Positions 1-64,000 of a stretch of DNA of 64,000 nt are shown one piece after another. The stretch is from Hyalangium ruber. GTDB taxonomy: Bacteria > Myxococcota > Myxococcia > Myxococcales > Myxococcaceae. Where the stretch lies: the NCBI RefSeq assembly GCF_034259325.1, contig NZ_JAXIVS010000007.1, positions 1 through 64,000 on the forward strand, read 5' to 3'. Within the stretch, counting starts at the first letter, position 1; each line of letters opens with the position of its first letter. Below the pieces are notes generated by a model. That model saw only the letters and a program-made list of their open reading frames with translations, searched no databases and had not been told where the DNA came from. The position numbers and the translations under genes were made by a program.

Positions 1-24
1 GGCCGCATGGTCTCTCAGTCCCTG

Positions 25-64
25 AAAGCCGGGCTCGGCCTATGTGCCGTGCCCGGCTTTTCTC
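25..64. terminator. Intrinsic terminator
   Basis: AAAGCCGGGC (25-34) pairs perfectly with GCCCGGCTTT (51-60), the loop has a small inner CGGC/GCCG pairing, and TCTC follows. The A-run before and T-run after the stem would let it work in either direction. It probably ends a gene lying left of the window and isolates the Hint-domain gene that starts at 206. Confidence 0.75.
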
Positions 65-205
65 ATTGGAGGAATGCGCTACTGGCTCTCATTCATTTCT
101 CTGCGATTGATCTTGTATTCCTTGAAAAATCCGCTTATTCAGTTCTCCATGAGATTCCGCGAAAGACCTGGGATCTCCTGCTCACCCACCGGCAAGGAGT
201 CTGAA

Positions 206-1318
206 ATGAAGGGATTGTTCGGAGCTGGCGTCGCGTTGGCCGCAGCCGCTTTCCTGCTCCCAGGGCTTGCGGAAGCTCAGCCTATCAAGCTGCAGCGCTG
301 CAACGCGGATAGCCTGGATCCAGCGCAGGCAGAGAAGCGCCTGAACTGGGCTCGCCGCTGTGGCCTGCTCGTCAACGTCGGGGCCGCAGCCCCCTTCGAC
401 ACCTACGCGCCGGCCGCGAACGGTGGGACCCTGCTGGAGTACCAAGAGGATGACATCAACTACAACTTCTTCGGCCAGAACACCTACACGGGCGAAGATG
501 ATGCGTACGAGATCAACTCCTCGTTCATCAACAAGCTTTTCCTGTACGGCCCGACCTCGCAGTTCATGGATGGCAACGGGTACTACCGCTGGGAGCGCCC
601 GCTAGCGCGCAAGAAGGCCCGTCCGCTCTACCCCACCTTCGGTAGCGAGGACGACATCGACAGCACCACCAACAAGCAGCTGTGGCCGCACCCCAGCCAG
701 CTCGTCGATGGCAGCGCGCTCAACTGCAACCTCTACCTCAACCAGGCCGGCACGGTGCTGGCGACGGGCTATAACTTCTTCGTCAACGCCTACTGCGAGG
801 CGTCCTGCTACACGCCCGAGCAGCGCATCCGCTTCCCTGAGGGGGATGTGGCCATCGCCGAGGCCGTCACCCAGATGAAGGAGGACGTCGTCACCCTGAC
901 GCCGGACTCCAGCCTGGACAACATCGCGCTGAAGACCAACAAGACCCACAGCTATACGGCGGAGTTCCGGGACACCGAGCACCCCATCGTGCTGCTGGAG
1001 ATGGCCTCCGGTGGCAAGCTGAGCGTGACCACCGAGCACCCGATGATCAACGGCGAGGGCCGTCTGGTCACCGCTCAGACGCTCAAGGTCGGCGACGAGC
1101 TCATCAAGGTGGATGGCTCGCGTGACGCCATTGTGAAGGCCGAGCACACCAAGTACTTCGGCAAGGTGTACAACCTGCGCCCGGCGACGGACGACCGCGT
1201 CTCGAACATCCTGGTGGCCGAGGGCTATCTGGTCGGCTCCTCGCTCTTCCAGAACGATGAGGTCGGCTACCTCAACCGCATCCTCCTCCACCGGGTGCCG
1301 CAGGCTGTGATTCCCTGA
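206..1318 (+). CDS. Secreted Hint (intein/hedgehog-like) domain protein
   Basis: This 370-residue protein has a signal peptide (residues 1-24, ending LAEA). An uncharacterised mature region (about 25-195) with several Cys comes next, then a C-terminal Hint domain (about 201-345). The Hint call rests on Cys201 starting the domain, a TTEH block-B motif with His278, the following pattern of A-x-x-L-x-x-G-D (residues 280-297), and the closing V-Y-N-L strand near 321. The usual terminal His-Asn pair of inteins is absent; the domain ends near GYLVGS and is followed by about 25 residues. Hint domains catalyse N-S acyl shifts and self-cleavage, so processing after export is possible but is inference. 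The start was chosen because AAGGAGT (194-200) is a good ribosome binding site just before this ATG; an in-frame upstream extension to 44 has no such site. It is a single gene bounded by terminators. Confidence 0.72.
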   Translation: MKGLFGAGVALAAAAFLLPGLAEAQPIKLQRCNADSLDPAQAEKRLNWARRCGLLVNVGAAAPFDTYAPAANGGTLLEYQEDDINYNFFGQNTYTGEDDAYEINSSFINKLFLYGPTSQFMDGNGYYRWERPLARKKARPLYPTFGSEDDIDSTTNKQLWPHPSQLVDGSALNCNLYLNQAGTVLATGYNFFVNAYCEASCYTPEQRIRFPEGDVAIAEAVTQMKEDVVTLTPDSSLDNIALKTNKTHSYTAEFRDTEHPIVLLEMASGGKLSVTTEHPMINGEGRLVTAQTLKVGDELIKVDGSRDAIVKAEHTKYFGKVYNLRPATDDRVSNILVAEGYLVGSSLFQNDEVGYLNRILLHRVPQAVIP

Positions 1319-1330
1319 GCACCCTGAGGG

Positions 1331-1354
1331 CTCGGAGCCTCTCGGGGCTCCGGG
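1331..1354 (+). terminator. Hairpin terminator after the Hint gene
   Basis: CGGAGCC (1333-1339) pairs with GGCTCCG (1346-1352), extended by two pairs outward. It lies 13 bases past the stop codon and is followed by a moderately T-rich stretch (GTCTCTCTCGT). Confidence 0.55.
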
Positions 1355-1427
1355 TCTCTCTCGTGATACCGGCCGACGACACGCCCGGCCCGCGGATCAC
1401 GACCCGGGCGGTGAGTGAGCCCGGGAG

Positions 1428-1832
1428 CTAAGGCTGCTTGTTCTTCTCATCCCAGAGCATCGGCTCCCAGAGCTCCACCTTGTTGCCGTCGGGATCCATG
1501 AGCCAGGCGAACTTGCCGTTCTCGTGCGACTCCGGTCCCTTGAGGATCTCCACGCCACCTTCTTTCAACTGCCGGATCAGCGCGTCGAGATCATCCACCC
1601 GGTAGTTGATCATGAAGCTCGACTCGCTCGGGCTGAACCAGCGGCTGTCCTTCTCCGCCACGTTCCAGACGGTGAGCCCCTTGTCCTCGGCCTTGTCCTC
1701 GGGCCACCGGATGATCGCGCCGCCCCACGGCTCGAGCGCGATCCCCAAGTGGCGCTGATACCAAGCGGAGAGCGCCTTGTGATCGCTCTTCGACTTGAAG
1801 AACACCCCGCCGATTCCCGTCACTTTCGCCAT
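1428..1832 (-). CDS. VOC (glyoxalase/bleomycin-resistance fold) protein
   Basis: The 134-residue protein is a single vicinal-oxygen-chelate fold unit. It opens with a beta strand (VTGIGGVFFKS), has a YQRHLGIAL segment typical of the first beta-alpha-beta module, and ends with FAWLMDPDGNKVELWEP, the hallmark last strands with a Glu metal ligand. VOC proteins include glyoxalases, extradiol dioxygenases and antibiotic-binding proteins; the substrate cannot be told here. The ATG is followed by a clean in-frame sequence with no better alternative. It lies downstream of the flavoprotein gene at 1887-2588 in the same direction, 54 bases away, so the two may be co-transcribed. Confidence 0.85.
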   Translation of the reverse strand: MAKVTGIGGVFFKSKSDHKALSAWYQRHLGIALEPWGGAIIRWPEDKAEDKGLTVWNVAEKDSRWFSPSESSFMINYRVDDLDALIRQLKEGGVEILKGPESHENGKFAWLMDPDGNKVELWEPMLWDEKNKQP

Positions 1833-1886
1833 GGCCGCGCCTTATATCGCTCGTCGCTGGCGAGATCACCCCTGCTCCGCATCTGT

Positions 1887-2588
1887 TCAGTCCAACCCGA
1901 CCTTGCCCGGTGCCCAGTACGCCTTGGCTTTGACACTCGCCAGGCCAATCCCTCGGGCCTTGAGCCCCTGGCGCACGCCCTGGATGGCTGCCGCGCGTCC
2001 CGAGAGGACGAGTGGAGCCCCCGGGTGCGCCTGCAGCGCGTTGGCTACCGCTTCGACCAGCACCTCGCGGTGAGCTTCGTTCGACTGGCGGGCGACTAGC
2101 GTCGCGCCGCTGAGACCCAGCGCGTCGAGGGCCGCTCGCGTCTCTCCCGTGTCGGTGACCTCGAGCACCGTCCGCTCGGGCGCGCCATTGGCCCTCGCCA
2201 GCGCCAGGCTCGTCTCGTCGCCGATGACCACCGCCGGCGGAGTACCGCCGACAACGAGCGAGCCTCGCGGTCCGAAGACCTGGATCGCCGCCCCAGGCTT
2301 GACCGTCCTCGCCCACTGCGAGCCCGGCCCTTCTCCGTGCAGATACGCGAGCAGCTCGGTCTCACCCGTGCCCGCATCCCAGCGCAGGGGCGTGTAGGCC
2401 CTCGTACCGATGCCCGGCAGGAAGATTTGGAGCTTGTCGCCTGGCGTCCAGGTCACTCCACGCAAGGCGGGACCCGAAAGCACCAGCCTTCGGAAATGGG
2501 GGCCAAGGTCCTCAACGCGGGTGACCGTGGCGTCACGGAAGAGCAGGCGGCCGATGACGCCCTGGAGGGCGGCTTTGGCGGAAGTCAT
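1887..2588 (-). CDS. Siderophore-interacting flavoprotein (ferric reductase-like)
   Basis: The 233-residue protein matches the siderophore-interacting protein family, NAD(P)H-dependent ferric-siderophore reductases of the ferredoxin-reductase superfamily. The N-terminal FAD-binding barrel shows PGDKLQIFL (49-57) and the RAYTPL flavin motif (63-68), then GPRGS (106-110). The C-terminal half carries the expected nucleotide-binding part (VVIGDETSLALA near 120) and ends with the family-typical KAYWAPGK near the C-terminus. It is likely cytosolic and releases iron from imported siderophores. No siderophore transport genes are adjacent, so its specific partner is unknown. Confidence 0.85.
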   Translation of the reverse strand: MTSAKAALQGVIGRLLFRDATVTRVEDLGPHFRRLVLSGPALRGVTWTPGDKLQIFLPGIGTRAYTPLRWDAGTGETELLAYLHGEGPGSQWARTVKPGAAIQVFGPRGSLVVGGTPPAVVIGDETSLALARANGAPERTVLEVTDTGETRAALDALGLSGATLVARQSNEAHREVLVEAVANALQAHPGAPLVLSGRAAAIQGVRQGLKARGIGLASVKAKAYWAPGKVGLD

Positions 2589-2666
2589 GGCGATCCTCGT
2601 GCGTAAAGCGCAAACGCTACTCGGGGAGCCACTGTCGCGAGCATGAAGAAAAGTTGAGTGAGCACC

Positions 2667-3972
<1,306 letters not shown>

Positions 3973-4080
3973 TCGATCCACCAGTTACGTTCGCCGAATT
4001 CGGCGCGAGCATCTCACGGTGGGGGCTCATCACTGACGAGTATTCAGCGCGGTCGACGGGGACTTCCTGATCGTCTACTC

Positions 4081-5055
4081 ATGCCCGCCATGCACATCGT
4101 CGTTCTGGGTTGTGGCGTCTCGGGACTCTCCTGCGGCATCCGGCTGCTCGAGGCCGGGCACACCGTGGAGATCTGGGCGCGTGAGTTGCCCCCCAACACC
4201 ACCTCCGACGTGGCCGCCGCCGTCTGGTCCCCCTACAAGGCCTGGCCCCAGGATCGCGTGACGACCTGGGCGGGGCGCACCCTGGAGGTGCTGTGCGCGC
4301 TGGCCGAGCGCCCCGAGGCCGGCATCCAAGTGGTTCGCGGCGTCGAGCTGTTCACCCAGGAGCCTCCCGAGCCCTGGTGGGCCTCGTGTGTCCCCACCTA
4401 CCGCCGGGCCACTGCCGAGGAGCTGCCTCCGGGCTACTCCCACGGCTACTCCTTCGAGGCGCCCATCATCGAGATGCCCCGCTACCTGCCGTTCCTCATG
4501 GGCCGCTTCCGGGAGCTGGGCGGCCGAATCCTCCAGCGCGAGGTCCATTCCCTGGAAGAGGCGTGGCGCGAGGCCGAGGTGGTGGTCAACTGCACCGGAC
4601 TGGGAGCGCGTTCCCTCGTGGGGGATGACTCCCTCTACCCCATTCGAGGCGAGGTGCTGCGCGTGGCACCTCCTCCCGTGCGGCGCTTCCTCTTCGACGA
4701 CACGGAGGAGCACGGCGTCATCGCCTATGTCATCCCCCGCTCCGCTGACTGCATCCTGGGCGGGACGGCCGTGGAGGGAAACACCTCGCTCGTGCCAGAG
4801 CCCGCCAACGCCGCGGCCATCCTCGCCCGATGCAGGCGGCTGGTACCCCCGGAGGTCCACATGCAGGTGCTGGAACACCGCGTGGGCCTGAGGCCCGGCC
4901 GCCCTACCGTGCGCCTCGAGCTGGAGCGCGTGGCGGGCCGCCGCGTTGTCCACAACTATGGCCACGGTGGCGCGGGCGTCACCCTGTCCTGGGGCTGCGC
5001 CGAGGAAGTCGTCACGTGGGTGGCGTCGGCGCCGCCGTCGGCAGCTCCAGCGTGA
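4081..5055 (+). CDS. D-amino-acid oxidase (FAD-dependent)
   Basis: The 324-residue protein has the N-terminal dinucleotide fold V-V-L-G-C-G-V-S-G-L with the following Glu-containing strand (VEIWARE). The C-terminal signature HNYGHGGAGVTLSWGCA (about 292-308) is the classic D-amino-acid oxidase motif, and GLRPGRPTVRLE precedes it. Length fits bacterial DAAO. It oxidatively deaminates D-amino acids to alpha-keto acids, ammonia and hydrogen peroxide, plausibly for peptidoglycan-derived D-amino acids in a predatory bacterium (inference). The second ATG at 4090 is an equally possible start because neither has a clear ribosome binding site. Its 3' end overlaps the convergent histidine kinase gene by 44 bases. 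Confidence 0.85.
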   Translation: MPAMHIVVLGCGVSGLSCGIRLLEAGHTVEIWARELPPNTTSDVAAAVWSPYKAWPQDRVTTWAGRTLEVLCALAERPEAGIQVVRGVELFTQEPPEPWWASCVPTYRRATAEELPPGYSHGYSFEAPIIEMPRYLPFLMGRFRELGGRILQREVHSLEEAWREAEVVVNCTGLGARSLVGDDSLYPIRGEVLRVAPPPVRRFLFDDTEEHGVIAYVIPRSADCILGGTAVEGNTSLVPEPANAAAILARCRRLVPPEVHMQVLEHRVGLRPGRPTVRLELERVAGRRVVHNYGHGGAGVTLSWGCAEEVVTWVASAPPSAAPA

Positions 5056-6919
5056 AAGTGGTGCCCTGCTGGAGACCCGGGCTGGCGCAGGTGAGCTGCC
5101 CTCCCATCTCCTTGGCGGCCAGCGCGCTGATGTGCAGGCCAAAGCCATGCCCGGTCTTCTTCGTCGTGAAGCCCTGGGTGAACATCCGCGCCAGGTTCTC
5201 CGGCGCAATGCCCACGCCGTTGTCGGAGACCTCCAGCAGGAAGCGGGTTCCGCCCTCCTTCGTCCGGACATGGATGCCCAGGCACTTGTCCTGTCTGCCG
5301 CTCTCCAGCAGTGCATGCTGGGCGTTGCTCAGCAGGTTGACGAGGATCTGCAGCAGCTTGTGCCGGTCCACGACGATGGGCGGCACGTCCGCATAGTCTC
5401 GCTCGATGCGAATCCCCATCCGCTCCAGGGACACGGAGTGCAGGCGCAGCGCCTCGTCGATGAGCTGGGGCACCCGGGTGGGCTCCGCGGCCCCCGTGCC
5501 GCGCGCGTGTCTCTGCTGCATGCTGATGATCGACTTGATGTGCTCGATGCTCTTGCCCAGCGTGCGCATCTCTTGAAGCAGCTCCTCGCGCTCCTTATGG
5601 AGCTGCTCGGACAGGGCCGTGAGGTAGACCGGCAACTTCTGCCCCTGGGGATCGATCGTCAGGAAGGTGCCCAGCTCGGAGGCATGCTCTCGCAGCAACT
5701 CCACGCTCCTGGCCAGACCCGGGACACGAGACTTGTGCAGCTTGTCGAGGACGAGGTTGGCCGAGACGTTGATGCTGTTGAGCGTGTTGCCCACGTTGTG
5801 GAGCACGCCCGTGGCCACCTCCGCCATGCCCGCCTGGCGGGAGACGTCCACCAGGGTGCGGTGCATCTCTCCCAGCCGGGCCTCGGCCTCCTTTCGCGGG
5901 GTGATGTCACGCGCGAAGATCGTCATGCCCGTGACGCGGCCTCCCTCCCCCTGGATGGGATTGACACAGATATCCAGCGTGGCGCGCACACCTGCCCGCT
6001 CCTCCGTCTCCTCGAAGCGCGAGCGCTGGCCGACGAGCACCGGGGCAAAGTGTGCCTCCCATAGCTCCTTGAGCCGAGGCGGCATCGGCGAGAAGAGCGA
6101 CTGCCCCAGCATGAGCTCGGAGCCGGTGCGCTGGAGGTGCGCCTGACGCATCGCCATGTTCGCGGTGAGGACGTGGCCCTCCCGATCGAGCGAGCAGACC
6201 TGATCATCGGTGCTCTCGATGAGGCTCTGAAGCCTGCTCTCGCTCTCGCTCAGGATCTTCAACGTGCGCTCGAGCAAGGCCTGGGCCGCATCCCGAGAAG
6301 CCTCGTGCAGCGAGCTCAGCCCCCAAGCCGCGAAGATGCAGATGCCACTGATGGCGTACAGCGGCCAGAAGTAAGGAGTGAGCTCCAGGTGCTGGCTGAC
6401 CTGGTACAGGGGATGGAAGACCGACTGCGTCCCGATGAGGACCAAGGTGAAGAGCAGCCCCAGGCGCGGCCCCATCAAATACACCGCGAGAACGGGCAGC
6501 AGCGTGTGCGCGCTGTACATGCCCATGAATTGGAGGCCCTTCAACGTCAGGGTGACCACCACCAGCGCCAGGAAGACGCAACCACACAGGAGCATGGCCG
6601 GCCCGGTGGGCGAGGAGGCTCGGCGCACCAGCAGCAGCGTACCCAGATAGCCCAGGGCCAGAAGGACCAGGACGAACCGGGTGAGCGGGCCCGGCAACAA
6701 CACGAGGACGAGCAGATCGAACAGGAGCAGGAAGGCCGCGGAGCCCGCCAGCACCCGATAGCGGATGAGCTCCGAGGCAACGGCCCCGCGCTGACGCTCC
6801 GAGAGGAGCAGATCCAGGTGCTCCAGGAACCAGATGCGAAGACCCCGAGACGAGCCGCGCGGCTCCAGTGGCGAAGGAGCAGAGGGACCTACCGGATCCA
6901 CCTCGAGAACAGGAGTCAT
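5012..6919 (-). CDS. Membrane sensor histidine kinase with PAS domain
   Basis: The 635-residue kinase has an N-terminal block of about five to six membrane helices (residues 45-210), a PAS domain (about 225-345) and a histidine-containing segment of the ATGVLHNVGNTLNS type (phospho-acceptor about His374). The ATPase domain follows, with an N-box NLLSNAQHALL (about 530), DNGVGIAPEN (about 568) and a GHGFGLH G-box. The HNVGN variant of the H-box is common in myxobacteria and differs from the standard HEIxNPL. No receiver domain or adjacent response regulator is present, so it is an orphan kinase. The 3' 44 bases overlap the convergent oxidase gene. The LysR gene lies 67 bases upstream in the same direction. 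Confidence 0.88.
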   Translation of the reverse strand: MTPVLEVDPVGPSAPSPLEPRGSSRGLRIWFLEHLDLLLSERQRGAVASELIRYRVLAGSAAFLLLFDLLVLVLLPGPLTRFVLVLLALGYLGTLLLVRRASSPTGPAMLLCGCVFLALVVVTLTLKGLQFMGMYSAHTLLPVLAVYLMGPRLGLLFTLVLIGTQSVFHPLYQVSQHLELTPYFWPLYAISGICIFAAWGLSSLHEASRDAAQALLERTLKILSESESRLQSLIESTDDQVCSLDREGHVLTANMAMRQAHLQRTGSELMLGQSLFSPMPPRLKELWEAHFAPVLVGQRSRFEETEERAGVRATLDICVNPIQGEGGRVTGMTIFARDITPRKEAEARLGEMHRTLVDVSRQAGMAEVATGVLHNVGNTLNSINVSANLVLDKLHKSRVPGLARSVELLREHASELGTFLTIDPQGQKLPVYLTALSEQLHKEREELLQEMRTLGKSIEHIKSIISMQQRHARGTGAAEPTRVPQLIDEALRLHSVSLERMGIRIERDYADVPPIVVDRHKLLQILVNLLSNAQHALLESGRQDKCLGIHVRTKEGGTRFLLEVSDNGVGIAPENLARMFTQGFTTKKTGHGFGLHISALAAKEMGGQLTCASPGLQQGTTFTLELPTAAPTPPT

Positions 6920-6986
6920 CGCATACGCGATGATGCCTCGCGAGGCGTGGACTTCACCCGACCCGGCCAGTCAATTGTTCCTTCAC

Positions 6987-7865
6987 TCACGGTTGTGGAG
7001 ACAGGCCGAGCAGGACCGCCAACAATGGGTTGGCATGCGCACTCTTGCGCCATGCCGCGTAGATGGGGAACTCCCGCGCGGGCTGGGTGAGCGGCTGGGC
7101 GACCACTCCCGGAACCCGAGGCCCCTTGGGCAGCAGCGAGGCGAGCAGCGAGTAGCCCAGCCCCGCGGCCACGAAGCCCAGGATGGTCTCCGAGGAGTCG
7201 GCCGCATGGAGCCTGCGCGGCGTCACCCCATGGTGCGCGAGCGCGGAGAGCTGCAGCTCTCGCAGTTGGAGGTCCGCGCTGTAGGCGATGAAGGGCTCGT
7301 CGCCGAGCTGCCGAGGGCTCGAGAGGCCCTTCCGGGCAAGCGGGTGGTTCGAGGGGAAGACGAGGAAGGCGCGCGTGCTGCCCACCTGCCGCGCTTCCAG
7401 GTCCGAGGGGATCTCCGGCAGGTGGTCCACCAGCAGGTCCGCCTCGCCCGAGCGCACGAGCGCCACCGCGGGGACCTTCGCCTCGAAGAGTTCCACCTCG
7501 ATGTCGGCGCGCTGGCGCTGCAGCCGCCGCAGCCACGGCGGCAGGAGATAGCGCAGCATGTGCCCCGAGGCGTGGATCCGCAGCCGGCCGCCCACCTCGT
7601 TCGAGCGCAGCGAGCGGGCGACCGCGGGCAGCCCCTCCAGGAAGGGCGCCACGTAGGCGTAGAGCGTCCGCCCCTCGGGGGTGAGGAGGACCCGATCCTT
7701 GCCCACCCGCTCGAAGAGGCGCACCCCCAGCTCCGCCTCCAGGCGCTTCACCTGCTGGTGAACCCCGGGCTGGGTGATGGGGTACGGGAACGAGCGCGCG
7801 GCGCGTGCGTACCCCTCGCACCGCGCCACCCAATAGAAGCCCTCGAGTCGCTGGAGCTGAATCAT
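6987..7865 (-). CDS. LysR-family transcriptional regulator
   Basis: The 292-residue protein has a standard N-terminal winged helix-turn-helix (residues 5-64, including ITQPGVHQQVKRLEAELGVRLFER) and a C-terminal type-2 periplasmic-binding-like effector domain (about 90-290). The helix-turn-helix resembles regulators that scan for a single strong ligand, but the inducer cannot be predicted. It is divergent from the small YiaA-like membrane protein gene at 7967, the usual LysR target arrangement, and the 101-base gap between them holds an inverted repeat at 7898-7919. Confidence 0.9.
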   Translation of the reverse strand: MIQLQRLEGFYWVARCEGYARAARSFPYPITQPGVHQQVKRLEAELGVRLFERVGKDRVLLTPEGRTLYAYVAPFLEGLPAVARSLRSNEVGGRLRIHASGHMLRYLLPPWLRRLQRQRADIEVELFEAKVPAVALVRSGEADLLVDHLPEIPSDLEARQVGSTRAFLVFPSNHPLARKGLSSPRQLGDEPFIAYSADLQLRELQLSALAHHGVTPRRLHAADSSETILGFVAAGLGYSLLASLLPKGPRVPGVVAQPLTQPAREFPIYAAWRKSAHANPLLAVLLGLSPQP

Positions 7866-7897
7866 TCACTCCAGGTTATCGAAACGGGATGGATTAG

Positions 7898-7919
7898 TTC
7901 CATGCAGTTGGCGATGGAA
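7898..7919. promoter_or_regulatory. Candidate LysR operator (inverted repeat)
   Basis: TTCCAT (7898-7903) and ATGGAA (7914-7919) form a perfect 6-base inverted repeat separated by 10 bases. It sits in the short divergent region between the LysR gene and the YiaA-like gene, where autoregulatory LysR sites normally lie. The spacing is close to, but not exactly, the textbook T-N11-A pattern. Confidence 0.4.
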
Positions 7920-7966
7920 ATGGGCATTCTGTTCCTCGTCAACGCAAGCGAACCCGGAGAGAGCCC

Positions 7967-8275
7967 ATGTCCATGTCCCGCACGTCCCCTACCGCCGCTG
8001 TTCAGCCCGTCCACAGCCACGCATGGGTGATCCAGACCTGGCTCTCGTTCGTCCTTGCCCTCGGCGTGACGGCGATGGGCGTCTACCACCTGCCCGTGGA
8101 TGGCTGGATGAAGGCCTTCCTCGGCATGGGCATGCTCTTCACCGTGGGCTCCACCTTCAGCCTCGCCAAGACGCTGCGCGACGTCCACGAGCAGCAGCGC
8201 ATCACCGCCCGCATCGACGAGGCCCGCATGACCAAGCTGCTCGCCGAGGTCGACCCGCTGTCGCCCAAGCTGTAA
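7967..8275 (+). CDS. YiaA/YiaB-family two-helix membrane protein
   Basis: The 102-residue protein has two membrane helices (about 22-42 and 48-68), each ending in the family's short conserved stretch. The first contains W-x-x-F-x-x-A-x-G, the second GMGMLFTVGSTFSLAKTLRD followed by a charged cytosolic tail. These match the YiaA/B two-helix domain, of unknown function. GGAGAG (7956-7961) is a good ribosome binding site for this ATG. Its stop codon abuts the stop of the convergent hydrolase gene. Regulation by the divergent LysR protein is inferred from position only. Confidence 0.82.
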   Translation: MSMSRTSPTAAVQPVHSHAWVIQTWLSFVLALGVTAMGVYHLPVDGWMKAFLGMGMLFTVGSTFSLAKTLRDVHEQQRITARIDEARMTKLLAEVDPLSPKL

Positions 8276-8968
8276 TCACACGCCCGGCGGCCCTCGGAAG
8301 GCCCGCAGGAAGTCGTCCGCCTCGGCGGCGATGAGCCCCAGCGAATCGCGCAGCTCGTGCCCGTCGTCCACCTCGATCAGCCGCACATGGCGCTTGCCCT
8401 GTGCCCACTGCCGCGAGGCGTGGATGTCCGTGGTGTCGTCCTGGCGCCCGTGGATGATGAGCGTGGGCACTCGCACGTCGGGCCAGCCTCCGGAGCGCCC
8501 GTCGATGACCTCGAGCTCCCTCGCGAAGCCGAAGTCCACCCGGCCCATCCGCTTCTCGGCGTGGTCGTGGATCGCCACCCAGCCCGTCTCCTCCCAGCGG
8601 CGCATCCCCTCCACCCCCACGCTGCGGCGCATCTGCTCCATTCCCCGCAGCGCCGGGGCCAGGAGCACCAGCGCGCACACCCGCGCGTCCTCCTCCGCCA
8701 CCCGACAGGCCGTCAGCCCGCCCAGGCTCGACCCGAAGAGGATCGCCCGCTCCCTCTCACCGCCGATGGCCTCCCGCACCGTGCGCATCATCGCGCTCAG
8801 GCGCAGGTGCTCCAGCGACGGCTGCCGCAGGTTGAGCCGCTCCAGGTGGATGCCCTGGCGCGCGTAGTGCTCCGCGAGCGCCACGCCCTTGGCGGACTCC
8901 GGGCCCGAGGCGAAGCCATGGAGGTACAGCCAACGGGGGCCTGCGTGCGGAGCGTGCTCGACATTCAT
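8276..8968 (-). CDS. YqiA/YcfP-type alpha/beta-hydrolase
   Basis: The 230-residue protein opens with WLYLHGFASGPESAKG (oxyanion strand and loop typical of the YqiA esterase group). It has the nucleophile elbow GSSLGG (about 99-104), an acidic residue in HGRQDD, and a catalytic His in DDGHELRD near the C-terminus. It is a cytosolic esterase or thioesterase; the natural substrate is unknown. It starts 112 bases from the divergent folB-cupin gene. Confidence 0.82.
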   Translation of the reverse strand: MNVEHAPHAGPRWLYLHGFASGPESAKGVALAEHYARQGIHLERLNLRQPSLEHLRLSAMMRTVREAIGGERERAILFGSSLGGLTACRVAEEDARVCALVLLAPALRGMEQMRRSVGVEGMRRWEETGWVAIHDHAEKRMGRVDFGFARELEVIDGRSGGWPDVRVPTLIIHGRQDDTTDIHASRQWAQGKRHVRLIEVDDGHELRDSLGLIAAEADDFLRAFRGPPGV

Positions 8969-9080
8969 GGGCGTGCAATGTAGCGCGTGCCCCCGGCGCT
9001 TCGCCCACCTCGCCGTTCATTCCCATCGCGACCGTCTAGGCAGTGCCTTTTGCGTGGCGCCTTGCTAGTCATGGCCTCGC

Positions 9081-9863
9081 ATGGGGAACACTCTGAACCT
9101 GCCAGCGGTGACGGACGCGCGCGGCCGACCGCTGGACATCATCGAGCTGCAGGGCCTCACGGTGGACTGCATCATCGGCATCTACCACCGTGAGCGCGTG
9201 GCCCCTCAGCCGCTGCGGCTGGATGTAGCCCTGTTCCTGGACACCCGCGAGGCGGCGCTGGGCGGCCGGCTGGGGCGCACCGTCCACTATGGGCGGCTGG
9301 AGGGTGAGCTGCGCTTCCTCATGGAGGCCTGCCGCTTCGAGCTGCTGGAGTCCGCCGCCGAGGCGCTGTGCCGCTACGTGCTGGCGCCGCCCACCGAGGA
9401 CTCCCACCGTGCCTCCGTCCGCGCCGCCACCGTTCGCATCACCAAGCCCGAGGCGCTCTCCGCGCGGGCCATTCCCTCCCTCCAGGTCCACCGCGCCGCG
9501 GAGGAGATGCACTACGCCGGCGAGGACACGCCCTTCGGCCACGTGGACGTCATCCACGAGGGCCACGGCTATGGCATCTACCGCCTGCGCATCAAGCCGG
9601 GCGGCACCCTGCCCGCGCACGCACACCAGAAGCTGGAGGAGAGCGAGCTGGTGCTCGGCCCAGGACTGCTCTTGCAGGGGCAGCCCGTCGCGCGCGGCCA
9701 GTCCTTCCACTGGCCCCAAGGCGCCGCGCACCAATACGACAACCCCAGTCCCACCGAGCAGTCCGTGTTGCGCGTGGACCGGCCCCGCCTCGCCTCTTCC
9801 CACGAGGTGGAGGCACGGGAGCCCGCCTCACTCCAGAGCCGCTCCTACTACCCTCCGGAGTAG
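9081..9863 (+). CDS. folB: Dihydroneopterin aldolase fused to a cupin domain
   Basis: The 260-residue protein is a two-domain fusion. The N-terminal part (about 16-135) is a FolB-like dihydroneopterin aldolase/epimerase, which splits 7,8-dihydroneopterin in folate synthesis. It has C-I-I-G-I-Y-H-R-E-R near the first strand, TVHYGRL with the active Tyr, a Glu-containing helix (ELLESAAEAL) and the catalytic lysine in RITKPEAL. The C-terminal part (about 145-245) is a cupin barrel with GTLPAHAHQKLEE, a histidine/glutamate metal-site motif, and later HWPQGAAHQY. Normal FolB is about 120 residues, so the cupin is an addition. What the cupin does is unknown; it might bind a metal or a pterin. No other folate genes are adjacent. 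Confidence 0.8.
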   Translation: MGNTLNLPAVTDARGRPLDIIELQGLTVDCIIGIYHRERVAPQPLRLDVALFLDTREAALGGRLGRTVHYGRLEGELRFLMEACRFELLESAAEALCRYVLAPPTEDSHRASVRAATVRITKPEALSARAIPSLQVHRAAEEMHYAGEDTPFGHVDVIHEGHGYGIYRLRIKPGGTLPAHAHQKLEESELVLGPGLLLQGQPVARGQSFHWPQGAAHQYDNPSPTEQSVLRVDRPRLASSHEVEAREPASLQSRSYYPPE

Positions 9864-9873
9864 CCCGCGCGCG

Positions 9874-10788
9874 CTACCGCAGCAGCGCCAGGGCCCGTTG
9901 GAAGTCCTCGGGCAGCGGGGCCTCGACCCGCACGGGCTCTCCCGTCAAGGGGCTCGGCAGCGAGAGGCGCAGCGCATGCAACGCATGCCGCCCCAGCGCT
10001 TGCGCCGCCGGGTGCATGCGCGCCTCCACGGGGCCATAGATGGCATCCCCGAGCACCGGGTGGCCCGCCTCCGAGAGCTGCACGCGAATCTGGTGCGTGC
10101 GCCCCGTCTCCAGCTTCACCTCCAGCAGCGTCGCGCCCGCCAGCCGCTCGCGCACCTCGAAGGAGAGCGCCGCGCGCCGCGCCGAGCGCACCCGGGTGGT
10201 GAACTTCCGCGGATCCTTGGGGTCCCTGCCGTAGGGGCCCTCCAGCCGCCCCTGCTCGGGCGCCTCTCCCAGCACGAGCGTCCAGTAGCGCTTGTCCACA
10301 CGCTTCTCCTGGAAGGCCCGGTCCAGCGCCGCTACCGCCGCGTCCGTGCGCGCCAGCGCCAGACAGCCGCTCGTCTCCCGATCCAGCCGATGCACCACCC
10401 CGGGCCGGGCCACCCCCTCCACGTCGAAGGGAGGCCGCTGCGCCGCCAGTAACTCCACCACCGAGGCCTCGGCCCCCCCCGGCTCCACCACCAGCCCCGC
10501 CGGCTTGTTCACGATGAGCATCGACGCATCGTCGTGGAGCACCGGCAGGGCGGGCCCCTCCACCCGGGGGCTCGCGGCGGCTCGCGGCGGCGGGCGCTCC
10601 AGTTCGATCTCCTCGCCGCCCCAGAGCTTGCGCGTCGGCTGGCACTTCTTGCCGCGGATGCGCACGTGCCCCTGGGCGATCAGCGCGCGCGCACGCTCCA
10701 GCGAGAGGCCCGGCACGCTCTTGGAGAGGTGTTTGTCGAGCCGCTCTCCAGCGGCCTCCCGGGGGACTGTGAGTGTCTGCGGCGCCAT
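9874..10788 (-). CDS. RluA-family pseudouridine synthase
   Basis: The 304-residue enzyme has an N-terminal S4 RNA-binding domain (about 15-65, with ERLDKHLSK) and an RluA catalytic domain. The active-site motif is HRLDRETSGCL (catalytic Asp), followed by KRYWTLV and GRTHQIRVQL. It isomerises uridine to pseudouridine in 23S rRNA or tRNA; the exact target (RluC or RluD type) is not clear. ATG at 10788 begins the S4 domain properly; a longer in-frame reading to 10914 lies inside the neighbouring kinase gene. It follows the hybrid kinase by 22 bases and probably shares its transcript. Confidence 0.87.
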   Translation of the reverse strand: MAPQTLTVPREAAGERLDKHLSKSVPGLSLERARALIAQGHVRIRGKKCQPTRKLWGGEEIELERPPPRAAASPRVEGPALPVLHDDASMLIVNKPAGLVVEPGGAEASVVELLAAQRPPFDVEGVARPGVVHRLDRETSGCLALARTDAAVAALDRAFQEKRVDKRYWTLVLGEAPEQGRLEGPYGRDPKDPRKFTTRVRSARRAALSFEVRERLAGATLLEVKLETGRTHQIRVQLSEAGHPVLGDAIYGPVEARMHPAAQALGRHALHALRLSLPSPLTGEPVRVEAPLPEDFQRALALLR

Positions 10789-10810
10789 GGGTCGTCTCGC
10801 TCTCCCGCCT

Positions 10811-13210
10811 TCAGCGGTACAGCCGCTCCAGGAACGCCCGCAGGCTCTCACGCTCGAAGGGCTTGTGCAGGAAGTCGAGCGCGCGCGCCTCGATGAAGCT
10901 GCGAGCCTGCGCATCGAATACGCCGCCGGACATCAGCCCCGTACGCCGCGCCATCTCCGGCGCCACCCGCTCCAGTTCCTGGACGAACTGCACCCCGCTC
11001 ATGCCCTGCATCATCACGTCACACAGGATGGCGTCATAGCGCTCTCCCCGGGCGATGAGCCCGAGCGCCTCGCGCGCGTCCTGGAGGGTGTGGACCTCGT
11101 GTACCCCGCGCAGGAGCCGGCGCACCGAGGCCCCCACCGCCGGCTCATCGTCGATGAGGAGCACGCGCCGACGCGGCTCCTGCGTGGGCGGCGCCACGGG
11201 CGTCGGGGCGGGCTCCGGGGCCGCGGCCTTCTCCTGGTAGACCGGCAGCACCAGCCGGAAGGTGCTCCCCTTGCCCTGGGTGCTCTGGACCTCGATCCAG
11301 CCCCCCATGACCTGGATGAGGGTGTTGGAGATCGACAGCCCCAGGCCCGTGCCCTTCCCGATCGGCTTGGTGGTGAAGAAGGGATCGAAGATGCGCTTCT
11401 GGACCTCGGAGCTCATCCCCTGCCCGTTGTCCTCCACCTCGATGTGGACCCAGGCGCCCTTGTGGTGCGTCGCGATGCGCACGCTGTTCTGCTCGGACGG
11501 ACGATCGATAGGCAGGGCCTGCAGCGCGTTCACCAGCAGGTTGACGACGACCTGGCCCAGGCGCCCCTCGCTCCCATGGACCGCGGGCACCGGCTCGAGC
11601 GCGCGGGTGAGCAGGGCGCGGTGCTGGAACTCGTTGCGGACGATGCGCAGCGCGCCGTGGATGACGCGGTGGACATCCACCGCGCCCTGCTTCTCGTCAT
11701 CCGCGCGCGCGAAGAACTTCAGGTCCTGGACGATGCCGCGGACACGCCGGGTGCCCTCCAGCGATTCGAGGACGGCCTGTCGGAGCTCAGTCCGGGCCTC
11801 GTGTTCGAGCTCGTCCTGCGCCAGCTGCTCGGCGATGAAGGACAGGTTGGAGGAGATATAGGCCAGCGGGTTGTTGATCTCATGCGCCACCCCGGCCGCC
11901 AGCGCTCCCACCGAGGCCATCCGGTCCGCCAGCCGCAGCTGCATCTCCAGCCGCCGCGACTCGGTGACGTCGCGGATGACGGCCACGATGAACTGCTCGC
12001 CGCCCGCGCCCGTGAAGGCCGCCTTCGTCGTGATGAGGGTGCGCGAGCGCCCCGCGCTGTCCGTGAGCGTCTCCTCGTTCTCGTTCGGCTGCCCGGAGCG
12101 AAAGACCTCCTCGTCCTTCCGCCAGAAGATGCTGGCTTCGTGCTCGGGGACGAAGTCGTAGTCGGACTTGCCGATCAGCTGCTCCTCGGTGCGCGCCATG
12201 AACCGGGCGAACGCGGCGTTCATGGCGACAAAGCGGTGCTCGCGATCCTTGACGAAGACGGGATCCGGAACGGCGTTGATGATGTTCGACAGGAAGTCGC
12301 GCGTGTGCTCCAGCTCGGCCTGGGCCCGGCCGCGCGCCAGCTCCGCGCCCGCCCGCGTCCCCAGCGCCCCGAGCAGCGCATAGTCCATGATCCCCGCCTC
12401 GAAGGGCTCGCCGTGCGCGACCGCCATCACCCCGACGGCCTGCTGGTGGGAGTCCCTCAGCGCCACGCCCAGGTAGGCCCGGTAGCCCTGCTCCTGGAGG
12501 AGCGCGTCATCCGGGAAGCGCTCCACCAGCGCATCGGGAATGTGACAGCTTCCATGGGTGATGGCCTCCTGGTGCGGCGTGCCTCGCAGGGGCAACAGGC
12601 GGCTCTCCCGGAAGCCCCCGTCCGTCCAGAACGCGAGCAGTTGGAGGTGCTCCTTGTCCGGGGTGAGCGCCCCCACCAGCGCGCCGGTGACGCGGAACGC
12701 CGAGACGAGGTGCGCCACCAGGGCCCGGAAGAACTCGGGGCCGATGTCCGCCGAGGTGCTGGACAGCAGCGCGTAGAGCGCCTCCTGGGCGGTGACGCGC
12801 GGCTGCTCCAGCCGGACCAGCGCCGGGGCCTCCATGCCGTCCAGGTGCAACCGCCGGCTGAGGGCGATGAGCCGCACGCCCCAGTCCTCCCCGGGTGGGG
12901 AGATGCACTCATCCGCGCCCGCGCGCGCCAGCGCCTGCAGCTCGACGGGGCTCCGGCGCGTCAGCACCGTCAGGTGCGTGCGCCAGGAGAAGCGACGCGC
13001 GTGGACCCGTCGGCACAGCTCCACCATCTCCTTCAGCGCCCCTCCGTCATCTCCGAGGATGACCAGGCCCGGGGGCAGCCGCTCGGGAAGGTGCTCCAGG
13101 CCGGCCGCGCGGAGCACCTGGCAGCGGGGCTCCTGGCCGCCCTCCCCCTGCAGCCTGCGCTCCACCTCATCGCACAGGAGCAGGGGCACCTTCAGCAGAA
13201 TGACTTGCAC
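10811..13210 (-). CDS. Hybrid sensor histidine kinase (pseudo-receiver, GAF, PAS, kinase, receiver)
   Basis: The 799-residue protein has, in order, a receiver-like N-terminal domain that looks degenerate (about 1-125, LVILGDDGG), a GAF-like domain (about 135-300), a PAS domain (about 310-430), a dimerisation/phospho-acceptor helix GALAAGVAHEINNPLAY, an ATPase domain with NLLVNALQAL, DNGQGM and GTGLGLS (about 540-660), and a C-terminal receiver with LLIDDEPAV and phospho-acceptor Asp in ILCDVMMQGMSG. There are no membrane helices, so it is cytosolic. It starts 5 bases after the methyltransferase-like gene and ends 22 bases before the RluA gene, so the three form one transcription unit. Confidence 0.9.
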   Translation of the reverse strand: MQVILLKVPLLLCDEVERRLQGEGGQEPRCQVLRAAGLEHLPERLPPGLVILGDDGGALKEMVELCRRVHARRFSWRTHLTVLTRRSPVELQALARAGADECISPPGEDWGVRLIALSRRLHLDGMEAPALVRLEQPRVTAQEALYALLSSTSADIGPEFFRALVAHLVSAFRVTGALVGALTPDKEHLQLLAFWTDGGFRESRLLPLRGTPHQEAITHGSCHIPDALVERFPDDALLQEQGYRAYLGVALRDSHQQAVGVMAVAHGEPFEAGIMDYALLGALGTRAGAELARGRAQAELEHTRDFLSNIINAVPDPVFVKDREHRFVAMNAAFARFMARTEEQLIGKSDYDFVPEHEASIFWRKDEEVFRSGQPNENEETLTDSAGRSRTLITTKAAFTGAGGEQFIVAVIRDVTESRRLEMQLRLADRMASVGALAAGVAHEINNPLAYISSNLSFIAEQLAQDELEHEARTELRQAVLESLEGTRRVRGIVQDLKFFARADDEKQGAVDVHRVIHGALRIVRNEFQHRALLTRALEPVPAVHGSEGRLGQVVVNLLVNALQALPIDRPSEQNSVRIATHHKGAWVHIEVEDNGQGMSSEVQKRIFDPFFTTKPIGKGTGLGLSISNTLIQVMGGWIEVQSTQGKGSTFRLVLPVYQEKAAAPEPAPTPVAPPTQEPRRRVLLIDDEPAVGASVRRLLRGVHEVHTLQDAREALGLIARGERYDAILCDVMMQGMSGVQFVQELERVAPEMARRTGLMSGGVFDAQARSFIEARALDFLHKPFERESLRAFLERLYR

Positions 13211-13215
13211 CGTGC

Positions 13216-13668
13216 CTACCCTCCCGAGAACTCACCCAGGATGACCCGCGCCCGGCCCTCCATGGGCAGGGCCTGCTCCTCCACGGTGGTAAAGCCCCGC
13301 TCCCGCGCCAGCGCCGCGAGGTGCCGCATCCACGGATTGTAGGGCATGCTGTTGTCGGAGCAGCACGGAACCACCGCGAACGGCAACCGGTGTATCGCCG
13401 CGTATTCAATGATGATTCGCGTGGCGCCGTCCGGGTGCATGCCCACGAGCAGCTCCGCCTCACACGGCTCGTCCAGGGTGAATGCTCTCTCCGCGAAGCG
13501 GACGGGTAGGTGCTTGTGGCGTAAGTCGAAGGTGGTGACGGTGCGCCCCAGCTTCGTCAGCGCCTCGTTCAACCGCCCCTGGCCCCCGGCGATGTCGAAG
13601 ATGCGCGGTGCGGGGAAGCGCTCGACGAGGAAGCGGGCGAAGAGGTCGAAGCGGCGCTTGTCAGCCAT
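13216..13668 (-). CDS. Small methyltransferase-like protein
   Basis: The 150-residue protein has a Rossmann-type start RIFDIAGGQGRLNEAL, resembling the glycine-rich SAM-binding loop, then FDLRHK as the acidic second strand and LLVGMHPDGATRIIIEYA. It also has PCCSDN later. This looks like a compact class I methyltransferase fold, but it is shorter than usual and the substrate is unknown. It is the first gene of the operon with the hybrid kinase. Confidence 0.62.
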   Translation of the reverse strand: MADKRRFDLFARFLVERFPAPRIFDIAGGQGRLNEALTKLGRTVTTFDLRHKHLPVRFAERAFTLDEPCEAELLVGMHPDGATRIIIEYAAIHRLPFAVVPCCSDNSMPYNPWMRHLAALARERGFTTVEEQALPMEGRARVILGEFSGG

Positions 13669-13747
13669 GGGCCGTCTCTACCTCAAGTCTCGCCCGGGCG
13701 TCGCCGCGCGTCTTTCCGGCCACCCGGGCCAGCGCCCGCCCGCCGCC

Positions 13748-14278
13748 CTACCCCTCTGGAGGACCGGACAGCGCGCTCCAGATGGCCTCGGCGCCCGGAG
13801 CGTCCACCGTGCCGTGCAGGCTGGCCAGCACCCGGCCCTGCTCATCCAGGGCCAGCACGTAGGGCTGCCGGCTCGTCGCCAGTCCGAAGGTGTCCGCCAG
13901 CTTCCCGTTCTTGTCGAGCCAGGTGTCCGCCCAGAAGCGCCGGGGCACCTGCTCCTTCGCCCGGCCGCGCGCCATGCCGGTGCTCACGTAGAAGGGCAGG
14001 CTCAGGGAGATGATGGAGGCGCGGTGGACCTCCTCGGGGAGGCGGGCGGCCGCGCCGTCGAACCAGCGCCGCATCTCGTCTCCGGCGTGCTGCTCGGTCA
14101 TCACCACGAGCAGCGTGCGCTGGCCCCTCCACTCGCTGCTCACGTGGGGCGTGTCGAGCAGGTCCTTCGCCGTGAAGGAGGGCACGCTCTCCCCCGGCCC
14201 CGGCAGCGCCCCCACCCGTCCCGGCAGGAGGAGGGCCGCCCCCATCCCCAGCACCACGAGAAGCCGAAGCATCGCCAT
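13748..14278 (-). CDS. Exported thioredoxin-fold protein without CXXC
   Basis: The 176-residue protein has a signal peptide (about 1-25, ending GALP) and a peroxiredoxin/thioredoxin-like start PGPGESVPSFTAKDLL. RTLLVVMTEQHAGDE stands where an active CXXC would be, and RQPYVLALDEQGRVLASLHG matches the cis-Pro/last-strand region. No cysteine occurs in the mature part, so it is not a redox enzyme in the usual sense. It may be a binding or assembly protein in the periplasm. Downstream of it by 79 bases lies the methyltransferase-like gene. Confidence 0.6.
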   Translation of the reverse strand: MAMLRLLVVLGMGAALLLPGRVGALPGPGESVPSFTAKDLLDTPHVSSEWRGQRTLLVVMTEQHAGDEMRRWFDGAAARLPEEVHRASIISLSLPFYVSTGMARGRAKEQVPRRFWADTWLDKNGKLADTFGLATSRQPYVLALDEQGRVLASLHGTVDAPGAEAIWSALSGPPEG

Positions 14279-14312
14279 GGCCCACCTCCTGTCCCTCTAG
14301 AGATGTGTACGG

Positions 14313-14344
14313 CCCCGCGCCCGCTCCAGCACGGGCGCGCGGGG
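14313..14344 (-). terminator. Hairpin after hemN
   Basis: CCCCGCGCCCG (14313-14323) pairs with CGGGCGCGCGGGG (14332-14344) with a two-base bulge, just past the hemN stop. There is no T-run, so it is only a candidate terminator. Confidence 0.4.
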
Positions 14345-14368
14345 AGGTGGCGCCCTGCCCGCCTGCCC

Positions 14369-15739
14369 CTACACCGTCCGGGAGAAATGCGGTGACGCGC
14401 TCCAGTGAAGGTAGGCATCGAAGACCATGGCCACGTTGCGCACGAAGAGCCGCCCCAGGGGCGTGAGCTCCAGTTGCGTGCCGGTGCGCACCAGCAGCCC
14501 GTCGTCCTCGAAGGCGCGCAGTTGCGCCAGCTCCTGCGCGAAGTAGCCCGCACCCTCCGGCCCCAGGTCCACCCAGAAGTTGCACATGAGCTGGGAGATG
14601 ACCGAGCGCCGACGTTGGTCATCCTCGGACAGGCGCAGGCCGCGCACGGTGGCGAACCGGCCCTGCTTGATGTGGGCGGCGTAGCGCGGCAGCTCGCGGA
14701 CGTTCTGGAAGTAGGCTCCCGCCACGTCGCTGATGCCGGTGCTGCCCACCGCCACCACGTCCGTGGCGGCCTTCACCGTGTAGCCCTGGAAGTTGCGCCC
14801 CAGCGTGCGCCGCTCCTGAGCCCGTGCCAGCTCGTCCTCCGGCACCGCGAAGTGGTCCATGCCGATGGGCCGGTAGCCCGCCTCCAGGAAGGTGGCGTAG
14901 GCCGCGCGGAACAGCTCCAGCTTCTCGCGCGGATCCGGTAGGGCCTGCGCCGGCAGCCGCTTCTGGTGCTTGAGCACCTGGGGCATGTACGCGAACGAGT
15001 ACACCGCCAGCCGATCCGGCCGCATCTCCCGCACCTGCGCCAGCGTTCGCGCCCAGCCCTCGGGCTCCTGGTACGGCAGCCCGTAGATGAGATCGAAGTT
15101 CACCCCGGAGAAGCCCAGCGCCCGCGCGTGCTCCAGGAGGGCCCGCGTCTGCTCGGGCGTCTGGAGGCGGTTGGTCACCTCCTGGACCCGGGGGTCGAAG
15201 TCCTGCAGGCCCATGGAGAGCCGGTTGAAGCCGAGCCGCCGCAGCAGCGTGAGCTGCTCGGGAGTCGTCACCGCGGGGTGGACCTCGATGGCGAGCTCCG
15301 CGTCCGGCAGCGGGGTGAAGTGCCGGGTGAGTTCGCTCCACAGGCGCTCGAGCTGCGCCTCCGAGAGGAACGTGGGCGTCCCTCCGCCCCAGTGAACCTG
15401 CGCCAGGGCGCGCCGCTCGCCGAGCCGCTCCGCCAACAGCTCCAGCTCCAGGGACAGGTGGTCGAGGTAGCGATCCGCCGCGCACTGTTCCCGGCCGACG
15501 ACGACGTTGCACCCGCAGTACCAGCAGAGGCTGCGGCAAAACGGGAGGTGGACGTAGAGGGAGAGCGGGGTCTCCTCCCCCGCCGTGCTGGCGACCGCGA
15601 GCCGCTCGGCGAACTCCTCCGCGCCCAGGTCGTGCCGCCACTCGGGGACGGTGGGATAGCTCGTGTAGCGCGGCCCCGGAACGTTGTACCGACGCATCAA
15701 CGCTTCAGAGGGAGTCGGGACTTCGTGGGAAGCAAGCAT
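14369..15739 (-). CDS. hemN: Oxygen-independent coproporphyrinogen III oxidase (HemN)
   Basis: The 456-residue radical-SAM enzyme converts coproporphyrinogen III to protoporphyrinogen IX in haem synthesis without oxygen. The [4Fe-4S] motif C-R-S-L-C-W-Y-C-G-C (CxxxCxxC, fourth Cys also conserved in HemN) sits near residue 65. RYNVPGPRYTSYPTVPEW at the start is a HemN hallmark, and HWGGGTPTFL and the C-terminal HemN domain (DHFAVPEDELA, NFQGYTV) follow. Length fits E. coli-type HemN. ATG at 15739 was chosen because it starts just before the family's conserved region; the frame stays open to 15826 without similarity. Confidence 0.93.
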   Translation of the reverse strand: MLASHEVPTPSEALMRRYNVPGPRYTSYPTVPEWRHDLGAEEFAERLAVASTAGEETPLSLYVHLPFCRSLCWYCGCNVVVGREQCAADRYLDHLSLELELLAERLGERRALAQVHWGGGTPTFLSEAQLERLWSELTRHFTPLPDAELAIEVHPAVTTPEQLTLLRRLGFNRLSMGLQDFDPRVQEVTNRLQTPEQTRALLEHARALGFSGVNFDLIYGLPYQEPEGWARTLAQVREMRPDRLAVYSFAYMPQVLKHQKRLPAQALPDPREKLELFRAAYATFLEAGYRPIGMDHFAVPEDELARAQERRTLGRNFQGYTVKAATDVVAVGSTGISDVAGAYFQNVRELPRYAAHIKQGRFATVRGLRLSEDDQRRRSVISQLMCNFWVDLGPEGAGYFAQELAQLRAFEDDGLLVRTGTQLELTPLGRLFVRNVAMVFDAYLHWSASPHFSRTV

Positions 15740-15790
15740 GCTCCCTGCCGACTCCAAGGTTCGTGCCAGGGCCACGCCCCCGGCCTGGGA

Positions 15791-15835
15791 GCGCAACGCC
15801 CGCGCGGGGTTTGCGCCCGCGCGCAAGCGTTGCGC
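15791..15835 (-). terminator. Strong nested inverted repeat after the Ig-repeat gene
   Basis: GCGCAACGC (15791-15799) pairs with GCGTTGCGC (15827-15835), and inside it CGCGCGGG (15801-15808) pairs with CCCGCGCG (15816-15823). This very stable hairpin lies 19 bases past the stop of the giant surface-protein gene and 52 bases before hemN. It lacks a T-run, so it may be a terminator, an mRNA stabiliser or both. Confidence 0.5.
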
Positions 15836-15853
15836 GTTCCAGGGGCTCCGGGA

Positions 15854-18800
15854 CTACTCCCGACGCCTCCGGGCCAGCAGCGCCGAGAGCACCGCCAGGC
15901 CCACCATCGCCAGGGACGAGGGCGTGCTGCCGGTGGTCGTGCAGCCCACACCGCCGCCGATGATCGCTCGATCCACGGGGGGAGGCAGGACGTTCCAGGC
16001 GGCGGTGGCGGGGGTCGCATCCACGTTGCCCGCCCGGTCCTTGGCGCGCACCTGGAGGGTGTGCTCGCCCAGGGCGAGATCCTCGAAGGTGACGGGGTCC
16101 GCGCAGGCGGTGAAGGTGGCGCCATCGAGGCTGCACTCGTACGTCACCTCGGCCTCGGTGGAGCTGAAGTCGAACCGGGCGTCCGGTTCCACGGTGTCAC
16201 CCGAGGGACCCGTGACGATGGTCGTGTCCGGTGCCGCCGTATCGATGATGAAGGCCACGCTCTGGGAAGGAGCGCTGGTGTTACCCGCGGCATCCGTAGC
16301 GGTGGCGACGAGGGTGTAGGGGCCATCCGCGAGCGGCGTGGTGGGCGTGAACGTCCAGTTGCCCGCCGCGTCCACCGTCACCGGGCCCACCTCGGTGCCA
16401 TTGAGGGTCAACGTCACCGTGCTGCCGGGCTCGGTGGTGCCGGCGATCGCAGGCGTGTTGTCGCTCGTCACCGTGCCCCCGACGGGCTGGGTCACCACCG
16501 GCGCGGCCGGCGCCACGGTGTCGACGGTGAAGCGATTGACGTTGGAGCTCGGGCTGACGTTGCCTCCGGCGTTGGTGGCCACGGCGCTGACCTCGTGCGC
16601 GCCATCCGCGAGCGGGGTGGCGAGCGCGAACGTCCAGTTGCCCGAGGCATCCGACTGCGTGATGCCCAGCGCGGCGCCATCCAGGAACACCGTCACCGTG
16701 AGGTTGGGCTCGGACGTGCCGGTGATGACGGGCGTGTTGTTGTTGGTCAGTGAGTCGTTCGCCGGCGTGAGCACCACCGGCGCCGCGGGAATCGTCGCGT
16801 CCACGATGAAGGTGTTGGTCGCGGAGTCAGGGCCGGTGTTGCCCACCGCATCCCTGGCGTGCGCCCGCACCGTGTGCGTGCCATTCGCGAGCCCCGTGGT
16901 GGGCGTGAAGCTCCAGGTGCCCGCCGCACTCGCCGGCGTCGTCCCCACCTCCACCCCGTCCACGATGAGGGTGACGGTGCTGTTCGGCTCCGCCGTGCCG
17001 CTGTAGGTCGGCGTGTTGTCGCCGATCGTCTCCCCATCGGCCGGCGTGAGCACCACCGGTGCGGCTGGGGCCGTCGTGTCCACGGTGAACGTGTGGGTGG
17101 CCGAGTCCGCGCTGGTGTTGCCCACCGCATCCGCCGCCCGCGCCAGGACCGAGTGCGGACCGTCCGCCAGGGGCGTGGTGGGCGTGAAGCTCCAAGTGCC
17201 ACCGGTCGCCACCACCGTGGTCAACACGTTGCCATCCACCACGATGGTGACCGTGCTGCCCGCCTCTGCCGTGCCGCTGTAGGTCGGCGTGTTGTCGCTG
17301 ATCGTCACCCCATCGGCCGGCGTGAGCACCGCCGGTGCCGCCGGAGCCGTGGTGTCCACGGTGAAGCCGTTGGTGGCCGAGTCCGGACCCGTGTTGCCCA
17401 GCGCATCCGTGGCCCGCGCCAGCACCGTGTGCGGACCATCGGCCAGCGCCGCCGTGGGCGTGAAGCTCCAGGTGCCGTCGGTCGCCACCACCGTGGTCAG
17501 TACGCTGCCGTCCACGACGAGGGTGACCGTGCTGCCCACCTCCGCCGTGCCGCTGTAGGTCGGCGTGTTGTCGCTGATCGTCACCCCGTTGGCCGGCGTG
17601 AGCACCACCGGCGCCGCAGGAGCCAGCGTGTCCACGGTGAATCCGTTGGTGGCCGAGTCCAGGCTGGTGTTGCCCACCGCATCGGCCGCCCGGGCCCGGA
17701 CCGTATGCGGGCCATCGGCCAGCGCCACGGTCGGCGTGAAGCTCCAGGTACCGTCGGTCGCCGTCACCGTGGTCACCGCCGTCCCATCCACATAGATGGT
17801 GACGAGGCTGCCCAGCTCCGCCGTGCCGCTGTAGGTCGGCGTGTTGTCGCTGGTCGTCGTCCCATCGGCCGGCGTGAGCACCACCGGCGCGGCTGGGGCC
17901 GTCGTGTCCACGGTGAACGTGTGGGTGGCCGAGTCCGCGCTGATGTTGCCCACCGCGTCCGTGGCCTGTGCCAGCACCGTGTGCGGGCCGTCCGCCAGAG
18001 GCGTGGTGGGCGTGAAGCTCCAGGTGCCGTCGGTCGCCACCACCGTGGTCAGCACGCTGCCGTCCACGACGAGGGTGACCGTGCTGCCTGCCTCCGCCGT
18101 CCCGCTGTAGGTCGGCGTGTTGTCGCTGATCGTCACCCCGTTGGCCGGCGTCAGCACCACCGGTGCCGCCGGAGCCGTGGTGTCCACGGTGAAGCCGTTG
18201 GTGGCCGAGTCCGGACCCGTGTTGCCCAGCGCATCCGTGGCCCGCGCCAGCACCGTGTGCGGCCCGTCGGCCAGGGGCGTGGTAGGCGTGAAGCTCCAGG
18301 TGCCATCGGTCGCCACCACCGTGGTCAGCACGCTGCCGTCCACGACGAGGGTGACCGTGCTGCCTGCCTCCGCCGTCCCGCTGTAGGTCGGCGTGTTGTC
18401 GCTGATCGTCACCCCGTTGGCCGGCGTCAACACCACCGGCGCCGCAGGGGCCAGCGTGTCCACGATGAAGTTGTTGGTCGCGGAATCCACGCTGGTGTTG
18501 CCCACCGCGTCCTCCGCTCTCGCCCGGACCGCATGGGGACCATCGGCCAGCGCCACGGTCGGCGTGAAGCTCCAGGTGCCATCGGCCGCCACCACCGTGG
18601 TCACCGCCGTTCCATCCACGTAGATGGTGACGAGGCTGCCCAGCTCCGCCGTGCCGCTGTAGGTCGGCGTGTTGTCGCTGATCGTCACCCCGTTGGCCGG
18701 CGTCAGCACCACCGGCGCCGCAGGCGGTGTGGTGTCCACGGTGAACGTGTTGGTGTTGGAGTCCGGGCCGGTGTTGCCCAGCGTATCCGTGGCCCGCGCC

Positions 18801-21787
18801 AGCACTGTGTGCGGCCCGTCGGCCAGGGGCGTGGTGGGCGTGAAGCTCCAGGTGCCACCGGTGGCCACCACCGTGGTCAGCACGCTGCCGTCCACAATGA
18901 TGGTGACGGTGCTGCCCGCCTCCGCCGTGCCGCTGTAGGTCGGCGTGTTGTCGTTGATCGTCGCCCCGTTGGCCGGCGTGAGCACCACCGGTGCGGACGG
19001 GGCCGTCGTATCCACGATGAACGTGTTGGTGTTGGAGTCCGGGCTGATGTTGCCCACCGTGTCCGCCGCCCGCGCCACCACCGTGTGCGAACCGTCCGCC
19101 AGCGGCGTAGTGGGCGTGAAGCTCCAGGTGCCACCGGTCGCAACCACCGTGGTCAGCACCGCTCCGTCCACGATGATGGAGACCGTGCTGCCTGCCTCCG
19201 CCGTGCCGCTGTAGGTCGGCGTGTTGTCACTGGTCGTCGTCCCGTTGGCCGGTGTGAGCACCACCGGAGGGGCCGGCGGCGTGGTGTCCACGAAGAACGT
19301 GTTGGTGTTGGAGTCCACGCTGGTGTTGCCCAGCGCATCGGCCGCACGTGCTCGCACCATGTGCAGCCCATCCGCCAACTGCGTGGTGGGCGAGAAGCTC
19401 CAGGTGCCATCGGTCGCCACCACCGTGGTCACCACCGCTCCATCCACGATGATGGTGACGGTGCTGCCCACCTCCGCCGTGCCGCTGTAGGTCGGCGTGT
19501 TGTCACCGGTCGTCGACCCGTTGGCTGGAGTAATCACCACCGGAGCCGGGGGCGGCGTGGTGTCCACGATGAAGTTATTGGTGGCCGAGTCCGGGCCGGT
19601 GTTGCCCACCGAGTCCGTGGCCCGCGCCAGCACCGTGTGAGGCCCATCCGGAATCACCGTGGTGGGTGTGAAGCTCCAGGTGCCACCGGTGGCCACCACC
19701 GTGGTCAGCACGTTCCCGTCCACGATGATGGTGACCGTGCTGCCCGCCTCCGCCGTGCCGCTGTAGGTCGGCGTGCTGTCGTTGATCGTCACCCCGTTGG
19801 CCGGCGTCAGCACCACCGGCGCCGAGGGGGGAGAGACATCCACGGTGAAGGTGTTGGTGTTGGAGTCCGGGCTGGTGTTGCCCGCGGCATCCGACGCCCG
19901 GGCCATCACCGTGTGCGGGCCGTTCGGCAGCGCCACGGTGGGCGTGAAGCTCCAGGTCCCCCCAGCGGTCGCCGTGACGGTGGTCAACACGCTTCCGTCC
20001 ACGAGGATGGTGACGGTGCTGTCCGCCTCCGCCGTGCCGCTATAGGTCGGCGTGTTGTCGCTGATCGTCACCCCGTTGGCGGGAGTCAGCACCACCGGCG
20101 CCGGAGGGGCGATGAGGTCCACCGTGAAGTTGTTGGTGGGGCTCGGAGGGCTCTGCAGACCCAGGCCCGTGTTGATCGCCACGGCATAGATGGTGTGGCT
20201 GCCCGACGCCAGCGGCGTGGTCGGAGTGAACGACCAGTTGCCCGAGGCATCCGGGGTGACGCGCGCCACCTCGGCGCCATCGACATAGATGATGACCTGG
20301 GTCCCCGCCTGCGCGGACGGATCGAGCGTTCCGCTGTAGATCGGCGTGGTGTCGTTGGTGCTCGAGTTGTGAGCAGGCGTCACCACCGTGGGGATGGGCA
20401 GCGAGGTGTAGCAACCCGGGATGGTCTCGATGAGCCCAGGCCCGCCAGGCTCCGCGCCGTAGGGATTCCCCTCGTCCGGGAAGCCCGGATCCGGGTGCGT
20501 GCCGGCGTTACCGCCTCGGACGGAGTTCTCCACCGGGGTGCAAGTGCCGCCGCAAGCCTGAATGAGGATGCGACCACCACCGCCACCACCGCCGGGGCCA
20601 ACGAAGGTCCCGCCCGCCTCGGCATTCGTGCTGCTGCCATTGCCGCCCATGGCCTCGAGGGCGACGCAGTTCGCATTCCCCGCGAACCGCATGTGGATGC
20701 TGCCGCCCGCGCCACCGCCGCTTCCGCCTGTCGTGCCAGCGGCCGCGGCGTTGATGCCATTGCTGACGATGCTGCCGCCACCGGTCAGATTGGTCGCCCG
20801 GAAGAAGATGATGCCGCCGCCTCTGCCACCCGGCTGCCCCAGGCTGTTCGCGGCGTGTCCCGTACCGCCCGAACCGCCCGGCGTCATGTGATTGACCAGG
20901 GAGTAGAGCAGCGCCGTGCCACCCTCTCCTCCCACCGGCCGACTCCCATCCAGGAGCAGGTCGCTGTTACCGCCCTGACCACCGGCGCCATAGTTGCCAC
21001 CACCGCCGCCACCCGAGCTGAGGCACACCCCGCCCGCTCCGCCGTTGGTCACTCGCCCGCGCCCGGTCTGGTTCGTTCCAAAACGCCCCGGGGCGATCCC
21101 GTTCCCCTTCTGGCCACCGCGAGGAGCAGGCTCGTCCAGGCCGGTGCAGCCCACCGCGCCGGTGTTGTCCACCACGGACTGGGGGTTGCCGAAGCCGCGG
21201 TTCGTGGCGCTGATGGAGCCATCATTGGTCACCGTGCCCGTGGCCAGGAAGGCCACGATGCCGCCAGTGTTCGTGAGCGGGGTCCACTGCTGGGCGATGA
21301 TGCTCCGGGTCGGGCCGATGGAGACGCTGGTGAACTCGGGCACCCGGACCACCTGGGTGCCAGGAGACGCGTAGGAGTACAGCAGCGGCTCTCTCAGGGT
21401 CAGCAACGTCGACGTCCCGGAGGCCAGCCGTGCCAGTTCCCAGCGGCCCACCATGTTGTTGCTGAGATCGATGGGCCCCGCGCTCCCCGAGGGCGGCTCG
21501 GGGCTGATGCCCGTCGTCTGTATCACCAGCACCAGGTCGTCCCCGCCGAAGGACCCTGAGCCCGTGACGGCATTGATCGGGATCTGGGTGGCGCCGGCGG
21601 GCACCGCCGACGTCACCCGGGCGTAGGCGTTGATGACGGAGTTGAAGCCCGCGCCGTATGCGCCGTCGCTGCCGTTGCCCAGGAAGTAGGTGTCAGCCCC
21701 GGCCAGTGCTGGCAGCGCACTCACGGTCACCGCCAGCAGCGCGGCGCGGAGGAGGGTTCTCAGGAGTGTGTTCGTCATGTGGCTCAT
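15854..21787 (-). CDS. Giant surface protein with Ig-like repeats and MYXO-CTERM-like tail
   Basis: The 1977-residue protein begins with a signal peptide (about 1-30, LPALAGA). A Gly-rich N-terminal domain (about 31-455) with few cysteines follows, then 15 bacterial Ig-like repeats of about 92 residues (consensus PAAPVVLTPANGV...NTPTYSGTAE...VDG...GTWSFTPTTPLADGPHTV...A.D..GN...DS.TN.FTVDT), and one divergent Cys-containing domain. The C-terminus has G-G-G-V-G-C, a hydrophobic helix and RRRR, which matches the MYXO-CTERM sorting signal thought to be cut by a rhombosortase/myxosortase-type enzyme and lipid-anchored. Proteins of this kind have been annotated AgmC (gliding motility) in myxobacteria, but I recall this only loosely and do not assign it. 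It lies 9 bases after the OmpA/TSP3 gene, so they are co-transcribed. Confidence 0.88.
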   Translation of the reverse strand: MSHMTNTLLRTLLRAALLAVTVSALPALAGADTYFLGNGSDGAYGAGFNSVINAYARVTSAVPAGATQIPINAVTGSGSFGGDDLVLVIQTTGISPEPPSGSAGPIDLSNNMVGRWELARLASGTSTLLTLREPLLYSYASPGTQVVRVPEFTSVSIGPTRSIIAQQWTPLTNTGGIVAFLATGTVTNDGSISATNRGFGNPQSVVDNTGAVGCTGLDEPAPRGGQKGNGIAPGRFGTNQTGRGRVTNGGAGGVCLSSGGGGGGNYGAGGQGGNSDLLLDGSRPVGGEGGTALLYSLVNHMTPGGSGGTGHAANSLGQPGGRGGGIIFFRATNLTGGGSIVSNGINAAAAGTTGGSGGGAGGSIHMRFAGNANCVALEAMGGNGSSTNAEAGGTFVGPGGGGGGGRILIQACGGTCTPVENSVRGGNAGTHPDPGFPDEGNPYGAEPGGPGLIETIPGCYTSLPIPTVVTPAHNSSTNDTTPIYSGTLDPSAQAGTQVIIYVDGAEVARVTPDASGNWSFTPTTPLASGSHTIYAVAINTGLGLQSPPSPTNNFTVDLIAPPAPVVLTPANGVTISDNTPTYSGTAEADSTVTILVDGSVLTTVTATAGGTWSFTPTVALPNGPHTVMARASDAAGNTSPDSNTNTFTVDVSPPSAPVVLTPANGVTINDSTPTYSGTAEAGSTVTIIVDGNVLTTVVATGGTWSFTPTTVIPDGPHTVLARATDSVGNTGPDSATNNFIVDTTPPPAPVVITPANGSTTGDNTPTYSGTAEVGSTVTIIVDGAVVTTVVATDGTWSFSPTTQLADGLHMVRARAADALGNTSVDSNTNTFFVDTTPPAPPVVLTPANGTTTSDNTPTYSGTAEAGSTVSIIVDGAVLTTVVATGGTWSFTPTTPLADGSHTVVARAADTVGNISPDSNTNTFIVDTTAPSAPVVLTPANGATINDNTPTYSGTAEAGSTVTIIVDGSVLTTVVATGGTWSFTPTTPLADGPHTVLARATDTLGNTGPDSNTNTFTVDTTPPAAPVVLTPANGVTISDNTPTYSGTAELGSLVTIYVDGTAVTTVVAADGTWSFTPTVALADGPHAVRARAEDAVGNTSVDSATNNFIVDTLAPAAPVVLTPANGVTISDNTPTYSGTAEAGSTVTLVVDGSVLTTVVATDGTWSFTPTTPLADGPHTVLARATDALGNTGPDSATNGFTVDTTAPAAPVVLTPANGVTISDNTPTYSGTAEAGSTVTLVVDGSVLTTVVATDGTWSFTPTTPLADGPHTVLAQATDAVGNISADSATHTFTVDTTAPAAPVVLTPADGTTTSDNTPTYSGTAELGSLVTIYVDGTAVTTVTATDGTWSFTPTVALADGPHTVRARAADAVGNTSLDSATNGFTVDTLAPAAPVVLTPANGVTISDNTPTYSGTAEVGSTVTLVVDGSVLTTVVATDGTWSFTPTAALADGPHTVLARATDALGNTGPDSATNGFTVDTTAPAAPAVLTPADGVTISDNTPTYSGTAEAGSTVTIVVDGNVLTTVVATGGTWSFTPTTPLADGPHSVLARAADAVGNTSADSATHTFTVDTTAPAAPVVLTPADGETIGDNTPTYSGTAEPNSTVTLIVDGVEVGTTPASAAGTWSFTPTTGLANGTHTVRAHARDAVGNTGPDSATNTFIVDATIPAAPVVLTPANDSLTNNNTPVITGTSEPNLTVTVFLDGAALGITQSDASGNWTFALATPLADGAHEVSAVATNAGGNVSPSSNVNRFTVDTVAPAAPVVTQPVGGTVTSDNTPAIAGTTEPGSTVTLTLNGTEVGPVTVDAAGNWTFTPTTPLADGPYTLVATATDAAGNTSAPSQSVAFIIDTAAPDTTIVTGPSGDTVEPDARFDFSSTEAEVTYECSLDGATFTACADPVTFEDLALGEHTLQVRAKDRAGNVDATPATAAWNVLPPPVDRAIIGGGVGCTTTGSTPSSLAMVGLAVLSALLARRRRE
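16236..20400. repeat. Fifteen tandem 276-bp Ig-like coding repeats
   Basis: The motif GTAGGTCGGCGTGTTGTC recurs at exact 276-base steps from about 17278 to 19762, with one 279-base step near 20040, matching 92-residue protein repeats. Repeats at the two ends are more divergent than those in the middle, as expected when unequal recombination homogenises the core of an array. Confidence 0.93.
17067..18722. repeat. Higher-order duplication of a three-repeat block (828 bp)
   Basis: Protein repeats 7-8-9 (18722-17895) and 10-11-12 (17894-17067) share the same internal order. AELGSLVTIYVDGTAVTTV occurs only in 7 and 10, and DSATHTFTVDTTA only in 9 and 12. The DNA of the latter starts near 17907 and 17079, exactly 828 bases apart (3 x 276). 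The simplest reading is one duplication of a three-repeat block. Confidence 0.8.
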
Positions 21788-21796
21788 TCCCCGCGG

Positions 21797-23707
21797 TTAG
21801 CGCTGCTCTTCGCCCTCGCGGGGCGTGGTGAGGAACTCGACCCGGCGGTTGGCCGCCCGGCCCTGCTCCGTGGTGTTCGACGCGACGGGACGATCCTTGC
21901 CGAGGCCCCTCGCCTCCAGCCGCGCGGGCGCCACGCCCTTGCGGATGAGGTAGGTGCGCACCGCGTCCGCGCGCCGCTGCGACAGGTCGCGGTTGAAGTC
22001 CAGGGTGCCCGTCTCGTCCGTGTGGCCCTCGATCCAGACCTTCTCCAGCTCGGGGTGCTCGATGATGACCTTGGCCACCTGATCCAGCAGCTTGAAGCTG
22101 CGGCGCTGGATCGTCGACTTGCCGGAGTCGAAGAAGACCTTGTCCTTGATCTCGATGCGGTCCTGCTGGATCTCCACCAGCTGCTTCTGCTGCACCGGGC
22201 AGCCCTGGTTGTCGACAGGGCCCGCCTCGGTCGGGCAGTTGTCGCGGTGATCCGGCAGCGTGTCGCCGTCCGTGTCCTTGGACGGGCAGCCCTGCAGCTC
22301 GCGGATGCCAGGCTCGGTCGGGCACTTGTCCTCGGAGTCCTGGATGCCGTCCTTGTCCGTGTCCGGGCAGCCCTGGAACTCACGCACGCCCGCCACCGCC
22401 GGGCACTTGTCCTCGGAGTCCTGGATGCCGTCCTTGTCCGCGTCCGGGCAGCCCTGGAACTCGCGCACGCCCGCCACCGCCGGGCACTTGTCCTCGGAGT
22501 CCTGGATGCCGTCCTTGTCCGTGTCCGGGCAGCCCTGGAACTCGCTCAGGCCTGGCACCTCCGGGCACCGGTCGTCCGGATCGACGATTCCATCGCCGTC
22601 CGAGTCCTTCACCGGGCAGCCCTTCTCATCCACCCGGCCACCCTGGGCCACGCACGTGTCGTCACGGTTCTGCACCCCGTCGTTGTCGTCATCCAGCTCG
22701 GGGCACTCCTCGGGAGCATGGTCGCCGCCCGCCACGCACTTGGGCGGCACACCTCCATAGGCCACGCCCAGGAGCCCGCGGAAGATGGGTGTGCCGGGCG
22801 CCTCTCCCAGCCCGATGCCCGCCAGCGCGTAGGCTTCCAGCGAGGCGTTCAGCGGCAGCCGCGCGCCGGCCAGCACCTCCAGGGCGCTGCCCTCGCGGTT
22901 GAAGGGAACCGCGGCGATGAGGTTCAGCTCGCCGCGCAGCCCCTCGCCCGTGGTGGCCACCGCCGCGCCCAACCGCAGCATCGTGCCCACCTCGTCCTGG
23001 ATGTTCTCGTCGGGGCTGAGCACGGTGCTTGAGCGCAGCATCACCCCCACATCCGCCGCGGCGCGCAGGAAGCCAAAGCCCTTGCCCACCATCACACTGG
23101 GGAGGATGCGCGCGGAGCTGTCCCGCGCCAGCGCCGAGGCGCTGCCCACGGGCAGGCCCACCTGCGCGCCGAGGGCCAGGTCCACCGCGTTCTCGTCACG
23201 CTGGGACAGCAGCCCCAGGCGCACCGAGAGGTGCGGGGTTCCCAGGGCCGGGCCCGAGGCGGGCTTGGGCAGCCCGCGTCCCGTCAGGTCGTCGCCGCTC
23301 TGGGTGAGCAGCAACGGCAGCTGCGCGGCCACCTCCACCCGGTTGAACAGACCGTACGCCGCCGTCAGGTGGCCCGTCAGCCGACTGCCCACCAGCGCTC
23401 CCACCCGCTCGCCGTTCTCGTGAACCACCAGCGGATCACTCTGGTAGTGGCCCGTGAAGGAGAAGCGATAGCCGCGGCGCTGCAGCAGCTCACCCGTGCC
23501 CAGCAGCAGCGAGCCCGTGCCCGCGGGGTTGAGCGTGATGCGCTCCAGCTCGATCTGCGGCAGCCCTTCCAGCTGCGCGGAGGCGGCGGAACCCGTCAAC
23601 AACGTGCCGAGCGCCAACAGGCGCACCAGGGCGAACGGGGAGCGCGGCAGACGCGCGCGTCGGGCTGCTCTGGCCGGCGAGCCGGTGAGCGGTGTCACTT
23701 CGGTCAT
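21797..23707 (-). CDS. OmpA-family outer-membrane protein with thrombospondin type 3 repeats
   Basis: The 636-residue protein has an N-terminal signal, a beta-barrel or porin-like region (about 50-340, alternating hydrophobic strands), then calcium-binding thrombospondin type 3 repeats (about 350-515, with D.D.DGI.D..D.CP units) and a C-terminal OmpA peptidoglycan-binding domain (about 525-630; FFDSGKSTI, GHTDETG, NRDLSQRRADAV, NRRVEF). It would sit in the outer membrane with OmpA anchoring to the wall. ATG at 23707 is followed by a signal-like sequence; the frame runs further upstream to 24229 but that part shows no family features. The giant Ig-repeat gene follows after 9 bases. Confidence 0.87.
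   Translation of the reverse strand: MTEVTPLTGSPARAARRARLPRSPFALVRLLALGTLLTGSAASAQLEGLPQIELERITLNPAGTGSLLLGTGELLQRRGYRFSFTGHYQSDPLVVHENGERVGALVGSRLTGHLTAAYGLFNRVEVAAQLPLLLTQSGDDLTGRGLPKPASGPALGTPHLSVRLGLLSQRDENAVDLALGAQVGLPVGSASALARDSSARILPSVMVGKGFGFLRAAADVGVMLRSSTVLSPDENIQDEVGTMLRLGAAVATTGEGLRGELNLIAAVPFNREGSALEVLAGARLPLNASLEAYALAGIGLGEAPGTPIFRGLLGVAYGGVPPKCVAGGDHAPEECPELDDDNDGVQNRDDTCVAQGGRVDEKGCPVKDSDGDGIVDPDDRCPEVPGLSEFQGCPDTDKDGIQDSEDKCPAVAGVREFQGCPDADKDGIQDSEDKCPAVAGVREFQGCPDTDKDGIQDSEDKCPTEPGIRELQGCPSKDTDGDTLPDHRDNCPTEAGPVDNQGCPVQQKQLVEIQQDRIEIKDKVFFDSGKSTIQRRSFKLLDQVAKVIIEHPELEKVWIEGHTDETGTLDFNRDLSQRRADAVRTYLIRKGVAPARLEARGLGKDRPVASNTTEQGRAANRRVEFLTTPREGEEQR
22320..22562. repeat. Three 81-bp TSP3 coding repeats
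   Basis: GGGCACTTGTCCTCGGAGTC recurs at 22320, 22401 and 22482, exactly 81 bases apart. Each copy encodes a 27-residue TSP3 unit with conserved Asp and Cys. Near-identity suggests recent copying, and copy number may vary between strains. Confidence 0.85.
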
Positions 23708-24519
23708 GTCTCGTCCTCTTCCTGAGAGGGCAACGGCACTGAACTGGGAGAAACGCGGTGGGGGCCGCGCCAGGACGTTATTGATCAAACACCATCGTAC
23801 CCGTTCAGGCGCGGGCCGGCACGTTACGCTCCTACACTCGAGGTGAAGGCACGCCCCAGCCCCTCTGCTACAGGAAGCAACGGCCTGGAGCGCGACGTCC
23901 GACATCCGCCCTCGGGACCGAACCTGTTGGATTGGGCTACCCCCCTTCGCGGGAGGTATCGCGTGCGCAGTCTCCTCGGGAGAACGGCGGTGCGGACACT
24001 CCCGCGGGGCGCGGTGTGCGCCCGGGTGACGCCTCGCGGGCGGGTGGAGCGCGACCTCCACGCCGTCCACGACAAGCCGGGAAAGGTGACGAAAGCCCGC
24101 GTCGAGCGTTACCATGCGTCTCAGCCCCGTGAGGGCACCGGCGAGAACACGCGGGTGCGCTTCCGGCAGGGGGGAGATGACGACATGTGGCAGCGCCTGA
24201 ATGCACCTCGGCAGCCCACGCTCATCCACCGGGGCTTTCTCCTCCCAACGCGTCCTCTCCCCGAGCCCGGGCCACGCCTTCAGGGAAGCGTATTGAAAAA
24301 ACCGCTCCCCTCTGGCGCCTGGAAGATTCTTCGTGTATTGAACACTTCAGGCGTTTTTCTTGAATTTCAATCAAACCAAGGAAGCCTTCTTTCCTTCGGT
24401 TTACTTCTCCCGCTCATCACACTTCCCGCGCATGGGGGCGACACCCCATGTTGAGGCCGGCGCGGCCCCGTTCGCTGTCCCGCTCTTTCTTGCCAACCCG
24501 CCGTCGTAACCCCACCGCC
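23708..24519. other. 812-bp gap without a convincing gene
   Basis: The region between the divergent OmpA/TSP3 and hemerythrin genes has open frames on both strands but none with family features. One forward frame reads GRYRVRSLLG near 23955, like the first strand of a Ser/Thr kinase, but no glycine loop, lysine or catalytic motif follows. A TTGATCAA palindrome is at 23781-23788. Bases 24290-24410 are clearly more AT-rich and contain a terminator-like hairpin. The promoters of both flanking genes must lie here, but I cannot place them confidently. Confidence 0.6.
24373..24402. terminator. Terminator-like hairpin in an AT-rich patch
   Basis: AAACCAAGGAA (24373-24383) pairs with TTCCTTCGGTTT (24391-24402) with one bulged C. 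A-rich on one side and T-rich on the other, it could end a transcript in either direction, yet no gene reads into it, which leaves open a small RNA or a leader element. Confidence 0.4.
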
Positions 24520-25068
24520 ATGCGCATGTCCTCTCCTCCTCCATCGCCCGCCAAGTCCCAGAACACCCCGGACCCGCTTCAGCTGCTGCTGGAGAGTCAC
24601 CAGCAGATGCGCAAGTTCGCCGCGCTCGCCGCCCAGCTGGGCAAGGCCCGCGGCAAACAGCCCGCGGAGCTGTCCGAGGCCGCCTCGCAGATCATCCGCT
24701 ACTTCACCCTGGGCATGCCCATGCACGCCGAGGACGAGGACTACTCGCTGGCCCCGCGCCTGTTCGACGTGACGCTCCCGCCCGAGGTCATCAAGGGCCT
24801 GTGGGAGATGGCGCGCCAGCACGAGGACCTCGAGCGCGCGGTGGATGAGCTGCTGCCGGCGTGGGTCGCCGTGCGCGACACGCCCGAGCGTCACCGCGAG
24901 CTGGCGGCCTACCTGACGCTGGGCGGGCGGCAGCTCATGTCGCAGGTGGAGGAGCACCTCTCCATGGAGGAGCAGCGCCTCTTCCCGCTCATCCGCGAGC
25001 GGCTGGATGAGGAGACGCTGGCGGTCATCGCCATGGAGATCCTCGACCGGCGGGGTCAGCTGGCCTGA
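24520..25068 (+). CDS. Hemerythrin-domain protein
   Basis: The 182-residue protein is a four-helix hemerythrin-like domain binding a di-iron site. The ligand pattern is visible as LLESHQQMRKF (His, first helix), HAEDEDYSLAPRLF (His and Glu, second), RQHEDLERAV (His, third) and QVEEHLSMEEQRLFP (His and Glu, fourth). Such proteins sense or store oxygen, nitric oxide or iron. ATG 24520 was chosen over an in-frame reading from 24448, because the upstream part is arginine-rich without helix character; ATG 24526 is also possible. Confidence 0.88.
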   Translation: MRMSSPPPSPAKSQNTPDPLQLLLESHQQMRKFAALAAQLGKARGKQPAELSEAASQIIRYFTLGMPMHAEDEDYSLAPRLFDVTLPPEVIKGLWEMARQHEDLERAVDELLPAWVAVRDTPERHRELAAYLTLGGRQLMSQVEEHLSMEEQRLFPLIRERLDEETLAVIAMEILDRRGQLA

Positions 25069-25083
25069 GCCCGCGGGGCCGGC

Positions 25084-25485
25084 TCAGCCGGCCAACGAGG
25101 TGTGGGTGAGGACGCCACGGCCAATGGCCATGATGGCGCCGACGATGAGCACCAGGGCGGCGGCCACGGCGATGACCGGCAACAGGTAGCCGGGGTTGGG
25201 GCGCTTGCGGTTGATGCTCAGCAGCGCGTGGGTCACCCCGATGGCCAGGATCATCATCACGATGTGTCCGATGAGCCTCGGGTAGTAGCGGCCCAGGGCC
25301 ACCATGACGAGGCCCAGCAGCATCTGCAAGTCGAGCAGCCCGGCGAAGATGGCGCCCATGACGCGCCCGCCCTTGCCGAAGGGGCGCTTGGCCACGAGCC
25401 CGGACAGGAAATACGCCAGGGCCACCAGGCCCGCGAGCAGCACGAGGTAGCGCAGCCCGGAGTGGGCATGGAACAGGATGTTCAT
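25084..25485 (-). CDS. Four-helix inner-membrane protein
   Basis: The 133-residue protein has four predicted membrane helices (about 8-30, 42-65, 72-92, 101-125) and a conserved-looking His near the start (HAHSGLRYLVLLAG) and in the third helix (GHIVMMILAIGVTHALLS). Paired histidines in membrane helices suggest haem or quinone contact, but this is inference. I do not recognise a named family. It is convergent with the hemerythrin gene and 41 bases downstream of the cytochrome c peroxidase, so a redox link is possible. Confidence 0.7.
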   Translation of the reverse strand: MNILFHAHSGLRYLVLLAGLVALAYFLSGLVAKRPFGKGGRVMGAIFAGLLDLQMLLGLVMVALGRYYPRLIGHIVMMILAIGVTHALLSINRKRPNPGYLLPVIAVAAALVLIVGAIMAIGRGVLTHTSLAG

Positions 25486-25526
25486 GCCCGCCTCTTACTA
25501 CCCGCGAGAGCGGTACGCACGAGCCA

Positions 25527-26666
25527 TCACGAGGGGTCCGGCTCCGGCGTCTTCCGGGTGCTCTTCGGCAGCTCGGGCGGGGCGAGGTAGTGCTGGGGCA
25601 GCTCGCCGGTGAGGCTGCGCAAAAAGGCCACCACGTCCTCCACCTCGGAGTCCTTCAGCGTCTTGCCGAGCTGGTGCTTGGCCATCAGGCGCACCATCTC
25701 CGGCAGCGCCTGCACGGAGCCGTCATGGAGGTAGGGCCCGGTCTTGTCCACGTTGCGCAAAGTGGGGACGCGGAACTTGGCCTGGTCCTCCTCGTTGCGC
25801 GTCACGTCGAAGCGGCCCTTGTCGGCCAGGTGGGGCCACTCCTCGATGAGGCCCAGCTTCTGAAAGGAGGTGCCGCCCACCGCCGGCCCGTTGTGGCACG
25901 TGGTGCAGCCGGAGGAGACAAAGAGCTCCAGCCCGCGGCGCTCCGCCTCGGTGAGCGCGGCCTGCTCACCGGCCAGGAACTGGTCGAAGCGCGAGGGGGT
26001 GGTGAGCTGGCGCTCGAAGGCGGCGATGGCCCGCGCCGCGTTGCCCGCCGTCACCGGCTTCTTCTCCCCGGGGAAGGCCTGCTTGAAGTGCTTCACGTAC
26101 TGCGGAATGGAGTTGAGCGTGGCCACCAGCCGCTTGTCGTCCGGCATGGCCATCTCCACGGGGTTGAAGATGGGGCCCTCGGCCTGCACCTCCAGCGTGG
26201 GCGCGCGCCCGTCCCAGAACTGGGCCACGTGGTTCGCGGCGTTGTAGACGGTGGGCGAGTTGCGCGTGCCCTTCTGCCCGCGGTGCCCGTCCGACAGCGC
26301 CTTGTTGTCCACGCCGAAGGTGGCCAGGTTGTGGCAGGTGTTGCAGGAGATGTCGTGGTTCTTGGAGAGCCGCGGGTCGTGGAAGAGCATCCGCCCGAGG
26401 GCGATGCGGACCTCGGTGTCCTGGACCTGGGGCGCGTCCTTCACGGGCGCCAGCTTGAAGGGGGCCAACAGCTTGGCGGGGTCCACGGGCTTGGGCTCGG
26501 CGGGTGCGGCGGGGACTTCGGGCGCAGCGGGCGCGGCGGCCACCACGGCGGGCTTCGCGGGGGGAGCCTCGGTGGGAGGGTTGGAACAACCGTTCAGGGC
26601 AAGCGCACCCATCGCCAGCAGCGCGGTGCGCCCTGGAGTGAGCCTGAGCCAAGTCCGGTCCTTCAT
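25527..26666 (-). CDS. Di-haem cytochrome c peroxidase-type lipoprotein
   Basis: The 379-residue protein has a lipoprotein signal with lipobox LNGC (about residue 28), a Pro/Ala-rich linker, and two haem-binding CXXCH motifs, CNTCH (about 110) and CTTCH (about 245). The spacing and the FRVPTLRNVDKTGPYLHDGSV segment match bacterial di-haem cytochrome c peroxidases (MauG/CcpA family), which reduce hydrogen peroxide in the periplasm. ATG at 26666 gives the full signal; the frame continues upstream without similarity. Peroxide could come from oxidases such as the D-amino-acid oxidase in this window (speculation). Confidence 0.88.
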   Translation of the reverse strand: MKDRTWLRLTPGRTALLAMGALALNGCSNPPTEAPPAKPAVVAAAPAAPEVPAAPAEPKPVDPAKLLAPFKLAPVKDAPQVQDTEVRIALGRMLFHDPRLSKNHDISCNTCHNLATFGVDNKALSDGHRGQKGTRNSPTVYNAANHVAQFWDGRAPTLEVQAEGPIFNPVEMAMPDDKRLVATLNSIPQYVKHFKQAFPGEKKPVTAGNAARAIAAFERQLTTPSRFDQFLAGEQAALTEAERRGLELFVSSGCTTCHNGPAVGGTSFQKLGLIEEWPHLADKGRFDVTRNEEDQAKFRVPTLRNVDKTGPYLHDGSVQALPEMVRLMAKHQLGKTLKDSEVEDVVAFLRSLTGELPQHYLAPPELPKSTRKTPEPDPS

Positions 26667-26688
26667 TGCGAGCCTCCCACGGCGCCAA

Positions 26689-27165
26689 TCAACGGGCGAC
26701 ACAGAGTAACAGGGTGACGGCCTCGCTTGTGCCCTGTGTTCTCGGAGGGCATGGCCCGGGCTTCCACCCTCCATCAGCACCGCCCCGCCTCTGCTGGACG
26801 GCCCTCGGCGCCCGCTCGCTGAGCAGGCTGTCGATGAGCCACGCCAGGCCGAGCCCCACCGCCGCCCCCGCCGCGTCCCAGGCCAGGTCCTTGACCGAGA
26901 AGAGGCGCCCCTGCGAACGGTCATGGAGCTCCTTGCCGAGCCCTACGCCGAGCGAGAGCCCCGCTCCCGTCAGCCAGCGCACCGGCCGCTCCTCGGAGAG
27001 CGCCGCGCCCGCGCCGTAGCCCACGCCCGCGAGGCCCATGCTGATCAGGAAGTGGTTGCGCTTGTCCGCGGAGAACCAGTCATCCCTCGGCGGCGCGCCC
27101 AGGGCGGCGGGGCTGGAGAGCAGCAGGACGAGCAAGGCGAGGCGGCCGCGGGCACGGATACGCAT
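26689..27165 (-). CDS. YfiM/DUF2279-like periplasmic protein
   Basis: The 158-residue protein has a signal peptide (about 1-24) and the conserved core DWFSADKRNHFLIS, followed by GAGLSLGVGLGKELHD and KDLAWDAAGAAVG. This matches the YfiM/DUF2279 family (COG5544), with two hydrophobic helices, function unknown. The start is the ATG at 27165 because it begins the signal; earlier in-frame codons to 27222 lack it. It ends 22 bases upstream of the peroxidase gene in the same direction. Confidence 0.72.
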   Translation of the reverse strand: MRIRARGRLALLVLLLSSPAALGAPPRDDWFSADKRNHFLISMGLAGVGYGAGAALSEERPVRWLTGAGLSLGVGLGKELHDRSQGRLFSVKDLAWDAAGAAVGLGLAWLIDSLLSERAPRAVQQRRGGADGGWKPGPCPPRTQGTSEAVTLLLCVAR

Positions 27166-27290
27166 GGCCCCGTGCTGTAGCACTGGCCCATACACCCCGT
27201 CATGCCGGGAGCGAGGCGGCATCGGTCATCCGGCCGCACGCCTGGCGTTTTCGAGACGGGCCCCGACTCTCCACGTATGCTCCGCGGCGC

Positions 27291-28373
27291 TTGCAACTTT
27301 CGGACTCCTTCAACCTGCGGCCCCCTCGCCACCCCGCCCTGGATGGTGCGCGGGGCTTCGCCGTGATGGCGATGGTGCTGGGCCATACGTTGGATGCCCT
27401 CCTGGCGCCCGCCACCCGCGAACACCCGTGGGTGCAGTACTACTGGAGCCTGCGAGGCATCACCGCGCCCCTGTTCCTGCTGGTGAGCGGCTGGGCGGTG
27501 GTGGCCGCGCTCGACAACCGCCCCGGCGCGGCGAAGAGTACCTACGGCCGCCGGGTCCGACGCGCGCTGCTGCTGCTCTTCCTCGGCTATCTGCTGCACT
27601 GGCCCGGCTGGGAGGCCCTGCACGCGCAAGGCTGGAGCCAGGCGCTGCGGGTCCAGTTCTTCTCCTTCGACGCGCTGCAGTGCATCGGCGTCAGCCTGCT
27701 GCTGGGCGCCACCGTGCTGGCACTCACCCCGGGCACCTGGTCTCGGGCCGCCGCGCTCGCGGCGTTGGCGGTGGGCATTCCCCTGGGCAGCGCGCTGCTA
27801 TGGGGCATGAGCCTGGGCATGCCCACCGTGCTGCACCATGCCCTCGGTGCGCAGGGCAGCCCGTTCCCCCTCTTCCCGTGGGCGGGCTTCTTCTTCATCG
27901 GCGCGCTGGCGGCCCACCTGCTGCGGCTGCTGCGTCCGGGCTGGCCCCAGGGCGTCATGCTGGCGCTGCTGGGCGGAGGACTGCTCGGCCTGACGCACCT
28001 CTTCACCGAGGAGTGGAGCCCTACCAGCGTATGGGTCGTGGTGCTCCGCTCGGGCCAGGGCCTGCTGGTGCTGGCGGCGATGAACCTCGTGCCCCAGTGG
28101 CTGGCGCGGCTCTTCTCCCCGCTCGGGCGGCTGTCACTCGGCGTCTACGTGCTGCACCTCCCCGTGGTGTACGGCTGGGCGGGCACCCCAGGGCTCATCG
28201 AGCGCGTGGGGCCCACGCTGGGGCTCGATCTGGCGCTCCTCGTCGGCGTGGGGTTGCTCGCCGTCACCTACTTCATCTCCCGCCTGGGACTGTGGCTGCG
28301 CGGGCTGTCGGTTCCCTGGCGCGTGGGCTCGACGACGTTCAGCCCGGGCCTGGGCAGCGGCCAGCGCGTCTGA
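27291..28373 (+). CDS. Acyltransferase-like multi-pass membrane protein (DUF1624/HGSNAT type)
   Basis: The 360-residue protein has about ten membrane helices. The first conserved piece, ALDGARGFAVMAMVLGHTLDALL, and YYWSLRGITAPLFLLVSGWAV match the DUF1624/heparan-alpha-glucosaminide acetyltransferase group, which transfers acetyl groups across a membrane; the His in the first helix is the likely catalytic residue. The substrate, probably a sugar or cell-surface glycan, is unknown. It starts with TTG at 27291, as no in-frame ATG precedes the conserved start. It is convergent with the DTW gene, 9 bases apart. Confidence 0.72.
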   Translation: MQLSDSFNLRPPRHPALDGARGFAVMAMVLGHTLDALLAPATREHPWVQYYWSLRGITAPLFLLVSGWAVVAALDNRPGAAKSTYGRRVRRALLLLFLGYLLHWPGWEALHAQGWSQALRVQFFSFDALQCIGVSLLLGATVLALTPGTWSRAAALAALAVGIPLGSALLWGMSLGMPTVLHHALGAQGSPFPLFPWAGFFFIGALAAHLLRLLRPGWPQGVMLALLGGGLLGLTHLFTEEWSPTSVWVVVLRSGQGLLVLAAMNLVPQWLARLFSPLGRLSLGVYVLHLPVVYGWAGTPGLIERVGPTLGLDLALLVGVGLLAVTYFISRLGLWLRGLSVPWRVGSTTFSPGLGSGQRV

Positions 28374-28382
28374 GGTTCCGCT

Positions 28383-29585
28383 TCAGTTCCGGACCGGCGG
28401 CTGGGTGGCCTGCCCGCGCCGGATGAGCTCGCGCGCCACGGCCTCCAGGGCCTGGATGCGTCGGCCGGCACGTCCGGGAGCCCAGAGCGCGGGAGGCTCG
28501 GTGCCCAGCAGGGACACGGCCTGCTCCACCCCACCCGCCTTGCCCTTGAGGGCCCGGGCCGTCGCCATGCGGATGTTCGTCGCGGGCCTCCGGGTGACTC
28601 CGTCGCGCCACAGCAGGTCCAGCGCATAGGTGGTCCACACCGCGAGCACCGCGTCCTGGCCCAGGAACGCCTCGAAGCGGGCGAGCGCCGTGTCGCGGTC
28701 CTCGCCCGCGCGCAGGACGCTCTCCTCCAGCTCGGTGTGTAGGGGCGTGCTTCGTGCGAGCGGCTGGCGGGGCGCGAGAATGGCCTCGAAGCGCTCTCCC
28801 GTGGCCGGGCGGCAGGCCACCAGGTGGACCAGTTCCGGCTCCAGGCCCGCCTCCAGCGGGTGGGCATTGGCCTCGGCGTATAGGAGGACGAGCCGGGGGA
28901 GGTCCTCGGCGAGCGAGCGCAGCTCCAGCGGGGGCTGCCACGGCGCCTTGTAGATGCGACGGCGCGGCGGATCCTCTCGGGTGGACTGGCTGTCGAGCTG
29001 CGTGTCCACCATGAACTCGAAGGGGTTCAGCATGGCGTCGAAGCGCTTGGGGTCTCCGCCCTCCAGCGCGCCGAGCACCTCCACGACCGCCTCGATGGTG
29101 GAGACGCAGTGCTCGGCCGGCTCGGCGCGGATGCGGTAGTTGCTCGGCCGGCTCGGGGTGAAGCCGATGCGCGGCAGCCCCGCGAGCATGGGGTTGGTCT
29201 TGACGACCTTCTTGGCCAGGGGCCACGTCCCATCGACGACGATGAGCGCCTCGGGAGGATTCGCCTTGGCCTGTTCCAGCGTCATGGCCCCTTCGCCGGG
29301 GAAGAGCACCGCCACGCGCTGGGGGCTGGCGGCGAGCGCTTCAATGCGGGAGTGGCCGGTGAAATCCACGCCCAGGTGCAGCTCGGAGTTGGGCAAGGAC
29401 AGGTGGGCCATGCGCGCGGTGCCGATGGCGACCCGGCGCTCCCGGGGGTGCTGGAGGAAGACGACGCGCATGCGGGTCTCGAGGCGGGGCAGCCGCGCGC
29501 AGTAGCACGTGGACTCGGGACGACGACAGCGCAGGCAAAGGGGACGCACGCTCCGTGCTTTACGGCACCCGGCATCGCCCCGCAA
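28383..29585 (-). CDS. DTW-domain tRNA uridine aminocarboxypropyltransferase with C-terminal extension
   Basis: The 400-residue protein has an N-terminal Cys cluster (LCLRCRRPESTCYC), the DTW motif in VDGTWPLAKKV (about 112-122), HPRERR and STIEAVVEVL. These mark TapT/TuaA enzymes, which use SAM to make acp3U in tRNA. Typical proteins are about 200-250 residues; here about 170 extra residues (after about 230) continue with LVLLYAEANAHPLEAG and DLLWRDGVTRRPATN, of unknown role. The longest reading starts with TTG (29585); GTG at 29549 just before the Cys cluster is a fair alternative. Confidence 0.82.
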   Translation of the reverse strand: MRGDAGCRKARSVRPLCLRCRRPESTCYCARLPRLETRMRVVFLQHPRERRVAIGTARMAHLSLPNSELHLGVDFTGHSRIEALAASPQRVAVLFPGEGAMTLEQAKANPPEALIVVDGTWPLAKKVVKTNPMLAGLPRIGFTPSRPSNYRIRAEPAEHCVSTIEAVVEVLGALEGGDPKRFDAMLNPFEFMVDTQLDSQSTREDPPRRRIYKAPWQPPLELRSLAEDLPRLVLLYAEANAHPLEAGLEPELVHLVACRPATGERFEAILAPRQPLARSTPLHTELEESVLRAGEDRDTALARFEAFLGQDAVLAVWTTYALDLLWRDGVTRRPATNIRMATARALKGKAGGVEQAVSLLGTEPPALWAPGRAGRRIQALEAVARELIRRGQATQPPVRN

Positions 29586-29713
29586 GCCGCTGGAGATGAC
29601 CCCGGCCTACCGACCCGCTGCACGCCCGCTCGCCGCTCAACCTCTTGAATCCTTTAGAGGTTCACGGCGGTCCTGCATCGTGGCTCCCCCGCACTCCAGA
29701 CGAGGAATCCCAC

Positions 29714-30940
29714 ATGCACCTTGTAGCCTGTTGTCATCGAAAGGCGCAGCGGCTCCATCGGCTAAGCGGTCTGGCGCTCCTGCTGCTTCTGACCGGCTGT
29801 GCCGCAAAGCCCTCCCTGGCGGGGCCGCAATGGTATGGGCAGAGCGGCGCTGGACTAGCTTATGACTCTCCGGCAGCCGCGAGTGCCGGGCAGTCTGCTG
29901 TCGATGTCGACTTCGAGGTCCCCACGCCTCAGCAGGCGGGTGCTCTGCACCGCCGCGGCGTCATCCTGCCCCGCGTCACTCCAGGCACAGCCGACCCACG
30001 GACACATCGAGACTTCATCGATCTGCGCGTGACGGCCGTGGGCTTTGGCATCACCGCCGGAGGCTATCTCCTTTACTGCGAGGGGCTGCCTCTGCCTGTG
30101 CTTGTCCCTGAGGCTCATGTCGACTTGGGAATCACGAGCGCGGAGCCACTGAGCGTCTCCGTCCATTCGGACCGAGACACGGCTCTGGAGGACCTTGCGG
30201 CCCATCCCACCAGCACAGGGCACAAGGCGTACGCCTATTACCGTGGGGCGGGAGGCGCACTCATTGCGCCCACTCTCTTCTCTCCGGCTACTACCCCGCG
30301 CACTGCCCAGGCGATGCTTGAGGTTCGCCAGCAGCTGGCGGAGACGATGCAGCGCGACTTGAAGGTGCTGCTGGTGAGCCTTACAGGCACCAAGGTTCTG
30401 CAGGGCGTCTTCTCGCGTGTGGTGCGGGTGAACCCGGAGCCAGCAGTCCATCCGCTCCCTCGGCGCCAAGGTCAGGGGGGGCAAACTCTGGAGCCGCGAC
30501 CGCCGGCACAGAACTCCGCGACACACACACTTCCGCCCTCGCCTGGACTGGTCCAAACGCTGACTGGCAACAACCCCACGCCACCGATGACTCCTGGTCC
30601 GCGCTTGCCTCAGGATGTCGGAGTCAGCCCGAAAGTGCCTCAGCAGTTGCCAACAAACCGTCCCATCGGCTTCAGCCCTACCCAGAACGCGCAGCTCCAA
30701 GCGGACATCCGCTATCTGCGGGACATCGGCGCCACAAACATCCGCGTGAACCAACAGCAGCTCAAGGTGGACAACGGCCAACGCATGGGAACCAATCGAC
30801 CGGATCTGCAGTTCGACTATAACGGTCGTCGCTACCACGTGGAGTACGAGACGCCCACCTCGAATCGTGGCCCTGGTCACCAGTCGCGCATCACCTCCAA
30901 CGACCCGGATACGGAGGTCATCCTCCTGATCGTGCCCTGA
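29714..30940 (+). CDS. Candidate SitA-like lipoprotein toxin with REase-like C-terminus
   Basis: The 408-residue protein has a lipobox LLTGC (Cys29), an N-terminal region of unknown fold (about 50-250), a Pro/Gln-rich linker (about 255-325) and a compact C-terminal domain (about 330-408). That end carries RPDLQFDYNGRRYHVEYE (PD at 363-364, E377, E379) and RGPGHQSRITSNDPDTEV, a pattern of restriction-endonuclease-fold toxin domains (Tox-REase type). Lipoprotein plus variable C-terminal toxin plus following gene is the layout of SitA toxins that move by outer-membrane exchange. ATG 29714 starts the signal and GAGGAA (29704-29709) is its ribosome binding site. The next gene begins 17 bases later. 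Confidence 0.7.
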   Translation: MHLVACCHRKAQRLHRLSGLALLLLLTGCAAKPSLAGPQWYGQSGAGLAYDSPAAASAGQSAVDVDFEVPTPQQAGALHRRGVILPRVTPGTADPRTHRDFIDLRVTAVGFGITAGGYLLYCEGLPLPVLVPEAHVDLGITSAEPLSVSVHSDRDTALEDLAAHPTSTGHKAYAYYRGAGGALIAPTLFSPATTPRTAQAMLEVRQQLAETMQRDLKVLLVSLTGTKVLQGVFSRVVRVNPEPAVHPLPRRQGQGGQTLEPRPPAQNSATHTLPPSPGLVQTLTGNNPTPPMTPGPRLPQDVGVSPKVPQQLPTNRPIGFSPTQNAQLQADIRYLRDIGATNIRVNQQQLKVDNGQRMGTNRPDLQFDYNGRRYHVEYETPTSNRGPGHQSRITSNDPDTEVILLIVP

Positions 30941-30957
30941 AGGACGAGGCGTACATA

Positions 30958-31686
30958 ATGGCCGAAGACATGAAAGGGCTCCTCCTGGATGACCGCTGGG
31001 CCCCTATCACTTCGGAGATGGGCTTTCTGGAAACCAGTGCAGCGCACGCCGCGCGTGCTTTCGCCGCGTGGCAAGCAGGGCTGCTGACACCCCGTGGCAT
31101 TGCCGTGCAGGTACACCCGGCTTCGGGCTCTCTCGAGCAGGTCCTCTCCTCCCTGCTACCCCTGACCACTCCCGAGAAGCGACGGCACCTCCTCATGCCG
31201 ACCCGCAGCCCGTGGACCGCCTACATCGACAACGGATGGCGGGGGACCGACGCCGCGAGCGCCATGTCCTATATGGCCGAAGCACTGGGCTGCCGGGGCC
31301 TGCGTGTCGTCGCAGTGCCCCATACCCTAAGCAAGAACCAAGGCCGCTATGGCGCCGTGATGTTCGAGATGTACGGCCCACACCGAACGGACTGGCTCAA
31401 CTATGTCCGGACTCTCCATGCAGCAAACGATGGCGGGCGCTGGGTCTTCGATGAATCTGGAGAGCCCTTCCCCTTCGAGAAGGTGGAGCGGTACCAGGCG
31501 CGCCGCGCCAGGGACCGCTTCACCTTCGACATGCTCAAGGAGTACCTGCACCACCTCGGCCTGTCCCCCTTCGAGGAGGACTTCTACCTGCCGGACGGTG
31601 CCCCCGGCTGGCTGGTGGAGAAGACGGGGCCCGTCGCCTCCACCCACCAGGAGTACAGCCTGGCCCAAGCGCGTGAGCAGTTCTGA
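30958..31686 (+). CDS. Candidate immunity protein for the REase-type toxin
   Basis: The 242-residue soluble protein has no signal peptide or membrane helix. It contains LLMPTRSPWTAYIDNGWRGTD, an aromatic-rich stretch seen in some immunity-type families, then MSYMAEALGCRGLRVVAVPHT and a C-terminal FSPFEEDFYL-like segment. I do not recognise a named family. Its place, 17 bases after the toxin gene and transcribed with it, is the reason for the immunity call. Confidence 0.6.
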   Translation: MAEDMKGLLLDDRWAPITSEMGFLETSAAHAARAFAAWQAGLLTPRGIAVQVHPASGSLEQVLSSLLPLTTPEKRRHLLMPTRSPWTAYIDNGWRGTDAASAMSYMAEALGCRGLRVVAVPHTLSKNQGRYGAVMFEMYGPHRTDWLNYVRTLHAANDGGRWVFDESGEPFPFEKVERYQARRARDRFTFDMLKEYLHHLGLSPFEEDFYLPDGAPGWLVEKTGPVASTHQEYSLAQAREQF

Positions 31687-31699
31687 CGCGAACTTGCGC

Positions 31700-32026
31700 T
31701 CAGTGCTCCCCGCCTCCGGTGACCTTCAGGCCGACGATGGCGACGAGGAGCATCCCCAGGAACACGATTCGCATCGGGCTGACCGGCTCGCGGAAGAGCA
31801 CGATGCCCAGAATGGCCGCGCCCAGCGCCCCAATGCCCACCCACACGGCGTAGGCCGTGCCAATCGGCAGGCTCCGAGCCGCCCACGACAACAACGCCAT
31901 GCTGGCGATGAGGGCAATGGCCGTCAGGATGCTGGGCAAGGGACGGGTGAAGCCCTCGGTGTACTTGAGCCCAATGGCCCAGCAGACCTCGAGCAGCCCT
32001 GCAATAAGGAGAAGAACCCACGGCAT
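31700..32026 (-). CDS. gdx: Guanidinium exporter, SMR family (Gdx/SugE)
   Basis: The 108-residue protein has four membrane helices and is a small multidrug resistance family member. It has the conserved membrane-embedded Glu in [11 protein letters not shown] (Glu13) and the Gdx-type [17 protein letters not shown]. Gdx proteins export guanidinium in exchange for protons, and the guanidine-III riboswitch directly upstream (32043-32086) confirms the substrate. ATG 32026 was chosen because AGGGAG (32035-32040) precedes it. Confidence 0.93.
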
Positions 32027-32042
32027 GACACACGCTCCCTGT

Positions 32043-32086
32043 AAGCGTCGTCTTGTCGTGACCGGGTACGGCGCGCCTCGTCCGGG
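32043..32086 (-). promoter_or_regulatory. Guanidine-III riboswitch (ykkC-III)
   Basis: On the minus strand the leader reads CCCGGACGAGGCGCGCCGTA, then CCCGGTCACGACAAGACGAC and GC. This follows the class III guanidine riboswitch consensus almost base for base (ACGAGG, GCGCCGUACCCGGUC, GACAAGACG). The pseudoknot GCGCCGT with ACGACGC (32045-32051) has one C-A mismatch. The element ends four bases before the AGGGAG ribosome binding site, so guanidine binding probably exposes it and turns on gdx. Confidence 0.9.
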
Positions 32087-32167
32087 CGCGATGACTCCCC
32101 AAGAGCCATCGCACGGGAGGAAGGAATAACCTCCCGCCGCGCGACTGGCAACCCACGAGAACCCCAC

Positions 32168-32920
32168 GTGAACCTGCTCCTGCTCTTCGACGAGGACTTC
32201 CTACCCGATGGCACCGCCCGCCTCACCGGGCGCCGCGCCCAACACGCCCGGGAGGTGCTGCGCGCCGAGCCCGGAGAAACGCTGCGCGTGGGGCGCCTCG
32301 GAGGCCTCGTCGGCACCGGCGAGGTGCTGGAGAACACCGCGGACACCCTCCGCCTGCGCGTCTCCCTCACCGAGCCCCCGCCCGAGCGCGCCGGGGTGGA
32401 CCTGCTGCTGGCCATCCCCCGCCCCAAGGCCCTCAAGAAGGTGCTGCCCGCGGTGGCCTCCCTGGGCGTGGACCGGGTAGTGCTCGTCAACGCCGCCCGC
32501 GTGGAGAAGAGCTACTTCGACTCCAAGGTCCTCGCCCCCGCCTTCGTCCAGGAACTGCTCCTCCAGGGCCTGGAGCAGGCCCGCGACACCCGCCTGCCCG
32601 AGGTCCATGTGCGCGAGCGCTTCCGCCCCTTCATCGAGGACGAGCTGGACACCCTCTTCGGGCGTGACGCACTGCGGCTGCTCCCCCATCCGCCCGCGCG
32701 CCAGCCCCTCACCACCACGGGCGTGGAGAGGGCGCCCCGGGTGGTGCTGGCCATCGGGCCCGACGGAGGCTGGGTCCCCTTCGAGGCCGAGCTGCTCGCC
32801 GCGCACGGCTTCCACCCCTTCACCCTGGGCCCGCGCATCCTCCGCGTGGAGACGGCGGTACCGGTCCTCCTGGGCCAGGTGGCCCTTCTGCGAGACAACA
32901 CCTCGTCTCTCCGGACTTGA
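32168..32920 (+). CDS. rsmE: 16S rRNA m3U1498 methyltransferase
   Basis: The 250-residue SPOUT methyltransferase methylates N3 of U1498 in 16S rRNA. The N-terminal PUA-like part ([19 protein letters not shown], about 16-34) and the knotted SAM site [16 protein letters not shown] and [18 protein letters not shown] near the C-terminus are diagnostic. Translation starts with GTG; the gene is divergent from gdx with 141 bases between them, a region that also holds the riboswitch. The M24 peptidase follows 32 bases later. Confidence 0.92.
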
Positions 32921-32952
32921 AGCCGCTCGCACGGTTGTTGAAGAGTTGCGCC

Positions 32953-34434
32953 ATGACGACCCAGCCCCAAGCCGCTGCCGCCCAGCCCGTCACCTCCGAG
33001 CCGCAGGCCAAGCCCGCCAGCCACGACACCGTGCCGCCTCCAGCGCTGCTCGACTTCATGGTGAAGCGCTGGAAGCCGGTCACTCGCAAGCTGCCGCCCA
33101 AGCTCAAGTACGCGGACTCCTTCCTCAAGCGCCGCCGGGCCCTCTCCCAGCTCTTCCCCGGCGAGACGCTCGTCATCCCCACCGGCCACGAGAAGGTGCG
33201 CGCCAACGACACCTACTACCGCTTCCGCCCGGGCACGGACTTCTACTACCTCACCGGCAACACCGAGCCGGACTGCGTGCTGGTGCTCCAGCCCAAGGAG
33301 GGCGGGGGCCACACGGACATCCTCTTCGTGGAGCCCAACCCGGGCCGCAGCGACGCCACCTTCTTCACCGACCGTGTGAAGGGCGAGCTGTGGGTCGGCC
33401 CGCGCCTGGGCGTACCGGAGAGCAAGGCCCGCTTCGGCGTGGACGAGGCGCGCGGGCTGCCTGAGCTCAAGGACTTCCTCTCCGGCCTGCACGGCGCGGT
33501 GTCCCGGCCCACGCGCGTGCTGCGCGGCTTCTCGCCCAAGGTGGACGAGGTGCTGCCGGCCCAGGCCGAGCGGGACAAGGCGCTCGCCGTGGCGCTCTCG
33601 GAGATGCGCCTGCTCAAGGACGCCCAGGAGCTGCGCGAGCTGCAGGCCGCCATCGACTCCACGCAGCGCGGCTTCGAGGACGTCATCGCCTCGCTGAAGA
33701 CGGCCAAGACCGAGCGCACCGTGGAGGGCATCTTCAACCTCCGCGCGCGCGTGGAGGGCAATGACGTCGGCTACGGCACCATCGCCGCCAGCGGCTCCCA
33801 TGCCTGCGTGCTGCACTGGACGCGCAATGACGGCCCGGTGAAGAAGGGCGACCTGCTGCTGCTGGACGCGGGCGTGGAGGGCAACAGCCTCTACACGGCC
33901 GACATCACCCGCACGCTGCCGGTGTCCGGCAAGTTCTCCAAGGAGCAGAAGGAGATCTACGAGCTGGTGCTGGAGGCGCAGCTCCAGGCCATCAAGGCCG
34001 TGAAGCCGGGCAACGACTTCATGGAGCCCAACCGCGTGGCCATGCGCGTGCTGGCCGAGGGCCTTCAGCGGCTCGGCGTGCTCCCGAGCGCCGAGGAGGC
34101 GCTGAAGGACGAGCACCAGTTCTACAAGCGCTACTCGCTGCACAACGTCAGCCACATGCTGGGCCTGGACGTACACGACTGCGCCCAGGCGCGGCAGGAG
34201 GCGTACAAGTACGGCAAGCTCAAGGCGGGCATGGTGCTCACCGTGGAGCCGGGCCTGTACTTCCAGACGGATGACCTCACGGTGCCGGCGCGCTACCGGG
34301 GCATCGGCGTGCGCATCGAGGACGACGTGGTGGTGACAGCCAAGGGCTGCAAGGTCCTCTCGGAGGCCATTCCGCGCACGGCCAAGGACGTCGAGGCCTG
34401 GATCAAGCGCGTCTGGGCGCAGAAGAAGAAGTAG
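32953..34434 (+). CDS. pepP: Aminopeptidase P-family (M24B) metallopeptidase
   Basis: The 493-residue enzyme removes N-terminal residues preceding proline. All five metal ligands are seen: Asp in LLLLDAGVEG and Asp in ADITRTLPV, His in HNVSHMLGLDVHD, Glu in LTVEPGLYF and Glu in VRIEDDVVV. An N-terminal creatinase-like domain (FRPGTDFYYLTG) precedes the pita-bread fold. ATG at 32953 is used; an upstream TTG at 32917 overlaps the end of rsmE. It is likely cytosolic. Confidence 0.92.
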   Translation: MTTQPQAAAAQPVTSEPQAKPASHDTVPPPALLDFMVKRWKPVTRKLPPKLKYADSFLKRRRALSQLFPGETLVIPTGHEKVRANDTYYRFRPGTDFYYLTGNTEPDCVLVLQPKEGGGHTDILFVEPNPGRSDATFFTDRVKGELWVGPRLGVPESKARFGVDEARGLPELKDFLSGLHGAVSRPTRVLRGFSPKVDEVLPAQAERDKALAVALSEMRLLKDAQELRELQAAIDSTQRGFEDVIASLKTAKTERTVEGIFNLRARVEGNDVGYGTIAASGSHACVLHWTRNDGPVKKGDLLLLDAGVEGNSLYTADITRTLPVSGKFSKEQKEIYELVLEAQLQAIKAVKPGNDFMEPNRVAMRVLAEGLQRLGVLPSAEEALKDEHQFYKRYSLHNVSHMLGLDVHDCAQARQEAYKYGKLKAGMVLTVEPGLYFQTDDLTVPARYRGIGVRIEDDVVVTAKGCKVLSEAIPRTAKDVEAWIKRVWAQKKK

Positions 34435-34443
34435 CCGCGGCGC

Positions 34444-35118
34444 ATGCGGCTGGCGCTCATCTCCGACACACACATGAAGCACGCGGCGCTCACGGTGCCC
34501 GCGTGCGAGGTGCTCATTCACGCGGGAGACTTCTCGCGGCGAGGGACCCGCGAGGAGCTGGAGGGGTTCCTCGCCTGGTTCGCCTCCCAGTCCGCCCCGA
34601 CGAAGCTCTTCATCGCCGGCAATCACGACTTCGTGTGCGAGCGCGAGCCCGCCCTGGCGCGGCGCCTCGCCCGCGAGGCCGGCGTCCACTACCTCCAAGA
34701 GGAGGAGGTCCACGTCGGAGGGCTGCGCATCTGGGGCTCTCCGGTGACGCCCTGGTATCGGGGCATGGCCTTCAACCGCGACCGAGGCGAGACCCTGCGC
34801 GCGCACTGGGAGCGAATCCCCGCGGGGCTCGATGTGCTCGTCACGCACGGCCCTCCACTGGGGCTCGGCGATCGCACCTTCTTGAAGTCCTCCGTGGGCT
34901 GTGCCGAGCTCCTGGCCCGGATCCGCGAGGTGCCGCCCCGGGTCCACGTCTTCGGCCACATCCATGAGGCCCGGGGCGAGTACTCGCTGCCGGGTGTGCC
35001 CACGCGCTTCCTCAACGTGTCGACGTGCCGGCTGCTGCCAGTCGGCCTGCGCGCCCCCGTGCTGCTCGAGCTGGAGCCCGCGTCCGAGCGGGAAGCCTCC
35101 GTCCGCCCGACGGCGTGA
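34444..35118 (+). CDS. Calcineurin-like metallophosphoesterase
   Basis: The 224-residue protein shows the full metallophosphoesterase motif series: ISDTH (residues 6-10), HAGDFS, AGNHDF, THGPP and FGHIHEARG. Two metal ions are bound by these Asp, His and Asn residues. Compact single-domain members of this type hydrolyse phosphomonoesters or phosphodiesters; substrate unknown. It begins 9 bases after pepP and may be co-transcribed. Confidence 0.88.
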   Translation: MRLALISDTHMKHAALTVPACEVLIHAGDFSRRGTREELEGFLAWFASQSAPTKLFIAGNHDFVCEREPALARRLAREAGVHYLQEEEVHVGGLRIWGSPVTPWYRGMAFNRDRGETLRAHWERIPAGLDVLVTHGPPLGLGDRTFLKSSVGCAELLARIREVPPRVHVFGHIHEARGEYSLPGVPTRFLNVSTCRLLPVGLRAPVLLELEPASEREASVRPTA

Positions 35119-35124
35119 AGGGCC

Positions 35125-35925
35125 CTACTCCAGCACCTGCACCGGGTCGCCCACCTGGAGCGTCCCCGGACGGCGCACCAGGACGTTCTGGCCGAACATC
35201 ACCTTGCCCTCGCTGCGGCGGAACGTAGCGAGCGTGCGCAGCGGCTCTCCGTCCGCGGCCTTCTGCCCCGTGCGCGGATCCACCGTGGTGAAGACGCACC
35301 GCGCGCACGGCTTGACCACCTCCAGCTCGACCTCTCCCACGCGCAGCCGCTTCCAGGAGTCCTCCGCGAACGGCTCGCTGCCCTCCACCACGAGGTTGGG
35401 GCGGAAGTGCTCCATCGTGATGGGGCGAGGCAGGCGCCGATTCAGTTCCTCCAGCGAGGCCTGGCCCACCAACAGCAGCGGGAAGCCATCCGTGAAGCCC
35501 ACCCGGTCCCCGGGCGCCGCGTAGTGAGGATCCACCGGGCGCTCCATCCGGGCATCGACGAACACCAGATGGGTCGGCTCACCGAGGTAGCGGGAGAACC
35601 AGCGGTCCGCCTCCTGCCCGGCCTGCGGCGCCGAGCACTGGTCCTTCCAGATGGTGATCTCCAGGCGCGGCGCATCGGCCGGGGGAACGGGTACCTCCAG
35701 GTCCGGATGCCCCGGTGCGGACACGCGCAGCCCTCGTTCGGAGGGCACGGCGCTTACGAGCACCAGCGAGGGATTTTCACGCCCGGTGATGAACGAACCA
35801 TCGGATCGGACCAGCATCCACCGACGGTCATTCTCCAGCCCCATAGGCTCGACGGTGGCCCGCGTCAGCGACAGTCCGCGCGTGGACTTGAGGGGGTGGA
35901 TGAAGAGGTGACTCAGGGCTGGCAT
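35125..35925 (-). CDS. MOSC-domain protein (YcbX/mARC type)
   Basis: The 266-residue protein has an N-terminal beta-barrel MOSC domain (LFIHPLKSTRGLSLTRATVEPMG) and a C-terminal MOSC domain with HFRPNLVVEGSEPFAEDSW and the molybdenum-ligand Cys in KPCARCVFTTVDP. These enzymes carry molybdenum cofactor and reduce N-hydroxylated compounds. AGGAAA precedes ATG 35925. The convergent phosphoesterase ends 6 bases away. Confidence 0.88.
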   Translation of the reverse strand: MPALSHLFIHPLKSTRGLSLTRATVEPMGLENDRRWMLVRSDGSFITGRENPSLVLVSAVPSERGLRVSAPGHPDLEVPVPPADAPRLEITIWKDQCSAPQAGQEADRWFSRYLGEPTHLVFVDARMERPVDPHYAAPGDRVGFTDGFPLLLVGQASLEELNRRLPRPITMEHFRPNLVVEGSEPFAEDSWKRLRVGEVELEVVKPCARCVFTTVDPRTGQKAADGEPLRTLATFRRSEGKVMFGQNVLVRRPGTLQVGDPVQVLE

Positions 35926-36085
35926 GGATTTCCTGGGTAGGCTGTGTCTATTGGGACCCACCGGGTCATAACTCCGCGTGAAGTCCTTGGGACCGCAAGC
36001 AGGACCCCCACTTGCGAGCGAGGCGGTCCGCACCATAGAACGCCCCCGCTTCTCGCGTTGCACCGCTTCACACAAGGAAACCCCC

Positions 36086-36754
36086 ATGCTCAAGAAGATC
36101 CTCCTGGGCCTCGTCGTCGCCGTGGTGGCGCTGGCGGGCTACATCGCCTCCCGCCCCGCGCACTTCAGCCTGCAGCGCACCGCGACGATTCCGGCTCCGC
36201 CGGAGGTCGCCTTCGCGCTGGTGAACGACTTCCACTACTGGAACCAGTGGTCTCCCTGGGACAAGTTGGACCCGAACCAGAAGACCGCCTTCGACGGGGC
36301 GCCCGCGGGCACCGGCGCGAAATACTCCTGGGTCGGCAACGACGACGTGGGCGAGGGCCGGATGACGATCGAGGAGAGCAAGCCCAACGAGCTCGTCCGC
36401 ATCAAGCTGGAGTTCATCAAGCCCTTCGAGGCCACCAACACCACGACCTTCCACTTCAAGCCGGAGGGTGAGGGCGTCTCGGTGACCTGGCAGATGGAGG
36501 GCGAGAACAACTTCATGAGCAAGGCCTTCTCGGTGTTCGTGAACATGGACGAGATGGTCGGCAAGGACTTCGAGAAGGGCCTGGCCAGCATGAAGACGGC
36601 GGCCGAGGCCGAGGTGAAGAAGCGCGCCGAGGAGGCCGCGAAGGTGGCGGCGGAGAAGGCGGCGGCGGAGAAGGCAGCCGCCGAGGCTGCTGCCGCCGCG
36701 GCCGCGGCCGCTGCGCCCGCCGAGGGTTCGACGGCGGCGGCTCCCGCGCCGTAA
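36086..36754 (+). CDS. SRPBCC-fold protein with alanine-rich tail
   Basis: The 222-residue protein has an N-terminal hydrophobic helix (MLKKILLGLVVAVVALAGYI), a START/SRPBCC-type polyketide-cyclase-like domain (about 28-165; F-x-x-W-x-x-W-S-P-W-D and the EGVSVTWQMEGENNFM strand), and a coiled-coil, alanine/lysine/glutamate-rich tail (about 170-222). SRPBCC domains bind hydrophobic ligands. The membrane anchor suggests a cell-envelope location. AAGGAA at 36074-36079 is the ribosome binding site. Confidence 0.78.
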   Translation: MLKKILLGLVVAVVALAGYIASRPAHFSLQRTATIPAPPEVAFALVNDFHYWNQWSPWDKLDPNQKTAFDGAPAGTGAKYSWVGNDDVGEGRMTIEESKPNELVRIKLEFIKPFEATNTTTFHFKPEGEGVSVTWQMEGENNFMSKAFSVFVNMDEMVGKDFEKGLASMKTAAEAEVKKRAEEAAKVAAEKAAAEKAAAEAAAAAAAAAAPAEGSTAAAPAP

Positions 36755-36783
36755 GCCGGGCTCCTCCCCTTCGCCTGTCAAGA

Positions 36784-36813
36784 GCTCCCCTCCCCTTCGC
36801 GGAGGTGGGGAGC
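36784..36813 (+). terminator. Hairpin after the SRPBCC gene
   Basis: GCTCCCC (36784-36790) pairs with GGGGAGC (36807-36813), with TCC and GGA pairing inside. There is no T-run, so it is a candidate only. Confidence 0.4.
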
Positions 36814-36905
36814 CCCGAAGCGAGGAGGAAGCAGCCAACCTGCCAGGGGGGCTCTCCCGGTCCTGCCCGCACCCGCCGTAGACTCCGCCCACGAGGGTCT
36901 CGGCG

Positions 36906-38177
36906 ATGACGAGTGGGCTGAAGACAGGGCTGGTGCTCGGCGGTGGCGCCGCACGCGGTGCCTACGAAGCGGGAGTCATCTCCTACCTGCGCGAGGAGTT
37001 CGAGCCAGAGTTCGGCCGTGAGCTGAAGCTGGACATCCTCGCCGGCACCTCGGTGGGTGCCATGCACGCCTGCTATCTGGCGGCCACGTGCGATCGGCCC
37101 CGGGAGCAAGCCCAGGGCCTCATCCAGCACTGGACCACGATGAAGGTGGAGGAGGTGCTCCGCTGCAGCTTCGGAGACATCTTCCGCCTCCTGCGCGAGG
37201 CGATGAGCAAGCCGGCTCCGCACGAGCGCGACATCCAATATGGCGGGCTGGTGGACCCCCGGGGGCTGCGCTACCTGGTGGGCCGAGGCATTCCCTGGCT
37301 GAACGTCGGCCGCAACCTGCGCAAGGGCCACCTGGAGGCGCTGGCCGTCAGCGCCACGCACGTGGGCACCGGCGGCGCCCGGGTCTTCATCCAGCGGCGC
37401 GGCGGCGGAATCCCCCAGTGGAGTGACGATCCCGAATACCGGGCGATCGCCACGCGCATCGGCCCCAACCACGCGCTGGCCTCGGCGGCCATCCCGGTCA
37501 TCTTCCCCGCGGTGAGGATTCGGGGACAGCTCCACATCGACGGGTTCGTGCGGCTCAACGTGCCGATCAGCCCCGCGCTGCGGCTGGGGGCCCAGCGCGT
37601 CATCGTCATCTCACTGCGGCCCCGGGAGCGCATCCAGACGGGCGCCATGCAGGAGGAGCGTGAGCAGGCCGTCGCGAGCGCCCCGTTCCTCGTGGGCAAG
37701 ATGTTCAACATGTTGATGACGGACCGCACGGACCAGGACCTCGGGCGGCTGCGGCGGCTCAACGCCACGCTCGAGGCGGGAACGGCGGCCTACGGGCCCG
37801 GCTTCGCGGACGTGCTCAGCTCGGCGCTCTCTCCGCACCGCAGCCAGCCGGTGCGCTACGTGCGAGAGCTGCTGGTGCGGCCCTCGCGGGATTTGGGAGA
37901 GCTGGCCGCCGAGTACGTGAAGACGGCCGAGTTCCGAAAGAGCGGCAACGGGCTGGCGCACCGCACCATCCTGAAGCTGGTGGAGCGCGAGGCGGCCCGC
38001 GAGGCGGACATGGCCTCCTACCTGCTCTTCGACGGAGGCTTCGCGGACATCCTCATCGACCTGGGGCGCCGGGACGCCCGGGCGCTGCGCGAGCAGTGGA
38101 AGCGCTTCTGGTCGGACGAGCCCCAGAGCGTGGCGGAGGCGGCCATGCGGAACAAGCCCGCCGCCACCGCCGCCTGA
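36906..38177 (+). CDS. Patatin-like phospholipase
   Basis: The 423-residue protein has the patatin features GGGAARGAYEAGV (oxyanion hole), GTSVG (nucleophile Ser, about residue 48) and HIDGFV (catalytic Asp), giving a Ser-Asp dyad. Typical patatins have DG[GA]; here it is DGF. It hydrolyses lipid acyl chains. The C-terminal 170 residues (after about 250) are an extension with charged helices. No signal peptide is present, so it is cytosolic or injected by another route. A 150-base gap with a terminator precedes it. Confidence 0.88.
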   Translation: MTSGLKTGLVLGGGAARGAYEAGVISYLREEFEPEFGRELKLDILAGTSVGAMHACYLAATCDRPREQAQGLIQHWTTMKVEEVLRCSFGDIFRLLREAMSKPAPHERDIQYGGLVDPRGLRYLVGRGIPWLNVGRNLRKGHLEALAVSATHVGTGGARVFIQRRGGGIPQWSDDPEYRAIATRIGPNHALASAAIPVIFPAVRIRGQLHIDGFVRLNVPISPALRLGAQRVIVISLRPRERIQTGAMQEEREQAVASAPFLVGKMFNMLMTDRTDQDLGRLRRLNATLEAGTAAYGPGFADVLSSALSPHRSQPVRYVRELLVRPSRDLGELAAEYVKTAEFRKSGNGLAHRTILKLVEREAAREADMASYLLFDGGFADILIDLGRRDARALREQWKRFWSDEPQSVAEAAMRNKPAATAA

Positions 38178-38178
38178 G

Positions 38179-39477
38179 CTACTTCTTGTCCGGGTTGTGC
38201 TCGAACACCTGGAACTGCCGGGGCTCGGTCCGCGTGTCCTCTTCCACGGTGAGGGACAGGCGGTTGATCTCGTGCCCGTCCTCCGTCTCCAGCACCACGC
38301 GCCAGTCACCGGGCTTGGGGTTGGAGGTGAAGGCATAGCTGCGGTAGCCGCGCTCGATGCCCTTGTTCGCGATGGTCAGCAGCGTGCCGTCACCGTAGGT
38401 GGTCCACCCCTTCTGCGGGTGGTCGTAGTACCAGCGCACGCGCACCTTGTACTGGTGGAAGCCCTTGGGCGCGAAGACGCTGAAGAAGTAGTAGGCCTTG
38501 TCGCCCGAGCGCGCCACGAAGTCCTGGTCGCCCTTGTGCCAGAACTTCCACCACACCTGCTCGTGCGAGAGCTGGTACGCCCCGCCCTTCTTCTCCACCG
38601 CGTGGTAGATGCCGCTGAAGGTCACCGCCAGCGGCACGGGGGGGATGACGCGCACCAGGAACAGCACCAGCAGCGCCGCCAGCGTGCCGTAGCCCGGGAT
38701 GGCGATCTGCCGGATGGCGGCCAGCTGATCCAGCGTGCCCCAGCGGCGCAGCAGGTGGATGAGGCCGTAGATGACGCCTCCCGCCAGCACCATCGCGAGC
38801 AGGAAGATCCAGAAGTTCATCCGCCCGATAATCACCGGCAGCACGTAGGCCATGTACATGCCGACGCACAGGCTGAAGAGCGACACGCGCACCACCGGCC
38901 CGAGCTTGCGGAACAGGGGCAGCTCGTTGGCCACCAGCAGCGCGAACATGGCCACCAGGAACAGGAACGGCGTGAACCCCGACGCGCTCTTGAAGAAGAA
39001 GAGCATGAAGGAGCTCAGCAGGCTGCCGTAGAAGAAGTGGATGGCGTCCTCGCGCCAGCGCCACACCTTCGCCAGCACCTTCGGGGGCTCGGTGCCCTCG
39101 GGGTGGCGCTGCTCCAGCATCAGCAGCGTGGCCAGCACGCCCAGGTACACGAACTGCTGCACCATGGTGAGCGTGTCGTCGATGCGGCTCAGCGTGAGCA
39201 CGTCGTAGACGAAGCCCACGAAGAAGAACGCCGCCATCTCCCACTTCTCATGCCGCGCGCGGAACTCCTGCACGCGGTCCATGACCGTCTTGATCTTCTC
39301 GGTGGGAGTCGAGTCCTCCGGGTCCGCCGGCTGCGCCACGGGCAGCGGCGCCGGCGCGGGCGCGGCCAGGCCTGGCGCGGCGGCTACCTCGTTGGAGACG
39401 GCATTGGAGGAGACGGCCGAGCTCGGCTCAGGAGTAGCGGTCGTCTCGCCAGGGGTGGGCGGTGTTGCTGTAGCCAC
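38179..39477 (-). CDS. DUF2914-containing multi-pass membrane protein
   Basis: The 432-residue protein has a Pro/Ala-rich N-terminus (1-55), a charged helix, then about seven membrane helices (about 80-290) and a C-terminal periplasmic DUF2914 domain (about 295-420; YYFFSVFAPKGFHQYKVRVRW and KGWTTYGDGTLLTIANKG). DUF2914 domains are predicted beta-structures of unknown function, often with Trp-rich motifs. Its start overlaps the upstream molybdoenzyme gene by 50 bases, so the N-terminal start is uncertain. Confidence 0.75.
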   Translation of the reverse strand: MATATPPTPGETTATPEPSSAVSSNAVSNEVAAAPGLAAPAPAPLPVAQPADPEDSTPTEKIKTVMDRVQEFRARHEKWEMAAFFFVGFVYDVLTLSRIDDTLTMVQQFVYLGVLATLLMLEQRHPEGTEPPKVLAKVWRWREDAIHFFYGSLLSSFMLFFFKSASGFTPFLFLVAMFALLVANELPLFRKLGPVVRVSLFSLCVGMYMAYVLPVIIGRMNFWIFLLAMVLAGGVIYGLIHLLRRWGTLDQLAAIRQIAIPGYGTLAALLVLFLVRVIPPVPLAVTFSGIYHAVEKKGGAYQLSHEQVWWKFWHKGDQDFVARSGDKAYYFFSVFAPKGFHQYKVRVRWYYDHPQKGWTTYGDGTLLTIANKGIERGYRSYAFTSNPKPGDWRVVLETEDGHEINRLSLTVEEDTRTEPRQFQVFEHNPDKK

Positions 39478-40126
39478 GGCGTTCCCAGAAGCCTGGTTGA
39501 TCGTGCTGGAGGAACTCGATGCGCTGGATCCACTTCGCCCCCTTCCAGGCGTACAGCTGGGGAGTGATCATCCGCACCGGGCCACCGTGTTCTGGCGGTA
39601 GCGGTTGCCCATTGTACGTGTGAACGAGCAGCACGTCGTCCTTGAGGGCCTCCTCCAACGGCAGGTTGGTGGTGTAGCCGTCCGAGGCGTGGATGAGGAC
39701 GAACGCCGCCTTGGGATGAGGCCTTACAAGCGCCGCCACTGTGGAGAACTGTACCCCCTTCCAGTGGACGTCCATCAGGCTCCACGTGGTGACGCAGTGG
39801 AAGTCGCTCACGTCCTCGTACTGGGGCAGCGCGTGGAAGCCCTTCCAGTCCAGGGTGACGGGAGCCTCCACGGCGCCGTCCACGCGCAGGCGGAAGGACT
39901 CGGGGGTGACGGGCTCGAAGGGGACGCCCAGGTCCAGCACGGGCCACTTCTTCGTCTCGTGCTGGCCGGGGGGCAGCTTGGGCATGCCGTGCCGGTTGGC
40001 TGCCCCGCTGCCCATGGGGCGAGCGTCGCTCAGCGAGGGCGTGCCCTGCATCTTGTCCAGGTAGCGGGCGCGCAGCTTCAGGCGCGCCTCGACGATGCGC
40101 TGGAACTTCTCGTCCCGGTCGTCCAT
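39428..40126 (-). CDS. Sulfite-oxidase-type molybdopterin oxidoreductase
   Basis: The 232-residue protein belongs to the YedY/sulfite-oxidase molybdopterin family. It has LRVDGAVEAPVTLDWKGFHALP as the entry strand, the molybdenum-ligand Cys in SDFHCVTTWSLMDV, and HGGPVRMITPQLYAWKGAKW near the end. It lacks a signal peptide and starts with a charged, mostly helical segment. The catalysed reaction is unknown, possibly methionine sulfoxide or sulfite handling. Grx4 ends directly upstream (its stop touches the ATG). Confidence 0.85.
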   Translation of the reverse strand: MDDRDEKFQRIVEARLKLRARYLDKMQGTPSLSDARPMGSGAANRHGMPKLPPGQHETKKWPVLDLGVPFEPVTPESFRLRVDGAVEAPVTLDWKGFHALPQYEDVSDFHCVTTWSLMDVHWKGVQFSTVAALVRPHPKAAFVLIHASDGYTTNLPLEEALKDDVLLVHTYNGQPLPPEHGGPVRMITPQLYAWKGAKWIQRIEFLQHDQPGFWERRGYSNTAHPWRDDRYS

Positions 40127-40444
40127 CTAGCTCTTCGGAGCGGCGATGAGGTCCTTCAGCTCGCCGCGCTCTTCCATCTCCATGAGGATGTCCGAGCCGC
40201 CGACGAACTCCCCGTTGATGAAGACCTGGGGGATGGTGGGCCACTTCGTGTAGTCCTTGATGCCCTGGCGCACCTCGGGGTCCGAGAGCACGTCCACCGT
40301 GTGGACCTCGCCGTACTGCTTCAAGATCTGCAGCGCGCGGGCGGAGAAGCCGCACTGGGGGAACAGGGCGTTGCCCTTCATGAACAGCACGATCTTGTGA
40401 GAGCGGACCGCCTCATCGAAGCGGGTCTTGAGTTCCGGAGTCAT
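40127..40444 (-). CDS. grxD: Monothiol CGFS glutaredoxin (Grx4/GrxD)
   Basis: The 105-residue protein carries the CGFS active-site motif in LFPQCGFSARALQI (about residues 29-32), the conserved TIPQVFINGEFVGGSD glutathione-binding segment and no second cysteine. These proteins ligate [2Fe-2S] clusters with BolA partners and deliver them. The BolA gene lies 12 bases upstream, the expected partner arrangement. Confidence 0.95.
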   Translation of the reverse strand: MTPELKTRFDEAVRSHKIVLFMKGNALFPQCGFSARALQILKQYGEVHTVDVLSDPEVRQGIKDYTKWPTIPQVFINGEFVGGSDILMEMEERGELKDLIAAPKS

Positions 40445-40456
40445 GTCGCATCCTTC

Positions 40457-40714
40457 CTAGCGAGGCCCGAGCTTCTTCCACTGCTCGGGCGAATAGGTCT
40501 TTAGCGCCAGCGCGTGCAGTTCGCCCGTGTCCAGCCAGTCCTGAACGGAGGCGTAGACGAGCTTGTGCTGCTGCACCAGCGTCTTTCCGGCGAAGTCGGC
40601 GCTGACCACGCGGGCCTCGAAGTGGTCGCCCGTCCCCGTGGAGTCCTGAATCTGTACCTCGGCGCCCGGCAGGGCCCCGAGAATCCGTGCGGCGATGCGC
40701 TCTGCGTCCAACAT
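40457..40714 (-). CDS. BolA-family protein
   Basis: The 85-residue protein is a single BolA domain. The GDHFEARVVSADFAGKTLVQQH core is typical, with the conserved His near residue 50, and the short C-terminus LHALALKTYSPEQW completes the fold. It partners CGFS glutaredoxins in iron-sulfur transfer. Its ATG overlaps the YqgE stop by one base (TGATG). Confidence 0.92.
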   Translation of the reverse strand: MLDAERIAARILGALPGAEVQIQDSTGTGDHFEARVVSADFAGKTLVQQHKLVYASVQDWLDTGELHALALKTYSPEQWKKLGPR

Positions 40715-41259
40715 CAGTGCAGTCCCCTTCCCACCATCAGCATGGCCGGGTCCACGCCCATGCCCTTGAGCGTCTCTTCCCAGAGCTGGGCCGGATTGCC
40801 CTCAAGGATGGCCTGGGCGCTCGCCTCGGCGAACAACCAGGAGCCTGTCGCCATCTCCCCCTCGAGCTGCTTGGGCCCCCAGCCGGCATAGCCCAGGCAG
40901 AAGCGCAGGTTCGCGGTGGGGTTCTCCAACAAAGGCCCCAGCGCGTCCAGCGTAACGCTCAGGAACAGGCCTGGCAGCACCGTGTGCTTCTCGGCGATGC
41001 CCTCCACGTCGTGGAGGATGAAGCCCCGGTGGGGCTCCACCGGCCCGCCGACGAAGACGGACTGCTGGGTGCGCTCGGAGGCGATCTTCATCGACTGCCC
41101 CCGGGCCAGCTCACCGAGCGTCAGCGGCGCGCCCCGGTTGATGACCAGCCCCATGGAGCCCGTCTCCCCGTGCTCGATCATCAGCACGACCGAGCGGTGG
41201 AAGTTGGGATCCCCAAGCTGGGGCATCGCCAGGAGCAACCCGGGAGCGAGCGTCTTCAC
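40714..41259 (-). CDS. YqgE/AlgH-family protein
   Basis: The 181-residue protein shows the conserved pattern of the family: GLLLAMPQLGDPNFHRSVVLMIEH at the start, then GLVINRG, VFVGGPVEPHRGFILHD and GYAGWGPKQLEGEM. The family has a two-layer alpha/beta fold of unknown biochemical function. It heads an operon with bolA, grxD, the molybdoenzyme and DUF2914 protein. Confidence 0.92.
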   Translation of the reverse strand: MKTLAPGLLLAMPQLGDPNFHRSVVLMIEHGETGSMGLVINRGAPLTLGELARGQSMKIASERTQQSVFVGGPVEPHRGFILHDVEGIAEKHTVLPGLFLSVTLDALGPLLENPTANLRFCLGYAGWGPKQLEGEMATGSWLFAEASAQAILEGNPAQLWEETLKGMGVDPAMLMVGRGLH

Positions 41260-41361
41260 CCCCCGAGCATCGGGCGTTCGCGGTGAGCGCGCAACCGGTT
41301 CTCGCGCTCCCGCGCGGAGGGTGCCCCCGCCATGCCAGGAAGTGGGCAGAGGGGCGGGGCC

Positions 41362-41820
41362 TCAGTGCCAGCTGGTGTGCTTGGACTGGAGCGCCGAGGC
41401 CAGCTTCTCGGGAAGCACGGGCTTGCCGATGAAGAGGTCGGCGCCAAGTCCCTTGCACTTGCGCGCCATGGCGGCGTCGCTCATGGCGCTCACGCCGATG
41501 AGCACGGCCTGGGGGAAGCGCTCGCGCAGGCGGGACATGAGGGTGGCGCCGCTGCGGCCGGGCAGGAAGACGTCCACGATGGCGGCGTCCATGCGCTTGT
41601 TGCGCACGGCGAACTCGGCCTCCTCGGCGCTGCCCACGGGCAGCGGCTCGTAGCCCCATTCGGTGAGCATCTCGACGAGGAGCTCGCGGCTGGCGGGGTC
41701 ATCCTCGACGACGAGCACCGCGCCACGCACGGGCTCGACCCGCAGCTCATCATTTTGCCGCTCGCGCTCCGTCGTCGCGAGACCCGGGACAGTGGAGATT
41801 TCATCGGTGGGCAAGGACAT
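41362..41820 (-). CDS. Single-domain response regulator
   Basis: The 152-residue protein is a stand-alone receiver domain with a roughly 30-residue N-terminal lead. It has VVEDDPASRELL (acidic pair), VDVFLPGRSG with the phospho-acceptor Asp (VD), and GADLFIGKPV with the conserved Lys. The start is the ATG at 41820; the frame continues upstream to 41901 without similarity. No kinase adjoins it, and it lies 108 bases downstream of the permease operon. Confidence 0.88.
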   Translation of the reverse strand: MSLPTDEISTVPGLATTERERQNDELRVEPVRGAVLVVEDDPASRELLVEMLTEWGYEPLPVGSAEEAEFAVRNKRMDAAIVDVFLPGRSGATLMSRLRERFPQAVLIGVSAMSDAAMARKCKGLGADLFIGKPVLPEKLASALQSKHTSWH

Positions 41821-41928
41821 GGCGTCGGCTCGGGAATGACAGGTGGGATATGCGTTGAGGGAACCCGCCCGCGCGGGCGGGGAATTCCTCCGGCACGCCA
41901 AGGAAAATCGAGGGAGCTTGGGCGCTTC

Positions 41929-42738
41929 TCAGGCCCGCCGGGGGCCAGAGGCGAGTGCCTGAGACGCCAGCGAGGCGCCGAGCACCAGGAGCACGAGCAG
42001 CGCCCACGCGGGAATAACGACGCGAGTGCCCCCTTCGTAGATGAGGGCCGCGTAGCTGGTGCCGAGGTAGCGACCGAGCGACATGGGCTCCATGCGGGCG
42101 ATGCCGAAGAAGCTCACGGTGGACTCGGCGAGGATGGCGGCGGGCAGACGGCTGAGGAACACCGCGAGCACGAAGGGCCGCAGGGAGGGCCACAGGTGGA
42201 CGCGGAGCAGGTGCGGCCCGGTGCCTCCCAGGGCGCGCGAGGCGGCGACGAACTCCTGCCCCTCCAGCGTGTCCAGGCGGTTGCGGAACATGCGCGCCGG
42301 CCCCGCCCAACCCACCAGGGCCAGGGACACCACCATCAATCCAAAGGGTCCCAGGCCCGCGCTGGAGCCCGCGTCCGAGAGCGACTGGCCCGCGAGCTGG
42401 AGCACCATCACCACCAGCACGTCCGGCAGCGCGAAGAAGGCATCCGACAACCGCATGACCCAGCGCTCCAGGACTCCGCCCACGAGGCGGGCCACGGCGG
42501 CCACCCCGAGGCCCAGGCCAGTGGAGAGCGCCCCCGCCGCGAGCCCGATCGCCAGGGAGACCCACAAGCCCCCGAACGCCAGCTCGCACACCGTGCGGTC
42601 AGGCCGGCTCGGATCCCTGCCGAGCGGGCAGGTGTCCGCCAGCACCTCTGGGAAGACACGGCCGGCGAGGAAGCTCAGGGCGCCAAGCCCGCCCAGGAGC
42701 GCGAGGCCCACCCAGGCCCGTGCGGGGATGCGCCTCAT
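41929..42738 (-). CDS. Peptide ABC transporter permease (DppC type)
   Basis: The 269-residue permease has about six membrane helices and the EAA-type loop EFVAASRALGGTGPHLLRVHLWP, typical of DppC/OppC. Its start overlaps the DppB-type gene by 4 bases (ATGA), showing translational coupling. The start at 42738 gives a normal length; the frame stays open far upstream in a non-homologous reading. Confidence 0.85.
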   Translation of the reverse strand: MRRIPARAWVGLALLGGLGALSFLAGRVFPEVLADTCPLGRDPSRPDRTVCELAFGGLWVSLAIGLAAGALSTGLGLGVAAVARLVGGVLERWVMRLSDAFFALPDVLVVMVLQLAGQSLSDAGSSAGLGPFGLMVVSLALVGWAGPARMFRNRLDTLEGQEFVAASRALGGTGPHLLRVHLWPSLRPFVLAVFLSRLPAAILAESTVSFFGIARMEPMSLGRYLGTSYAALIYEGGTRVVIPAWALLVLLVLGASLASQALASGPRRA

Positions 42739-43619
42739 GCGCGGGCCTCCCGGGCGCGGGGATCCACGAGCAGCCGCACCACCTCCACGGTGAGCCCCAC
42801 GACGACGAGCACCGAGGCGAAGACGGTGGTGGCCACCACCACCACGGCCACCTGTTTCTGGAGGACGGCGAGGACGTAGAGCTGTCCGAAGTACGGCAGA
42901 CCGAATACGCGCTCGGCGGCGAAGGAGCCCGCCAGCAGCGCGGTGGCCACGGGGCCGATGGCGTCCAGCAGCGCCGGCAGCACATTGGGCAGCACATGGC
43001 GGCGCAGCACCACGCCGGGCGGCAGGCCCTTGCTGGCGGCGGTGCGCACGTAGTCGCGCGCCAGCTCCGTCTCCAGCGCATCCCCGAGCAGCGTGCCCAG
43101 GAAGATGCCAGGCCAGAGGGAGATGACGAAGGCAGCAGTCAGCTCCGGGAGCAGATTGCCGCGCTCGACGACCGCGGGGGCCAGCAGGAGCGCGGGAATG
43201 AAGACGGGTGTGCCGAAGGCCACCGCGGGCACCGCGTCCCCCATCACGGCGAGTCGGCCGCGCCTCCACCGGTTCTTGAAGAGGGCGAAGGCCAGCGCCC
43301 ACACCAGCGCGAGCACCAGCGCCACCAGCCCCACGCCCACGCTGCCGGAGAGCTTGAGGAGCAGCTCATCGCCGGTGACACCCTGGGCGCTGGTGCCCAG
43401 GCGCTCACCGCGGAAGAGCTTCTGCCACGGGCGAAGGAAGCCCAGCGGCTCGCCGACGCCCAGGTCCCTGCGGTAGGAGGCGGCGAGTTCCGGGGACACC
43501 TGGCGCTTGTTGTCGTCCTCGGTGGTGAGCGGCAGGCTGGCCATGAGGAAGTACGAGGCCACCGCGACGATGGGCACGAGCACGAGCTGCCGGCCGACCC
43601 GGAGGAGGAGCTGCCTCAT
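42735..43619 (-). CDS. Peptide ABC transporter permease (DppB type)
   Basis: The 294-residue permease starts with an N-terminal helix typical of DppB/OppB, has a roughly 100-residue periplasmic stretch, and then the EAA-type segment ELARDYVRTAASKGLPPGVVLRRHVLPN. It overlaps the substrate-binding gene by 4 bases and the DppC-type gene by 4 bases. It would form the channel with the other permease. Confidence 0.88.
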   Translation of the reverse strand: MRQLLLRVGRQLVLVPIVAVASYFLMASLPLTTEDDNKRQVSPELAASYRRDLGVGEPLGFLRPWQKLFRGERLGTSAQGVTGDELLLKLSGSVGVGLVALVLALVWALAFALFKNRWRRGRLAVMGDAVPAVAFGTPVFIPALLLAPAVVERGNLLPELTAAFVISLWPGIFLGTLLGDALETELARDYVRTAASKGLPPGVVLRRHVLPNVLPALLDAIGPVATALLAGSFAAERVFGLPYFGQLYVLAVLQKQVAVVVVATTVFASVLVVVGLTVEVVRLLVDPRAREARA

Positions 43620-45310
43620 GGCCGGGCCGCCTCCTGCGCCTCGGGAGCGAGCCGCAAGTCCCTCAGGGCGAGGAAGTTGAACGGGTCCACATCCAGGCCG
43701 CGCAGCCGAGCGCGGGCGCGGTAGTACCGGTCGGGGTGGTAGAGCGGAGCGATGACCGCCTGCTCTCCCACCAGCACCTCCTGGGCCTGGGCATACAGGG
43801 CGCGGGCCTTCTCGGCATCGGCCTCGGCGTCAGCCCGCACGAGCAGTTGCTCGAAGCGAGCCATGGGCTCCCCTGCCCCTTGTGTCTCCCAGCCGGACTG
43901 GTGATTGCCCTCGCGCTCGAAGAGGGTGAAGAAGGTATTCGGGTGCGCGTAGTCGGCCCCGAGCCGGCGCATGTACAGGTCATAGGCGCGCGACCCCTCC
44001 GGGGTGCGCCGGGCCACTTCGGCGGAGTAATCCGAGCGCGCATCCAGCGTCACGGTGATGCCCACCTCCGCGAGCTGCGCGGCGATGCGCTCGGCGATGG
44101 CCACCTCCGGCACGAAGGAGTCCCCGGCCCTGAAGACGAGGCGCAGCGGGCGCTCCAGCCCGGGCACGCCCTGGAGCGCGGCCCTCGCCCGCTCCCGGTC
44201 GAAGCGGGGCAGCCGCGCGGCCTCCTCCGGTGTCGCGGCGCCGGGCAGCTCCGGAGGCAGCAACACGTTCGTGGGCCGTACCGCGGGCAGCAGCCCCGCC
44301 AGCAGCGCCTCCCGGTCCAGCGCCTGGGAGATGGCGCGCCGCACCTCGGGCCGGTTCAGCGGAGGCCGCTCGGTGTTGAAGACCATGAAGTAGGTGGACA
44401 GCAGCGGCTCATGGCGGAGGTCCTCCGGGTGGCGGCCCCGCAGCGCCAGCGCGCTGTCGACGAAGACGAAGTCCACCCGGCCGCGCTCATAGAGGGCCGG
44501 ACCGATCTCCGACTTCATCAACGTGACGACGGGCGCGAAGCGCTCCCCGGGCCCGAGCGTCGGCTGAAAAGCCGAGGCGGGGTTGTGGACCAGGCGCACG
44601 CGCTCTCCGGCCCGGTCCCAGCGCTCCACGCGGTATGGCCCGAGCGCCAGCGGGCGGCCCTCGCGGGGCCGGTCGAAGTAGTCGCGGATCTCCTCATCGG
44701 ACCTGCCCGCGAGATCCACGGAGGGCGCCGGGAAGAATAGGTAGACGTTGGCCAGACGGGCCAGGAAGTAGCTGCGCGGGCGCTCCAGCGTCACCCGCAA
44801 GGTGTGGGGCTCCAGCGCCTCCACCCCCGTGCGCTCCAGCGCGGCGCGGACCTGCTCCACCGGTGCGCCGCGCTCCTGCAGCTCCAGCACCTCCCGGGCG
44901 CCGAGGATCTCCGCCATCTCACCGCGCTCCCGACCGAGCATCGCGCGGCGCCAGCCGAACACGAAGTCCTGGGCCGTCATCGACGTGGCGCCATCCGACC
45001 AGCGCACATCCCGCCGCAGGTGGAAGGTATAGACCTCGCGCCCCTGTGCGTCCCGCTCCCGCTCCCAGCGCTCGGCCAGACCGGGCTGCACGGAGTGATC
45101 CGGCCCCAGCGTGGTGAGCCCCCGCTGGGTGGCGAGCATGACTGGATAGTTCGACCAGCTCGCGGGATCCGAGTAGCTCCAGTCCAACGTGGTGGGCATC
45201 GCGGGGACGATGACCTTCACGCCCGGGTCGGGCTGGAAGCCGCACGGCCCACAGGCCGCGGCGAGCCACAGCCCGAGGAGCGTCAGCAGAAATCGAGGAC
45301 GGGAAGCCAC
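43616..45310 (-). CDS. Peptide/nickel ABC transporter substrate-binding lipoprotein
   Basis: The 564-residue family-5 solute-binding protein has a lipobox LAAAC near residue 19 and the family patterns LTTLGPDHSVQPGLAERWE, DVRWSDGATSMTAQDFVFGWRR and NTERPPLNRPEVRRAISQALDREAL. It begins with GTG. Likely ligands are oligopeptides. It starts 9 bases after the DUF885 peptidase gene and heads the importer genes, but no ATPase genes are present in the operon. Confidence 0.9.
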   Translation of the reverse strand: MASRPRFLLTLLGLWLAAACGPCGFQPDPGVKVIVPAMPTTLDWSYSDPASWSNYPVMLATQRGLTTLGPDHSVQPGLAERWERERDAQGREVYTFHLRRDVRWSDGATSMTAQDFVFGWRRAMLGRERGEMAEILGAREVLELQERGAPVEQVRAALERTGVEALEPHTLRVTLERPRSYFLARLANVYLFFPAPSVDLAGRSDEEIRDYFDRPREGRPLALGPYRVERWDRAGERVRLVHNPASAFQPTLGPGERFAPVVTLMKSEIGPALYERGRVDFVFVDSALALRGRHPEDLRHEPLLSTYFMVFNTERPPLNRPEVRRAISQALDREALLAGLLPAVRPTNVLLPPELPGAATPEEAARLPRFDRERARAALQGVPGLERPLRLVFRAGDSFVPEVAIAERIAAQLAEVGITVTLDARSDYSAEVARRTPEGSRAYDLYMRRLGADYAHPNTFFTLFEREGNHQSGWETQGAGEPMARFEQLLVRADAEADAEKARALYAQAQEVLVGEQAVIAPLYHPDRYYRARARLRGLDVDPFNFLALRDLRLAPEAQEAARP

Positions 45311-45319
45311 CAGCGGACT

Positions 45320-47146
45320 CTACGCCCCCTTCTTGCGCGCGATGTACTCATCGATGACCCGCTCCAGCAGGCCCATGGGCAATGCGCCATTCTTGAGCAC
45401 CTGGTCATGGAACTCGCGGATGTCGAACTTGTCCCCCAGGGCGGCGCGGGCCTTCTCGCGCTGCTCGAGGATCTTCAGCATGCCGACCTTGTAGGCCAGG
45501 GCCTGCCCGGGGTTGACGAGGTAGCGCTCGATCTCGGCGATGACCTCGCCCTCGCCCATGCCGGTGTGCTCGCGCATGTACTGGATGGCCTGCTCACGGC
45601 TCCAGCGCTTGTGGTGCATGCCGGTGTCCACCACGAGGCGCACGGCGCGGAACATCTCCGCCTGCAGGCGGCCGAGGTCATCCAGCGGGTTCTTCTGGAA
45701 GCCGGCCTCCCACGCGAGGCGCTCGGTGTAGAGGGCCCAGCCCTCGCTGAAGGCGGTGAAGGGCACCATGCGGCGGAAGATGGGCAGGCCCTTGAGGTCC
45801 TGGGCGATGGCGATCTGGAAGTGATGGCCTGGCACGCCCTCGTGGTAGGCCAGCGTGCGCATGCCGAAGCGGGGGATCTCCGAGAGGTTGCGCAGGTTGG
45901 CGTAGAAGGTGCCCGGCCGCTTTCCATCCAGCGAGGGCGAGTTGTAGTAGGCGCCCGGCGCGGTCTTCTCCGAGAACTCGGGCACGCGCTTGACCACGAC
46001 GCCCACCTTGGGCTTCACGGAGAAGTACGGGTCCAGCCCGGCGCTGATCTCATCGATGATGGCCTGGTAGTCCTTGAGCACCTGCTCGCGGCCCGCGTCG
46101 GTGTCCGGGTAGAGCTGCTCGGGCGCCTTGGAGAGCTGTGTCACCCGCTCGCCCAGGGTGCCCTCCGTGTAGCCGGCCTCGCGCAGGATGCGGTCCATGT
46201 CGGCGCCGATGCGGGCCACCTCGGACAAGCCGATCTGGTGGATCTGCTCGGCGCTCATCGTGGTGGTGGTGTTCGACTTCACCTCGTAGGCGTAATAGGC
46301 GTCGCCATCGGGCAAGCGCCACACGCCATCATTGGAGGTGGCCTTGGGCTGGAGCGACTCGAAGTAGGCGATCATCTCCCGGTAGGCGGGATAGACGTGC
46401 TGCTCGACGGCACGCGCCGCGTCCTCGAGGAGGACCTTGCGCTGCTCGGCGGAGAGCTTCGACTCCTCGATCTTCTCGAGCTTCTGCCGCAGCGAAGTGA
46501 CGAGCATGTGCTCCGCCGGCTTGGGCTCGATGAAGCCGCGCATCTGCAGGAGCACCTTCTCGACGGTGAACTTTGGGGGCAGCACACCCTTCTGCTCGCG
46601 CAGGCGCAGCCCCTCGAGCACCTGGGAGAACTTGACGGAGAACTTCTCCAGGCGCGCGATGTAGTTACGCGCGTCCCGCTCGCGCTCGACCATGTGCTGG
46701 TCGGCCATGAAGTTCGGCAGCATGGACTGGACGCCGAACATCTGGTTGACGGGGAAGTTGTGGTAGCGCCAGGGCTCGCCCTCGAGCTGGCTCGACCAGA
46801 AATGATCCCAGACGTCGTAGGACAGCAGCTCCTGGCCGGTGAACTCCGAGCGGTCATAGCGCTTGAAGGTCTCGTAGTTCTCTCGGAGCCAAACGCGCTG
46901 GCGCTCCTCCTTCGCCAGAGAGGCGTCCGCCAGCTCGTCCGCATGGAAGTCGATGCCGTACTGATCGAGCAGCCGCATGCTCGTCAGCAGCTCGGGATTA
47001 TCCAGCGCGAACTGAGCGAAGACCCGGTTGTAGTAGAGGTCGATGCGGAACGGCTTGAAATACCAGACGTGGATGAACAGCACTCCACTCAGAGTGAGGA
47101 TCAGCAGCGACGGGTAGAGCAACAACCACTTGAGTACACGTTTCAT
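45320..47146 (-). CDS. DUF885 metallopeptidase, membrane-anchored
   Basis: The 608-residue protein has an N-terminal membrane anchor (LLLYPSLLILTLSGVLFIHVWYF, about 7-29). The DUF885 core includes YHEGVPGHHFQIAIAQDLKGL (HExxxxHH zinc site) and later GWALYTERLAWEAGF with the second Glu. DUF885 members are predicted periplasmic peptidases/carboxypeptidases. ATG 47146 was chosen because it begins the anchor. Being first in the operon with a peptide importer, it plausibly cuts peptides before uptake. Confidence 0.86.
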   Translation of the reverse strand: MKRVLKWLLLYPSLLILTLSGVLFIHVWYFKPFRIDLYYNRVFAQFALDNPELLTSMRLLDQYGIDFHADELADASLAKEERQRVWLRENYETFKRYDRSEFTGQELLSYDVWDHFWSSQLEGEPWRYHNFPVNQMFGVQSMLPNFMADQHMVERERDARNYIARLEKFSVKFSQVLEGLRLREQKGVLPPKFTVEKVLLQMRGFIEPKPAEHMLVTSLRQKLEKIEESKLSAEQRKVLLEDAARAVEQHVYPAYREMIAYFESLQPKATSNDGVWRLPDGDAYYAYEVKSNTTTTMSAEQIHQIGLSEVARIGADMDRILREAGYTEGTLGERVTQLSKAPEQLYPDTDAGREQVLKDYQAIIDEISAGLDPYFSVKPKVGVVVKRVPEFSEKTAPGAYYNSPSLDGKRPGTFYANLRNLSEIPRFGMRTLAYHEGVPGHHFQIAIAQDLKGLPIFRRMVPFTAFSEGWALYTERLAWEAGFQKNPLDDLGRLQAEMFRAVRLVVDTGMHHKRWSREQAIQYMREHTGMGEGEVIAEIERYLVNPGQALAYKVGMLKILEQREKARAALGDKFDIREFHDQVLKNGALPMGLLERVIDEYIARKKGA

Positions 47147-47219
47147 CCAGGCGTTCCCTCGCAACAAAACAGGTTCGCGACGTTATCAGTCTGGGTGGGG
47201 CTCTTGACGCTCGACAGCC

Positions 47220-48380
47220 ATGTCTTCCATGACAAGCCACATGAAGGTCGATCAGCAGGCGTGGACCGTCGAGGGCGGCTGGCGCGACGTGGTGGACGGG
47301 GGGGCGGGCCCCGGCGCGCGGCTGATCCTGCTGTTCGGCGCCAGGGCCGCGCTGCAAGAGCCCTCCGCCCTGGAGCACCTCCGCGCCCGCTACCCGGAGG
47401 CCCTCATCCTCGGCTGCTCCACCTCGGGAGAGATCTGCGGCACCTCGGTGCGAGATGACTCCCTGGTCGCCACGGCGGTGGGTTTCGAGCACACCACCCT
47501 GCGCCTGGCGCACGCGCAGGTGGACACCATGGAGCAGAGCCATGCCGCGGGTGTGACCCTGGCCCGAGCGCTCGACCAGCCTGGTCTGTCCCACGTGCTG
47601 GTGCTGTCCGACGGGTTGAAGGTGAACGGCACCGAGCTGGCGCGGGGCCTGCGCGGGCGCCTGCCCGAGACGGTGGCGGTGACGGGAGGGCTCGCCGGGG
47701 ACGGCCCCCATTTCCTGCATACCCTGGTCTGCGGCAATGACACGCCCGCCGAGGGACAAGTCGCCGCGGTCGGCTTCTACAGCGACAGGCTGCGAATCGG
47801 CTATGGCTCGCTCGGCGGGTGGGACCCCTTCGGGCCCGAGCGCCTCATCACCCGCTCCAAGAGCAACGTGCTCTACGAGCTCGACGGCCGCTCGGCGCTG
47901 GAGCTCTACAAACAATACCTGGGCGAACATGCCGCGGGGCTGCCCGCCACGGCGCTGCTCTTTCCCCTGGCCCTTCGCAACGGCCGCGAGGGCTACAGGG
48001 TGGTGCGCACCGTCCTGGGCATCGACGAGAAGGAGCAGAGCATGACCTTCGCGGGCGACGTGCCGGAGGGGACGTACGCGCGCCTGATGAAGGCCAACTT
48101 CGATCGCCTCATCGACGGGGCGGCCGACGCGGCGCGCACGGGGCTGGAGCGCCTGGGCAGCTTCACGCCCGACCTGGCGGTGTTGATCAGCTGCGTGGGG
48201 CGAAAGCTGGTGCTCAAGCAGCGCGTGGAAGAGGAGGTGGAGAGCGTCCGCGAGGTCCTTGGGCCCAAGCCGGTGTTGACCGGCTTCTACTCCTATGGGG
48301 AGATCTGCCCTCATGGCGCCATCACCCGCTGCGAGCTCCACAACCAGACCATGACCATCACGGCGTTCACCGAATCGTGA
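47220..48380 (+). CDS. FIST-domain sensory protein
   Basis: The 386-residue protein has a FIST N-terminal domain (about 30-210, LGCSTSGEICGTSVRDD and AVTGGLAGDG) and a FIST C-terminal domain (about 215-370, RSALELYKQYLGE and GFYSYGEICPHG). FIST proteins are predicted to bind small ligands such as amino acids. It lacks a signal peptide. Its stop overlaps the GTG start of the next gene (TCGTGA), so it is translationally coupled to the histidine kinase and probably feeds it ligand information. Confidence 0.88.
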   Translation: MSSMTSHMKVDQQAWTVEGGWRDVVDGGAGPGARLILLFGARAALQEPSALEHLRARYPEALILGCSTSGEICGTSVRDDSLVATAVGFEHTTLRLAHAQVDTMEQSHAAGVTLARALDQPGLSHVLVLSDGLKVNGTELARGLRGRLPETVAVTGGLAGDGPHFLHTLVCGNDTPAEGQVAAVGFYSDRLRIGYGSLGGWDPFGPERLITRSKSNVLYELDGRSALELYKQYLGEHAAGLPATALLFPLALRNGREGYRVVRTVLGIDEKEQSMTFAGDVPEGTYARLMKANFDRLIDGAADAARTGLERLGSFTPDLAVLISCVGRKLVLKQRVEEEVESVREVLGPKPVLTGFYSYGEICPHGAITRCELHNQTMTITAFTES

Positions 48381-49480
48381 GCTACCACAAGCTGCTCGAG
48401 AGACAGCTTCGGCGCTTCTTCGGCGACCCGGAGCAACTGCCGCCGGAGCTGAAGCCGTTCCTCAGCTCGGTGGATGAAGCCTATCGCACCTCGGACGACG
48501 ACCGGCGCTCGCTGGAGCGCTCCCTGGAGTTGATGTCCGGGGAGCTGACGGAGCGCTATGAGCAACTGCGCACCGAGCTGGCCGACCGACAACGCGCCCA
48601 GCAGGCGCTCCTGAAGGAGAAGGCGGAGCAGGAGGCGCTGATCAAGAAGCTCGAGGACACGCACAGCCAGCTGGTGCAGTCGGAGAAGATGGCATCGATC
48701 GGCCAGCTCGCCGCGGGCCTGGCCCACGAGATCAACAACCCCGTGGGGTTCGTGAACAGCAACCTCGGCACCCTGCACGACTACGTGAACGGCCTGTTGG
48801 AGCTCACCGCCGCTTTCGAGAAGGAAGAGGAGGGCCTGAGCGAAGCGGCGCGCCAGCGCCTCGCTGAACTCAAGAAGCGGGTGGAGCTGTCGTTCGTGCG
48901 AGAGGACGCGCCGGCGCTGCTCACGGAGTCCTCGGAGGGGCTGCGCCGGGTGCGGCAGATCATCCGGGACCTGACCGACTTCTCTCACGTGGACGATCCG
49001 CATTGGCAGAACACGGACCTGCACAAGGGGCTCGAGAGCACGCTGAACATCGTGCACAACGAGGTCCGGTACGTGGCCGACGTCCACAAGGAGTACGGCG
49101 AGCTGCCGGAGGTGGAGTGCCTGCCCTCGCAGCTCAACCAGGTGTTCCTGAACATGCTGGTCAACGCGGCCCAGGCCATCAAGGGCAAGCGAGGGACCAT
49201 CACGGTGCGGACGGGCAGGCCCGACGAGGCGCACGTCTTCATCGAGATCGCCGACAACGGCGAGGGCATCTCCCCCGAGAACCTCAAGCGCATCTTCAAC
49301 CCGTTCTTCACCACCAAGCCGGTGGGCAAGGGAACAGGCTTGGGGCTCTCGGTCTCCTACGGCATCGTCGCCAAGCACCAGGGCCGCATCGAGGTGAGCA
49401 GCCGGCCAGGCGAGGGCACCACGTTCCGCATCGTGCTGCCGGTCAAGCAGGCGGCCTCGCCTGCTTCCCCGAACGACTAA
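48377..49480 (+). CDS. Cytosolic sensor histidine kinase
   Basis: The 367-residue kinase has a coiled-coil N-terminus (about 40-100), the phospho-acceptor helix GLAHEINNPVGFVNSN (about His118), an ATPase domain with NMLVNAAQAI (N-box), DNGEGIS and GTGLGLSVSYG, and no membrane helix or receiver. It starts with GTG that overlaps the FIST stop. Its partner response regulator is not adjacent, but the FIST protein presumably regulates it. Confidence 0.9.
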   Translation: MSYHKLLERQLRRFFGDPEQLPPELKPFLSSVDEAYRTSDDDRRSLERSLELMSGELTERYEQLRTELADRQRAQQALLKEKAEQEALIKKLEDTHSQLVQSEKMASIGQLAAGLAHEINNPVGFVNSNLGTLHDYVNGLLELTAAFEKEEEGLSEAARQRLAELKKRVELSFVREDAPALLTESSEGLRRVRQIIRDLTDFSHVDDPHWQNTDLHKGLESTLNIVHNEVRYVADVHKEYGELPEVECLPSQLNQVFLNMLVNAAQAIKGKRGTITVRTGRPDEAHVFIEIADNGEGISPENLKRIFNPFFTTKPVGKGTGLGLSVSYGIVAKHQGRIEVSSRPGEGTTFRIVLPVKQAASPASPND

Positions 49481-49486
49481 ACAAAA

Positions 49487-49517
49487 ACCCCGCCCTCTCC
49501 AAGGGAGAGAGCGGGGT
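49487..49517 (-). terminator. Terminator of lonV (also serves the kinase)
   Basis: ACCCCGC (49487-49493) pairs with GCGGGGT (49511-49517) and, after a C-A mismatch, CTCTCC (49495-49500) with GGAGAG (49504-49509). On the minus strand TTTTTGT follows the stem, so it is a classic intrinsic terminator for lonV; on the plus strand it lies just past the kinase stop. Confidence 0.8.
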
Positions 49518-49544
49518 CGAAATCCTGCGAGAAGGCGCCTTCCG

Positions 49545-52004
<2,460 letters not shown>

Positions 52005-52057
52005 TTGCTCGCCACCTGCCTGCTTGCCGACCGAGGTCGCAAGCCCCTAGGAAGTTA

Positions 52058-52086
52058 CTCGCATGCATGCCAGGCAGGCATGCGAG
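52058..52086. promoter_or_regulatory. Perfect inverted repeat upstream of lonV
   Basis: CTCGCATGC (52058-52066) and GCATGCGAG (52078-52086) form a perfect 9-base inverted repeat with an 11-base spacer. It lies 54 bases upstream of the lonV start. It is not a CIRCE element. It could be an operator or a leader hairpin. Confidence 0.4.
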
Positions 52087-52166
52087 GTGAAATACCGTTC
52101 TATAACACGGCCATTTCAGCCGCCGTTCCCCGGAGTAAAAGTGGGGACCCTCGACCTGCCATCAAG

Positions 52167-52193
52167 GGAACACCCGTTCTTCGCCGGGTGTCC
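52167..52193 (-). terminator. Hairpin after the S9 peptidase gene
   Basis: ACACCCG (52170-52176) pairs with CGGGTGT (52185-52191), just past the peptidase stop on the minus strand. The T-run is weak, so it is only a candidate. It sits between the S9 gene and lonV. Confidence 0.4.
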
Positions 52194-52203
52194 GCCTGCT
52201 CCT

Positions 52204-54417
52204 TCAGCGGGCTTCCGCCGTCGCTCCACCGGCGGGTCCCGTCATTCCGAACGTCTGGAAGAGAAAAGCGAACATGTCCGCGCTGGACTCGATGGCCTTG
52301 GCCACCTGGTCGGCGCCGGTATGGCCCGCGTTGGCCTCGATGCGCAGCAGCGCCTGCCCCGAGGGGCCCTGCGCGTTCTGCACCGCCGCCACGAACTTGC
52401 GCGCGTGCAGGGGGTCCACCCGGTCATCGTGGTCCGCGGACATCATCAACATGGGAGGGTAGCGCACCCCGGCCTTGACCGCGTGGTAGGGCGAGTAGGC
52501 GTGCAGGAAGCGGAAGTCCTCGGGCTTGTCGGCGGTGCCGTACTCGAGGATCCACGTCCGCCCGCTGCCGAACTGGTGGTAGCGCACCATGTCCAGCAGG
52601 GGCACCGAGCACACCACGGCGCCGTAGAGCTCCGGCCGCTGCGTCATCGCCGCGCCCACCAGCAGGCCCCCGTTGCTGCCGCCGTGGATGGCCAGCCTGC
52701 TCGCCTGGGTGTACTTCTCGCGCACTAGGTACTCGGCCGCGGCGTGGAAGTCGTCGAAGACGTTCTGCTTGCGGTGGAGGCGCCCGGCCTCGTGCCACGC
52801 CTTGCCGTACTCGCCGCCGCCGCGCAGGTTGGCCACCGCGTAGATGCCGCCGGCGTCCAGCCAGGGCAGAATGCTGGCGCGGAACGCCGGCTGCATGCTC
52901 ACGTTGAAGCCGCCGTAGCCGTACAGCAGCGTGGGCCGCTCCCCGTCCCGCTTGAGCCCCTTGAGGTGTACCAGGAACAGGGGCACCTTCGTGCCGTCCT
53001 TGGACGGGTAGAAGACCTGGCTCACCGTGTAGCGCTCGGTGTCCGCGGGCAGCTCCACCTTCGCCCACAGCTCGGACTTCCCGCCGGAGACGGACGTCTT
53101 GTAGACCTGCCGGGGGGTGGTGAAGGAGCTGAAGAGGAAGAAGGCCTCGTCCTGGTCCTCCTGGCCCACGAGGTTGCTGGCGGCGCCCACGCCGGGCAGT
53201 TGCACGGTGCGCACCGTCTTGCCCTCCAGAGTGGCCACGCGCAGCTCGCTGGCCGCGTCGCGCATGTACTCCAGCGACAGGTGGCCACCGACGAGGGTCA
53301 TGTTCTCCAGCGCCGCCACGGGGTCCTCGGGGACGATCTCCTTCCAGGCCGCGCGCTCGGGCTTGGAGGGCGAGAGGCGGAAGATGCGCTGACGGGGCGC
53401 GCCCTCATCGGTGAGGACGTAGAACTGATCCTTCCAGGCGACCACTTGGTACTTGGCGCCATCGCCCTTGGCGAGCAGGCGGAAGTCCTTCTCCCCCACC
53501 CGCTTCCAGTAGACGTCGTTCTCACTCCAGCCGCGCACCACGTAGGCGAAGAGGTACTTCCCGTCCCGGCTGAGGTCCGAGAAGAGGAAGGTGGTGGGGT
53601 CTCCCAGGCGCGGGTGGACCACCGTGTCCTTCTTCGGGTCGGTGCCCAGCGTGTGGAAGCGCACCTCGGTGTAGCCCGGCCGCTGGTCCACGGGGATGGA
53701 GGGGTCCACCGGCAGCCACTCGTAATAGAAGGCCTTGTTGTCGGGCGTCCACTTGGGGGTGGCGTACTTGCCACCTTCGATGACGTCCACCTGGGACCAG
53801 GTGCCGGTGTCCACGTCCAGAACGTGCAGCACGGCCTCGTCCGCCGCGTTGGGCCTCTGGGCGAAGGCCACCTTGCGGCCATCCCAGGAGGGCACCCAGA
53901 CGCCGAGCGACACCGTGCCGTCCTTGCTCCAGGTGTTCGGGTCGAGCAGCACCTTCTCGGCGCCGTGTTCACCCTCGCGCCAGTAGACGATGGCCTTCTC
54001 CTTGTCCTTGTGCGTGCGGGCGTAGAAGAAGCGGTTGCCGTAGCGCACCGGCGCGGAGATGGAGTCCACGTAGAACAGCTCGCGGAAGCGCCTGGCGAGC
54101 GTGTCTCGGCCGGGAGCCTTCGCAAGCCAGTCGCGCGTGAAGGCATCCTGGGCCTTCATCCACGCCTGCACCTCCGGGGCCTTCTCATCCTCGAGCCAGC
54201 GGTACGGATCGGCCACCGCGACACCGTGCAGGGTGTCCACGATGGGCTCCGAGCGCGTCGCCGGATACGCCATGCGCTGTGCTCCTTCTTGTACAGACGA
54301 AGCCGCCCTGGGAGGCGACGTGGGAGATGCCGCGGAAGGGAGCTCTTCACGCGTGGCCTCCTTCGGGCCAGTGCAGGCGGAGAGCATCAGCATCGCGGAG
54401 AGCAGGAGTCTCTTCAT
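52204..54417 (-). CDS. Prolyl oligopeptidase family (S9) lipoprotein
   Basis: The 737-residue protein has a lipobox LSAC (Cys15) near the N-terminus, a seven-bladed propeller (about 60-450) and a C-terminal alpha/beta-hydrolase domain. The catalytic Ser is in [10 protein letters not shown], Asp in [12 protein letters not shown] and His in NAGHTGADQ. Prolyl oligopeptidases cut short proline-containing peptides. Lipobox plus Ser predict an envelope location. It sits between clpX and lonV in the tig-clp-lon cluster. ATG 54417 starts the signal; the frame opens to 54603 without similarity. Confidence 0.9.
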
Positions 54418-54634
54418 CGACGATTCCAGATACAGGAAGGGCCACGCCCGTCCCACAAAAAGTGCGGGCGGGCCACCGTGCCCCACCCCTCGCTCGGTGG
54501 CACAGGAGGCATACACCCTCCCCCGCCCCGCTCCCAGCGGGAGACGGTAGAAGCGCGCGAGGCGCGCCGGAGCCGCTCTCGCGGTCCTGACGCGCCCCGT
54601 CATGCGTGGCCTGCCCGGAGGGAAGGCCGGTCCG

Positions 54635-55912
<1,278 letters not shown>

Positions 55913-56049
55913 GATGCCCTCGCTGCGCTCCTCGGAAAGAAACCGCCCGGAAAACCCGCGCCCGTCCCAATCTAGTCAGCCCCGATCCGGAACGTCCATT
56001 CACCTGCGGGGTAGTTAACAGCAGAAATTCTCCACCGCAGGAAGCACAA

Positions 56050-56087
56050 GGCCGGAGGCGCGGGGAATCATTCCCACGGCTCCGGCC
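56050..56087 (-). terminator. Hairpin after clpP
   Basis: GGCCGGAG (56050-56057) pairs perfectly with CTCCGGCC (56080-56087), and GGGAA/TTCCC pair inside. It is 30 bases past the clpP stop and upstream of clpX. The following TTGTGCTTC is only weakly T-rich, so it may give partial termination between clpP and clpX. Confidence 0.5.
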
Positions 56088-56116
56088 GTCTGCCTCACTA
56101 CGGGGCGCGCACGCGC

Positions 56117-56737
56117 CTACTTCTTCTCGTCCTTACCCACCGCCGTCGGCTTCCGGGGGTTCTGGATCTCGTCCAGGATTCCGTACGCCTTCGCCTCGGT
56201 GGCGCCCATGAAGTAGTCGCGGTCGGTGTCCTTTTCGACTCGCTCGAGCGGCTGGCCGGTGTGCTTGACGATGAGATCGTTCAGCTTGGCCCGCATGCGC
56301 AGGATTTCCTTCGCCTGGATCTCGATGTCGGTGGCCTGGCCACGCGCGCCGCCCAGCGGCTGGTGAATCATGATGCGAGCGCTCGGCAGGGCGTAGCGCT
56401 TGCCCTTCGCCCCGGCCAGCAGGAGCACCGCGCCCATGGAGGCCGCCTGGCCCACGCAGATGGTGGAAACCGGGCACTTCACGTACTGCATCGTGTCGTA
56501 GATGGCCAAACCCGCGGTGACCGAGCCACCGGGCGAGTTGATGTAGAGGTTGATGTCCTTGTCCGGGTCCTCGGACTCCAGGAAGAGGAGCTGGGCGACG
56601 ATGGCGTTGGACACGTCATCGTCGATCTCCGTGCCGAGCATGACGATGCGGTCCTTCAGGAGCCTGCTGTAGATGTCGTACGAGCGCTCACCCCGGTGGG
56701 TCTGCTCGATGACGTAGGGAATGGGCATGAAGGGCAT
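56117..56737 (-). CDS. clpP: ClpP protease subunit
   Basis: The 206-residue serine protease forms the proteolytic chamber with ClpX. The catalytic triad is visible: Ser in [10 protein letters not shown] (about 100), His in [11 protein letters not shown] (about 125) and Asp in KDTDRDYFM (about 174). Translation starts at ATG 56737 (another ATG at 56728 is three codons in). It follows tig with a 30-base gap. Confidence 0.97.
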
Positions 56738-56767
56738 GTCGTCCTCGGAAAATCGCGTCAGAAGGGC

Positions 56768-58042
56768 CTAGGAATACTTCGCCTGAGCCTTCAGGAATTC
56801 AATCGTCTTTTCTTCCCTCAGTCGGAGGGACAACCCCAGGCGATCATCGGGGCGCTGGAAGTACTTCCGAACGTTGGCTACTGGCTGCCCGGCCTCGTTC
56901 GCCAGTTCTTCGATCTTCTTCTCGATGTCCTCCTCGCCCGCCTGGATGCCCTCCTTCTGGGCGATGGCCTCGAAGAGCAGCGTGCCCTTCACCTCCTGGA
57001 CGGCGCGCTCGCGCATCTCCTCGCGCAGGCGCATGAAGTCCAGGCCGAGGTTGCGCACGTCCAGGCCCGAGCGGGCCATCTGCCGCATCGCGCCCTCGAG
57101 CATGGAGTCGATGGCGCGCTCCACCATCGCCCGGGGGACCTCGAAGGGGTTGCGCTCGACGAGGCCCTTGATGAGGGCGTCGCGCTCCTCGACCACGGCC
57201 TGGTTCTTCTTGGAGCGCTCCAGGTCCTCCTTCACCTTGGTGCGCAGCTCCTCGAGGCTCGCCGCGCCAATCTCCTTGGCGAAGTCGTCATTGAGCTCCG
57301 GCACCACCTTGGTCTTGATGCCCTTGAGGTTCAGCTTGAAGCGCGCCGTCTTGCCCTTCACCTCTTCGACCCGGTAGTCGGCCGGGAAGACGTAGTCGAT
57401 CTCCTTGCTGTCGCCGACCTTCACGCCCTCGAGGGCGGCGATGTTGGAGTCCACCAGCTCACCGGGGGCAATCTCCACCACCACGTCCTCGGCCTTGCTG
57501 CCGGGGAAGGGCTTGCCGTCCACGTTGGCCTCGTAGTCCACGCTGGCGAAGTCGCCGGCGCGCGCCACGTCCCGGTCCGCCACGGGCTCCATGCGGCTCT
57601 GGTTCTGGCGCATCTTCTCGAGCTGCTCGGTGACCTGAGCGTCATCGACGGCCGTCTCGTTCTTCTTGAGCGCCAGCTCCTTGTAGTCCTTGGGCTCCAG
57701 CTTGGGCTTCACTTCCACCCGCGCCTCGAAGCTGAAGGGAGCGCCCGCCTTGAGGCCGGAGTTGGTGACCTGGGGCTGGCTGACGGCCTCCACGTTGTGC
57801 TCGCGGATGGCCTCCATGTAGGCAGTCTGCACCACGCGCTGGATGACGTCGTCTTCCACCTGCTCGCGGAAGCGCTGCTCGAGGATGCGCCGGGGCACCT
57901 TGCCCTGGCGGAAGCCGGGCAGCTTCACCTGCCGGCCCACCGCCGCGTAGGCGCGCGTCAGCTCGTCGGCCACGCGCGTGCTGTCGACCTCGATGGAGAG
58001 CTTCTTCTCGACCGGAGACAGCTCCTCGACCTGGACCTTCAT
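56768..58042 (-). CDS. tig: Trigger factor
   Basis: The 424-residue ribosome-associated chaperone has an N-terminal ribosome-binding domain with [18 protein letters not shown] (GFRxGxxP motif, about 43-60), a central PPIase (FKBP) domain and a C-terminal chaperone region. It is the first gene of the tig-clpP-clpX-lonV cluster, a common bacterial order. Confidence 0.96.
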
Positions 58043-58109
58043 GAACGCCTCGCTCGCCGGGCGGGGCAGTCCCGCGCCAGCGCCGGAAAAAGAGTGAGTG
58101 GGGGTGCGC

Positions 58110-58138
58110 CTTTAGGGGATACGCACGATGGGGTCAAC
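58110..58138 (-). promoter_or_regulatory. Sigma-70-like promoter for tig
   Basis: On the minus strand TTGACC (58133-58138) lies 17 bases before TAAAGG (58110-58115). The -35 box matches the consensus at five of six bases; the -10 box is weaker. It is 68 bases upstream of the tig start. Confidence 0.45.
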
Positions 58139-58144
58139 GCGAAA

Positions 58145-58226
58145 TGGGCGAGGAGGGACTCGAACCCTCACACCTTGCGGTACCAGATCCTAAGTCTGGC
58201 GCGTCTACCAGTTTCGCCACCCGCCC
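58145..58226 (-). tRNA. tRNA-Leu (anticodon TAG)
   Basis: The acceptor stem GGGCGGG pairs with CTCGCCC. The anticodon loop reads CTTAGGA, giving TAG, which decodes CUA-type leucine codons. The T-arm GGTTCGAGTCC is canonical. No CCA is encoded, so the tail is added after transcription. It is preceded by a tRNA-Lys on the same strand. Confidence 0.9.
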
Positions 58227-58304
58227 AGCGTCGCTGCGCGTCCTTCTACTCCGAAACGATCCGGGTGTTCAGCCCCGGACTGGAGGACCCGCGTGCGGTT
58301 CCCC

Positions 58305-58346
58305 GAAAAGACGTCGGGGCCCCTTCATTTCTGAAGGAGCCCCGAC
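58305..58346 (-). terminator. Intrinsic terminator after tRNA-Lys
   Basis: GTCGGGGC plus CCTTCA (58313-58327) pairs with TGAAGG plus GCCCCGAC (58332-58346) with one mismatch, and TCTTTTC follows on the minus strand. It lies between the tRNA-Lys and tRNA-Leu genes, so the tRNA-Leu may have its own promoter or be read through. Confidence 0.75.
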
Positions 58347-58355
58347 TTTACGACT

Positions 58356-58428
58356 TGAGAGCGGAGGGAATCGAACCCACAACCTATGGATTAAGAGTCC
58401 ATTGCTCTGCCAATTGAGCTACGCTCCC
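58356..58428 (-). tRNA. tRNA-Lys (anticodon CTT)
   Basis: Acceptor GGGAGCG pairs with CGCTCTC. The anticodon loop CTCTTAA gives anticodon CTT (lysine AAG). The T-arm is GGTTCGATTCC. No CCA is encoded. A promoter lies 50 bases upstream. Confidence 0.93.
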
Positions 58429-58477
58429 GACCTGGCGCTCGATGCGGCCTGACGGGCCCGACGTCGAGTGGCGGCGG

Positions 58478-58506
58478 TGTCTACAGAAGCCGGCCCGCGC
58501 TGTCAA
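58478..58506 (-). promoter_or_regulatory. Sigma-70 promoter for the tRNA-Lys gene
   Basis: On the minus strand TTGACA (58501-58506) is a perfect -35 box, followed after exactly 17 bases by TAGACA (58478-58483) as -10, which agrees with TATAAT at three positions. It sits 50 bases before the tRNA 5' end. Confidence 0.6.
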
Positions 58507-58767
58507 AACGTTTTTTATCCCCCAGCCCTATTCCGCTGAGACGAGGCCGGCCGCCCGCTGTCCGATCGGGCCTGGATCCGTCCCTGCTGGGGAGAAGGCC
58601 CGGATCACATCCTGTGTTGAACCACGCTGCGGCCTCTGATCGTTCCCGGGCTCTTTTTCCCGGGCGGTGGAGGGAAGCACTCACAGCGTGGTCGTACCGC
58701 AGCACGCCAGGTGTCGGCGGACGGTGGTCGTTCGCCTTTACGCAGTGTGTAGCTCAGGAGAAGCAAC
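58507..58767. other. Gap before the bet gene
   Basis: No gene is visible between the tRNA promoter and bet. It contains paired CCCGGG sites at 58645-58650 and 58659-58664, separated by CTCTTTTT, which could form a small hairpin in front of bet, and AGGAG at 58756-58760 as the bet ribosome binding site. A bet promoter must lie here but I cannot place it. Confidence 0.55.
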
Positions 58768-59841
58768 GTGACGGACGGACACAACAAGGACACGGCGGCT
58801 CAGTCGGCGTGGAGCCGGGAGCGCGTGGACCTCATCAAGCGGACCATCTGCCCCAAGGGCATTGGAGAGGACGAGTTCGCCCTCTTCATCGAGCAGTGCA
58901 AGCGCTCGGGGCTGGATCCGCTGCTGAAGGAGGCCTTCTGCGTGGGCCGGAGGCAGAACACCGGCAGCCGGGAGCGGCCCAACTGGACGACGCGCTACGA
59001 GTTCCAGCCCTCGGAGGCGGGGATGCTGGCGCGTGCCGAGCGCTTCCCGGACTTCAAGGGCATCCAGGCGAGCGCGGTGTATGCCGAGGACGAGATCATC
59101 GTGGACCAGGGCAAGGGCGAGGTGGTGCATCGCTTCAACCCGGCCAAGCGCAAGGGCGCGCTGGTAGGCGCCTGGGCGCGGGTGGTGCGCGAGGGCAAGC
59201 TGCCGGTGGTGGTGTGGCTGGACTTCTCGGGGTACGTCCAGCAGACGCCGCTGTGGGCCAAGATTCCCACGACGATGATCGAGAAGTGCGCCCGCGTGGC
59301 GGCATTGCGCAAGGCGTACCCGGAGGCCTTCGGCGGCCTGTACGTCCGCGAGGAGATGCCCGCCGAGGAGTACGAGCCTTCGTCGGTGGCGGAGGAGCCT
59401 GCTCCCTCCACGGGCAGCGGCACGTACGAGGTGCTCGGCGCCCGGGTGGGGCCGGTGAAGGCGTCCTTCCCTCCCCTGCCCACCGTGGCGAAGGAGGAGA
59501 AGGCGGCCAACGGCAACGGCCAGCTCACCATGGACGTGCAGCCGGCGGCCCCGGCGCCCACGCCCCGGGAGGAGCCGGCCGCCCCCGCCGAGCCGGCGGC
59601 GCGTCCGCGCAGCGCGTCCACGGTGGTGGCCTTCGGCCCCAACAAGGGCAAGACGGCCTCGGAGCTCAGCGATGAGGAGCTGAGCGAGACCATCGAGCTG
59701 GCCCAGGAGAAGCTGATGGAGCAGCCCAAGGCGAAGTGGGCCAAGGCGATGCGCGAGAACCTGGCGGCGCTGGAGGCGGAGACGGAGCTGCGCTGCCGTG
59801 TCCCCACGGCGCCGAAGAAGGAAGCGTCCGTCGAGGCGTAA
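58768..59841 (+). CDS. bet: Phage-type recombinase Bet (RecT family)
   Basis: The 357-residue protein has an N-terminal Bet/RecT single-strand annealing domain: VDLIKRTICPKGIGEDEFALFIEQC and RSGLDPLLKEA (about 17-57), then FQPSEAGMLARAER, RKGALVGAWARVVR and KIPTTMIEKCARVAALRKAYPE (about 167-190). The C-terminal half has a Pro/Ala linker and a short domain VAFGPNKGKTASELSDEEL, unlike lambda Bet. It starts with GTG, with AGGAG ahead. No exonuclease, Gam or other phage gene adjoins it, which is unusual. It lies between tRNA genes, on the strand opposite to them. Confidence 0.88.
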   Translation: MTDGHNKDTAAQSAWSRERVDLIKRTICPKGIGEDEFALFIEQCKRSGLDPLLKEAFCVGRRQNTGSRERPNWTTRYEFQPSEAGMLARAERFPDFKGIQASAVYAEDEIIVDQGKGEVVHRFNPAKRKGALVGAWARVVREGKLPVVVWLDFSGYVQQTPLWAKIPTTMIEKCARVAALRKAYPEAFGGLYVREEMPAEEYEPSSVAEEPAPSTGSGTYEVLGARVGPVKASFPPLPTVAKEEKAANGNGQLTMDVQPAAPAPTPREEPAAPAEPAARPRSASTVVAFGPNKGKTASELSDEELSETIELAQEKLMEQPKAKWAKAMRENLAALEAETELRCRVPTAPKKEASVEA

Positions 59842-59856
59842 GGGCCTGGAAACACG

Positions 59857-59894
59857 AACGCCGTGCCGGGGAAGCCCTGGCACGGCGTTTTTTT
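59857..59894 (+). terminator. Intrinsic terminator of bet
   Basis: AACGCCGTGCC (59857-59867) pairs with GGCACGGCGTT (59879-59889), extended by GGG/CCC inside, and a seven-T run ends at 59894. It lies just past the bet stop. The T-run also forms the 3' end of the tRNA-Arg on the other strand. Confidence 0.9.
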
Positions 59895-59967
59895 GCGCCC
59901 AGAGGGACTTGAACCCCCAACCCTCGGCTTCGAAGGCCGATGCTCTATCCAGTTGAGCTATAGGCGC
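59894..59967 (-). tRNA. tRNA-Arg (anticodon TCG)
   Basis: Acceptor GCGCCTA pairs with TGGGCGC. The anticodon loop CTTCGAA gives anticodon TCG (arginine CGA). T-arm GGTTCAAGTCC is canonical. Its discriminator base is supplied by the last T of the bet terminator run; no CCA is encoded. It follows tRNA-His by 18 bases, so the two are probably co-transcribed. Confidence 0.92.
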
Positions 59968-59985
59968 TTACGGGAGCTAAAGGAG

Positions 59986-60060
59986 GGCGGCCAACCGGGA
60001 TCGAACCGGTAACCTCTGGAGTCACAGTCCAGCGCTCTAACCAGTTGAGCTATGGCCGCC
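59986..60060 (-). tRNA. tRNA-His (anticodon GTG)
   Basis: The acceptor stem GCGGCCA pairs with TGGCCGC, and the extra 5' G (-1) opposite C73 is the tRNA-His identity element. The anticodon loop CTGTGAC gives GTG. T-arm GGTTCGATCCC is canonical. The 5' end may be one base off. Confidence 0.92.
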
Positions 60061-60079
60061 GTTACTGCACGGTGCTGCG

Positions 60080-60110
60080 AAAAACGGCGGCTTCCCTATC
60101 GTGGAAGCCG
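60080..60110 (-). terminator. Intrinsic terminator downstream of tRNA-Arg (TCT)
   Basis: CGGCTTCC (60088-60095) pairs with GGAAGCCG (60103-60110), and CCGTTTTTC follows on the minus strand. It ends the Pro-Arg tRNA transcript before the His-Arg pair, so the latter needs its own promoter or read-through. Confidence 0.8.
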
Positions 60111-60150
60111 GAGCCATTCAAGGCCCAAATGATCCTAAGCCGGACAGCTG

Positions 60151-60224
60151 CGCCCCAGGCAGGGCTCGAACCTGCGACCCCCGGCTTAGAAGGCCGGTGC
60201 TCTATCCAGCTGAGCTACTGGAGC
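60151..60224 (-). tRNA. tRNA-Arg (anticodon TCT)
   Basis: Acceptor GCTCCAG pairs with CTGGGGC. The anticodon loop CTTCTAA gives anticodon TCT (arginine AGA). T-arm GGTTCGAGCCC is canonical. No CCA is encoded. It is co-linear with tRNA-Pro 22 bases upstream. Confidence 0.92.
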
Positions 60225-60245
60225 CTGTATGTCCGGTGCTACTCA

Positions 60246-60320
<75 letters not shown>

Positions 60321-60381
60321 ATGAGACGGACATTCTTGTGACATCGCGGACGGACGCGCAAGGTGAACTTGGCTGACGGTG

Positions 60382-60978
60382 TCATCCACCTGCCTGGAGG
60401 CTCAACAGCGCGGCCCGCATCTTCCGGAAGGCCTCCCCCCGGTGGGAAATCCCTGATTTCTCCTCCGAGGTGAGCTCCGCCATCGTCTTGCCCAAGGCCG
60501 GAATGAAGAAGACCGGGTCGTAGCCGAAGCCATGCGCCCCCCGGGGGCCGGTGAGGATACGCCCCTCGCACCGCCCCACCTCGATGCGGACGCCCCCATT
60601 CGGAAGGGCCAGGCACAGGGCGCACCGAAACGAGGCCGTGCGCCGCTCCTCCGGCAGCCCCGAGAGCTCCCCGAGCAGCTTCTCGTAGCGCGCGCGGTCG
60701 TCGCCTTCCGCGTAGCGCGCCGAGTGAACCCCGGGCCGTCCCCCCAGTGCGTCCACGCACAGCCCCGAGTCGTCCGCCAGGGCGGGCAGTCCGGTGGCCT
60801 GGGCATAGGCGCGGGCCTTCTTCTCCGCGTTGGCCTCGAAGGTCTCCCCGTCCTCCACCGGCTCGGGCACGGGGGGCAGGTCCTTGAGGGACACCACCTC
60901 CACCGCGTCGCCCACCAGTTGGCGAAGCTCCTTCAGCTTGCCCGCGTTGGTGGTGGCGAAGAGGAGGCGAGGCGTCAT
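60382..60978 (-). CDS. rdgB: XTP/dITP diphosphatase (RdgB)
   Basis: The 198-residue enzyme hydrolyses non-canonical purine triphosphates such as ITP and XTP to monophosphates, protecting DNA and RNA. It has the family start [17 protein letters not shown] (residues 4-20), [14 protein letters not shown] with metal-binding Asp residues, and [18 protein letters not shown]. It starts inside the end of rph by 4 bases, so they are coupled. Confidence 0.95.
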
Positions 60979-61688
60979 CCCAGCACCTTCGCCTGGGCCT
61001 CGGTGAGCTTCTGGATGGCCGCCAGGCCCCCGTCGAGCATCGAGTCCAGCATCTTGCGGTCGAAGAGCTTGTGCTCGGCCGTGCCCTGCACCTCGACGAT
61101 GCGCCCATCCCCGGTGGCTACCAGGTTCAGGTCCACGTCGGCGCTCGAGTCCTCCTCGTAATCGAGGTCCACCCGCACCTCACCGCCCACCACTCCCACG
61201 GAGACCGCGGCCAGCGGGGTGAGCTTCGGCATCTTCGACATGACGCCCCGGCTGTTCAGGTTGCGCATCGCCAGCACCAGCGCCACGTAGGCCCCGGTGA
61301 TGGAGGCGGTGCGCGTGCCTCCGTCCGCCTGGATGACGTCGCAGTCGAGCGTGAAGGTGCGCGGCCCCATCGCCGCCAGGTCCACCGCCGCGCGCATGGA
61401 GCGGCCAATGAGGCGCTGGATCTCCATGGTCCGGCCGCTCTGCTTGCCCTTGGCCGCCTCGCGCGGCGAGCGGGTGTGCGTGGAGCGCGGCAGCATCCCG
61501 TACTCGGCCGTCACCCAGCCGGTGCCCTTGCCCATCAGGTGCGGCGGTACCCGCTCCTCCACCGAGCAGGTGACGAGCACGCGCGTGTGGCCGAACTCCA
61601 CCTGCGCGGAGCCCTCGGCATGACGGGAGACTCCCGGGGTGAGGGTGACGGGACGAAGATCCAGCACACCACGTTGGAAGGACCGCAC
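60975..61688 (-). CDS. rph: Ribonuclease PH
   Basis: The 237-residue phosphorolytic 3'-5' exoribonuclease trims tRNA 3' ends and other RNAs. Recognised from [37 protein letters not shown]-like region and [34 protein letters not shown]. It uses phosphate to remove nucleotides. Its stop overlaps the rdgB start by 4 bases. tRNA genes lacking encoded CCA lie downstream in the same direction. Confidence 0.95.
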
Positions 61689-61743
61689 GGGAGCTCCTCG
61701 GGCTAGAGAGAGCCGCTGTCTAGCAGAGGCGCCCGGGCCCCGT

Positions 61744-62574
61744 TCAAGGAGAAGCGGGGGCTGCTACCGCGGGGGCCTCCTCGGCCTGTTCAGGCGCCGC
61801 CACGGCGGGGGCCGAGTCGCGCTTGCGCTGCTCCCCCAGGAAGCCCTTCACCCCCTCGGTGATGGCGGTGGCGAGCTTCTCCTGGTACTCGCCGTTGCCC
61901 AACCGAGTGCCCTCTGTCGGGTGGGAGATATAACCCACCTCGATGAGGACGGCCGGAGCGCCCACGCCCACCAGGACGAAGAAGGGCGCCTGGTGGACGC
62001 CCCGGTCCGAGGCTCCCGTGGCCGGAATGAGCTGCTGGTGGATGGCATAGGCCAGGCGCGAGGAGCCCTCGTGGGCCTCCATGCGCACCAGGTCGTTGAG
62101 GATGAGGTTCAGCGTGGAGTCGTCCTGGACGGCCTGGGCCTGGGGCGCCTCCGCGTTCTCGCGGGCCGCCACGGCGCGCGCGGCCTCACCCGAGGCGGAC
62201 GCGGACAGGAAGTACGTCTCGATGCCCTCGATGCGCTCTCGCAGCTTCCGCGTGGGCATGGAGTTGGCGTGGATGGAGAGGAACAGGTCCGGCCGCTTGC
62301 GGTTGGCGAACTCCACGCGCGTGGGCAGGGGCAGCGTGCCGTCCTTCTCGCGGGTGAGGAACACCTGCGCCCCCACCTCCTTCTCCAGCTTCGTGCGCAG
62401 CCGCTTGGCGATCTGCAGCACGACTTCCTTCTCCTGCAGCGTCCCGGGTCCCTTGGCTCCCTCCTGGGAGCCACCGTGTCCAGGATCGATGACGATGCGC
62501 AGGCCGCGCTCAGCGGCGCGAGCGGACGGAGCCAGGAGCAGCAGCACGAGAGGGACGAGGGTGCGAAGCGTCAT
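61744..62574 (-). CDS. N-acetylmuramoyl-L-alanine amidase (AmiA/AmiC type)
   Basis: The 276-residue protein has a signal peptide (about 1-20, ending ARAA) and a single amidase_3 zinc domain. Ligands are His in VIDPGHGG, Glu in GTLQEKEVV, His in FLSIHANS and Glu in [11 protein letters not shown]. It cuts the amide bond between muramic acid and the stem peptide of peptidoglycan, as in cell division. It ends 55 bases upstream of the rph start and begins 56 bases after selD. Confidence 0.92.
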
Positions 62575-62630
62575 GCCGCCCCCGATGCTATCGGAGGCCG
62601 GGCCCAGGGGTGAATCCCCGGACTCCTACC

Positions 62631-63689
62631 TCAACCCACCACGTCGATTCCGGGACGGCCTCGCTGCACCTCGCCGATGAGGGCGACATCCACCCCTGCC
62701 TTCTCCAGGGCGAGGAGGGCCTTGCGGATGTCGCGCGCGGGCACGGAGGCCAGGAGCCCTCCGTTGGTCTGCGCGTCCGCGAGCACCCACTGAATCTCCT
62801 CGGGAAGTCCCTCGGGGAACCGTACGTGCTTGTGGACGTGGGCGAGGTTGGCCTTGGTCCCCCCGGGCACCACGCCCTGCGAGGCCAGCGCCGGCACTTC
62901 CTGGATGATGGGGATGCGCTCCAGCGACAGCACGCCCCGGGTCTTGGAGCCCTTCATCATCTCCAGCAGGTGCCCCAGCAAGCCGAAGCCCGTCACGTCC
63001 GTGAGCGCGTTCACCTTGAACTTCCCCGAGGCGAACGTCTCTCCCGCGGCGCGGTTGAGCGCGGACATCACCCCCACCACGCGCTTCATCAGCGCCTTGG
63101 AGGCCACGCCCCGTTTGATGGCCGTGGTGGCGATGCCCGAACCCAGCGGCTTGGTGAGCAGCAGCACATCACCCGGCTTCGCGCCCGAGTTGGTGAGCAC
63201 CTTCTTGGGGTGAACCACGCCGGTGACGGCCATGCCGTACTTCGGCTCGGGGTCCTGCACGCTGTGGCCGCCCAGAATGGGGATGCCCGCCTCGTCCGCC
63301 TTGGACTGCCCGCCGGCGAGGATCTTCGAGAGCATCTTCAGCGGCAGTTCCTTGGGGAAGCCCACCAGGTTGAGCGCGAACAGCGGCCGCGCTCCCATCG
63401 CGTAGATGTCCGACAGCGCGTTGGCCGCGGCGATGGCGCCGAACTGGAACGGGTCGTCCACCACCGGCGGGAAGAAGTCGACCGTCTCCACCACCGCCAG
63501 CCCGGGCGTGAGGCGATACACGGCCGCGTCGTCGTTGGTGGAGAAACCCACCAACGCCTGAGGTGCCTTCGCGGTCTTCAAGCGGCGCAGGACCTGCGCC
63601 AGATCGGCGGGCCGGATTTTAGCCGCTCAGCCCGCACAGTGACTGAGCTCCGTCAACCGCTTGGGCTTGGGCTGCAGGGTGTCGGCCAT
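62631..63689 (-). CDS. selD: Selenophosphate synthase, itself a selenoprotein (in-frame UGA)
   Basis: The protein makes selenophosphate from selenide and ATP for Sec-tRNA and selenouridine. The reading frame from ATG 63689 has 352 codons before the stop, with TGA at codon 21 (63627-63629): MADTLQPKPKRLTELSHCAG-U-AAKIRPADL. The U falls exactly where other SelD proteins have the catalytic Cys or Sec, followed by the conserved Lys. Downstream DVTGFGLLGHLLEMM, GILGGHSV-type and TNGGLLAS regions are typical. A SECIS-like hairpin (63584-63600) lies 26 bases past the UGA. Automatic start calling would place the gene at a TTG after the UGA (63581), losing the active site. Confidence 0.93.
63584..63600 (-). 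promoter_or_regulatory. Bacterial SECIS-like hairpin for selD
   Basis: On the minus strand GGCGCAGGTCCTGCGCC forms a 7-base stem with a three-base GUC loop. The GCAGGUC core resembles the E. coli fdhF SECIS apical hairpin (GCAGGUCUGC). The loop lies about 33 bases past the UGA, within the range described for bacterial SECIS elements. Confidence 0.75.
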
Positions 63690-63692
63690 GGT

Positions 63693-64000
63693 CTATCCCG
63701 CCTGGATGTACTCGCGCTTGACGAGCTGCATGACCGCCTCGGCCGTCAGAACGTCGTCCTGGTCCGAGTGGTCCAGCACGCCCTGGAGCGAGCCGTAGTT
63801 GTGGATGAGTTGCAGGATGTCGAGCAGCTCCGGCGTCAGCTCCTTGAGCGGCGCCGTCATCGGCTGCGCCAGCCGCATCGGCTGGGCCAGGTCCGGCAGG
63901 TTCGGCTGGATGCGCTTGAACTCGTCCAGCTGCCGAAGCGCGTCCATCAGCAGCGCCTCGGTGGACGAGTCCAGCTCCACCATGAACTCCTGGTTGTCGG
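63693..64000 (-). CDS. C-terminal part of a DUF4388 protein (partial)
   Basis: The last 102 codons of a gene running off the window edge. The text STEALLMDALRQLDEFKRIQP followed by ELTPELLDILQLIHNYGSLQGVLDHSDQDDVLTAEAVMQLVKREYI is typical of DUF4388 (PATAN) domains, which are common in myxobacterial signalling proteins. Its TAG stop is 3 bases before the selD ATG, so the two genes are co-transcribed. Confidence 0.72.
   Translation of the reverse strand, partial: DNQEFMVELDSSTEALLMDALRQLDEFKRIQPNLPDLAQPMRLAQPMTAPLKELTPELLDILQLIHNYGSLQGVLDHSDQDDVLTAEAVMQLVKREYIQAG

Follow-up and report, generated by a model that had tools for sequence, protein, structure and literature searches.

The selD gene of Hyalangium ruber very probably (about 97%) encodes the selenoprotein form of selenophosphate synthetase, in which selenocysteine (Sec) would be inserted at an in-frame UGA codon with a hairpin. 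The window analysed is a stretch of 64,000 nucleotides from one contig (C7) of the H. ruber genome (G000; 10.77 Mb, 43 contigs). The features that matter for this reading are given below.

62631..63689, minus strand: selD, selenide water dikinase, 352 amino acids with predicted Sec at residue 21; TIGR00476 match with one in-frame TGA.
63627..63629, minus strand: UGA codon, putative Sec21, at the catalytic Cys/Sec position; the 90 SelD genes of the family have TGA, TGC or TGT here and no other codon, and structure 3u0o has Cys at the aligned position.
63630..63689, minus strand: N-terminal 20 codons ahead of the UGA, MADTLQPKPKRLTELSHCAG; codon-difference counts point to translation of codons -11 to -1.
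63583..63601, minus strand: predicted SECIS hairpin, 8-bp stem UGGCGCAG/CUGCGCCG, triloop GUC; supported by pairing over the Sec rows and in agreement with published bSECIS rules.
63591..63593, minus strand: apical triloop GUC, in which G precedes U, in line with the bSECIS rule; loop G and T invariant in 46 Sec rows.

Elsewhere in the window, positions 49545-58042 (minus strand) presumably hold the lon, prolyl oligopeptidase-like, clpX, clpP and trigger-factor genes, in an ordinary order.

Reading from ATG 63689 on the minus strand, the selD frame runs MADTLQPKPKRLTELSHCAG-UGA-AAKIRPADLAQVLRRL... to a stop ending at 62631, with a single internal TGA. When this TGA is read through, the product scores 392 bits against NCBIfam TIGR00476 (cut-off 125) over profile positions 1-309 of 311. 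The TGA aligns with the cysteine of the SHGAGC motif in the solved SelD structure 3u0o, which we take to be Cys17 of E. coli SelD. This alignment, together with Cys codons in 61 of the 90 family genes, bears out the first-pass annotation, which had placed the UGA at the Cys/Sec site of SelD.

SelD rows were obtained from 90 of the 96 family genomes, and the site codon was TGA in 29, TGC in 57 and TGT in 4, with nothing else. With the same TGA shared by 29 of these genes and a Cys codon at the site in the remaining 61, the catalytic-site TGA of selD is evidently more than chance. Forty class outgroup genomes outside the family had a SelD match with an E-value of at most 1e-60, in some cases a partial one; 39 of them carried one TGA and G137 none, and the site codon in 20 of the 40 was TGA in 19 and TGC in one. 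Named loci, the 80 best relatives that a single query found in GTDB genomes, comprised 50 with TGA and 30 with TGC or TGT; the loci from Pyxidicoccus, Citreicoccus and Anaeromyxobacter carried the Sec form, those from Myxococcus and Corallococcus the Cys form. As TGA is only one base away from TGC and TGT, a Cys codon turned into TGA by recent mutation or by a sequencing error might be suspected in H. ruber, but a TGA common to 29 family genomes and to 39 of the 40 matching class outgroup genomes makes the probability of such an origin negligible.

The stretch ahead of the UGA was then compared with that of 28 Sec relatives, codon by codon. Codons -11 to -1 showed 166 synonymous versus 34 nonsynonymous differences; therefore, this stretch appears to be translated. 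Codons -21 to -12 (31 versus 204) and the region upstream of ATG 63689 (21 versus 503) vary freely. By these counts, purifying selection acts on codons -11 to -1. Third-position GC is 0.90 ahead of the UGA and 0.91 behind it. These data bear directly on the possibility that the UGA is a true stop, with SelD being a pseudogene or translated from a later start such as TTG 63581. The longest table-11 frame does begin at that TTG and spans 316 amino acids. However, such a product would lack the catalytic Cys/Sec as well as the Lys downstream of it in 3u0o; in 61 family relatives the frame continues across the site with a Cys codon; and no further stop interrupts the rest of the frame in any of the 29 family TGA genes. 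With the codons ahead of the UGA under purifying selection as well, termination at this codon is very unlikely.

The genome of H. ruber contains the Sec machinery. A tRNA-Sec gene lies at C21:143277-143371 (72.4 bits) and is called SeC by ARAGORN, with anticodon tca (UCA); selA and selB were found on C31 (566.8 bits) and C3 (306.9 bits), respectively. The absence of these three genes had been named in the first-pass annotation as a finding that would speak against Sec; the search was run, and all three are present. Its inference that the UGA is read as Sec thereby gains support, as it does from the purifying selection ahead of the codon. From this genomic evidence, it is almost certain that the selD UGA encodes selenocysteine. 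Within the family, tRNA-Sec, selA and selB occur together in 26 of the 29 genomes with TGA SelD and in 55 of the 61 with Cys SelD. Among the TGA-SelD genomes, no tRNA-Sec was matched in G048 (90% complete), no selB in G082 (82%) and none of the three genes in G083 (87%). A second tRNA-Sec-like gene (59.5 bits) was observed at G007:C1:5182915-5183007, about 22 kb from the first.

SelB binding, Sec insertion and SelD activity are inferred from the established bacterial pathway, by which translation would start at or near ATG 63689. SelB with GTP and Sec-tRNA(Sec) (anticodon UCA), anchored at the hairpin (63583-63601), would insert Sec at UGA 63627-63629 to give SHCAG-Sec-AAK. Sec21 would then stand in place of the catalytic cysteine, and SelD would make selenophosphate, which SelA would use for the conversion of Ser-tRNA(Sec) into Sec-tRNA(Sec). 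SelD would thus supply the Sec pathway with selenophosphate while being itself one of its products.

The hairpin GGCGCAGGTCCTGCGCC proposed earlier at 63584-63600 is indeed there, and an extra U-G pair extends it to 8 bp (63583-63601). Its stem is U-GGCGCAG / CUGCGCC-G; it begins 25 nt past the UGA, with the GUC loop at 33 nt, and has an energy of -12.2 kcal/mol. The accessible text of PMC13188914 gives four bSECIS rules (a stem of 4-16 bp, a loop of 3-9 nt with G in its first two bases, a distance of 16-37 nt from the UGA and an energy of -7.5 or lower), and the H. ruber hairpin agrees with all four; set against this consensus, its 8-bp stem, its 3-nt loop opening with G, its distance and its energy show nothing outside the rules. 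Some hairpin within the energy rule is also found in 20 of the 61 family Cys genes; therefore, this rule alone is unspecific. The folding energy of the 60-nt stretch with the hairpin is ordinary for its composition (z -0.36), and synonymous-codon reshuffling gives a marginal value of 0.043 for H. ruber. The 0.05 level in this reshuffling was passed by 13 of the 29 family Sec rows (16 did not), by 12 of the 19 outgroup Sec rows and by 7 of the 61 family Cys rows. Because energy tests on a single hairpin fall short of proving a SECIS alone, they are not our main argument, and the case for a selD SECIS rests on comparative evidence. An Rfam scan of the selD region gave no meaningful hairpin match; its one weak hit, to a human lncRNA, was rejected at E 6.

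Pairing was compared over 46 Sec rows (43 distinct) and 62 Cys rows, with the Sec rows G134 and G139 left out. In the Sec rows, 98.3% of the stem cells are paired, and the value falls to 25-53% when one side is slid. Pairs 2 to 7 are standard in all 46 Sec rows. Among the 62 Cys rows, pair 3 is standard in 34, pair 4 in 21 and pair 7 in 13. Two pairs have changed on both sides, in five cells of the Sec rows; column shuffles reached two such pairs in 5 of 500 trials and five such cells in 0 of 500. Hence, by this comparison the stem is under selection in the Sec genes and decayed in most of the Cys rows, and it is the pairing of the stem that sets Sec and Cys selD genes apart. The GCAGGUC core, which the first-pass annotation had likened to that of fdhF, is present in H. 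ruber, but it proved weak evidence, as GCG-CAG-GTx also occurs in Cys-type relatives, Myxococcus xanthus AM003 among them.

Three of the Cys genes within the energy rule have a hairpin in this region. A 6-bp stem with a GUC loop remains at the old hairpin site in G059 and G066, and G054 has a strong 11-bp stem (-19.6 kcal/mol) near it. Remnant SECIS-like structures in Cys genes descended from Sec genes are mentioned in the part of PMC1794560 available to us.

Synonymous differences among Sec relatives number 21 over the 7 hairpin codons, 116 over the 8 codons just before and 288 over the 45 after; the corresponding numbers among Cys relatives are 67, 202 and 581. Differences per codon are thus lower in the hairpin than in its flanks, and the contrast is stronger in Sec than in Cys relatives, though partly confounded by codon bias. 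Selection is seen on both sides of the UGA. It could still be argued that the UGA is read as an ordinary amino acid by a near-cognate or suppressor tRNA, the hairpin being a by-product of the peptide LAQVLR and its GC-rich codons. Many hairpins do arise from GC-rich codon use, and the observed energy is matched by about 4% of reshuffled draws for H. ruber and by 15-30% for some relatives. The complete Sec machinery, the compensatory changes in the stem and the deficit of synonymous differences in the hairpin, more marked in Sec relatives, all go against this explanation. So do the far outgroup Sec rows G134 and G139, in which an 8-bp hairpin lies closer to the UGA by 6 nt (with the GUC loop again in G139), though neither beats the synonymous null (0.28 and 0.18). 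Ordinary readthrough is accordingly even less probable than a true stop, and Sec insertion at the UGA is the reading that we retain.

The exchange between Sec and Cys was traced on a protein tree, built with the N-terminal part containing the site and hairpin left out and rooted on far families. Its best count is seven Sec-to-Cys changes, six of them inside the family, and none in the reverse direction. A Sec root costs 7 and a Cys root 10, on a tree where some branches have support of 1 and 16; a gain of Sec from Cys in SelD, considered as a possibility, was rejected on these costs and the zero reverse count. The family DNA tree of selD (with four outgroups) gives four Sec-to-Cys changes because the Cys rows of g6 and g19 are joined in it. 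We take it from these trees that, within one family, the Myxococcaceae, Sec in SelD was probably exchanged for Cys on four to six occasions. For comparison, PMC1794560, in its accessible part, counts 15 Sec-to-Cys events over all families studied; the available text of PMC13188914 describes such events as rare and as mostly affecting FdhA and SelD. The opposite change, from Cys to Sec, is documented for the SelD of Pasteurellales in the portion of PMC4561486 at hand.

A search of the H. ruber genome with TIGR01553 gave no TGA-bearing FdhA among the matches listed, and SelD was considered as the sole selenoprotein of this organism. This was rejected when two further UGA-bearing genes were found.

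G000:C4:794915-795115 (locus L216:1483-1716, minus strand): SelW-like gene, MSAAKITITYCNAUGY...; TIGR02174 53.3 bits, cut-off 34.2.
G000:C22:25366-25731 (locus L256:402-917, minus strand): AhpC-TSA peroxiredoxin with in-frame TGA, FTPGU-TREL, predicted Sec at the peroxidatic site.

In the SelW-like gene of H. ruber, a 7-bp SECIS-like hairpin whose loop is CGUGU lies 21 nt past the UGA. In the family, 74 genomes have a SelW-like match over the cut-off, each with one TGA inside, and two weaker second copies have none. The 7-bp stem is at the same place in 13 of 19 computed genomes and missing in 6. The peroxiredoxin gene, the only AhpC-TSA gene of H. ruber with a TGA among the matches listed, has a GGAC-loop hairpin 23 nt past the UGA. 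Its counterparts in seven other genomes have Cys (TPGC, TSGC or TGGC), and G040 has U. Both UGA genes, each with a SECIS-like hairpin, add to the case for Sec at the selD UGA. A second AhpC-TSA gene with an in-frame TGA (DTPG-U-TAEG) and an 8-bp hairpin behind it was observed at G040:C29:125606-125977 (L258), where the H. ruber counterpart (L268) has Cys. Gene callers on plain table 11 would be expected to end the three UGA genes of H. ruber at the stop or to start them late.

Twenty-three genomes possess the three machinery genes, a Cys SelD and a Sec SelW-like gene, with no Sec FdhA among the matches listed, so that SelW-like is the only Sec gene found there among the families SelD, SelW-like and FdhA. 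At least two of these 23 (G077 and G060) hold a further gene, thioredoxin-like (AhpC-TSA/Redoxin) with an in-frame TGA (WAPG-U-HAC), at G077:C1:4747600-4747947 (L266) and G060:C1:4876872-4877216 (L267); we regard it as a candidate selenoprotein. In the accessible part of PMC1794560, FdhA or SelD is stated to be in every selenoproteome. The 23 genomes go against this generalisation as there worded, softly, since the absence of FdhA holds among the matches listed.

Five genomes (G037-G039, G024 and G049) have the three machinery genes and no Sec gene in SelD, SelW-like or FdhA among the matches listed. In G036, a member of the same group as G037-G039, SelD is still there in its Cys form and all three machinery genes are missing. 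The clade G036-G039 (genus g8) may be losing the Sec trait. Organisms with SelD yet no known selenium trait are described in the part of PMC5029168 available. It was also observed that all four g8 genomes have a Cys SelD and no SelW-like match; that G037-G039, with machinery present, show no UGA gene in SelD, SelW-like, FdhA or AhpC-TSA among the matches listed; and that the peroxiredoxin of G036-G038 has Cys, in parallel with SelD.

Outside the Myxococcota, pairs 2 to 7 occur at exactly the same place in 20 of 30 Sec SelD genes (15 of 20 in Gemmatimonadota) and in 0 of 22 Cys genes, among the best 80 relatives, an uneven sample. This shared place counts in favour of Sec in selD, but since Bacteroidota, where there is no Sec row, make up 17 of the 22 Cys rows, the contrast is confounded with kinship. 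Geomesophilobacter (Thermodesulfobacteriota) has the stem in other letters, GGCTCAA/TTGAGTC.

Taken jointly, we lean towards viewing the Myxococcaceae as a natural replicate series for giving up Sec: Sec-to-Cys exchange in SelD would have occurred four to six times, with hairpin decay in most Cys rows and the machinery usually kept by other selenoproteins (in 23 genomes apparently SelW-like and other small redox proteins, with no Sec-SelD or Sec-FdhA detected), against the published rule. The SelD hairpin may be inherited across phyla, holding the peptide LAQVLR in place. The family matters more than selD itself, a gene of an expected kind, as it offers close relatives with Sec and Cys forms of one enzyme. 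The exchange is repeated, in one direction and with the machinery mostly kept, which makes two questions directly testable: what is gained from selenocysteine in SelD, and what sustains the Sec trait once SelD and formate dehydrogenase need no Sec. Many close relatives are cultured aerobic soil bacteria. Repeated Cys swaps and a mostly lost hairpin in close relatives also make the H. ruber case unusually clear.

The SECIS of E. coli fdhF has a GCAGGUC core and a small G-U loop on a short stem, with a bulged U in the upper stem and the hairpin about 11 nt past the UGA. The H. ruber selD hairpin resembles it in the core, the small G-U loop and the short stem. Unlike it, the H. ruber stem is a perfect 8 bp with no bulged U and starts 25 nt past the UGA, which places it outside the fdhF type as defined by the bulge and the spacing.

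Selenophosphate synthetase is listed as a selenoprotein family in the accessible portion of PMC1088965, and SelD is a selenoprotein in many organisms according to the available text of PMC12013277, where no word beginning with Myxo occurs. In the literature searched, no relevant paper was found on SelD or selenoproteins of myxobacteria or Myxococcota, Myxococcus xanthus and Corallococcus included; large supplementary tables may include these genomes. The selenoprotein SelD of Anaeromyxobacter dehalogenans appears in Table 3 of PMC1794560 (2006), as far as that source was available. H. ruber SelD is similar to it in having a predicted Sec at the catalytic site, a UGA with a downstream hairpin and the Sec machinery, and Anaeromyxobacter loci share the same hairpin. 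In contrast to the Anaeromyxobacter motif AGUACK, with Cys two past Sec, H. ruber has AGUAAK with Ala there, and in addition a Cys three before Sec (CxxU); both the Ala and the CxxU Cys are also found in Desulfosporosinus and hence are not unique. The Cys-type SelD of Myxococcus xanthus, Corallococcus and others is homologous, with the same residue position, but has TGC or TGT where H. ruber has TGA, and its stem is decayed in most rows. Sec-form SelD is thus already known from other bacteria, and the H. ruber gene adds a probable member.
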